Origin: Luscinia megarhynchos
Lineage: Eukaryota > Chordata > Aves > Passeriformes > Turdidae
Direction of reading: 5' to 3'
Length of the DNA stretch: 64,000 nucleotides
Assembly (NCBI GenBank): GCA_034336665.1
Contig: CM067584.1
Location: 2,728,001-2,792,000, forward strand
This document shows positions 1 through 64,000 of the stretch, piece after piece (positions within the stretch are counted from its first letter, which is position 1; every line of letters starts with the position of its first letter). The position numbers and the translations under genes are program-made. Under the pieces are notes generated by a model that saw nothing but the letters and a program-made list of their open reading frames with translations, was not told the origin of the DNA and did not search any database.

Positions 1-1065
1 ATACTGGGGGAGATGGGCTGGCCGGACTGGGGGATACTGGGAGGGAAAGGCTGGCCGGACTGGGGGATACTGGGGGGGAATGGGCTGGCCGGACTGGGGG
101 ATACTGGGAGGGAAAGGCTGGCCGGACTGGGGGATACTGGGAGGGAAAGGCTGGCGGACTGGGGGATACTGGGAGGAATGGGCTGGCCGGACTGGGGGAT
201 ACTAGGAGAATGGGCTGGCAGGGACTGGGGGGATACTGGGGGAGATGGGCTGGCCGGACTGGAGGATACTGGGGGGAATGGGCTGGCCGGACTGGGGGAT
301 ACTGGGGGGAAAGGGAGTAGCTGGATTGGTGGTTACTGGGAGGGCAGGGCTGGCCGGACTGGAAGATACTGGGGGGAAACAGGTAGCTGGATTGGTGGTT
401 ACTGGGAGAATGGGCTGGCCGGACTGGAGGGATACTGGGGGGAATGGGTTGGCGGACTGAGTGGATACACTGGGGGGAAAGGGGTGTAGCTGGATTGGTG
501 GTTACTGGGAGGGCAGGGCTGGCCGGACTGGAAGATACTGGGGGGAAACGGGTAGCTGGACTGGTGGTTACTGGGAGGAAAGGACTGGCCGGACTGGAAG
601 ATACTGGGAGGGAAGGGCTGGCCGGACTGGAAGATACTGGGAAGCAGGTAGCTGGACTGGGGGGGCACTGGGAGGGGAAAGGCTGGCGGACTGGAGAGAT
701 ACTAGGGAGGAAAGGGCTGGCCGGACTGGAAAGATACTGAGTGAGGGAAGGAGCTGAGCCGGACTGGTGGTTACTGGGAGAGGAAAAAGGCTGGCCGGAC
801 TGGGAAGATACTGGGAGGAACAGAGCTGACCGGACTGGAGGATACTGGGGGAAAGGGGTAGCTGGACTGGTGGTTACTGGGAGGGAATAGGGGCTGGGAC
901 TGGAGAAAATACTGGGAGAAAGAGCTGGCAGGACTGGAGGGATACTGGTGGGGAAAGGGGTAGCTGGACTGGGGGGCACTGGGAGGAGCAGGGAGCCCGG
1001 CCGGACTGAGGGGAGCACTGGGAGGAGCAGGGCCGAGCCGGACTGAGAAGCGCCCAGGGCTGGGG
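1..1065. repeat. Minisatellite, unit about 31-45 bp
   Basis: Diverged tandem copies of a unit whose core is GGCTGGCCGGACTGG followed by GGATACTGGGAGG. Copies vary in length and the array decays toward 1,065. Open frames here come from a stop-poor repeat read in several frames. No exon is recognisable. The array runs off the left edge. Confidence 0.9.
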
Positions 1066-1264
1066 AGCAGCAGCAGCTGGGCTGGGGGGAGCCCGGGGGG
1101 CTGGAGCCACGCAGCTGGGGGGGGCAGGGGGGTCCCAGTGGGGCTGCAGGGCGCTCTGGGGGAGGGGCTGCTCCCCAGTCTGAGGGGCAGGGGGGCGAAA
1201 CTGGGCTGCAGGGGTGCGGGGGGGGCTGGGGGGGCTTTGGGGGGGCTACTGGGGTTTGGGGAGT

Positions 1265-2135
1265 GCAGTGAGAGGGGAGGGTTTAGGGGGCTACAGGGAG
1301 GAGAAAAAAAATGGGTTGGGGGGCTCCAATAAGGGTTTAGGGGGGCTCCAATAAGGGGTTTAAGGGGAGCTCCAATAAAAAGGGTTTAGGGGGCTGCAAT
1401 AAGGGTTTAGGTACAATGGGGGTTTTGGGGGGCTACAGGAGAGAAAAAAAATGGGTTTAGGGGGCTGCAATAAAGGTTTTGGGGGCTGCAGTGATGGAAA
1501 AGAGTTTAGGCTGAGGGTTTTGGGGGAGCTATTGGGGCAGTGGGGAAAGGGTTTGGGGGCTACAGAGGAGGTTTTAGGGGTGCAGTAAAGGGGAGGGTTT
1601 GAGGGGGCTACAGAGAGAGAAAGAAAAAAAATGGGTTGGGGGGCTGCAATATAAAGGTTTTAGCTGTAAGGAGAAAGGTTTGGGGGGGCTACAAGGTGCA
1701 GGAGAGAAAAATGGGTTTGGGGGGCTCAATAAGGGGTTTGGGGGGCTGCAATGGGGGGTTTTGGAGGCTACAGGGGAGAGAAAAAAAATGGGTTAGGGGC
1801 TGCAATAAAAGGTTTGGGGGGCTGCAGTGATGGAAGGGTTTGGGGGGCTACAGGGGGAGGGTTTGGGGGCTGCAATGAAGCTTTGGGGGGCACTACAGGG
1901 GTGCAATAAAAAGGTTTAGGGGGGAGCTGGGGGAGGGTTTGGGGGGGCTACAGGGGGGAGGGTTTGGGGGCTGCAATGAAGCTTTGGGGGGCGCACAGGG
2001 GTGCAATAAAGGTTTGGGGGACTGCAGTGGGGGCACGGTTTTTGGGGGGGGGCTGCAGCAAGGCTCGGGGGGCGCAATAAGGGTCGGGGGGGCGCAATAA
2101 GGGTCAGGGGGGCACAATAAGGGTCAGGGGGCTAG
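1265..2135. repeat. G-rich minisatellite, unit about 20-25 bp
   Basis: Units built on GGTTTGGGGGGCTGCAATAA, with interspersed longer variants containing GAGAAAAAAAATGG. The plus strand is strongly G-rich and carries many runs of four to nine G, so it is a candidate G-quadruplex tract. Bases 1,066-1,264 are a G-rich transition with no recognisable gene. Confidence 0.88.
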
Positions 2136-2139
2136 CAGC

Positions 2140-2545
2140 AGGAGGATGCAGGGAAGGACGCGGGGGGTGCAGAAGCGCCGGGAGGATGCGATGAGGGTCA
2201 GGGGGGTCCCGGGGGGTTCCCGGGGGGGTTCCAGGGGGTCCCGGGGGTTCCGGGGTCCCTCCGAGCTCCGGGACCCCGCCGCGCCCCTCCCGCGCATGCG
2301 CCGCGCACTCACCGCGCCGGGGGCTCCGCCGCGCCGGTCCCGCCCCCCCGCGCTCGCCGCCTATTGGTGGCCCCGCCGGAGCGGCTCGCTGCTGATTGGT
2401 TAATCCTGCTGTCAATCATACCGGGCGGGATTTGGCCTTAAAGGGGCCGCGTGGCGCAGAGCGCGTGGCGCAGAGTTAATTAGGCGCGGTTAATTAGGCG
2501 CTGCTGGTTCCCGCGGGGGGCGGGGCGCGGGGGGGTCATCGCCTC
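2140..2545 (-). promoter_or_regulatory. CpG-island promoter reading leftwards, with untranslated exon 1 and splice donor
   Basis: Read on the minus strand this holds two CCAAT boxes (plus-strand ATTGG near 2,363 and 2,395), a GC box (GGGGGCGGGAC), then a consensus donor GCGCG/GTGAGT near 2,311 and a perfect NRF-1 palindrome GCGCATGCGC near 2,293-2,302. This is the layout of a TATA-less housekeeping promoter with a short non-coding first exon. In human the gene immediately beyond the HR 3' end, also on HR's strand, is NUDT18, so this may be its promoter. That is inference from synteny: no NUDT18 coding exon is visible to the left. Confidence 0.5.
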
Positions 2546-2639
2546 TTGTTCGCTGCACGGCGCCCATTGCGCAGCGCTCGTTGTTTCGTGTTAATTAATT
2601 GCTCGGTGCTCGTTATACTGTGTTGATTAATTGCCCCGT

Positions 2640-3660
2640 GCTGGAGAACACCCCTGACCCTGGTGGGATGGAGGGGGATGGAGGGAAACCACCCCTGACC
2701 CCGATGGGATGGAGAGGGATGGAGGGAGACACCCTGACCCCAATGGGATGGAGGGGGATGGAGGGAAACCACCCCTGACCATGGTGGGATGGAGGGGGAT
2801 GAAGGGAGACACCCTGACCCAAATGGGATGGGGAGGGATGAAAGGAGACCACCCCTGACCCCGGTGGGTCGGGGGAGGATGGAGGGAAACCACCCCTGAC
2901 CATGGTGGGATGGAGGGGGATGGAGGGAAACCACCCCTGACCCAAATGGGATGGAGGGGGTGAAGAGACCACCCCTGACCATGATGGGATGGAGGGGCAA
3001 TAAAGGGAGACACCGAGGTGGGTGCTGGTGGTGCCACTGGAGCACCCCTGACCCCGGTGGGATGGAGAGGGATGGAGGGAAACCACCCCTGACCCCGGTG
3101 GGATGGAGGGGATGAAAGGAGACCACCCCTGACCGTGGTGGGATGAAAAGGGGGACGAAGGGAGACACCTCTGACCCCGATGGGATGGAGAGGGGATGGA
3201 GGGAGACCACCCCAGACCCAAATGATGGGATGGAGAGGGGATGGAGGGACACCACCCCTGACCCCAAATGGGATGGAGAGGGATGAAGGGAGAGCCCCCC
3301 TGACCCCGACGGCATGGAGGGAGATGGAAGGAGACCACCCCAGACAATGATGGGATGGAGACGGGGTGAAGGGAGAGCGCCCTGGACCTCACTGTGCTGA
3401 AGGGAGACACCGAGGTGGGCGCTGGTGGTGCCACTGGAGCACCCCTGACCCAAATGGGATGGAGAGGGGATGAAGGGAGAGCCCCCCTGACCCAAATGGG
3501 ATGGAGAGGGGATGAAGGGAGAGCCCCCCTGACCCCGGTGGGATGGAGGGGGATGAAGGGAGAGCCCCCCTGACCCCAAATGGGATGAAAAGAGGATGAA
3601 GGGAGAGCCCCCTGACCCCGGTGGGATGGAGGGCGATAAAAGCAGACACCGAGGTGGGTG
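2640..3660. repeat. Minisatellite just past the HR polyadenylation site
   Basis: About 25 copies of a roughly 40-bp unit containing CCACCCCTGACCCCGGTGGG and GATGGAGGGGGATGGAGGGA. Two longer variants (near 3,010 and 3,410) add CACCGAGGTGGGCGCTGGTGGTG. Three long minus-strand frames of 136-369 codons here are repeat artefacts: they have low complexity and change register with the repeat. Confidence 0.9.
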
Positions 3661-3677
3661 CTGGTGGTGCTGGACAC

Positions 3678-3683
3678 TTTATT
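3678..3683 (-). terminator. HR: Polyadenylation signal of HR
   Basis: TTTATT on the plus strand is AATAAA on the minus strand, 134 bases beyond the HR stop codon. It marks a short HR 3' UTR of about 150 nt that ends at the edge of the neighbouring minisatellite. Confidence 0.75.
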
Positions 3684-3816
3684 CCCCCTGCCCCGAGCAC
3701 CCCCGGCAGCTCTCGGAGCCAAGCACCGAGCAGAAGGCGCCGGGCCCCAGCTCCCCGCGGTGCCGTGACCGTGACCGTGACCGAGGCTCCCGCTGTCCTC
3801 CCGCGGCGCCGCGACC

Positions 3817-6800
3817 TCACTTGCAGCCCCGCAGCACGCCCAGAGCCTCCCGCACGGCGGCGAGCATCATCCCGTCCAGCTGCCGGGGCACAAAGAGAGA
3901 GCTCAGCGCCTCGCAACCCAGCCTGGCACCCCCGAATTTCCCCCCAGAGCACCCACCTGGGCGCGGAGCCGCCGCGGGCTCCCGGCGGGGTCGGTGCCGA
4001 GGCGGGCGGCGCTCTCCGGGGACAGGAACCGCTGCTCCACGCTGATGGTGCCGCCCAGGCTCTGCACCTGCCCGGGGGTTGCCGTGCCTCAGTTTCCCCT
4101 GAGGACTGGCACAGCCTCCCGGGGAGGTGTAAAGATCGGTCTCAAGTTTTTCTGATCTGCCTCACGACCATCATCAGAGATCCCAGACCCCAGCACTGCT
4201 CTGGAGCTGAGCTCTGACCTGGCCCAGGTAGATTCTTGCCCAGGACTCTCTGTGGCTGTGCAGGTGCTGCCCAGCACTGTCTGTGCCTGTGCTGGTGCTG
4301 CCCAGCACTGTCTGTGGCTGTGCCTGGTGCTGCCCAGCACTGTCTGAGCTGTGCTGGTGCTGCCCAGCACTGTCTGAGCTGTGCTGGTGCTGCCCAGCAC
4401 TGTCTGTGCCTGTGCTGGTGCTGCCCAGCACTGTCTGAGCTGTGCTGGTGCTGCCCAGCACTGTCTGTGCCTGTGCTGGTGCTGCCCAGGACTGTCTGAG
4501 CTGTGCTGGTGCTGCCCAGGACTGTCTGTGCCTGTGCTGGTGCTGCCCAGCACTGTCTGAGCTGTGCTGGTGCTGCCCAGCACTGTCTGTGGCTGTGCCT
4601 GGTGCTGCCCAGGACTCTCTGAGCTGTGCTGCTGCTGCCCAGCACTGTCTGAGCTGTGCTAGTGCTGCCCAGCACTGTCTGAGCTGTGCTGGTGCTGCCC
4701 AGCACTGTCTGTGCCTGTGCTGGTGCTGCCCAGCACTGTCTGAGCTGTGTTGGTGCTGCCCAGCACTGTCTGTGGATGCTGGTGCTGCCCAGCACTGTCT
4801 GAGCTGTGCTGGTGCTGCCCAGCACTGTCCGTGCCTGTGCTGGTGCTGCCCAGGGCTGTCTGAGCTGTGCTGGTGCTGCCCAGCACTGTCCGTGCCTGTG
4901 CTGGTGCTGCCCAGCACTGTCCGTGCCTGTGCTGGTGCTGCCCAGCACTGTCCGTGCCTGTGCTGGTGCTGCCCAGCACTGTCTGAGCTGTGCTGGTGCT
5001 GCCCAGCACTGTCTGTGGCTGTGCTGGTGCTGCCCAGCACTGTCTGAGCTGTGTTGGTGCTGCCCAGCACTGTCTGTGCCTGTGCTGGTGCTGCCATGGT
5101 GCTGCTCTCAGGGTGCTGCTCACAGCGCCTGTTGCAGCACCTGTTACCTGGAGCAATGATCTCCACACACAACAGTCCATAAATCTCCCCAGCTTTCGGC
5201 CAGAGGCCACTGGCTTTGGAAAAGGACTATAAAAAGTGACTTTCCTAAAGAGACTCTGAGATCTTTGTCTCCCCAATGGATTGAAGACGTGTCCATTGTC
5301 GGACGATCACGAGGATGGGTCCCGTCTGTCGGCAGCTACATCCCATCCTTTCTCTCTCTCCCCTTTTACTTTGTTTCCTTTACCCCTTTCTCTCTCTCTC
5401 TCTCAAAACTGAATTGTTCACACACAATAAACTGCATTGCTGCTTTCTGCTGAGTAAAACCTGAGTCTCTCCCTTTTGTCTTCTGCACCCTGGGGTCGAA
5501 CGAGCCATCGCCACTCCCGCTGGGGTCGGGCGGATGGTGACAGGACCGGGGGTCCAGGGCCGCCTACCTGGTGGGGAGCCCCGGCGGGGACCAGCACGGC
5601 GTCTCCCCGGGAGCTGCAGGAGGCTCCAGCCGCTCACCCCGCACTCGTCCCGCAGCCGCCGCCGCAGCGCCGGGTCCAGGTATCGCCCAGGGGGCTCCGC
5701 CGAGCCCGCCCCGTCCTGCCCCGGCTCCCGGGATTCCTGCGGGGAGCCAGGGTGATGTAAGAGTCCTGAAATTTCTCTGATCTGCCTCACGACCATCATC
5801 AGAGACTGAGACCCGGGACCTGAGCTCTGGCCTGGCCCAGGTGGATTCTTGCCCAGCACTGTCTGAGCTGTGCTGGTGCCGCCATGGCATGAGCACGGTA
5901 CTTATAGCACCCTGTTGCAGCACCTGTTACCTGGAGCAATGATCTCCACACACAACAGTCCATAAATCTCCCCAGCTTTCGGCCAGAGGCCACTCGCTTT
6001 GGAAAAGGACTATAAAAAGTGACTTTCCTAAAGAGATTTTGAGATTTCTTTCTCCCCAACGGATTGAAGACGCGTCCATCATCAAACGACCACAAGGATG
6101 TGTCCCGTCTGTCGGTAGCTACATCCCATCCTCTCTCTCTCTCCTTTTACTTTGTTTCCTTTACCTCTTTCTCTCTGTCTCTCTCAAAACTGTTCACACA
6201 CTGCATTGCTGCTTTCTGCTGAACAAAACCTGAGTCTCTCGCTTTTGTCTTTTTCGCACCCTGGGGTCGAACGAGCCAACCGCGGGGTTGGGCGGGATGG
6301 TGACAGGTGAGCGCAGCCGGGGCTGGAGCGGGGCCGGGGGCGGTGACACCCACCCACCTTCCGCAGGAAATCGCGGATCCTCCCGGCGTCCTCGGCACGG
6401 AAAATGTGCCACAGTGCCCCGGGCTGCCCGCCGCCCCTGAGCCGCTCCCGCAGCGCCGCGTCCAGCTCGTCCGTGTCCGCCGGCAGGAGCAGCTCTGCGG
6501 GCACAGAGCGGTCAGGGGGATCCTGGGCAGGGGATGGGGATGGGGGGACCCCCCCTGTGCCCCCCGTACCCCGCGGGGCTGGAGCTGCGTGGGTCAGGAT
6601 GCTGATGGAATCGGCCGCTTCCACCGTCAGGGTTTTGGTCCCAAAGTTCCGCTCCTGCGGAGGCACAGCTGGAAACGGGGTTGGGGCGGGGGGGGTGAGT
6701 GATAGGCTGCAGAGTGGGTGCCCCAAAAATCCTGGGTGCCCTCGAAAGCTCGGGTGCCCCCCAAAGCCCGGGTGCCCTCAAAAGCTCGGGTGCCCCCCAA

Positions 6801-9800
6801 AGCCCGGGTGCCCCCAAAAAACCTGGGTGCCCTCAAAGCTCGGGTGCCCCCCAAAACCCCAGGTGCCCCCAAAAGCCCAGGGTGCCCCCAAAAGCCCCAG
6901 ATACCCCTCAAAGCCTGGGTGCCCCCCAGAGCCCGGGTACCCCCCAAAAACCCGGGTGTCCCCCAAAGCCCGGGTGCCCCGCAAAACCCAGGTGCCCCCC
7001 AAATTCCGGGTATCCCCAAAGCCCGGATACCCACCAAAACCCAGGTGCCCCCCAAATTCCGGGTATCCCCCAAAACCCGGGTGACCCCCAAAGCCCAGAT
7101 ATCCCCCCAAAACCCAGGTACCCCCAAAACCCAGATACCCCCCAAATCCCGGATACCCCCAAAGCCTGGGTGCCCCCAAAAGCCCGGGTGCCCCCCAAAG
7201 CCCGGATACCCCCTCAAAGCCCGGGTGCCCCCCAAATCCCCGGTTCCGCTCTCACCGTAGGCCACGCAGACGCGCGGGCGCAGCCAGCGCCGGCCCCGCT
7301 GCCCCCGCAGGTAGGCGGCCAGGTTGAGGCGGCCGCTGGCCCCGCAGTACTCGGGCAGGGGCAAGCTGGCCCGCAGGTTGGTGGCCCTGTGGCACAGGGA
7401 GGGCTGCGGTGACGCTCAGAACCCCCCGCAGCCCCACCGAGCCCCCGCTGGCCCAGCCGTGCCGTGGGGAGGGGACATGGGGGCGATGCCACCTACCGGC
7501 TCAGCTCCGTGTCCCCAAAGCCGCGCTCCAGCTTCAGCAGGTCCCCGCTGCCCCGCTCCTGCCCCGGGGGTGCTGCGGGAGCCAGTCCGGTGTCACACCG
7601 GGGGTGCACAGCCCGGCTCCCCTCACGCCTCACCCCAAAATCGCACGGGGCACCCCACAGACTCCTCGTCCCCTCACCTGTGCTGGCGGCAAAGCCATCC
7701 CAAAACTCGCGGCTGCTCATCCGGACTCGGCTGCGCGGTGCCCGCAGGTTCACCGCCTCCACCTCCTCCTCTTCCTCCTCCTCCCCCGAGGGCTGGAAGG
7801 ATTCGGGCGCCCACAGCCGCGCCTCCAGCCTCCTCTGCAGCCCTGAAACCAGCACAGGCTGCCGGGCCAGCCGGGCTCAGTGGGGCCGCGGGCAGCTGGG
7901 GGGCTCCTGGGGGGGCTCCAGGGCTGGGGGCTCACCTGGCCCTGCCGCCAGTGCTCCTGGAACAGTTTGTAGTTGCTGGCGTGGCCGGGGTCGTGCAGCC
8001 AGAGCAGCCCGCTGGGCGCCAGCACGCAGTGGGATGCGGGGGGGTCCTGGCAGCCGGGGGGGCTCAGCTCGCCCCCCGCCTGCCTCTCCTGGATCTTCCT
8101 CTCCACCACGCGGGCGATGATGCTGTCCAGGATGCTGGTCAGGCGGTTATCCTGGAGAGAGGGAGGGGGGATGCAGTTGGGGACACCCCCAAAAGCGGGG
8201 TGGGCAGCAGGGGAGGGCGTGGAGAGCCAGAAATGAATTCCAAATTAGGGAGCATGAGGGGCCCCTCTCACTGCTCCCGATACTCCTGCTCTGCTCCCGG
8301 GTCAGCCCCTCTCGCTGTCCCTCAGTCTCTGGTCACTCCCACCCTGATTCCCGGCTGACCCACCCTGGTAACTGGTCCCTGATGCTCATCCCGAGCCCTC
8401 ACCATCCCCTCTGCCTTTGTTCCCTGAGCTCTGGGCGATGCCCACGCGTGGCTGAAACAAAACCTCTCTAACCCCCCCGCCAAGGCCCTTCTCGCTCCTT
8501 TACTCGCTGTCACCCCGAACGACTCCCGATTCGGGGGGTGTGTCCCCCCGGCCGCGGGACTCACGCTGGGCAGCGCCGGAGCCACGGGGGCGAAGGCCAT
8601 GCGCACGCCGTCCTGCCCCAGGCACAGCTTCACGGCGGTGGAGGCCAGCAGCTCGCACAGCGTGGTGGTCTGCACGGGCCCCCCCCGCGCCGGGGGCTGC
8701 CCCGGGGACGGCGGCCCCTCCTCGGCTCGCTCTGCTCCGGGGGAGAGCGCGGTCAGGGCTGCCCGCGCCGTCCTCTGCGTGTCACCCCCTCCCCTCTTCT
8801 ATCCAGCACCCCAAAACGGGAATGGGGTGCAGCATCCCTGACCCCCCCGCGGCGGGGGGGTCGCAGCCGGCCCTACCTTCCTTGATGGGCCGGGCGGGCT
8901 CGGCCGGGCGGTGGCTGCGGGGTGGCAGGGCGGGCACCGCGGCCCCCGGCGGCTCCTGCAACACCCCGGAGCAGGTGGGGATCCCGCGCCCCGTGCGGGG
9001 TTGGGGTGCACCTGCACCCCCTTTTTCCCCCCAGCATCCACAGCTTTCCCCCTCCGTACCTGCCTGCCCGGGGACTCCGCCTGGCTCTGCTCCGCTGTCC
9101 CCTCCCCGCAGGGACAGCGCGACTCGATGCCAAACTTGACCCTGACCTCGTGCAGGAGCTTCCAGAGCCGGGTCAGGACTGGGGACAGACGGGGACAGAC
9201 GGGGACAGATGCGGACGGGGGTCACAACCCCCCGGCAGTGGCCAAAAGGGGTTTTGGGGCTGGGGGGACACACTCACCACAGCTGGGCACGAACTGTGTG
9301 GGCACCAGGGATGTCACAGGGTGGTCCCGCCCGGGGGGGCACTCGGGTGGCAGCGCCGGCCCCTCTGTGACAGAGAGGGGCTGCGTTTGTCCCCACTGAG
9401 CCCCCCCACGGACACGCCCTTTTTCCCACCCCTTCCTGTCCCCATGTCCCCCTACCGGGGCCGCTGTCCTCCCTCCTGCTGCGGTGGCAGTCGGGGCACA
9501 GCTGGAAGCCACATCTGGCGCAGCTCCAGTGGGAGTTGAAGAAGCCACGCTGGCAGGAGTCGCAGAGCTGGGGGGCTCCTTCCCCCCGCCGCCAGCCTGT
9601 CACCCCTGCGGGAAACACAGCCTCAGCCTCCCCGGTGTCCCCAGTGTCCCCAGAGAGCCACCCCCACCCCGCCCCCCGCTCACCCCCGGCTGCTCCCGGC
9701 CACGAGTCCCTGTCCCTGCGGACGGCGGCGCAGAAAGGGTCCCCCAGGACCCCCAGCAGGTACTTGGCCAGGCAGAGGCTGCTCCCCACATTCCTGCCCC

Positions 9801-12800
9801 CCGATTCGGGGCCGGCCGCTGCCAGCAGCTCCGCCTCAGCCTCCCCCAGCGGGCAGAGACCATCGACGCTCAGCTCCCCGTTGTCCCCCCGGGCGAACCT
9901 GTGGGGAGAGGGGACAGAGTTGAGCGGATGGGAGAGGGGGCGACGAGACAAGAGGTGGAAAATTGGGGTGGGGGAGAGGCAGGACAAGGGAATTAGCAAA
10001 AAAAGTGGGGTGAGGAGAGGAGGTGCTCTAAAACGAGGCGAGAGGAGAGGATTCTCTATGATAGAGTGATGGGAGAGTGTTCTGAAGTGGGCTGAAAGGA
10101 AGTCCCAAAGAGGGGTGAAAAAGAGGATGCTCCAAAACAGGGTGATGGAAGAGGGTGTTCTGAATTGGGGTGACAGGGAATGTCCCAAAGAGGGGTGACA
10201 GGAAGGGATGCTCCAAAATAGGGTGATGGAAGAGCTTGTCCTGAATTGGGGTGACAGGAAGGGATGCTCCGAAGTGGGGTGAAGGAAGGGGATGCTCTAA
10301 AGAGGAGACGCTCAGGAGTGGGGTGACAGGAAGGGGACACTGCAATGGGGTGACAGGCAGAGGGACACTCTGCAGTGGGGTGACAGGATGGGGACACTGC
10401 AATGGGGTGACAGGATGGGGACACTGCAATGGGGTGACAGGCAGGGACACTCTGCAGTGGGTGACAGGAAGGGACACTCTGCAGTGGGGTGACAGGAAGG
10501 GGACACTCTGGAATGGGGTGACAGGAAGGGACACTCTGCAATGGGGTGACAGGAAGGGGACACACTGCAATGGGGTGACAAGAAGGGGACACTCTGCAAT
10601 GGGGTGACAGGAAGGGACACTCTGCAGCGGGGGTGACAGGAAGGGGACACTCTGGAATGGGGTGACAGGCAGGGGACACTCTGCAGTGGGGGTGACAGGA
10701 TGGGGACACTCTGCAATAGGGGTGACAGGAAGGGACACTCTGCAGTGGGGGTGACAGGAAGGGGACACTCTGGAATGGGGGTGACAGGGAAGGGACACTC
10801 TGCAATGGGGTGACAGGAAGGGGACACTCTGCAGTGGGGTGACAAGAAGGGGACACTGCAATGGGGTGACAGGAAGGGACACTGCAATGGGGGTGACAGG
10901 ATGGGGACACTGCAGCGGGGGTGACAGGAAGGGACACTCTGCAATGGGGGTGACAGGAAGAGGACACTGCAATGGGTGACAAGCAGGGGACACTGCAGTG
11001 GGGGTGACAGGATGGGACACTCTGCAATGGGGGTGACAGGATGGGGACAGTCTGCAATGGGGTGACAAGAAGGGGACACTCTGCAGTGGGGTGACAGGAT
11101 GGGACAGTCTGCAATGGGGTGACAAGAAGGGGACACTCTGCAGTGGGGGTGACAGGATGGGACACACTGCAGTGGGGTGACAGGATGGGGACACTGCAAT
11201 GGGTGACAGAAAGGGACACTCTGCAGCGGGGTGATAAAAGGCGACATTCCGAAGCGAGGTGACAAAAAGCGACATTTTTCGCCGGACCGCCTCCCCCTGC
11301 GCGCTCCCCGCGGGCTCACCTGCGGAAGTGCAGCAGCCTGCAGCCGCTCCCGGGGGGCTCCTCCTCATCCTCCTCGCCCTCGGGGTCGCGCCCGGCGCGG
11401 GGGGCGCAGGCACAGCAGCGCGGGATGCCGGGGGGCAGCGCCGTGCAGGGCAGGCTCTGCAGGCACCACGGCTGCCCCGCACGGCCCGGCGGCTCTGGGG
11501 ACACGGGAAACGCGTGGGGACACCGCGCAGCCCGCCCGGGACGGACTGGAGGTGCCCAAGGCCGGGTTGGGCTGGGCTTGGAGCGACCTGGGGTGGGGGA
11601 AGTTGTCAGGGGGGGTGGGACTGGGTGGGTTTTAAGTCCTTTCCAACCCAAACCGTTCCGGGGTTCTGGGATCCTGTGGAAACTGGGCCACGAAGTCGGG
11701 CTGGGATGCCAACACCTCCCCGAGGAGTCGCTGGCCCAACCACGGCGCTTCCGAGCCCCGGGAATCCCACCCGAGGGTGCGCGCTGCCCCAAAGGGACAT
11801 TTCCATCCCTGCCAGAGCCAGTCACGCCGGGAAAAACCCCAGCGCGGCGGGTTCCGCAGCCCACGCGTGTTCCCAGCTCGTGCTGTGGGATCCAAAATTC
11901 CCTGGGGATCGGGCGCTGCCCCCGCCCCCTCCCCGCCGCGCATCCTGCGCATCCTCACCTCCGGCTCGCAGCTCCATCCTCCTCTCCTCGGGGTCCCCCG
12001 CGTTCTCCGCGCCTCCACCCGGGCACTCGCTGCCCTTGGTGCCCCTCTTGGCCGCCCCGGCTCCCTCGGCCGCAGCTCGGGGACCATCGGCGGCGCCGTG
12101 GGGGCGTTTGGCCGAGCGCTTGCCCTCCCCGGGGGGCTCGGGACCCCCGTCCCGCCGCGGGGCTTTGGAGCGAGGCAGCGACTGCTCCGAGTGCCGCGTC
12201 AGCCACGTCTTCTTCAGCTTGGTGTGGTGGCTGGGGGGGCACGGGAAACGCCCCCCGGCCGTGCCCAGGGTGGGCTCGAAGGGGTTGGGCGCCCCCGAGC
12301 ACCCATCGCAGCCCGGGGTGGGGCACAGACAGCCCGGGGGGGGCTCGGCTTTGGCCAGAGCCGCTGGGTAGTGCCCGTCCGCCGGCAGAGCCGAGGGATT
12401 GGGCTCCCCCGCAGCACGCCGGGGGCGAGCCGAGCCGGGCGCTTTGGTAGCCCAAACGCTCATCTTTGTGCTCCGAGGGCCGGCCCGGCCCCGTGTCCGT
12501 GGAAAAACCCGCACCGTGGGGTCGTGCGCCCACCCAGGGCCCCCCGCAGCCCCCCGAGGCGGGCTGCAGGAGGAAGAGGGGGCGGCTGGCGCCCGGGGAG
12601 GCGTGCGGGGATGGGGAGCGGGCAGCGCCGAGCTGCCCCCCGCCCGGCCATCCCTCCACGGGGCTCCCGGCAGCTCCGGCACCGCCGGCTCCCCCTCCCC
12701 GTCCCTGTCCTGCCCCGCTCGGCTCTTGCCCAGCAGCTGCGGCGCCGCGTGGTTCTTGCTGGAGGGGTGGAACCCGGGCTCTTTCTTGGCGTAAAACTCC

Positions 12801-14102
12801 TGGAAGGGAGCAGAGGGGCTGGTGTCACCCCAGGTGCGCGTCCCTGTGGCGCTCCTGTCACCCGCATCCCTGCCCAGGGGGCCGATGGGGAACATTCCGT
12901 TCTCCTGCCTCAGTTTCCCCACGCCCCCGCCAGGCCGGGCAGCCGCTCGCTGCTGCCTTCTGGGGTGCCCGTGTCCCCCTCTTGCCAGCGTGGGAAAGGA
13001 ATGGGGAGCCGCCCAGGGCTGGCAGCGCTGCTCCCCCCGCCCCCGTCCCGCCGTGACTCAGCCCGGGGGTGGCGTCACCCGCGGGGACACCTCAGCGTCA
13101 CCCCGGCGCTGCCTTGGGGGCCTGCGACCCCCCGTGCCGAGCTGTAGGGGGGCGCAGAGGGCTGTGCCCCCCCCGGGGGTGCAGCCAGGCCCTGCCCGGG
13201 TGCGGTGCCAGCACAGCCCGTCGCAGCCCGCACTCCCAGCCGGGTTCAGGCGAGGCAGGAGCCGCTGTCGCCTCCGGGCAGCGCCGGGACCCCCGAGCGT
13301 CCGAGCTCCGAGCTGTCCTACCTTGTTCCCTGAGCTGCAGCAGTCGTCGAAGGGGGTCAGAGCCGCTTTGCACCTCGGCGGGACCCCCAGGTAGAGGGGC
13401 TGTGCCCAGGAGGGCGAGTAGGAGCCCAGTCGCCAGTCCGGGCCGGCGAACCGCCCGTCACCCACCGGGCCCGGCCCCTCCGCGCCGAACGGGGGCTCGG
13501 CCGGGGGTCCCGCGGGCAGCAGCGAGGACAGGAGGAAGGGGCTGTGCTTGGCCTCCACCAGGAAGGGGCAGTGGAAAGCCGGGGGGTCTCCGGCCGCGTC
13601 CCCCGCCGCGCTGCGGGAGTTTGCCCCCCGTGCCGGGGTGCGGCGGCTCCAGCCCCGCCGCGGGCAGCGGGTAGCGCTGGTACGCGTGGCTGTAAAGGGC
13701 CAGCGGGGCCAGCACGGCCTCGGCCCAGCGCGGCGGCCCCGGGCGGTCCTTGCAGGGCTCCCCCCAGCCCGCTTTGGGCTGCCCGTTCCGGGGGTGCGGC
13801 AGCGGGGGGAGCTCGGCTCCGTCCTTGGGGCGGCACAGCGCCGGGGGGTACGGGCAGCCCAAGCGGCCACCGGCGAGCTCCCGGACAGGTCCCAAACATC
13901 CCCCGGAGCCCCTCCAGGGACATCCTTTCTCCATCCCGTAGCTCAGTTTGCCGGGCTCTGGGTAGCCCGGGAGTCTCAGCTCGGCAGCGGCGCTCCGGGA
14001 TAAAACCGCCCCGGGGCTCTCCATGCCCCGGGAGTCCTGCGCTGCCTCCGCCGCTCTTCTCCACCGCGCCGGGCTCTCCCCCATCCTCGCGTCGCTGGCC
14101 AT
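3817..14102 (-). CDS. HR: HR (hairless), JmjC/KDM3-family nuclear corepressor; 18 coding exons, two apparent frameshifts
   Basis: Minus-strand exons: 14102-13322, 12799-11959, 11494-11320, 9898-9684, 9605-9456, 9364-9278, 9178-9060, 8955-8877, 8731-8565, 8151-7936, 7858-7678, 7572-7497, 7386-7256, 6668-6570, 6494-6358, 5736-5568, 4067-3957, 3879-3817. About 1,264 residues (human 1,189). Family landmarks: [13 protein letters not shown] in exon 2; a six-Cys zinc finger [18 protein letters not shown] then CPDC (about residues 685-715); [15 protein letters not shown], containing an LxxLL motif; [26 protein letters not shown] opening the JmjC domain (about 940-1,205); [17 protein letters not shown] acts in the nucleus with thyroid-hormone, vitamin D and ROR receptors, and the human protein has reported H3K9 demethylase activity. 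The start [14 protein letters not shown] aligns with the human N-terminus. Oddities: a one-base shift in the first coding exon (about 13,600-13,640), another in the exon at 5,568-5,736 (about 5,605-5,612), and Thr where the first JmjC iron ligand should be. Domain identity is secure; exact borders of weakly conserved exons are less so. Confidence 0.93.
4138..5542 (+). mobile_element. Solo LTR (copy A) in an HR intron, enlarged by an internal minisatellite
   Basis: Begins TGTAAAGATC and ends GATGGTGACA. It shares TCTGATCTGCCTCACGACCA, the TATA region GGACTATAAAAAGTGACTTT, a CT-rich tract and the end CCTGGGGTCGAACGAGCCA with copy B at 5,756-6,305. AATAAA near 5,426 follows the TATA region, so LTR transcription reads plus, opposite to HR. 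Length is 1,405 bp against 550 bp for copy B because the U3 part is filled with a tandem repeat (4,246-5,095). No internal retroviral genes and no clear target duplication: the flanks differ after GG. It makes up most of the 1,500-bp intron between HR exons 4067-3957 and 5736-5568. Confidence 0.8.
4246..5095. repeat. 28-bp minisatellite inside LTR copy A
   Basis: About 30 units of GCTGTGCTGGTGCTGCCCAG plus CACTGTCT, with a variant in which GAGCT is replaced by GTGCCT and occasional GTGGCT. LTR copy B has only one comparable unit, near 5,852-5,882, so the array grew inside the LTR after or during insertion. Open frames on both strands (for example about 332 codons on minus) reflect the repeat. 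Confidence 0.9.
5756..6305 (+). mobile_element. Solo LTR (copy B) in an HR intron with 5-bp target duplication
   Basis: Runs TGTAAGAGTC...GGTGACA and is flanked by the direct repeat GGTGA (5,751-5,755 and 6,306-6,310). A TATA motif lies in GGACTATAAAAAGTGACTTT near 6,006. It occupies 550 of the 621 bases between HR exons 5736-5568 and 6494-6358. TG/CA ends, a 5-bp duplication and the TATA/CT-rich layout fit an avian endogenous retrovirus LTR. The family name cannot be assigned from here. Confidence 0.85.
6715..7250. repeat. 18-bp minisatellite in an HR intron
   Basis: About 30 copies of GCCCGGGTGCCCCCCAAA, with variants CGGATACCCC and CAGGTGCCCC. It lies between HR exons 6668-6570 and 7386-7256. 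The 18-bp period keeps reading frames open on both strands, so long glycine/proline frames here are not genes. Confidence 0.92.
9990..11245. repeat. Minisatellite, about 29-bp unit, in an HR intron
   Basis: Clear from about 10,310 (unit GGGGTGACAGGAAGGGGACA then CTCTGCAAT), with a degenerate leading part containing GGATGCTCCAAAATAGGGTG from about 9,990. About 35 units. It fills the intron between HR exons 9898-9684 and 11494-11320. Minus-strand frames of 335-484 codons here read Cys/Pro/His-rich repeats and are artefacts. Confidence 0.92.
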
Positions 14103-14119
14103 GCTGCTGCCACGCTCAT
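13976..14119 (-). CDS. Possible second HR upstream ORF overlapping the main start
   Basis: An ATG at 14,119 opens a 47-codon frame beginning [12 protein letters not shown] that ends at 13,976, out of frame with the HR start at 14,102. A strong acceptor (CCCTCTCCCTGCCCGCAG, exon edge about 14,153) places this ATG in the same exon as the HR start, so scanning ribosomes would meet it first. Mammalian HR also has several upstream ORFs, but I cannot show that this peptide is conserved. It may be only a chance ORF with a translational dampening effect. Confidence 0.35.
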   Translation of the reverse strand: MSVAAAWPATRGWGRARRGGEERRRQRRTPGAWRAPGRFYPGAPLPS

Positions 14120-15203
14120 GTGGTGCTCAGCGCCGTCCCGGGCAGGCGGGATCCTGCGGGCAGGGAGAGGGACATCAGCGGGGAGCAGCACCCACCGCTG
14201 CTGCGGGGAAACTGAGGCACGGGGATGCTTGGGGGAGGGGCTGTTTTCAACCCCCAGCTCCATCCTGCCGTGTTTATGGGCCGGGGGGGGATTCCCGACT
14301 CCCGTGCCCCGCGGCATCCGTCGGGATGCACGATGCGGGCGGACACGTGTGTGGGGCGTGTGTCCCCGTCCCGTCCCGTCCCTCCTGCGCCCATCCCGGC
14401 GGGGCCGGCGGCACCTCGCGCCCACCAGTCCCTCCGCACCCAGGCTGGCCCCGCGCCCGGCCGCTGGCACCCAGCGTGGGGAGGCCGTGCCCCGCGCAGG
14501 TATTTGCCTCCGGCCAGGGCTGGGCTGCGCTTCCCAGGAAGGCTTCCAGCGAAGGGGGGAGCTCCTCGCTCCCAGGGGCCCCTCCTGAGAGAAATGCCTG
14601 GGGGGATTTGTAGGATTAACCCTCCTCCGGGACCCGGGCCACACGCAGACCTCGCAGCGCCGGCGGTCGCGTCCCTTCCCCGTGTCCCCAGCCCGGAGCA
14701 GCCGAGGGGGACAGAGCCGAGGTCACACAGCTCCCTGCGGTGTGGGACAGAGCCGCCCCGAGGGCCGCGATGGGGACAGGAGCAGGGTGGGGAGAGGAGC
14801 GTATGTCCCCAGAGCCGCCTGTCCCCGTCACTCCTCTTCCCAGAGACAGCAAAGTCCCCATGCCCAGGATCGCATCCATCCCAGCCATTCCCGCGCCGCT
14901 CGGGAAGCACCCCGGGGCACCCCGGGCACAGCGACACCCTGGGGACAGCGAGCAGGACACAGCCAGGCCCTCCCGTCCAGCCCCACGTCAGGAAATTCTC
15001 CCAGCTCAGCTCCCCAGCTCCCCACCAGCTGTCCCCCCAGGGCGACATTGTCCCCTGCCCTTCATCCCAGCCGCTCCTGCTGCATCCCCACCGCCCCACC
15101 GCTACCTGGAGGGTCCATCAGGGACCCCAGTGCCGGGGACGCGCGGGGGCCTCCGCCGGTGGCACCGGCTCCGGGGGGGGCGCAGCCGGGCGGGCGGGAG
15201 CAC
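14103..15203 (-). other. HR: HR 5' leader and intron 1
   Basis: Lies between the upstream ORF and the first HR coding exon. A good donor, CCTCCAG/GTAGCG, ends a leader exon at about 15,106, and the acceptor at about 14,153 begins the next exon. The stretch is CpG-rich (including a reverse-orientation GGGGAAACTGAGGCAC motif near 14,205) and has no other convincing coding signal. Exon borders are predictions from splice-site shape. Confidence 0.5.
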
Positions 15204-15317
15204 CTAAACCCACAGGCTGAAGGGGTCCGGCTCCGGGATCTGGAGGAGGCAGAAACCCGCCCGCGCGGCCCTGGGGATGTTCTTCTCCGCGTGCCGGAGC
15301 TGCAGTTTTTGATCCAT
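15204..15317 (-). CDS. HRURF: Conserved upstream ORF of HR (HRURF/U2HR homologue), 37 aa
   Basis: The 37-residue frame starts MDQKLQLRHAEKN and ends FCLLQIPEPDPFSLWV. The human HR leader encodes a 34-residue peptide with the core ILQIPESDP near its C-terminus, preceded by a basic stretch and the N-terminal pattern M-x-Q. The bird peptide keeps this core, the C-terminal position and the overall length. In human, loss of this uORF raises HR translation and causes Marie Unna hypotrichosis, so the expected role is translational repression of HR in cis. The ATG context is CCAATGG (G at +4). It lies about 1.1 kb upstream of the HR start in the predicted leader exon. Length, position, strand and core agree, so identity is strong despite the small size. 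Confidence 0.85.
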   Translation of the reverse strand: MDQKLQLRHAEKNIPRAARAGFCLLQIPEPDPFSLWV

Positions 15318-16119
15318 TGGCTTGGGAGGCTCCGTGCTCCTCCTGCCTATCGTCCTACGAGCTGGGGGTCCCGGCGGGCCGGGATTCGGGGTCGGGGGTA
15401 CCCAGGGAGCAGCGGCAGCGCGAGCGGGACCTTCCCCCGGTTTTAGGCAGCCCTGAGCATCCCGGGGCGCTGACAAGGCGGTGGCAGCGGCTCTGCTCCC
15501 CACCAGCGTGCAGCCTGCGCCGGCTCCGGCAGCGACTGGGGCGGGCGGGAGGGATGCTGGGGCTGCTGACGCCCGGGAACCGGGAATCGGCGCGGTGCCG
15601 GCGCTGCCGCCCAGCCCCGGGGGCACCGGCGGCCGTGCCAAGGCGGGCAGGTGTGCTCTGCCCCGTGCGGGTGAAGAAAGCGCCCTTTGTTCGCCAAGGC
15701 GGCCCCGTCACCACTGAAAGGCTCCAGCCGCCCGCTCCGGGTGAAACTGGAACGGGAGAAACGCCGGGATGCGCCAAAAGTCCCTGTCCTGGTGCTGGGG
15801 AGCCGGTGGGGACACGGCCAGCTCGGAGAATGTGGCCATGCTAAGGGATGGGAGTGCCCAGGACCCCAAACCCCTTCGGCTTTGGCCAAAAGTTATGGAT
15901 CTGGCCTCAAGCCACGGTGCAGAGGTGAGACCAGCCCTGCCTGGGATGAAGGCAGAGCTCCTCTCCCTCCCTGCAGCCTGGAACAGCAGGATGTGCTCCA
16001 AGGCCCGCAGGGGGGGTCTGTGGGGCACGGGGATGATGTGGCAGCGTCCTGGTGGTGCCTCCCTGATCAGGGATGAGCGGGGAATGCTTGGGACCATTTG
16101 TCCCTGCCCTGCAGCCCAC
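15318..16119. other. HR upstream region, CpG-rich then unique
   Basis: Holds the presumed HR promoter: CpG-rich from about 15,320 to 15,700 with no evident TATA box. From 15,700 to 16,119 there is unique sequence with no recognisable exon or element. Confidence 0.4.
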
Positions 16120-17225
16120 CGGGGTCACACAGATCCCAGAGTTACACAGATCCCATCCATGGTCACCAGGGTCACACAGATCCCAGAGTTAGAGATCCCA
16201 TCCATGCTCACCAGGGTCACACAGATCCCAGGGTCACACAGATCCCAGCTGTGCCCACCAGGATCATACAGATCCCAGAGTTACACAGATCCCATCCATG
16301 ACCACCAGGATCACACAGATCCCAGGGTCACACAGATCCCAGCAATGCCCACCAGGGTCACACAGATCCCGGGATCACACAGATCCCAGAGTTACACAGA
16401 TCCCAGCTGTGCCCACCGGGGTCACACAGATCCCGGGGTCACACAGATCCCAGAGCTACAGAGATCCCATCCATGGCTACCAGGGTCACACAGATCCCAG
16501 AGTTACAGAGATCCCAGCAATGCCCACCAGGATCACACAGATCCCATCCATGGTCACCAGGGTCACACAGATCCCAGAGTTACACAGATCCCAGCTGTGC
16601 CCACCAGTGTCACACAGATCCCGGGATCACACAGATCCCATCCATGCCCACCAGGGTCACACAGATCCCATCCATGGTCACCAGGATCACACAGATCCCA
16701 GCTGTGCCCACCAGTGTCACACAGATCCCGGGGATCACACAGATCCCATCCATGCCCACCAGGGTCACACAGATCCCAGCACTGCCCACCAGGGTCACAC
16801 AGATCCCAGGGTCACACAGATCCCATCCATGGTCACCAGGATCACACAGATCCCAGCAATGCCCACCAGGGTCACACAGATCCTAGGGTCACACAGATCC
16901 CAGCTGTGCCCACCAGGATCACACAGATCCCATCCATGGCCACCAGGATCACACAGATCCCAGATGTGCCCACCAGGATCACACAGATCCCAGATGTGCC
17001 CACCAGGGTCACACAGATCCCAGGATCACACAGATCCCACGGTCACACAGATCCCAGCAATGCCCACCAGGGTCACACAGATCCTAGGGTCACACAGATC
17101 CCAGGGTCACACAGATCCCGGGATCACACAGATCCCAGCTGTGCCCACCAGGATCACACAGATCCCAGGGTCACACAGATCCCAGGATCACACAGATCCC
17201 AGCTGTGCCCACCAGGACCACACCC
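16120..17225. repeat. Nested minisatellite upstream of HR
   Basis: A short unit GTCACACAGATCCCA alternates with GCTGTGCCCACCAGG or ATCCATGGTCACCAGG blocks to form higher-order units of about 30-45 bp. Long plus-strand frames (about 500-570 codons) come from the repeat. HR is the nearest gene to the left. Confidence 0.92.
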
Positions 17226-19566
17226 ACCCCAGCCACGCCCTGCAGCCCACCAGGCAAAACCCGGCACGTTCTGTGTGCCCCCCACACTGTCCCCAAACCT
17301 CAGGACCCCCAGCACCACAACACCCCAACCCCAAACCCAGCAGCACCCTGCGGAGCCGCCCCGGGGGGCTCGGAGCCGAGCAGGGGGGTCCCAGGTGCGC
17401 CCCCATTCCTGGGCTCGGGGCGGGGGTCGCTGCCGATGCGGGTTTGTGTCCCCGGGACGTGCCCGCCTTACATAAAACCCCAAATCTCGGCACGGCGCGG
17501 CTCGGCAGGAGGGGTGAGGCCGGGCCGGGACTCTCGGGAGCAGCAGCAGCAGCAGCAGCAGCAGAGCCGAGCACGGGCTGCTCCAGCTCCGCAGCTTTAA
17601 CCCTTGCTGGCCACGGTCGGGGTCACTCGGTGGTCCCAGCATGGTCAAGGCACAGCGGGACCCCCCTTCACCCAGCCCCGCTCGCCCAGGAGGGTTTTGG
17701 GGGCCGGGTGCTGCTGGCTGCACCCAGTGGGTGCCAGGGAACAGGGAGGGGACCCAGACAGGGCTCGGGGCGAGGGAGAGCCCGCGCCTGCCTGCGATGA
17801 GAAGGTGCTGAAAGACAAAACTCTGCCCTCTCCCTCCCTCCGTTCCTCAGGAATTCCATCGGGAGTGATGGATCCGGAAGGGCCGGGACGGAGCTGGCGG
17901 CAGGGAGGGACCCCAGGGAGGAGCCCGGGCGGTTTTGGGGGTGTCGGGGATGTTGCGAGGGAGGGATGCACCAGGCTGGAAGCGCCGAGGAGGGTCCGTG
18001 GCAGCCGTGGCTGGGGCAAAAGGAGCAGGGGGGTGATGGAGGGACAACAGGGAATTTCCCACCATGCACTGGGGCAGCATCCCTGGGCGCTGTCCCCTCC
18101 CCACGCCACGCTGCCCTGGCAGTGCCAGCGAGCCTGGGAGGCGCTGCTGGAGCCTTCCCAGGGCTAGTGCAGCCCCCACGGGGTAGCCGCGCCGTGGGAC
18201 GCTCCGCTGGGGCTCAGCCACCGCCTCCCCCACCCCAGGAGCAGGACCCGTGCTGCTCCCACACCTCCAAAATCTGTCTGGGGTCCCTCCGCTCCCTGCC
18301 TGGCCCAGCACGACCCACAGAGGATCCCCAGGGTGAACTGGGGGGGATCCAGGCTGGGTTTTAGCTCTGCCAGCGCCCCCGAGGGGGGTTCTGCCTCCGT
18401 GTCTTGGCACAGAGCTCCGAAATCCTTGTTTTGAACCCAAATCAGAGGCACGGCGACACCCAGGAGCCGAGTGCCGGCCAGAACGTCACCGCGGGAGGTC
18501 GGAAAGCCCCGAATTTGAACATTTGGCATCCCTGCCCCTCTCCAAGCATGCGGGGACAGAGGGACAGAGCGACAGAGGGACAGAGGGACAGTCCCCGCGG
18601 TGTCCCCTGGGGTCGCGGGGGACGCGTGCGGGGCAGGGGATTCCCAGAGCGATCCAGCGCTGGGGGAGGGGATGGATGAGGGTTCTGGCATCCCAGAACG
18701 TCTCTGCCGATGTCCCAGGATCCCGCCCAGCGCCCACAGCACCTGCCCGCACCTGGGCACCCCCAGCCCTGCCAGCAGCGGGCTCTGCACCCCCAGACCC
18801 ACAAGGAGGGAGAACCCAAATTCCGGCTTTTTCTCATGCAAAATGGATCCCAGCTCCGGCTAGCGCGGAGTGAATACTCAAAACATCAGCCCTTCCTCCT
18901 CCTCCTCCTCCTCCTTCCTCCTCCTCCCAGCCCCGGCACAGAGCCCGGCACGCACCTACCTGCCTCCACCGCGGCGCAGGTGAGGAAGCTGAGGGCGCAG
19001 GCAGAGGAAGAAACCCCGATCCCACCCCCCACCCTGTGCCCAGCGCCGGGCGCGATTTGTTTGTTACTCAGCACCCGGCGCTTAAATAAAAAAAAGGAAA
19101 AAAAAAGAAAGAAAGAAATAAAACCCACGTCAAACCTTCAGGAGTCTGGAGGCTGCGGCGGAGCGGAGGGCACGGGAGGACACTCACTCCCACACGAGCA
19201 GCTTTCTGGGAATTAGGGCCACAGCCCAACTGCTCTGGCAGCCTGCGCTCCCCTCCAGCCCTGGCTGCCGGTGCAGCGGGGCCCGGGCAACCTCCCCGCG
19301 GCCGGTCCCGAGCCCGGACAGCCCCGTCCGGCCCCGCCGCCGCGGGCTCGGCCGCTTCTCCCGGCCCTAATCTCCCGCTTTTCCCCAGGGAGGTGAGTAA
19401 GCATCGCTAATCCCGCTGGCTTGGCTGCCGGGCACAGCCGAGCCGCCCCCTCCAGGGCTGGGGCTGCTCCCCGACACCCCCTGGGCAGCCCAGAGCGCCC
19501 CTTCCCCGGGTACCCCAACCCTCAGGGGGAAGGTCGGGGTGGACAGAGCGAGGAGAAGGAACGGGG
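17226..19566. other. Intergenic HR-REEP4, no gene seen
   Basis: Unique GC-rich sequence with a short CAG run (17,538-17,563), a GGGACAGAGCGACAG micro-array (18,552-18,592), a TCC run (18,895-18,930) and an A-rich patch (19,085-19,120). No exon with splice signals or known protein similarity was found on either strand. Confidence 0.55.
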
Positions 19567-19735
19567 AGAAGGAGAAGGAGAAGGAGAAGGAGAAGGAGAA
19601 GGAGAAGGAGAAGGAGAAGGAGAAGGAGAAGGAGAAGGAGAAGGAGAAGGAGAAGGAGAAGGAGAAGGAGAAGGAGAAGGAGAAGGAGAAGGAGAAGGAG
19701 AAGGAGAAGGAGAAGGAGAAGGAGAAGGAGGAAAA
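19567..19735. repeat. Hexanucleotide microsatellite (GAGAAG)n
   Basis: About 28 nearly perfect copies, purine-only on the plus strand, so a potential triplex or length-variable tract. It reads Glu-Lys, Gly-Glu or poly-Leu depending on frame and strand; none is a gene. Confidence 0.97.
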
Positions 19736-20369
19736 GGAAGAAGCGGCTCGTCCCCGCCAGATGCCACCGCGGGATGTCGCAGCCAGCCCACCTTTGCTGT
19801 CCCCCGTGTCCCTGCGCCAGCCCCGCGCGGGGAGGGGACGCGGGAGGGCCCGGAGGTGATGGATGCCGCCGGATGCCGCCGTGCCCGCATCCCTCCTCGC
19901 CCGAGCCGCGCTGCGGGGGCACGGTGCCCGTCCTGTGCCACCCCCCTGACCCCCCCTCCACGTGCCCGGGACTCCTGTTTACCCAGAGCCAGGAACCGGC
20001 TTCAAATACCTTGATGTAATTAAAAGCTCACCCCGGGGCCAAGGGCTTAGGACGGCAGCCAGGGACACGGGCAGCGCGCTGCCACCTGCGTGCCGCACAG
20101 GCAGCGCTGGCAGCACCTACCTGGCAGCAGGGGGGCTCCTGCGCCCAGCCCGGGCCCCTCCGCTGTCCCCACCGCGCTCCCGGGGTGTCCCGGGGCGGGT
20201 GATGCCGTGACACGGGTCCTGGTGCGGGGGGACACGGGGCAGGAGCGATGGGCAGCCCCTGCTCGCTGCCTCAGTTTCCCGTGGCGGCTGGAAATGTTCT
20301 GCCTCAGTTTCCCTCAGAGAGGGGTCCCCAGCACGCCTTGAAGGTGCTGCTCAGCTCCCCGCGAGGTTT

Positions 20370-20990
20370 TGGGGTTGTGGTCCCCAAAATCTTCAGCTCG
20401 TGGTGTTACAGCAGGGACATGGAGATGAGATTGTGGTCTCCAAAATATTCAGCTCGTGGTGTCGTGGTAGGGACACAGAGCTGGGATTGTGGTCCCCAAA
20501 ATCTTCAGCTTGTGGTGTTATAGCAGGGACACGGAGCTGGGATTGTGGTCCCCAAAATCTTCAGCCCGTGGTGTTATAGCAGGGACACGGAGCTGGGATT
20601 GTGATCCCCAAAATCTTCAGCTTGTGGTTTCATGGCAGGGACACAGAGCCGGGATTGTGTTCCCCAAAATCTTCAGCTTGTGGTGTTACAGCAGCAACAT
20701 GGAGTTGGGATTGTATTCCCCAAAATCTTCAGCCCGTGGTTCACGGCAGGGACACAGAGCTGGGATTGTGTTCCCCAAAATCTTCAGCTTGTGGTGTTAC
20801 AGCAGGGACACAGAGCTGGGATTGTGATCCCCAAAATCCTCAGCCCGTGGTGTCATGGTAAGGACACAGAGCTGAGATTGCGATCCCCAAAATCCTCAGC
20901 CCGTGGTGTCATGGTAAGGACACAGAGCTGAGACTGCGATCCCCAAAATCCTCAGCCCGTGGTTCACGGCAGGGACACGGAGCCGGAACC
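20370..20990. repeat. Minisatellite, about 57-58-bp unit
   Basis: Around eleven units, each containing GGGATTGTGGTCCCCAAAAT, CTTCAGCTCGTGGTGTTACA and GCAGGGACACGGAGCT. Two MIR-like TGCCTCAGTTTCCC motifs lie just upstream (20,268 and 20,300). Bases 19,736-20,369 hold unique sequence with no gene recognised. Confidence 0.9.
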
Positions 20991-21289
20991 TTCCCGGTGC
21001 CAGCGCGGCTGGCTGGGGACAGCCGGGTCCCCGGGGGGACAGGCGGCTGCGGGGAGGGGGGGCGATGCAGCCGCGCTCCTTCAGCCGTGTCCTCCCGCAC
21101 TCCCGTCACCTCGAACGCCCTTCTCCCGACCCCTCCCGCCACCGCCGCGCTTCCCGCCCGCCATCCTCTTCCTCGCCATCCTCCTCCTCCTCCTCGTCAT
21201 CCTCACCGGCCGCTCAGCGGCGTGGCCGCGCTTGGGGACACGATGTGGGGGCGCAGCAGGAGCCCCCCTAGAACGAGGAGGGGAGATCT

Positions 21290-21640
21290 TACCTGGGAGG
21301 GGAAGGGGGGGTCCTAGGGAGGGAGAGGGGGGGTCCCGGGGAGGGAGAGGGGGGGTCCTGGGGAGGGAGAGGGGGGTCCTGGGGAGGGAAAGGCGGGTCC
21401 TGAGGAGGGAGAGGGGGTCCCGGGGAGGAAGAGGGGGGTCCTGGGGGAGGGAAAGGCGGGTCCTGAGGAGGGAGAGGGGGGTCCCGGGGGAGGGAGAGGG
21501 GGGTCTCGGGAAGGGAGAGGGGGGTCCCGGGGAAGGGAGAGGGGGGTCCCGGGAAGGGAGAGGGGGGTTCCGGGGGAAGGAAAGGGGGGGTCCCGGGGAG
21601 GGAAAGGCGGGTCCCGAGGAGGGAGAGGGGGGTCCCATCC
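21290..21640. repeat. Minisatellite, about 25-27-bp purine-rich unit
   Basis: About 13 copies of GGGGTCCCGGGGAGGGAGAG. Nearly all purine between the TCC spacers. Bases 20,991-21,289 are unique CpG-rich sequence with a TCC run (21,178-21,197). Confidence 0.9.
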
Positions 21641-22839
21641 CATCCCCCGCCCACCCGAGCCCCCCGCCCGCCGCTCCTCACCCCGCCCTCCCTGCCCTCT
21701 GCGGCGGGAAGCAGCTGAGAGCTCCCGGGGCTGCCAGAAAAGAGGCTGCGTTTAAACAACAGACATAATTATGCTTTTGATACCGTCTGCTAAAAATACA
21801 GCGCGGTGCCGCGCGGGGAGCCATGTGTGCGCGGCCTCACATGGCTCCAGCCCCGAACGGCTGACTCAGGCAGGGGACAGCCGCGGGGGGGGCACACCCT
21901 CACCTGGGACCCCCCAAAGATTCGCTTTGAGGGGTGGTAAGGGGCAGCCCGGGGATGGCGAGAGCATCCCAGAGCAGTGGGGGTGAAACGAGCCGGGGAA
22001 TGGGGCAGGGGGTGCAGGATGTCACCCGGTGTCACCTGGGTGGGCTTGGGGGGTATCAGCAGCACGGTGAGAGGGGGGCAGGAAGGATTCGGGGGGGTGC
22101 AGGGGGGCTCTGGGGGTGGCACCCCGAGCACCAGCATCTCTCCATCAGGGTGGGGACTCGATTTCCCTGACCCCGGGGAGCGACAGGGGTGGGTGACACC
22201 CCTCAGTCCCTGTCCGTGGCACCCCCGGGCAGCGGCTCTTGGGGCTGCTGCCCCCCAGGAACGGGCAGGGACCCCCCCGGGGGCACGGCAGCGTCTGGCA
22301 CAGGAGCAGCGCGGTGGGATGCAGGCAGGGAGATTTCCCTGTGTTCCCTTCTCCCAGCCCCTTTAGGTCCTGGAAGGTCTCTGAGCTCTCCCTGGAGCTT
22401 CCCTTCCCCAGGTGAGCACCCCCAGCTCTCCCAGCTCCAGTTTTTTGGAGCATCTCCGTGCCCTCCTCCGATCTTGGGGACCCCCCGAGCTGCAGGTGGG
22501 GTCTCACCTGAGCGGGGGCAGAGGGAGATTACGATGAACTTGATTATTCCAAACCCTATACCCCCCCCCAGCCCCACTGAGCCCCCCAACCCCGCCCTGG
22601 GGGGCTCAGCCTGGCACCCCCTCCCCGGGTGGCAGCGGGCGAGCTCAGGTCAGGCGCTTAAACGGCAGCGCTGGGGCGGTGCCAGGCGGGCCGGGGGGGA
22701 TTAGGGCTCTGCTGAGGCAGCCTGGCACCGGCCCGGCCGCTGACACAGCTGGGATCGGCGCTGGCACCGCCGGAGCGCCGCGGGCCCCGGGGGACACGGG
22801 CGGTGCCGCCCGCCCTCCGCCGGGACCTCCGCCGGGACC
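21641..22839. other. Intergenic segment with an AT-rich, element-like core
   Basis: No exon recognised. At 21,750-21,800 an AT-rich island (ACAGACATAATTATGC then TTTTGATACCGTC and CTAAAAATAC) stands out from sequence that is otherwise heavily GC. It is followed near 21,861 by an AP-1/MAF-type TGACTCA site. This looks like a small non-coding regulatory element, but conservation cannot be judged here. Confidence 0.35.
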
Positions 22840-23375
22840 TCCCTGGGTCCCAGCCCCCAACCAGGGGGTTCCAGCCCCAAACCAGGGGGTGCAGGGGGTC
22901 CCAGCCCCAAACCAGGAGGTGCAGGGGGTCCCAGCCCCGAACCAGGGGGTGCGGGGGGTCCCAGCCCCAAACCAGGGGTTCCAGACCCAAAGCAGGGAGG
23001 TGCAGGGGGTCCCAGCCCCGAACCAGGGGGTGCAGGGGGTCCCAGCCCCAAACCAGGGGGTCCCAGCCCCAAACCAGGGGGGTGCAGGGGGTCCCAGCCC
23101 CAAACCAAGGGGTGCAGGGGGTCCCAGCCCCAAACCAGGGGGTTCCAGACCCAAACCAGGGGGTCCCAGACCCAAAGCAGGAGGTGCAGGGGGTCCCAGA
23201 CCCAAACCAGGAGGTGCAGGGGGTCCCAGCCCCGAACCAGGGGGTGCGGGGGGTCCCAGCCCCAAACCAAGGGGTGCGGGGGGTCCCAGCCCCAAACCAG
23301 GGGGTGCAGGGGGTCCCAAACTCAAACCAGGGGGTCCCAGACCCAAACCAGGGGGTCCCAGACCCAAACCCCTGG
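22840..23375. repeat. Minisatellite, about 27-32-bp unit
   Basis: Alternating blocks of CCCCAAACCAGGGGG, GTGCAGGGGGTCCCAG and shortened variants, about 20 units. Long frames on both strands are repeat artefacts. Confidence 0.92.
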
Positions 23376-24139
23376 TGGGACACACGGATTGACCCATGGA
23401 AACCCCTCGTTCCTTCCCCCTTTGCCCCCCTCGGGAAGGCGCTGGTGTGGCGCCTCAGTTTCCCCAAGCTGGCCATCCCTGAACCCCCCAAAATGCGACA
23501 GTGAGCCCCCAAAAACAAGGGAAGGCTCAAGACATGCCAGGACCGAAATCTTGTGGACAGACAGCTGCTAAATACTCATTTCGGAGGGTGAGCAGCCAGC
23601 TTGGAGAGCCCTGCTCACCGCCGCGCCTCCAAAGGTGTCTCGGCACCCCTGGGAGCACCCCAAAAATACAAACCGCCGCGCCCGCGGAGGAAGCGCTGCC
23701 TAAGCGGCTTGGGGGGATTAGAGCCGTCCCTGGGCGCGCCCGGCCCGGCCCGGCCGCTGGCGGTAATCGCCTCGCGGGCAGCTCCCGGTTAATCCCGCCA
23801 CCTGCGGCTAATCCGGCCGCGCCGGGCCGGGCCGGGCCGGGCGCGCTGGCCTGGAGCACCCCAAAGCGGGCGCTGCCCGAGGATATAAATACAGCCGGCC
23901 CCGGGCCAGGGCAGGCGGGATTGGGAGCGCGGATTGGTGCCAGCGCGACAGGCGAGGTGACGGTGTCACCTTGTGCCACCCCCCGGGCGATGGGACGCGG
24001 GACAAGGCGGGGGTGGCCCGGGTGTCGCTGCTGCTGCCGCGCCCTGGGGGACGCGGCTACTGCAGGGACATCCCGCGGGTTCCCGGGGAGTTTGGGAGTG
24101 TCACCGGCGGGCTCAGGGATGGAGAGACCAAAAAAAAAT
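23376..24139. other. Intergenic CpG-rich segment with clustered TAATCC-type sites
   Basis: Unique sequence. Between about 23,713 and 23,815 there are several TAATC-core sites on both strands (GGATTAG, GTAATCG, TTAATCCC, CTAATCCG), which fit K50 homeodomain binding (OTX/PITX type). A TATA-like GATATAAATACAG lies at 23,882. No exon recognised. Confidence 0.3.
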
Positions 24140-25405
24140 TTAAAAAAAATTTTTAAAAAATTATATATATGTGTGTGTGTGTATACGTGTGTGTATATAT
24201 ATATATAAATATATATAGAAATATGTGTGTGAGTGTATATATATATATATATGTGTGTGTCTGCGTGTGTGCATATATGTGTGTATATATATATAAATAT
24301 ATATATGGGTGTATATATATAAAAATATATATAGATATATGTGTGTGAGTGTATATATATATATGTGTGTGTGTGTGTATGTGCATATATGTGTGTGTGT
24401 ATATATATAAATATATATATTTTTATATATATATATATATATATAGATATATGTGTGTGTGTATATATATATGTGTGTGTATGTGCATATATCTGTGTAT
24501 ATATATATAAATATATAGATATATGTGTGTGTATATATATAAAAATATATAGAGATATATGTGTGTGTGTATATATATATATGTGTGTGTGTGTGTGTAT
24601 GTGCATATATGTGTGTATATATATAAAAATATATAGAGATATATGTGTGTGTATCTATATAAAAATATATATAGATATATGTGTGTGAATGTATATATAT
24701 ATATGTGTGTGTGTGTGTGTATGTGCATATATGTGTGTATATATATATAAATATATATAGATATATGTGTGTATATATGTGTGTATACATATATATATGT
24801 GCATATATATATATAAATATATATAGAGAAAAGAGAGAGAGAATATATATATAAATATATGAAAGAAATGATATATGGATATATATATATATAGTATATA
24901 AAATATAAAATATAAATATAAAATATAAATATATATATATATAGTACATATAATATATTATATATAAATATAAATATAATATGGAATATAGATAGGAATA
25001 AAATATAGAATAGAAAATATAAATAAAGAGGTATAAATATAAAATATAAAAATATAAAAATATAAAATATAATGGAAAGGAATTAAAGGATATGAAGGGA
25101 CATATGGTGGAATAAAATAAAATAATATAATAAGTAGTAATAATGGAATAAATGGAATATAATATAATAATAAATAAAATATAAATAAATATAAAAATAT
25201 ATAAATAATATATAAATAAATATATATGCATATATATGTATATATATGTATATATGTACATGTATATATATGTATATATACAGACACACACATATATATA
25301 CACATATATTTATATTTATATTTATATTTATATTTATATTTATATTTATATTTATATTTATATTTATATTTATATTTATATTTATATTTATATAAAATAT
25401 AAAGG
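24140..25405. repeat. AT-rich simple-sequence block (TATATG/TATAAA/TTTATA)
   Basis: Starts with poly-A/T, continues as long stretches of alternating TATATA and TGTGTG with degenerate periodicity of about 110-130 bp (24,170-24,830), then TAAATA-rich sequence and a clean (TTTATA)n run at 25,310-25,392. It is almost GC-free next to DNA of very high GC and lies directly downstream of the REEP4 polyadenylation site. Long Tyr/Ile/His frames are meaningless. Confidence 0.95.
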
Positions 25406-25493
25406 CAAAGGACCCCTGGGAGATGCCCGTGAGGAGCACGGGGTGGATTCCCAAGGATGAATTTCTGCTCCCCACATTCTCTAAGTAACAACC

Positions 25494-25499
25494 TTTATT
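25494..25499 (-). terminator. REEP4: Polyadenylation signal of REEP4
   Basis: TTTATT on plus is AATAAA on minus, 337 bases beyond the REEP4 stop. It is the only canonical signal between the stop codon and the AT-rich block, so it likely ends the 3' UTR. Confidence 0.7.
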
Positions 25500-25835
25500 T
25501 CTCCATGCACAAACCCTGTTTTTTGGGAGGGGGGAACTGTTAAAAGCCGTGTGCTGCCCGGCACGGGGGTGTCAGTCTGAGTTTTGGGGGGGGGCCATGG
25601 TGGCTCCCAGGGGGATTTTGGGCAGCAGGAGAGGAGGGGAGCGTGTAGTGTTCACAGCACGGGGAAAAACGGGGAGACCCCTCAGCGCAGCGCCAGCACC
25701 AAACTGGGGGGGTCTGGGGCGGGGGATGAGCTGCTCCCCCCTCCTCGAGGCACCACAAGGAAGGATTTACAGTGTGAGGATCCCCGGGGGGAGCAGCTCC
25801 CCCCTTCCTCTCCCGGCAGGGGCTCCCCAGCGTTT

Positions 25836-28800
25836 TCAGCTCTCCTGCTCCGACAGAGCCGCTTTCCTCCGGGCACGACTGCGCAGGAGCCGGGAGCAGC
25901 CCTGGGCGAGGCAAGGGACAAGGGACACGTCACAGGCACAGCTCAGCACCCCCTGAGGCAGCCCCAAAACCCCCACGGCACCTCTTTGGCAGGGTTCTTC
26001 CTCTGGGATCTCAGGCTCTGGCTGCGGGAAAGGGATTTGGGGTCCCAGCGTGACGAGCGCGGCGGGGACACCTGCGAGTCCGACCACATCTCCTCGTCGT
26101 CAGAGTCGCTCTCGTAGCGCTGGCCTGGGGACAGAGGCGACACGCCAGCTCCCAGCAGGTCCCTGGGAGCCCCCCTGGCTGTGAGCCCCCCCAGCTGCTC
26201 ACCCAGGGGCTGCGGGAGGCTCTGCTGCTCCTCCAGGTACAGCGGGTCCTGGAAGTGCACGGGCGCCTGCTCCGACAGCGAGCGCAGGTCCTGCATGCTG
26301 AAGCTGCGGAGGCGCCCGGTCAGCGCGCCCTGGCCCTGCAGGGGGGACACGGGAGGGTCATGGCCCAGCCCAGGGGACAGCAGGCGGTGCTGTCGCCCCC
26401 CGGGTACCTTGGTGGCCGCCTGGACGGCGGCGCTGGCCGCCAGGTTGAGGCTCCGCTTGCCGAGGCGCAGCACGGTCTCGTAGCCGCGCTCGCGCGCCCG
26501 CACCAGGAACGCGTCGATGTCCTGAGGGACAAACGGGGGCTGGGAGGGAGGGCTGGGCCACTGCCACCCCCCAGGGTATCTGAGCATTGTCACCTCCCAG
26601 GGCATGACCGGGTTCTGAGCATTGTCATCCCCCAGGGCATGACCGGGTTCTGAGCATTGTCACCTTGTCCTGAGCATTGTCACCCCCCAGGGTATCTGAG
26701 CATTGTCACCTCCCAGGGCATCACCGGGTTCTGAGCATTGTCACCATGTTCTGAGCATTGTCACCTCCCTGGGCATTGTCACTCCCCAGGGCATCACCAG
26801 GTTCTGAGCATTGTCACCATGTTCTGAGCATTGTCACCTCCCAGGGTGTCACCGTGTCCTGGGCATTGTCACCATGTCCTGGGCATTGTCACCTCCCAGG
26901 GCATCACCATGTCCTGAGCATTGTCACCTTCCAGAGTATCACCATGTTCTGAGCATTGTCACCTCCCAGGGCATTGTCACATCCCAGGGCACTGTCACCC
27001 CCCAGTGCATCACCATGTCCCTAGACATTGTCACCTTCCATGGCAATGCCACTCCCAGGGAGCTGTCACCCCCCCAGTGCATCACCATGTTCCTGGGCAT
27101 TGTCACCTCGCAGGGCACTGTCATTCACAGGGCATTGTCACCCCCCAGTGCACCACCATGTCCTGTGCATTGTCACCTCCCAGGGCAATGCCATGTCCCA
27201 GGGCATTGTCACCTTCCCAGTACATCATATCATGTCCTGGCCACTGTCACCCCTCAGGGATTCACAAGGTCCCTGGGCATTGTCACCTCGCAGGGCACTG
27301 TCACCCCCAGTGAATCACCATATCCCTGAGCACTGTCACCTCCCTGGGTATCACCATGTCCCTGGGCATTGTCACCTCGCAGGGCACTGTCACCTCCCTG
27401 GGCATTGTCACCCCCAGTGCATCACCATGTCCCTGAGCATTGTCACCTCCCAGGGCAATGCCATGTCCCAGGCATTGTCACCTTCCAGTACATCATATCA
27501 CATCCCTGGCCACTGTCACCCCTCAGGGATTCACAACATCCCTGGGCATTGTCACCTCCCAGGCCAACACCCCAACCCGGGGACACGCCACACCCCCGGC
27601 TCATCACCAACCCAGTTGGGGGGTGGCCGATCCCCCCGGGCTGGGCAGGGAGGAGCCCCCCGAGCCCAGGAACGCGGCCCTGCACCTTCTCCTTGCGGGC
27701 CAGCGTGGGGTGCACGAAGCGGCGGTACAGCAGGCTGGCCCCCCGCGTGTACGGGGACAGCAGCCAGATGACAAAGGCCATCTTCACCTCGTAGTAGAAG
27801 GGGAACCTGGGGCACAGGGACACATCAGGGGGGGCCCAAAGGCACCTCCTGTGCCCCCCACACTCCAGCTCTGGGGACGTGGGGACAGCCAGGGTCCCTC
27901 ACCAGGAGATGAGGAGGTCGGTGAAGGTCTCGGCGGCCATGAAGAGAGAGAAGACGATCCAGTACATCATCCATCGGACCTGGGGGAGCCGTGGGGAGCC
28001 TGTCAGGGGGGGCTGGAGCCTGGGGAAAGGGGGATGAACCCCAGAAACGGGGGACTGGAGCCTGGGGAAAGGGGGCTGAACCCCAGAAACGGGGGGGCTG
28101 GAGCCCCAGAAACAGGGGGGACTGGAGCCCCAGAAAAAGGAGGGACTGGAGCCTGGGAAAAGGGGGGCTGAACCCCAGAAACAGGGGGAACTGGAGCCCC
28201 AAGGAAAGGATGGTTGAACCCCAGAAAGGGGGACAGGAGCCCCAGGAAAGGCGGGGGGCTGGAGGCCACCTAAGGGCTCCCCAGGTACTTGACTCACGTA
28301 TTCCCGGATGTTTTTCGTCTTCACAGCCTTGTAGGAGGCGTAGGCGGGGTAGAGCATCCCGAAGAGCAGCCTGCGGGGCAGGGGGGGTGAGGCAGCGCGG
28401 CAGCGGGAGCAGCGACCCGCGGAGCCCCCGGCCCCAGCGCCCGAGCACCGGGAGCGGCGCCCCGAGCCCGGCGGGACCGGCCCGGAGCACCGGGAGCATC
28501 CCCCGAGCCCGGCGGGACCGGCCCGGAGCACCGGGAGCATCCCCGAGCCCGGCGGGACCGGCCCGGAGCACCGGGAGCATCGCCCGAGCCCGGCGGGACC
28601 GGCCCGAGCCCCCGGCGAGGCTCGGCCACGCTGAGCACGGTGTCACCGTCACTTCCGAACGACACCGGGACCGGCCCGACCTGTCCGGGCGCGGCGGGGA
28701 CACGGGGCGGGGGCGGCGCACGGGCTCGGTCCCCCGCGGGCTCTGTCCCCCGAGGGTGTCATCCAGCCCCCTCAAGGGGCTCCTGGTGTCCTGGTGGCCT

Positions 28801-29606
28801 TCTGTGAGCAGGGACCCCCGGGATGGGGCAGGGACCCCCGGGATGGGGCAGGGACCCCCTGGGATGGGGTAATGACACCCTGAGATGGGGTAGGGACCCC
28901 TGGGATGGGGCAGGGACCCCCTAGCATGGGGTAGAGACCCCCGAGATGGGGCAGGGATCCCCTAAGATGGGGCAGGGACCCTCCGGGATGGGGCAGGGAC
29001 CCTCTAGCATGGGGTAGAGACCCCCGAGATGGGGCAGGGATCCCCTAAGGTGGGGCAGGGACCCTCCGGGATGGGGCAGGGACCCCCCGGGGATGGGGCG
29101 GGGACCCCCGGGGATGGGGCGGGGACCCCCGGGGATGGGGCAGGGACCCTCCGGGATGGGGCAGGGACCCTCCGGGATGGGGCAGGGACCCCCCGAGATG
29201 CGGTAGAGACCCCCTGGGATGGGGTAATGACCCCAGGGATGGGGCAGGGACCCCCCGAGGATGGGTAGAGACCCCCGAGGATGGGGCAGGGACCCCTCAG
29301 CTGACGCAGACCCCCACCCCAAGCCGTGCTCACCCTCCCCAGGAAGGGCAGGGAGGACCAGCAGCAGCTCAGGGACGCATTTTCGGGGGGTGGCATTTTT
29401 GGGGGGGACTGGTTACCCCAATACAAGAAATTTGGGGTCGCTCCCCCAAACCCCGCTGCGGGGTGACCCCAATTAATGGAGTAGCCGGAGGGGGGACAGA
29501 GGATCGGGGGTCCCTCCAGAAGCACCCCCCACCCTGCAGCCCCTCCCCCGCTACACCGCGCGGACCCCACTCACTCGATCACCCGGCTGAGGATCCAGGA
29601 CACCAT
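25836..29606 (-). CDS. REEP4: REEP4, receptor expression-enhancing protein 4; complete, 8 exons, 252 aa
   Basis: Minus-strand exons: 29606-29575, 28370-28298, 27979-27903, 27806-27686, 26521-26408, 26335-26203, 26124-25982, 25901-25836. Total 759 nt with every phase consistent; human REEP4 has 257 aa. The TB2/DP1/HVA22 region runs from [11 protein letters not shown] through [32 protein letters not shown] and [20 protein letters not shown], giving hydrophobic hairpins that insert in the ER membrane. A helix ([20 protein letters not shown]), [13 protein letters not shown], an acidic patch [12 protein letters not shown], and a basic tail ending [15 protein letters not shown] follow. REEP3/4 shape tubular ER and clear ER from chromosomes in mitosis by binding microtubules. 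REEP4 is separated from its paralogues by the human-like C-terminus and by its position next to LGI3. All introns are GT-AG and no break was found. Confidence 0.96.
26560..27560. repeat. Minisatellite in REEP4 intron 4
   Basis: About 30 units of TGAGCATTGTCACCTCCCAG plus GGCATCACCATGTCC. It fills most of the 1.16-kb intron between exons 27806-27686 and 26521-26408. Ser/His/Pro-rich open frames follow from the repeat. Confidence 0.92.
27990..28262. repeat. Minisatellite in REEP4 intron 2
   Basis: About nine units based on GGGGGACTGGAGCC, TGGGGAAAGGGGGCTG and AACCCCAGAAAC, occupying most of the 318-bp intron. Confidence 0.85.
28430..28612. repeat. Short tandem array, about 41-bp unit, REEP4 intron 1
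   Basis: Four to five copies of CCCGAGCCCGGCGGGACCGG then CCCGGAGCACCGGGAGCATC. CpG-dense, and could hold promoter-proximal Sp1-type sites; no exon. Confidence 0.8.
28800..29295. repeat. Minisatellite, about 20-bp unit, REEP4 intron 1
   Basis: About 24 copies of GGGATGGGGCAGGGACCCCC, with variants AGCATGGGGTAGAGACCC. It lies 0.3 kb from REEP4 exon 1. Confidence 0.9.
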
Positions 29607-29890
29607 GGCGCGGCCGGGGATGGAGGCCCGGGCAGTGCCGGGCGGGTGGGCGGGTGCTGCGCCCCCCTGGAGCCCCCAAATCCCCCCCGAGCCCCGAGGG
29701 AGCGAATCCAACAACTTAAAAGTTGCAGCAACCGAACGGCGCATGCGCAGTGCGGGCCCCACGGGCCGTTCTTAAAACGGCAACGATCTTAAAAGGGCAA
29801 CGGATTTCTTAAAAGGGCAATGCCGTTAAAACGGCAACGTGGTCACTTAAAAGGGCAATGCCCTTAAAAGGGCAATAGATCCTCCTGAAA
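29607..29890 (-). promoter_or_regulatory. REEP4: REEP4 promoter region with NRF-1 site and CTTAAAAGG repeats
   Basis: Directly upstream of the REEP4 ATG: a perfect NRF-1 palindrome GCGCATGCGC (29,739-29,748), no TATA box, then from about 29,770 to 29,880 a cluster of CTTAAAAGGGCAA / GTTAAAACGGCAA units. One of them is a full CCTTAAAAGG, matching the SRF CArG consensus. Promoter assignment is inferred from position. Confidence 0.55.
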
Positions 29891-30054
29891 GTGTGACCCG
29901 CATGTGGAGGTGAGTCCCAGCCTTACACAATAAAAACATTTTATAAATCCCTTACATATATTAGATATCAATATAAAATATCCTAAGCACGCCTAAAATG
30001 TCGTGTTTAAAATTGCCCTGATATATTGAATGTTAATATATTAATACATGAATA

Positions 30055-30182
30055 CAATAATGCATTACTATATTAATATATTAATATATTAATGTATTAA
30101 TGTATTAATGTATTAATGTATTAATGTATTAATGTATTAATGTATTAATGTATTAATGTATTAATGTATTAATGTATTGAAT
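30055..30182. repeat. Octanucleotide microsatellite (TATTAATG)n
   Basis: About 14 copies in an AT-rich island (29,930-30,300) between REEP4 and LGI3. The island has several TTAATATA variants and no gene. Confidence 0.93.
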
Positions 30183-30854
30183 AGCACTATATTAATGCAC
30201 AATATATTAATATAGTATATGTATTAAATACTCCCTAATACATGAAAATTTATTCCTTAATTTCATATTTTTATATATTAAAACATACAATTTTTAAAGT
30301 AATGAACTGGAAGGGAAAGGAGGGGAGAGCCACTCTGATCGATGTTAAAGAATTATTTTTGGGTCTGGAGGGGATTTGATGTTTTTTTGGTGTTCTGATG
30401 GACAATGTGGAGCCCTCCTGAGAAAATAAAATCTTGCAGCCCCAGGACTGATCCAGGGTTTCCCAAATTCCCCATTCCTGGTGCAGTGCTCCCTGTGCTT
30501 TCAAACCTGCTTTTTCTGCCAGGGAAACTGAGGCAGGCACACGTGGCAGCGCCTGGGAGAAACTCCCCAAACCCATCCGTGCCCCGGAGGTGCTCGTTAC
30601 CTGCGAGAGGATCTTCATTTGTGCCCTTAATTGGTGGTTTTCCATATTTATACACCTGGGAGCCAGAGAAAAGCTCCCCTGGAAAACCAGTCCAGCAGGG
30701 ACTCCCCTCCCTGGGGAAGCACCGCCCGCACCGCGGGCCAGGGATTCTGCTGGAATAAACACCCTGAAAGGAGGAATTCCCGCTGCCTGGTGCTGTGGAA
30801 TTTCAGGAAGAGAGGCTGGAAGGACACACGGGCGGGACTGGGGGTCACAGTGTG
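30183..30854. other. Intergenic REEP4-LGI3, no gene seen
   Basis: Mixed-composition unique sequence. A minus-strand frame of 163 codons (30,271-30,762) has no similarity I recognise, no supporting splice pattern and ordinary composition, so it is not called. A reverse-orientation GGGAAACTGAGGCA motif lies near 30,523. Confidence 0.4.
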
Positions 30855-30860
30855 TTTATT
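30855..30860 (-). terminator. LGI3: Polyadenylation signal of LGI3
   Basis: TTTATT on plus is AATAAA on minus, about 1.17 kb beyond the LGI3 stop codon, implying a long 3' UTR that contains a minisatellite. Confidence 0.6.
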
Positions 30861-30984
30861 GGGGGGTTGGTGGGCACGGACACCCCGCTGGCAGCGGGGC
30901 CGTGGGCACGGGGAGCTGCTGGGCATGCACGGAGAGGGGCGGGAGCTGCTGGCCTGGAGCGTGGAGCCCTCAGGGCACCGTGTC

Positions 30985-31680
30985 TGCATCCGCCTGGGGG
31001 CATCGTGAGCATCCCATCGTCCTCGGGGCGTCACATCTGCATCCATCTCGGAGCGTCCTGAGCATCCCATCGTCCTCAGGGTATCACATCTGCATCCATC
31101 TCAGAGCATCCCATCATACTTGGGTCATCCCACATCAGATCTGCGTCCATCTCAGAGCATCCTGAGCATCCCATCGTCCTCGGGACATCGTGTCTGCATC
31201 CACTCTGGAGCATCCTGAGCATCCCATCGCCCTCGGGGCATCGTGTGTGAATCCATCTCAGAGCATCCTGAGCATCCCATCGCCCTCGGGGCATCGTGTC
31301 TGCATCCACCTGGGGGCATCCTGAGCATCCCATCGCCCTCGGGGCATCGTGTCTGCATCCACCTGGGGGCATCCTGAGCATCTCATTATCCTTGGGTCAT
31401 CTCATTTTCATCCACCTTGGAGCATCCTGAGCATCTCATCGTCCTTGGGGCATCCCTCATCTCATTTCCATCCGCCTCAGAGCTTTCTGGAGCATCTCAT
31501 CATCCTCAGGGCATCTCATTTCCATCCACCTCAGAGCATCCTGAGCACCCCATCATCCTCAGGGCATCCCATTTGCATCCACCTTGGAGCATTCCACTGG
31601 CCTTGGAGCACCCCATCCTCATCATCCTCATCATCCTCAGCATCCCATCATCATCCTCAGCACCCCATCCTCCTCAGGGC
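30985..31680. repeat. Minisatellite within the presumed LGI3 3' UTR
   Basis: About 14 units of roughly 45-55 bp built from CTGAGCATCCCATCGCCCTC, GGGGCATCGTGTCTGCATCC and ACCTGGGGGCAT. It lies between the LGI3 stop (32,029) and its polyadenylation signal, so it would be transcribed. Confidence 0.88.
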
Positions 31681-32028
31681 ACCCCACCCCATCCCATCCC
31701 CTTCGGAGCATCCCAAATCCCCTCAGCACCCCGGGAACCCCCCACCCCTCCTGCCACACCCCCGCCTCCTGTCCCCCTCCCTTTCCTTCCCCACCAGCTC
31801 CCATCCCATGGCCCAAACTGAACAAAGACCCCCCCAAACCCTCTCCACCCCCCCAGGGGTGCAGCTCAGCGGGGCAAGGCGTGTCCCACCCTCCTTCTCT
31901 GCACCCCCCAGGGCGAAACCGGGGGGGAAACTGAGGCACCGTGGGGCTGGGTGAAGGTGGAGGGCTGGGACGGGGGGGGTGGGGGGCAGGGGGTGGCGGG
32001 CACATGCGCGTGGCTTTTTGGGTGCCAG

Positions 32029-35000
32029 CTACAGGCTGAGGTCCACCACCACGTGCCGGTACACCAGCGTGTTGGCCTTGAAGCTGGGCGCCAGCAGCAG
32101 CTGCACGTCGGCCGCCGGCACCGCCCGGAACGCCCGCGGCGCCTGCACCGACAGCTCCTGGAACTTGGCGAACTTCTGCTTCTCCTCCTCCCACAGGTAG
32201 ACGTGGGTGAAGGAGAAGTCGCTGCCCAGCGCCAGGTAAAGGCGGCGGCCCACGGCGAAGGGCTGCAGCACCATGGAGCCCCGCGACGGCAGCGTCTGCA
32301 CCTCCACGAAGCGCTGCCCCTCCCAGCGCACCACCTTGGAGTCGCCGATGTAGCGGCTGAGGCACAGGAACTGCTCCCGCTTGGCCCTGAAGTGTTTGAC
32401 CATCTGCACGTCCAGCACCTCGCCCACCTCGCCCTGCGGCACGAACTGCTTCTGCGCCCGGCTCCACTGGTAGATGACGGGCGCCTGCGAGCTGCTGGAG
32501 ATGATCAGCCGCGGTTTGCCGTCGTTCTCCACGTACTCCACGTCGGTGTCGCGGTGCCAGGCGTGGAGGGCTTGGTGGGAGTAAAACCCGTTCTGGTTGA
32601 GGCGGTAGAGGCTGGTGGAGCCCGCCTTGGAGCTGTCGGCGATGACGAAGTACCAGTCGCCCTCGATCTGGAAGGCCTCGATGTCGTTGGGCTTGCGGAT
32701 TTTCTGGCTGTCGATGTCCTGGATCTTGATGAACTTGTCCACGGCCGTGTCCCAGCGGTAAATGTAGGAGCCGCCGAAAAGCTGCGCCACCACCACGTAG
32801 AGCTGCTCCTGCGCCACGATGGGCTTGCAGTGCACCGCCGAGTGAGCTGGCGACAAACCGCGTCACGCCGGGGCTGCGCCCGTCCCACGTCACGCCCAGC
32901 CCGGCCCCCCAGCCCAAATCCTCACCGGGGATGCGGTCGAAGTCGCGGAGTTTGCGCTCCACGTAGTCCCACTTGAGGATGGAGCAGCTGCTGGCGCTGG
33001 GCTGAGCCAGCGCCACGTACAGATCGCTGGCGTAGGTGAAGGGCTCGGCCGACACCGCCTGGAAGGGCAGGACCTGGTGCATCACGAAATCTGCAGCGGG
33101 GAGAGGCGGCAGTGAGCGTCTGAACAGCCAGGGGTGAGGTGACAGGTGACAGGTGACAGGTGACAGGGGACGGCGCTGCCTTACCCGTGGTGATGCACTG
33201 GAAGTCACCGAGCGCCAGGTCCCGGATCCGCTGTCCCTCGAACTGCCCGGGGCTGCTGCAGAAGACGGCGGGGACCGTGGTGTTGGTGCTCTCCAGCCAC
33301 TCCACCAGCCACTTGATCTTGCAGTCACACGCCAGCGTGTTGCCGCGGAGGTCCCTGCAGGGATGGCACCGAGTCACCCGCAGCACCCAGCGGGATGTCA
33401 CCCCTGTCCCCCAGCCAGGGATGGCACCGAGTCACCCCCAGCACCCACCGGGATGTCACCCTCTCCCCAGCTCAGTGTCCCAAAAACCCTGCCAGGGATG
33501 GCACCGAGTCACCCCCAGCCCCTGGGATGTCACCCTGTCCCCAGCCCGATGTCCCCAGCCACCCCTCACAGGTCACTCAGGATGTCCAGCGGCTTGAAGA
33601 GGTCCCGTGGCAGCGTCTGCAGGTTGTTGTTGGCCAAGGACCTGGGGGACGAGAAGAGTCGTGGAGGTGACACCTCCCCGACAGTGACAAAGGGACAGGG
33701 CCACCCCCGCAGCGTCCCCCGGGTGCTCACAGGTGTGTCAGCGACTTGAGCCCGCGGAAAGTGCCTTTTGAGAGCGCCTGGATGTCGTTGTTCTCAATGA
33801 ACCTGGAAGGGCAGCAGAGGGTGACGGGGCCACCCCGAGGGTCACGGGGCCACCCCGAGGGTGTCCCCCCACCCCTGTGCCCCCCGTGTCCCCGTCCCCT
33901 CGTCACACACAGGTACTGCAGGTGCGACAGCCCGGCGAAGGCGTTGTCCCCGATCAGCGTGAACTTGTTGGAGTTGAGGAGGCTGCGAAGAGAGAGGGGG
34001 AGCGTCAGCGCCGGGCTGGGCCGGGCGAGCAGCGGGGCGAGCAGGGGACAGGGGACACGTACAGGAACTGCAGCGAGGGGATGTGGGCGAAAGCCGCCTC
34101 CCGGATCTCCGTGAAGGCCGCGTTCACCATCGTCCTGCCGAGAGACGGAGCCTCAGGCGAGCGGGCGGCACTGCCACCCCCGGGCCCCAGCGGCAGCTCG
34201 GTGCCACCCGCCGGGGCAGCGGGAGGGGACAGAGGGACCCCAGCGGGAGGGGACAGAGGGACCCCAGCAGGAGGGGACAGACGGACCCCAGCAGGAGGGG
34301 ACAGAGGGACCCCAGCGGGAGGGGACAGAGGGAGCCCAGCGGGAGGGGACAGAGGGACCCCAGCGGGAGGGGACAGAGGGACCCCAGCGGGAGGGGACAG
34401 AGGGACCCCAGCGGGAGGGGACACGGGGGGCGAGTGCGGGGGGCTGGCCCCACCCCAGGCTGCCCACAGCCGGCCCGGCGCCGCGGGCGTGCACAGGTGT
34501 GAAAACACGCAGGAGCGAGTGTGTGACACACAGACAGATGTAACACACACAGGTGTGACACACACAGGTGTGACACATAGAGGTGTAACACACACACAGG
34601 TGTAACACACATGAACAGGTGTAACACACATGAACAGGTGTGTAACACACACACAGGTGTAACACACAGGAAAGGGTGTGTGACACACACAGGTGTAACA
34701 CACACACACACAGAGCACACAGGTGTAACACACATGAATGGGTGTGTAACACACACACAGGTGTAACACACACAAGTGTGACACACAGGAACGGGTGTGT
34801 GACACATAGACAGAGGTATAACACACACACAGGTGTAACACACACAGGCGTGACACAGGAATGGGTGTGTGACACATAGACAGAGGTGTAACACACACAG
34901 GTGTAACACACACACAAACAGGTGTAAGACACATGATCGGGTGTGTAACACACACACACAGAGGTGTAGCACACACACACGGATGTGTAACACATACAAA

Positions 35001-35935
35001 CAGGTGTAACACGCACAAACGGGTGTAACACACACACAGAGGTGTAACACACACGAACGGGTGTGTAACACACACACAGCTGTAACACACACGAACGGGT
35101 GTGTAACACACAAACGGGTGTGTAACACACACAGCTGTAAATACCCACATCTGCCGCCCACCCCCGTGCCAGGCTCCGGGGAACAGCCGCGCCCCCACCA
35201 GGACCCCCCCAGCCGTGTCCCCTCGGGAGCTGTCCCCAAGGCCACGGCCGTGTCCCCTCGGGAGCTGTCCCCTCGGTCACGGCCGTGTCCCCTCGGGAAC
35301 TGTCCCCTCGGTCACGGCCGTCTCCCCTCGGGAACTGTCCCCTCGGTCACGGCCGCGTCCCCTCGGGAACTGTCCCCTCCGTCACGGCCGTGTCCCCTCG
35401 GGAGCTGTCCCCAAGTCACGGCCGTGTCCCCTCGGGAGCTGTCCCCTCGGTCACGGCGTGTCCCCTCGGGAGCTGTCCCCAAGGTCACGCCGTGTCCCCT
35501 CGGGGTTCCGTGCCCGAGGTGTGGCGGGGACAGGCTGCAGCCCCGCTCCGCCTGCGCTGATGGATGGCTGCGTGTGCCAGCACCGCAGCACGGGCACAGA
35601 TCCCGGGCTGCCCCCAGCCCCCCAGAGCCCCCCGAGCTGTCCCCGCCCCTCCCGTGCCAGCCCCGCGCTCCCGCGCCGTGTCCCCACCGCTGTCCCCACC
35701 CCGGTACTCACAGCGAGATGACCTCGGGGGGCAGGTTCTTGGGCACAGCCTTGGAGTCCACGCAAAAAGCCGTGTCCCGCGTGCAGGAGCAGCTCGGGGG
35801 GCACGGGGGGGGCCGGGGGGGCCGCCGCCCCTCGGCCGGCAGCCAGAGCCAGGCCACGGCGAGGAGGAGGAGGAGGAGGGGGAGGCGAGAGCCGAGCCGG
35901 TCCTTCAGCATCCTCCTCCCGCGCCGCAGCTCCAT
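32029..35935 (-). CDS. LGI3: LGI3, leucine-rich glioma-inactivated protein 3; complete, 8 exons, about 554 aa
   Basis: Minus-strand exons: 35935-35712, 34134-34063, 33982-33911, 33802-33731, 33641-33570, 33354-33185, 33090-32926, 32846-32029. Total 1,665 nt, in phase. Exon 1 gives a basic start, a Leu-rich signal peptide and the LRRNT cap [20 protein letters not shown]. Four exons of exactly 72 nt each encode one 24-residue LRR. The next encodes the LRRCT cap with [14 protein letters not shown]. The last two encode the seven-bladed EPTP propeller ([32 protein letters not shown], ending [10 protein letters not shown]). LGI proteins are secreted and bind ADAM22/23/11 on neurons; LGI3 has also been tied to axonal Kv1 channels and to skin and fat signalling. 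The start at 35,935 gives an N-terminal extension; a start at 35,911 (MLKDRLGS) gives a more typical signal peptide and about 546 aa. The human-like sequence and position beside SFTPC separate it from LGI1/2/4. Confidence 0.97.
34215..34435. repeat. 24-bp minisatellite, LGI3 intron 1
   Basis: Nine copies of GCGGGAGGGGACAGAGGGAC plus CCCA, purine-rich on plus, about 80 bp from LGI3 exon 2. Confidence 0.92.
34515..35145. repeat. Minisatellite with AGGTGTAA/AGGTGTGA motif, LGI3 intron 1
   Basis: CA-rich array in which ACACACACAGGTGTAACACAC recurs about 25 times with spacers such as CATGAACGGGTGTGT. Many units contain AGGTGTGA or AGGTGTAA, the T-box half-site pattern. Cys/Val/Thr-rich minus-strand frames of 370-397 codons are repeat artefacts. 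Confidence 0.92.
35205..35512. repeat. 35-bp minisatellite, LGI3 intron 1
   Basis: Eight to nine copies of GTCACGGCCGTGTCCCCTCG plus GGAGCTGTCCCCTCG, CpG-containing, 200 bp from LGI3 exon 1. Confidence 0.92.
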
Positions 35936-36690
35936 CACGCCCTGGCCTTATCCCTGTCTGATCCCGGCAGCTGCTCCAACGCCGCGGTGCTGTGGAAAAG
36001 CCTGAAAACCCTTTTTTTCCTCTATTTTTGTTGTTGTTTTTTTGTTTTATTTTTTTTCCCTTCTCCCCGGGGACTCTCAGCGTGGAGAAGCGGAGGCTGC
36101 GGGCGGCTGACCCGCGGCTCTGCAGCACACCATGCCCGCTGCTGCGGGAGGGAGGGAGGGATGGAGGGAGGGATGGAGGGAGGGATGCGGCTGAGTGACA
36201 GCGCCAGCATCCCCGTGCACGCGTGTCCGTGCGCGCGTGTCCCCGGCTCCGACCCAGCTCGGGGTTCCACGCCGGCTGCTGTTGGACTGGGGGGGGACAG
36301 CGCAGGGGTGACACCCCCGCAGTGGCTCCCCCACCTCGGCCACGCCACCCCGTCCGTCCCAGGCACCCAAATCTCCCCTGCCAGGCGTCCATCTGCGCCG
36401 TCCCTGGCACGGCGCCCTCGGGAACAATGAGTGCAGCCAGCTCCTTCCCCCCGCGGGGGGGGCACCGGCAGCTGAACCAGCGGCGCAGCCCCCCCGGTAC
36501 GCGCTGGGGGTGCTGGGCCCCGGGGCTGGGCGTGGAGGGTGGGCGCTGCCCGCTGTTTGCCTTGGCACCCCCTCCGCTCCCGGATAAGCGCCAGCGAGGG
36601 GTCCCCGGAGGTTTTGCGGCCCCTCCCGGGCTCAGCAAACAGCACGAGTGGCACTCGGCAGCCGGAGCCGCCCCAGCCTTGTGGGGAAAC
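35936..36690. other. Shared upstream region between LGI3 (minus) and SFTPC (plus)
   Basis: Head-to-head interval of about 840 bp between the two start codons. It contains a T-rich patch (36,010-36,060), a GGGAGGGAT micro-array (36,150-36,185) and CpG-rich sequence. No exon is recognised. Regulatory elements of both genes must lie at least partly here. Confidence 0.45.
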
Positions 36691-36697
36691 TATAAAT
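36691..36697 (+). promoter_or_regulatory. SFTPC: TATA box of SFTPC
   Basis: TATAAAT in GGGGAAACTATAAATGCC, 82 bases before the SFTPC ATG. This leaves a 5' UTR of about 50 nt, normal for this gene. Confidence 0.75.
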
Positions 36698-36772
36698 GCC
36701 CCCGAAAGCCCGGCTGGCAAAGGGACAGGAGGGGAAAATCGGGCTGGCGAAGGGACAGGAGCGCACGGAGAG

Positions 36773-37701
36773 ATGGACGAGAGCCCCAAAGAGGCGCTGA
36801 TGGAGGAGGCACCTCCGGTAAGGAGCACCCACCGCCCCCCACCCACCGCCCTGAGGGGCTGAGCTGCCCCCGCTGCCACCCCCTGTGTCCCCAACAGAGG
36901 TACACGGAGTCCCCGCGCCTGCCCTGCATCCCCCGCGAGCTCAGGGGCCTCCTGCTGATGGTGGCGCTGGTGGCGGTGGCCCTCGTGGTGGTCAACGTCG
37001 CCTTCCTCCTGCTGGGGCTGCACCTCAGCGAGTCGCACGCCGAGACGGTGAGGGCGGGGAGGGGGGTCGGGATGTTGGCGGGGATGGAGCTCGGCCCCCG
37101 CAGAGCCCCGTGACCCCGCCGCCCCGGCAGGTGCTGCGAATGACCACGCACGGGCTGGAGGGCGAGGGGACCCCCCAGCAGCTCGCCGTGAGCAAGAGGG
37201 AGAGGAGCGCGACGTTCGCGGTGCGGGACGGGCTCAACGCCTCGGCCACGGTGGTGTACGACTACGGCAAGGTGCGTGGGGACCTGGGGACAGCCGCGAC
37301 AGCTGTCGCGACAGGGCGGGGCTGAGCTGAGCCGGCTGTGTCCGCAAACAGCTGCTGGTCGGCTACAGGTCGTGGCGCCGCCGCGGCTGCTACATCGCCC
37401 GCGTGGACAAGGACAACTTCCCGGGGCTGGACGCTGTCACCGAGACCTTCCAGCGGCGCCAGGTGAGCGCAGAGCGCTGGGACGGGGGTGGAGCAGCCCT
37501 GGGTTCGGCACAACTCAAACCTGCCATCCTGGGAATGTGGGGCTGGGGGTTTGTCACCTCTGGAGGGGACACTGTGGGTGGCAGTTCTCTGTCCCGCAGG
37601 GTGAGGAGCTCGGGGACAAGGCCGCGGCTCTGGCTGACCGCTCCATCCTGGGCACCACCATCAACATCCTCTGCAGCGCCGTGCCCGTGTTCTGGGCGTA
37701 G
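36773..37701 (+). CDS. SFTPC: SFTPC, pulmonary surfactant protein C precursor; complete, 5 exons, 182 aa
   Basis: Exons: 36773-36817, 36898-37047, 37131-37271, 37352-37462, 37600-37701. Total 549 nt, each exon boundary in phase 0 (human proprotein 191/197 aa). The start MDESPKEALMEEAPP aligns with the human MDVGSKEVLMESPP. Exon 2 encodes the mature surfactant peptide: one palmitoylation-type Cys (RLPCIPREL), then a Val/Leu-rich type II transmembrane helix (LLLMVALVAVALVVVNVAFL). Exons 3-5 form linker and BRICHOS domain: VVYDYGK, CYIARVDKDNFPGLDAV and ILCSAVPVFWA, holding the family's conserved Asp and paired Cys. The proprotein is made in alveolar type II cells, where BRICHOS chaperones the aggregation-prone helix until the peptide is released in lamellar bodies. 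Difference from human: one juxtamembrane Cys instead of two. Confidence 0.97.
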
Positions 37702-37939
37702 GGACGGCGACATGCGGGTGGCGCTGTGCCCCGCGCTGCCTTCCGAGCGGGACACCGGGAATCTCCTCCTCCTCCTCCTCCTCCTCCTCCTCCTCCTCCT
37801 CCTCGTCCCCATCCCCGGGACAGCCACCCCGCCGCGGGGCTGAACCATCCGCGCTCGGCACCGCGGCTTTCCCACTGCTCTCGCCGCAAAAAAAATAATA
37901 ATAATTGGGGTTTGGTTTGGGATTTGCTTCTGTCTACAA

Positions 37940-37945
37940 AGTAAA
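37940..37945 (+). terminator. SFTPC: Probable SFTPC polyadenylation signal (AGTAAA variant)
   Basis: CTACAAAGTAAAGCCTGTG, 239 bases after the stop, followed by a GT-rich stretch (TGTGTTCTTGCC). A (CTC)n run at 37,764-37,805 lies in the 3' UTR. Confidence 0.5.
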
Positions 37946-38094
37946 GCCTGTGTCGCCGCCTCCGAGTGTGTTCTTGCCTTTCCTGGGTGCTGGGGACAGG
38001 GACACGGTGCCCCACGGGGTGTCTCCTTGTGGGGTGCGGGGTGGGGAGGGGAATCCTCGTGTTGGGGGGAGGGTCAAAGGGGGACAGCAGCACA

Positions 38095-38515
38095 ACTGCA
38101 CACCGTGTCCCCATCTGTGTCCTCGAGTGTCCCCATCTGTGTCCCCTGAGTGTCCCCATCTGTGTGCCTCCAGTGTCCCCACCTGTGTCCCCCTGAGTGT
38201 CCCCACTTGTGCTCCTCCAGTGTCCCCATCTGTGCCCCTCCAGTGTCTCCGTCTGTGTCCCCTGAGTGTCCCCATCTGTGTCACCTGAGTGTCCCCATCT
38301 GTGCCCCTCCAGTGTCCCCATCTGTGCCCCCTGAGTGTCCCCATCTATGTCCCCTGAGTGTCCCACCTGTGTCCCCTGAGTGTCCCCATCTGTGTCCCTC
38401 CAGTGTCCCCATCTGTGTCCCCTGAGTGTCCCAATCTGTGCCCTCTGAGTGTCCCCTGAGTGTCCCCATCTGTGCCCTCTGAGTGTCCCACCTGTGCCCC
38501 CCAAGTCTGGAGGAT
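38095..38515. repeat. 22-bp minisatellite downstream of SFTPC
   Basis: About 19 copies of TGTCCCCATCTGTGTCCCCT plus GAG, with CCTCCAG variants. Between the two SFTPC-type genes. Confidence 0.92.
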
Positions 38516-39610
38516 GGAAGGAGCAGCCTCTGCACTTCCAGAAACGCTCCCAAGCCTGTCCCCTCCCGGTGCAGGTGGGGACAGAGGGGCTGTGCCACAT
38601 CCCCAGTGGGAGCCAAGCCCTGGGTCACCCACAGACACCACGATCCACTCGCTCCAGCTCCCCAAATCTCCATCCCCTCCCTTTCCCCATCCATTCCACC
38701 CCTCCTGCCCCACTTCAGCTTGGGGCCACTTCCAAACTCTGCACGGAAAAACAGGGGAGCACCACGGCTGGGAGGGACAAAAGAGACCCCTGGAAGTCGA
38801 TTTGATCTTTCCAGAGCTGCAAACTCAGTGTTGTCCCCAAAATCACTGCCACGGGCAAGGAGGGGGGTCACAGCTCACTTTGCTGGGGACATTGCAGCTT
38901 GCCATGTGCTGACTCTGTTTCCCAAAAAACCCTGCCTGTGATAAGCAGCTGGGTCAGGAGGGTGCCAAGGGCCAGGAGAGGGGATAAGGGCCCCCACAGT
39001 GACAGAGCAAACAGCCAGGAGCCTCTCCAGGGACTCTTGTGGCCCTTGGGAAAACAGGCAGAGTTCACCCCCCCAGTCCTGGCTGTGGGTTTTGGGTGGC
39101 TGGAGGGGTCCCAATTGCAGGAAAGGCAAAACCAAGGCCCAGACCCCTGAGGGGAACATGCTAGAGCTGGGACACCCTCCCCCCAAAAAAATCCACACCT
39201 CTGCCAGCCCCAAAATCCACCAGCAGTGGTGTCTGAGCAGCCTCAGGGGCAAAAATGCAGGTCAGGGACATTTCCCGTGCCTTGGTGACCCTGTTCCCAC
39301 CCCATCCCTGAGGATTACAGGAAATCTTTGATGTCCTGTTTGCTCCAGGTGCCAAGGGACACGAGCCAGGTCCCACCTGTGCCCAGGGCCGGATGCCCCA
39401 CCCTGGAGGGTTTGTTTTGGCCCTGGCACCTCGCTCCTGGGCAGCTGAGAAGGACAAGGACCCTTGAGGCAGAGCCCTCAGAGCCTCTCCAGCAGCAGGT
39501 TCCCAGCAGGGCCCAGCTGGGAGTGGGAGCTCAGCAAACACCAGTGGAGTGGCTCACATGCCAGGGCCACCAAACCCTTCCCAGGGGCCACTCCAGTCCC
39601 CACCCCAGTG
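38516..39610. other. Intergenic between SFTPC and its paralogue
   Basis: Unique moderate-GC sequence. No exon recognised. The last few hundred bases are the presumed promoter of the paralogue. Confidence 0.45.
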
Positions 39611-39616
39611 CCCCAG

Positions 39617-39623
39617 TATAAAA
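39617..39623 (+). promoter_or_regulatory. TATA box of the SFTPC paralogue
   Basis: TATAAAA in CCCCAGTATAAAACTGCC, 79 bases before the ATG at 39,696, nearly the same spacing as in SFTPC (82). This suggests the promoter architecture was duplicated with the gene. Confidence 0.7.
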
Positions 39624-39695
39624 CTGCCAGTCCCAGCAGCCAGGCTGGGCTGGGAATGGGAGGAGAAGGAGGAGGAGGAGGAGGAGGAGGCAGCC

Positions 39696-42016
39696 ATGGA
39701 GAGCAGCATGAAGCAGGTGGTGTTTGAAGAGGAGGTGAGTGCCTGCAGCACCGAGGGGTCCCTGCAGCCAGCTGAGCACCCAGTTCATCCCAGCAAGGCA
39801 CCAGTGCCTGGGGTGGGGGTTTGGGCCATGGGATGGGGGTTGGACCATGGGATGCGGGTTTGGATCATGGGATGGGATTTGGATCATGGGATGGGAGTTT
39901 GGATCATGGGATGGGATTTGGGCCATGGGATGGAATTTGGGCCGTGGGATGGGGGTTGGACCATGGGATGCGGGTTTGGATCATGGGATGGGGTTTGGAC
40001 CCCCGGGAGGGGAGTTTGGACCATGGGATGGGATTTGGGCCATGGGATGGGGGTTTGGACCATGGGATGGGGTTTGGATCATGGGATGGGGTTTGGACCC
40101 CCGGGAGGGGAGTTTGGACCATGGGATGGGATTTGGACCCCGGGGATGGGGATTTAGGCCATGGGATGGGATTTGGACCCCCAGGATGGGGTTTGGACCC
40201 CCGGGATGGGAGTTTGGCCCATGGGATGGGGGTTTGGATCATGGGATGAGGGTTTGGGCCATGGGATGGGGGTTTGGGCCCGCGGGATGGGGGTTGGACC
40301 CCCGGGATGGGGGTTGGATCATGGGATGGGGGTTTGGACCATGGGATGAGGGGTTTGGGCCATGGGATGGGGGTTGGACCGTGGGATGGGGTTTGGAGCC
40401 CCGGGATGGGGTTTAGACCCCCAGGATGAGGGTTTGGACCATGGGATGGAGTTTGGACCATGGGATGGGGGTTTGGACCATGGGATGGGATTTGGACCCG
40501 GGAATGGGGGTTGGACCATGGGATGGGGTTTGGACCCCCGGGATGGGGTTTGGATCATGGGATGGGGTTTGGATCATGGGATGGAGTTTGGACCATGGGA
40601 TGGGATTCGGGCCATGGGATGGGATTTGGGCCATGGGATGGGATTTGGGCCATGGGATGGGATTCGGGCCATGGGATGAGGGTTTGGACCGGGAATGGGG
40701 GTTGGACCATGGGATGGGATTTGGGCCATGGGATGGGGTTTGGACCCCCGGGATGGGATTTGGGCCATGGGATGGGGGTTGGATCATGGGATGGGGTTTG
40801 GACCCCCGGGATGGGGTTTAGACCCCCCAGGATGAGGGTTTGGACCATGGGATGGAGTTTGGACCGTGGGATGGGGGTTTGGACCATGGGATGGGGTTTG
40901 GACCCCCGGGATGGGGTTTGGATCATGGGATGGGGTTTGGACCATGGGATGCTGCATTCCCAGCCCCCAGGAGCAGCGGGATGAGAGCTGCACCCCCACC
41001 CCAACCTCCTGCACCCCCCAGCACCCACCTGCACCCCCCCGACCGCATCCCCCGCACCAGCAGGACTCGGGGAACGGCTGCTGCTGCCCGGGCTGCTGCC
41101 TGCCCTGCGCCAAATGCTGCACCAAATGCAGCGTGTGCTGCGCCAAGTGCTGCACCAGGTGCGGCATGTGCTGCGCCAGGTGCTGCTGCCTGCCCAGGTG
41201 CTGCCGCTGCCCCGAGTGCCCCAAGTGCCCCAAGTGTCCCGGCTGCGGCAGCTGCTCCGGCTGCCTCCTGAAGTCGCTGTGCTTCGTCCCTCGGCTGCTC
41301 TGCTACCTGCCCCGCAAGCTGCTGGGCTGCTGCCACCTCCGCTGCCTGCTGGTGGCGGTGGTCGTGGTGCTGCTGCTGGCGCTCGTCATCGCCGGCGCCC
41401 TGCTGATGCGGCTGAGCGCGGAGCGGAGCCGCGCTGACACCGTGAGTGGGGATCCCCCCAAATGCAGTATGCCCGGGGGAGGGGTTGTTGGAGACTCTGA
41501 GGTCCCCCCTCGCCCCTCTCCAGGTGCTGCGGGGCGGGTTGGGGGCTGGACTGGCGTGGGAAGAGGACGCGGCCACTTTCTACCTGGACGGCGGGGACGG
41601 GAACGCGGCCACGCTGGTCTACGATTACAGGAATGTGAGTGTCGGGGTGCAGGGGGCGCGGGGAGGGGGACACGGGATGGACTGAGCCGGGCTCGGCTCC
41701 CGACAGCTGCTGGTGAGCTACAGAGCCCGGCGGCGCCGCGCCTGCTTCGTGACCCGCGTGGACAAGGACAACCTCCCGGGGCTGGACGCCGTGCTCGGCA
41801 CCTTCCAGCGCCGGCAGGTCAGCACCTGGCTGGGCGGGGGGGCGCGGGGGGCGTGTGCAGCCCCCCCGGTGAGGGATGATGAGGATGATGATGATGATGA
41901 TGATGATGTCCCCTCTGTCCAGGCTGACAAAATCTCCCGTGCCCCTGGCTGACCGCTCCCTCCTGGGCACCACGGCGAGCATCCTCTGCAGCCTCCTCCC
42001 TGTTTATTGGGCTTAA
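39696..42016 (+). CDS. Cysteine-rich SFTPC paralogue (BRICHOS, type II membrane protein), with an apparent frameshift in the last exon
   Basis: Exons: 39696-39734 (MESSMKQVVFEEE), exon 2 ending 41441, 41524-41634, 41707-41817, 41923-42016. All junctions are phase 0, as in SFTPC. Exon 2 may begin at 40971, 41022 or 41061; all three acceptors are phase 0, and 41022 has the best pyrimidine tract. The N-terminal cytosolic part holds about 33 Cys in about 95 residues, in CC, CxC and CCxxC patterns (for example KCCTKCSVCCAKCCTRC). Then comes a basic/Leu-rich joint and a transmembrane helix (CLLVAVVVVLLLALVIAG) ending ALLMRLSAERS, matching human SP-C GALLMGL. The BRICHOS part keeps LVYDYRN, CFVTRVDKDNLPGLDAV and LADRSLLGTT...YWA. 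As read, exon 5 stops at 41,952 (ADKISRAPG); removing one C from the run at 41,942-41,945 restores the conserved ending to 42,016. The Cys domain could be palmitoylated, disulphide-linked or metal-binding. Function is unknown to me. Confidence 0.85.
39815..40965. repeat. 19-21-bp minisatellite filling intron 1 of the SFTPC paralogue
   Basis: About 55 units of ATGGGATGGGGTTTGGACC with variants GATCATGG, GGGCCATGG and CCCCCGGG. The intron is almost nothing but this array. Trp/Gly/Met-rich plus-strand and Pro/Ser/His-rich minus-strand frames are repeat artefacts. Confidence 0.95.
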
Positions 42017-42474
42017 AACCCCCAGGGTGCGACCCCCGCGGCATTGCGGGACCCCCACCCACCCGGCGGCACCCTCACAGCGCCAGCTTTGCCTCGCAGC
42101 ATCCCCGACAGCGCCGCCGGCCGCCCCGATTTTTCGGGAATTTCGGGGGTGAGGAGGGGTGGAGGGGTCGGTGCTGGGGGGAGGGGCTGCAGGCGCGGGG
42201 AGGGGGCGGGGCGGGGGGACAGCTGGTTTGTCACTTAAGTCTTCGCAGCTTCGCCAAAACCCAAGTGCAAAAACGAGCTTAAAAAAAAAAAAAACCAACA
42301 TGACATTTAAAGAAAACACAATTCTCCGTTCCACTTCTTCCCTCCCGCCTTCCCCCTGCCTTAAAACCGCCTGGAGGGCGGAGCTTGGATTTTGGGGGGG
42401 ATTTTTATTTTTTTGGGGGGGTGCTGCCTGACCTGAGCTGCCCCAGAGCCAGGCTGGCCTGAAAATGGGAAAAA
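42017..42474. other. 3' region of the SFTPC paralogue
   Basis: Unique sequence after the conserved stop, including an A13 run (42,281-42,293). AATAAA motifs inside the array beginning about 42,479 could serve as polyadenylation signal. No other gene seen. Confidence 0.4.
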
Positions 42475-42590
42475 AAGGAATAAAGGAATAAAGGAAAAAA
42501 GGAATAAAGGAATAAAGGAAAAAGGAATAAAGGAAAAAAGGAATAAAGGAATAAAAGAATAAAAGAATAAAGGAATAAAGGAGCAGGGCA
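42475..42590. repeat. Microsatellite (AATAAAGG)n
   Basis: About 14 copies of GGAATAAA/GGAAAAAA. It contains many AATAAA hexamers in plus orientation downstream of the SFTPC paralogue. Confidence 0.92.
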
Positions 42591-42639
42591 GGAACCGGGG
42601 CTGGGATCAGCAATTACCAGGATCAGGCCTGATAAGAAC

Positions 42640-42940
42640 TGGGAATTACCGGGATTTTTTGGGATCAGGCGTTATTAAGCTCGGGTGTTATTAGGAATGT
42701 CGGTGCTGGTGTTGTTAGGATCGGGTTGTTGGTGTTAGCAGGATTTTTTAGGACTGGGATACTGGTGTTACTGGGATCAGATATTAGCAGGATGAGATGC
42801 TGGTACTATAAGGATCAGGATTTTATTGGGATCAGGATTTTGTTAGGATCAGGATTTTGTTAGGACCAGGATTTTATTAGGATCAGGATTTTATTATGAT
42901 CAGGCTCTATTAGGATCAGGCTCTATTAGGACTGGAGAGG
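42640..42940. repeat. Minisatellite, GGATCAGGATTTTATTA unit
   Basis: Degenerate first half (GGGATCAGGCGTTATTA, GGTGTTACTGGGATC), then seven clearer 19-22-bp units of AGGATCAGGATTTTATT. Confidence 0.85.
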
Positions 42941-42949
42941 TCAGGAAAA

Positions 42950-43345
42950 GTATCCCTGGAGAGGCTGGCCTCCCTGCAGAGGCTGGGATCTCTGCAGAGG
43001 CTGGGAATCCTGGAGAGGCTGGGAATCCTGGAGAGGCTGGCCTCCCTGCAGAGGCTGGGATCCTGCAAAGGCTGCCCTCCCTGGGGAGGCTGGGATCCTG
43101 CAGAGGCTGGGATCCTGCAGAGGCTGGCCTCCCTGGAGAGGCTCCCTGGAGGGTCCGGGATCCTGGAGAGGCTGGCCTCCCTGCAGAGGCTGGGATCCCT
43201 GGGGAGGCTGGGAAAAGGATCCCTGGAGAGGCTGAGGATCCCCAGAGAGGCTGGGATCTCTGCAGAGGCTGGGAATCCTGGAGAGGCTGGGATCCTGTAG
43301 AGGCTGGGATCCTGCAGAGGCTCCCTAGAGGGGCTGGCCTCGGTA
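42950..43345. repeat. Minisatellite, GAGAGGCTGGGATCCTGCA unit
   Basis: About 20 units of roughly 18-20 bp alternating CTGGAGAGGCTGGCCTCC and CTGCAGAGGCTGGGATC. Confidence 0.9.
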
Positions 43346-43349
43346 CCGG

Positions 43350-44500
43350 AGGGTTCAGGATCGGTACCGGGGAGCAGGATCGGTACCGGGAGGGAGCAGG
43401 ATCGGTACCGGAGAGAGCAGGATCGGTACCGGGGGGATCAGGATCGGTACCGGGGATCAGGATCGGTACCGGAGAGAGCAGGATCGGTACCAGGAGAGCA
43501 GGATCGGTACGGAGAGCAGGATCGGTACCGGGGGTCAGGATCGGTACCGGGGAGCAGGATCGGTACCGGGAGAGAGCAGGATCGGTACCGGGAGGAGCAG
43601 GATCGGTACCCGGAGAGAGCAGGATCGGTACCGGAGAGCAGGATCGGTACCGGGGGGTCAGGATCGGTACCGGGGAGCAGGATCGGTACCGGGGGGTCAG
43701 GATCGGTACCGGGGAGCAGGATCGGTACCGGGGGTCAGGATCGGTACCGGGAGGGATCAGGATCGGTACCGGAGAGAGCAGGATCGGTACCGGGGCGATC
43801 AGGATCGGTACCGGAGAGAGCAGGATCGGTACCCGGAGGGATCAGGATCGGTACCGGAGACAGCAGGATCGAGTACCGAGGGGGATCAGGATCGGTACCG
43901 GGGAGGAGCAGGATCGGTACCGGGGATCAGGATCGGTACCGGGGAGCAGGATCGGTACCGGGGGGATCAGGATCGGTATTGGGGAGGTCAGGATCGGTAC
44001 CGGAGAGCAGGATCGGTACCGGGGAGCAGGAGATGGTACCGGGAGGGATCAGGATCGGTACCGGGGATCAGGATCGGTACCGGAGAGAGCAGGATCGGTA
44101 CCGGAGAGAGCAGGATCGGTACCGGGGAGCAGGATCGGTACCGGGGCGATCAGGATCGGTACCGAGAGCAGGATCGGTACCGGAGAGAGCAGGATCGGTA
44201 GCGGGGGGATCAGGATCGGTACCGGAGAGAGCAGGATCGTACCAGGGAGGATCAGGATCGGTACCGAAAGAGAGCAGGATCGGTACCGGGGAGCAGGATC
44301 GGTACCAGAGGGATCAGGATCGGTACCGGGGAGCAGGATCGGTACCAGAGGGATCAGGATCGGTACCGGAGAGCAGGATCGGTACCAGAGGGATCAGGAT
44401 CGGTACCGGAGGGAGCAGGATCGGTACCGGGGAGCAGGATCGGTACCGGGAGGGATCAGGATCGGTACCGGAGAGAGCAGGATCGGTACCGGGGGATACC
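43350..44500. repeat. Minisatellite of AGCAGGATCGGTACCGG, upstream of BMP1
   Basis: About 55 units of 17-24 bp, most containing the palindrome GGTACC (a KpnI site) followed by GGAGAGAGCAGGATC or GGGGGATCAGGATC. It ends about 300 bp before the BMP1 start codon. Confidence 0.95.
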
Positions 44501-44808
44501 AGACGGGACCCGGGGTGCAGGACGGGACAGGACGGGGCAGTCCCGGCCCCGGGGGGCTGCGGGCCAGGTCCCCGCAAGAGCCCGGCCCCGCCGCCCCCCG
44601 GCGCTGGCCCCGCTCCCAGCCCTGCGCCCGGGGCTGCAGGGGCCGAGCTCCGCGCTTGAACCCGCCCCCGCCAGATCTCATTTCCCTAAGCGAAAAAAAG
44701 AAAAAAAAGAGAGAAGAAAGGAAAAAAAGAGGGAGAGAGCGCGAGGGAGTAAGGCGAAGAAGGGAAGGAAAGAGGGAAGAGAGGAAGGAAAAAAGGCCGG
44801 CCGGAGCC

Positions 44809-64000
<19,192 letters not shown>

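Follow-up and report, generated by a model that had tools for sequence, protein, structure and literature searches.

Among described systems, the locus reported here is closest to SFTPC itself and to a second gene of the SFTPC type found in salamanders. In the available part of a preprint, proSP-C is described as a type II membrane protein that depends on its cytosolic N-terminus for post-Golgi targeting and undergoes palmitoylation in the Golgi (PMC12621905, preprint), and a title cited in the available text of PMC8792467 names a PPDY motif and the Nedd4-dependent transport of proSP-C. The salamander gene, termed SFTPC-like, has its expression in the lung or, in species without lungs, in skin and mouth; the accessible text holds it to be apparently restricted to salamanders, while leaving possible an older origin followed by losses (Lewis, Dorantes and Hanken 2018, PMC6191699). 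In sauropsids, an ordinary vertebrate protein enriched in Cys has been described in urate oxidase, and the sections consulted call this a unique enrichment of a vertebrate orthologue, in a survey of single-copy genes (2023, PMC10517255).

The window analysed here, a stretch of 64,000 nucleotides from the genome of Luscinia megarhynchos, contains an ordinary SFTPC gene (gene 1) and, directly 3' of it, an SFTPC-like gene (gene 2) with a cysteine-dense tail. Gene 2 resembles SFTPC, including gene 1, in its five-exon plan, of which exons 1–4 are in frame in the window, its SP-C-like helix, its matches to the SP_C-Propep and BRICHOS profiles and its place in a tandem between LGI and BMP1. Unlike SFTPC, in which 0–3 Cys precede the helix (30 proteins), the avian gene 2 proteins carry 14–34 Cys at this place (34 birds), have a juxtamembrane motif of their own and lack PPxY. 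Like the salamander gene, as far as published description goes, gene 2 is a second, divergent SFTPC-type gene beside SFTPC; the word cysteine is absent from the main text of PMC6191699 in the portion available. What gene 2 shares with urate oxidase is that a vertebrate protein of an ordinary kind has become rich in Cys in sauropsids, but urate oxidase is an unrelated enzyme with, according to the part of the report consulted, about 5% Cys throughout, unlike the single Cys block of gene 2 (PMC10517255).

Gene 2 of sauropsids belongs to a known family and is not a new type of system, and database records of it already exist. A full-text literature search, with subscription literature mostly outside its range, gave no publication on a Cys-rich SFTPC of birds, turtles or lizards among the matches listed. 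SFTPC or related terms occur in the available portions of PMC10593216, PMC8256237 (chicken lung), PMC11139932 and PMC10993460, and gene 2 is not mentioned in those portions. A Cys-tailed SFTPC paralogue in sauropsids bears on the salamander-only statement (PMC6191699) and on the uniqueness statement for uricase (PMC10517255), each as worded in the text available.

Structure of the locus

The features of the window are listed below in order of position.

32032..32862, minus strand: last exon of an LGI-family gene, locus marker (LGI1 chains, E 1.1e-106)
36773..37701, plus strand: gene 1, ordinary SFTPC, intact; exons 36773-36817, 36898-37047, 37131-37271, 37352-37462 and 37600-37701, all phase 0
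39617..39622, plus strand: TATAAA, 79 bp 5' of the gene 2 ATG (motif match only)
39696-41952, plus strand: gene 2 (SFTPC-like), directly 3' of the intact SFTPC; its end is the phase-0 stop
39696..39734, plus strand: gene 2 exon 1, MESSMKQVVFEEE, phase 0; avian relatives start likewise
39816..40951, plus strand: minisatellite, 19-bp unit, about 58 copies, occupying most of gene 2 intron 1
41064..41441, plus strand: gene 2 exon 2, Cys tail and transmembrane helix; border as in six songbird relatives
41064..41345, plus strand: Cys-dense segment, 33 Cys in 94 residues, ending in the juxtamembrane stretch LCFVPRLLCYLPRKLLGCCHLRC
41105..41186, plus strand: 33-bp (11-residue) tandem repeat within the Cys segment, 2.5 copies, 87% matches
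41346..41408, plus strand: SP-C-like hydrophobic helix LLVAVVVVLLLALVIAGALLM, called from the sequence
41524..41634, plus strand: gene 2 exon 3, start of BRICHOS (VYDYRN), phase 0
41707..41817, plus strand: gene 2 exon 4, BRICHOS (VDKDNLPGLDAV), phase 0
41923..41952, plus strand: gene 2 exon 5 read in phase 0, ADKISRAPG*, stop at 41950-41952
41936..42016, plus strand: out-of-frame remainder of exon 5, PVPLADRSLLGTTASILCSLLPVYWA, matching the conserved C-terminus of relatives
59978..60142, plus strand: BMP1 astacin exon, locus marker (BMP1 chains, E 1.6e-33)

Gene 1 ends about 2 kb upstream of gene 2, and its nearest relatives are the proteins of Cercotrichas and Oenanthe (90%; protein search, best 120 of 199 matches). 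The LGI-family gene at the locus is, judged by synteny, presumably LGI3. An earlier note on this DNA had proposed a tandem SFTPC paralogue, and gene 2 does adjoin gene 1, with the LGI-family gene upstream and BMP1 downstream. The landmarks given in that note (VYDYRN, VDKDNLPGLDAV and an SP-C-like helix) are all present in gene 2, and its figure of about 33 Cys in about 95 residues of exon 2 is close to our count of 33 in the 94 residues before the helix. Exons 1–4 have GT/AG borders and are in phase 0 throughout; the 5' border of exon 2 at 41064, for which a check had been suggested, is common to all six songbird proteins compared (EEE|D(S/P)GNG).

Once spliced, gene 2 of the window matches the Pfam profiles BRICHOS at 30.6 bits (3.9e-7) and SP_C-Propep at 26.3 bits (6.5e-6), the cut-off being 25 bits for either; exon 2 by itself reaches 21.5 bits with SP_C-Propep, below that cut-off. 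Both profiles exceed it in the relatives P0004, P0010, P0041, P0182 and P0186. The 33 Cys are the maximum for any stop-free 95-codon stretch in the six frames of the 64 kb. The next-highest stretches, near 34.8 kb (minus strand, in repetitive-looking frames) and 4.7 kb, hold 25 each and are stop-free as well, so that the density of Cys is by itself no proof of a gene; its conservation across species is. The Cys block and its border were found again in other species, which rules out a chance or repeat artefact.

Gene 1 also has a TATAAA, at 36691 and 82 bp 5' of its ATG. A blastn comparison of the 1-kb stretches upstream of the two genes returned only a GGA-repeat region and pieces of 10–12 bp. 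CAAG/CTTG cores number 2 upstream of gene 1 (2.1 in shuffled sequence) and 3 upstream of gene 2 (2.7 in shuffled sequence), and longer NKX2-1-like strings number 0 and 2 as raw counts, respectively; the promoter comparison was uninformative.

Relatives in birds and reptiles

When gene 2 served as the query of a protein search, 56 clusters were obtained from 2412 candidates, and all 50 of those that are named come from birds, ranging over songbirds, hummingbirds, falcons, ducks, tinamous, kiwi, emu and rhea. Most of these avian clusters carry the database names pulmonary surfactant-associated protein C-like or surfactant protein C-like. In 17 cases the genus also has a gene 1 protein, from a contig of equal size (e.g. 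Falco 7814761, Rhea 5841973, Cuculus 7209170), the Oxyura contig has no more than 34,221 bases, a pigeon model (P0017) is a fusion of both genes, and two white-eye models have the adjacent tags HGM15179_015136 and HGM15179_015137; the tandem therefore recurs in other birds. A profile made without the distal Cys block additionally matched five turtle and two lizard proteins with Cys tails (best 120 of 213 matches), and these seven have 17–24 Cys before the helix. The gene, whose absence from related birds would have counted against the proposed paralogue, is represented by proteins of many birds and also of turtles and lizards. The order proposed with it, in which Cys expansion followed the tandem duplication, does not stand as a recent event within birds, since the turtle and lizard proteins share the tail; for the same reason the tail is ruled out as an avian invention.

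Counts of motifs and of PPxY were made on 34 of the 56 avian proteins, chosen as the more complete ones, and Cys was counted on a slightly different 34. The avian rows left out are partial or fused models, several of which have no Cys block (P0017, P0044, P0045); the same holds for P0177 and P0178 from the wider profile search, and P0036 is without the distal block. In such public models the missing block may reflect missing sequence, an error of the model or a real absence. The 30 SFTPC proteins comprise 29 picked by hand from the best 120 of 199 matches and the alligator protein, and a plain turtle or lizard SFTPC could lie outside the best 120 of 199 or the best 120 of 213 matches.

Conservation of the cysteine tail and its membrane border

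Next to the membrane, the pattern C-[CFS]-[LVI]-P-[RKS]-[LM]-L-[CLYF]-x-L-P-[RK], which was composed after viewing the alignment, occurs in 41 of 41 gene 2-type proteins (34 avian and 7 reptile) and in none of the 30 SFTPC proteins. Its [CLYF] position is Cys in 38 of the 41 and Leu or Tyr in the remaining three. Among all 188 proteins collected it is present in 53, namely the 41 and 12 further ones from the gene 2 search, and the stretch from the motif through the helix is nearly invariant among rhea, kiwi, duck and falcon. PPxY is found in 30/30 SFTPC proteins, in 2/7 turtle and lizard proteins and in 0/34 avian gene 2 proteins; avian gene 2 is therefore a paralogue and not SFTPC itself.

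The number of Cys before the helix varies among lineages: 30–34 in six songbird proteins (P0002 being counted here for its position in the tree), 33 in the window, 24–26 in two suboscines, 17–28 in other neognaths and 14–21 in three palaeognaths. The distal block holds between 10 and 31 of them in birds. When conservation was counted on columns with at most 20% gaps, the six songbird proteins and the window were invariant at 29 of 29 majority-Cys columns, 8 of 16 K/R columns and 40 of 55 others. An extra juxtamembrane column, preceding HLRC, has Cys in three and Gly in four of these seven songbird rows, and 6 more Cys columns are gapped in some of the rows. The repeat unit of songbirds is 11 residues (33 bp), and Cys pairs 11 apart in Agelaius exceed those in 499/500 shuffles; in the turtle Emydura the unit is 10 residues (15 Cys pairs vs 6.8 in shuffled sequence, 0/500). 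From the conservation of columns and the lineage-specific repeat units, Cys is the best-kept residue of the tail, the length of which drifts, lineage by lineage, through repeat slippage.

Age of the duplication

The tree built from helix and BRICHOS shows avian gene 2 as one clade (100/99) and gene 1, the alligator protein included, as another (99/98); turtles and lizards fall outside the grouping that unites these two (99/94). The parts of the protein differ in signal. For the helix and exon 3, uniting gene 2 with turtles and lizards does equally well (likelihood higher by 2.06, p-AU 0.58), and support for the archosaur grouping is 66/28. Exons 4-5 retain the archosaur grouping (99/95), and placing gene 2 with turtles and lizards lowers the likelihood by 22.8 (p-AU 0.14, not rejected). 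These exons also break up genes 1 and 2, with a split (98/98) that unites four gene 1 rows (Rhea and Apteryx included), four gene 2 rows, turtles, lizards and human, the last being the sole ungrouped row in that tree. In 3 of 16 genera (Rhea, Apteryx and Cuculus), exon 4 of gene 1 is nearest, among all gene 2 sequences, to gene 2 of its own genus, which we read as gene conversion between the two genes.

Two histories remain, as judged from the sequences. In one, the duplication would predate the sauropsid radiation, its signal having been blurred by conversion; in the other, an ancestral SFTPC with a Cys tail would have been duplicated in archosaurs, after which gene 1 lost the tail. Under both, the Cys tail would be older than birds unless it arose twice, and two separate origins are unlikely because the juxtamembrane motif is shared.

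State of the window copy

The five phase-0 exons that the earlier note had extended to 42016 hold for exons 1–4; exon 5 is frameshifted and reaches a stop at 41952. Songbird relatives have the C-terminus AEDKISVPLADRSLLGTTASILCSLLPVYWA or a near-identical one, and the window has the same end in another frame, the VYWA* ending of exon 5 lying out of phase 0. The BRICHOS profile match covers positions 2–51 of 91 in the window copy, 2–91 in P0004, P0010, P0041 and the turtle protein P0182, and 2–90 in P0186. The reading frame of the window copy is without the last part of BRICHOS and without its second Cys, and for the loss of that Cys the copy is not counted as a working SFTPC/BRICHOS member; by pattern match, both BRICHOS Cys are present in 34/34 avian relatives. 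We take Cys121 of proSP-C to be one of this pair. A C121G mutant of proSP-C is retained in the ER and is neither processed further nor palmitoylated, according to the accessible part of the source (PMC12621905, preprint). The truncation in the last exon is due either to an assembly error or to a real lesion at the level of the species.

Gene 2 may thus be a pseudogene in L. megarhynchos, a reading that is compatible with those on the gene in general and that we consider unlikely, if not lightly dismissed. The frameshift, in taking away the second BRICHOS Cys, speaks for it, as does an end branch of 0.33 vs 0.049 and 0.024 in the two nearest relatives (for gene 1 of the window the corresponding values are 0.09 vs 0.04 and 0.02). 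However, exons 1–4 and their splice sites are intact, none of the private changes in gene 2 falls on a Cys, and the 15 private residues of the window compare with 2–18 in six other songbird proteins, the 18 belonging to the full-length protein of Melospiza. Eleven of the 15 private replacements run from AT to GC (2 in reverse, 2 neutral), as expected under biased gene conversion, and long branches occur in other full-length copies as well (Taeniopygia 0.16, Nothoprocta 0.71).

Proposed function and alternatives

Dense cytosolic Cys beside the membrane are found in cysteine-string proteins (DNAJC5) and in other tails that carry multiple S-acylation. Gene 2 likewise has its Cys beside the membrane, on the cytosolic side by homology, and would share their mode of action; to our knowledge there is no sequence kinship between the two, and gene 2, unlike cysteine-string proteins, already possesses a transmembrane helix and is given no DnaJ domain by Pfam. 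We tentatively propose, at chances a little short of even, that gene 2 encodes a type II membrane protein with a cysteine-string-like, multiply S-acylated cytosolic tail that stays off the sorting route of SP-C. Members of the gene 2 family would be true sauropsid paralogues of SFTPC, laid out, as we infer by homology, as an N-terminal Cys tail in the cytosol, a single SP-C-like helix, a linker in the lumen and BRICHOS, which would chaperone the helix. The conserved membrane-adjacent Cys and many of the distal ones would be S-acylated in the Golgi, like the two Cys of proSP-C, and the resulting lipidated belt on the cytosolic leaflet would anchor the protein in a particular membrane. Without PPxY, the NEDD4 route of proSP-C to multivesicular and lamellar bodies would not be followed. 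Through duplication of a short stretch, 33 bp long in songbirds, the number of Cys would change while Cys itself stays, and selection would act on the number of lipid chains rather than on one fixed site; Cys that are kept while their count changes are expected if chain number is selected. In an AlphaFold model of the relative P0002 with 36 rows (mean pLDDT 57, pTM 0.32), the helix is confidently predicted in its first part, residues 111–130 (mean pLDDT 91 and 84), the strands weakly resemble those of BRICHOS, and the tail is unstructured, with block means of pLDDT 34–59 and no confident structure up to residue 100.

Among the three functions put forward in the earlier note, namely multiple palmitoylation, metal binding and cornification, S-acylation would be the most likely function, fitting best by homology and expected topology. 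A tail that is cytosolic by homology would lie in a reducing place, which makes S-acylation or metal binding likelier than disulphides, and metal binding is the main rival. In that reading, which we regard as distinctly unlikely, the distal block would be a membrane-tethered, metallothionein-like Zn/Cu buffer at a secretory membrane, and only the juxtamembrane Cys would be acylated. Composition is favourable: the distal block resembles a metal-thiolate tail in being poor in His (0–2) and aromatics (0–3) across the birds counted, and Lys or Arg often adjoins Cys (9/11 in Agelaius, 4/6 in Falco, 6/7 in Rhea, 2/4 in Emydura, 2/3 in Podarcis and 1/1 in Lerista). Spacing is mixed, C-x-x-C being enriched in Emydura (14 vs 8.1, 0/500 shuffles) and weakly so in Agelaius (21/500) and Podarcis (46/500), but not in Falco (215/500) or Rhea (383/500), and C-x-C lies below the shuffled mean in all five; the range of distal Cys in birds is unlike a cluster of fixed stoichiometry. 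Cornification would make the protein a disulphide-crosslinked product of a cornifying epithelium, comparable to the Cys-enriched sauropsid uricase of skin. Its composition of Cys, Pro, Gly and Lys would suit such a product, and the available texts offer as precedents the co-option of the Cys-rich uricase into reptilian skin (PMC10517255) and the expression of the salamander SFTPC-like gene in skin and mouth of lungless species (PMC6191699). Nevertheless, we hold this to be very improbable: the helix and BRICHOS, with both of its Cys in every avian relative counted, are kept and would hardly be needed in a cornified matrix protein, and the portions of texts consulted, none of which targeted gene 2, report no skin expression.

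It is also conceivable, though in our view quite improbable, that gene 2 encodes a variant of SP-C that is still bound for surfactant in lung epithelium, with the tail cleaved off in transit as an N-terminal propeptide; for turtles and lizards, this gene would perhaps be the sole SFTPC. The flanks of the turtle and lizard helix are like those of mammalian SP-C (CPVHLKR or CPVHIKR), the full tree sets the two avian genes apart from turtles and lizards, as given above, and duck SFTPC covaries with an SP-C-like gene in the available part of one report (PMC10887599). Against this stand the loss of PPxY from every avian gene 2 protein counted and a juxtamembrane Cys run that exceeds that of SP-C in length and hardly varies among four distant birds. 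The proposal of multiple S-acylation can be taken further, to a hyper-lipidated relative of SP-C with up to about 30 S-acylatable Cys that is older than the divergence of turtles, lizards and birds, acts independently of NEDD4 in the non-mammalian lung to organise surfactant or lamellar membranes and has its chain number tuned by slippage of Cys repeats; this extended form is speculative and we think it rather unlikely. Gene 2 would offer a system for testing what number of acyl chains one membrane protein can carry, and it may bear on the handling of surfactant in the lungs of birds and reptiles.

Expression

In RNA-seq of duck ovary, as given in the portion of the report available, SFTPC falls from 6.33 to 0.21 and a gene named 'SP-C-like' from 7.78 to 0.33, so that the two have similar levels and both are 24–30 times lower in the high-laying group (PMC10887599). 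Their joint fall may fit expression in the same cell type, perhaps as carry-over from lung, and the duck SP-C-like gene could be another SFTPC-like copy (P0175) rather than gene 2. The songbird protein P0002 comes from a source (code lgn) that we take to consist of assembled sequencing-archive contigs. It is a single open frame across all five exons on a contig of 957 bp, in a cluster of 17, and P0002 therefore derives from either a spliced RNA or a retrocopy.

Exon 4 homogenisation and gene models of the SFTPC pair

In three genera, Rhea (relative proteins P0165/P0041), Apteryx (P0159/P0038) and Cuculus (P0169/P0027), exon 4 of SFTPC is homogenised with that of the adjoining gene of the same genus, a pattern that indicates gene conversion.

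A duck protein named 'surfactant protein C-like', P0175 (Anas), lacks the Cys tail and was placed within the ordinary SFTPC clade of the helix and BRICHOS tree, on a long branch (0.20 versus 0.009 for Oxyura). Dabbling ducks may have a third copy, which this protein would represent.

Exons of SFTPC and its Cys-rich neighbour are apparently fused in the public models P0086 (Corvus), P0164 (Apteryx), P0042 (Anser) and P0144 (Glareola), and the annotated ends of avian SFTPC may therefore be unreliable.

Large minisatellites, in four arrays, lie inside and around the two genes:

38105-38467: minisatellite, 23-bp x 16
39816-40951: minisatellite, 19-bp x 58
43340-44496: minisatellite, 21-bp x 57
45478-45883: minisatellite, 21-bp x 19

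Open frames elsewhere in the window might be mistaken for a Cys-rich gene:

about 34.2-35.3 kb, minus strand: Cys-rich long open frames, repetitive-looking

The window is GC-rich and contains an AT-rich block of simple repeats at about 24.1-25.5 kb (GC 0.34 at 24-26 kb).
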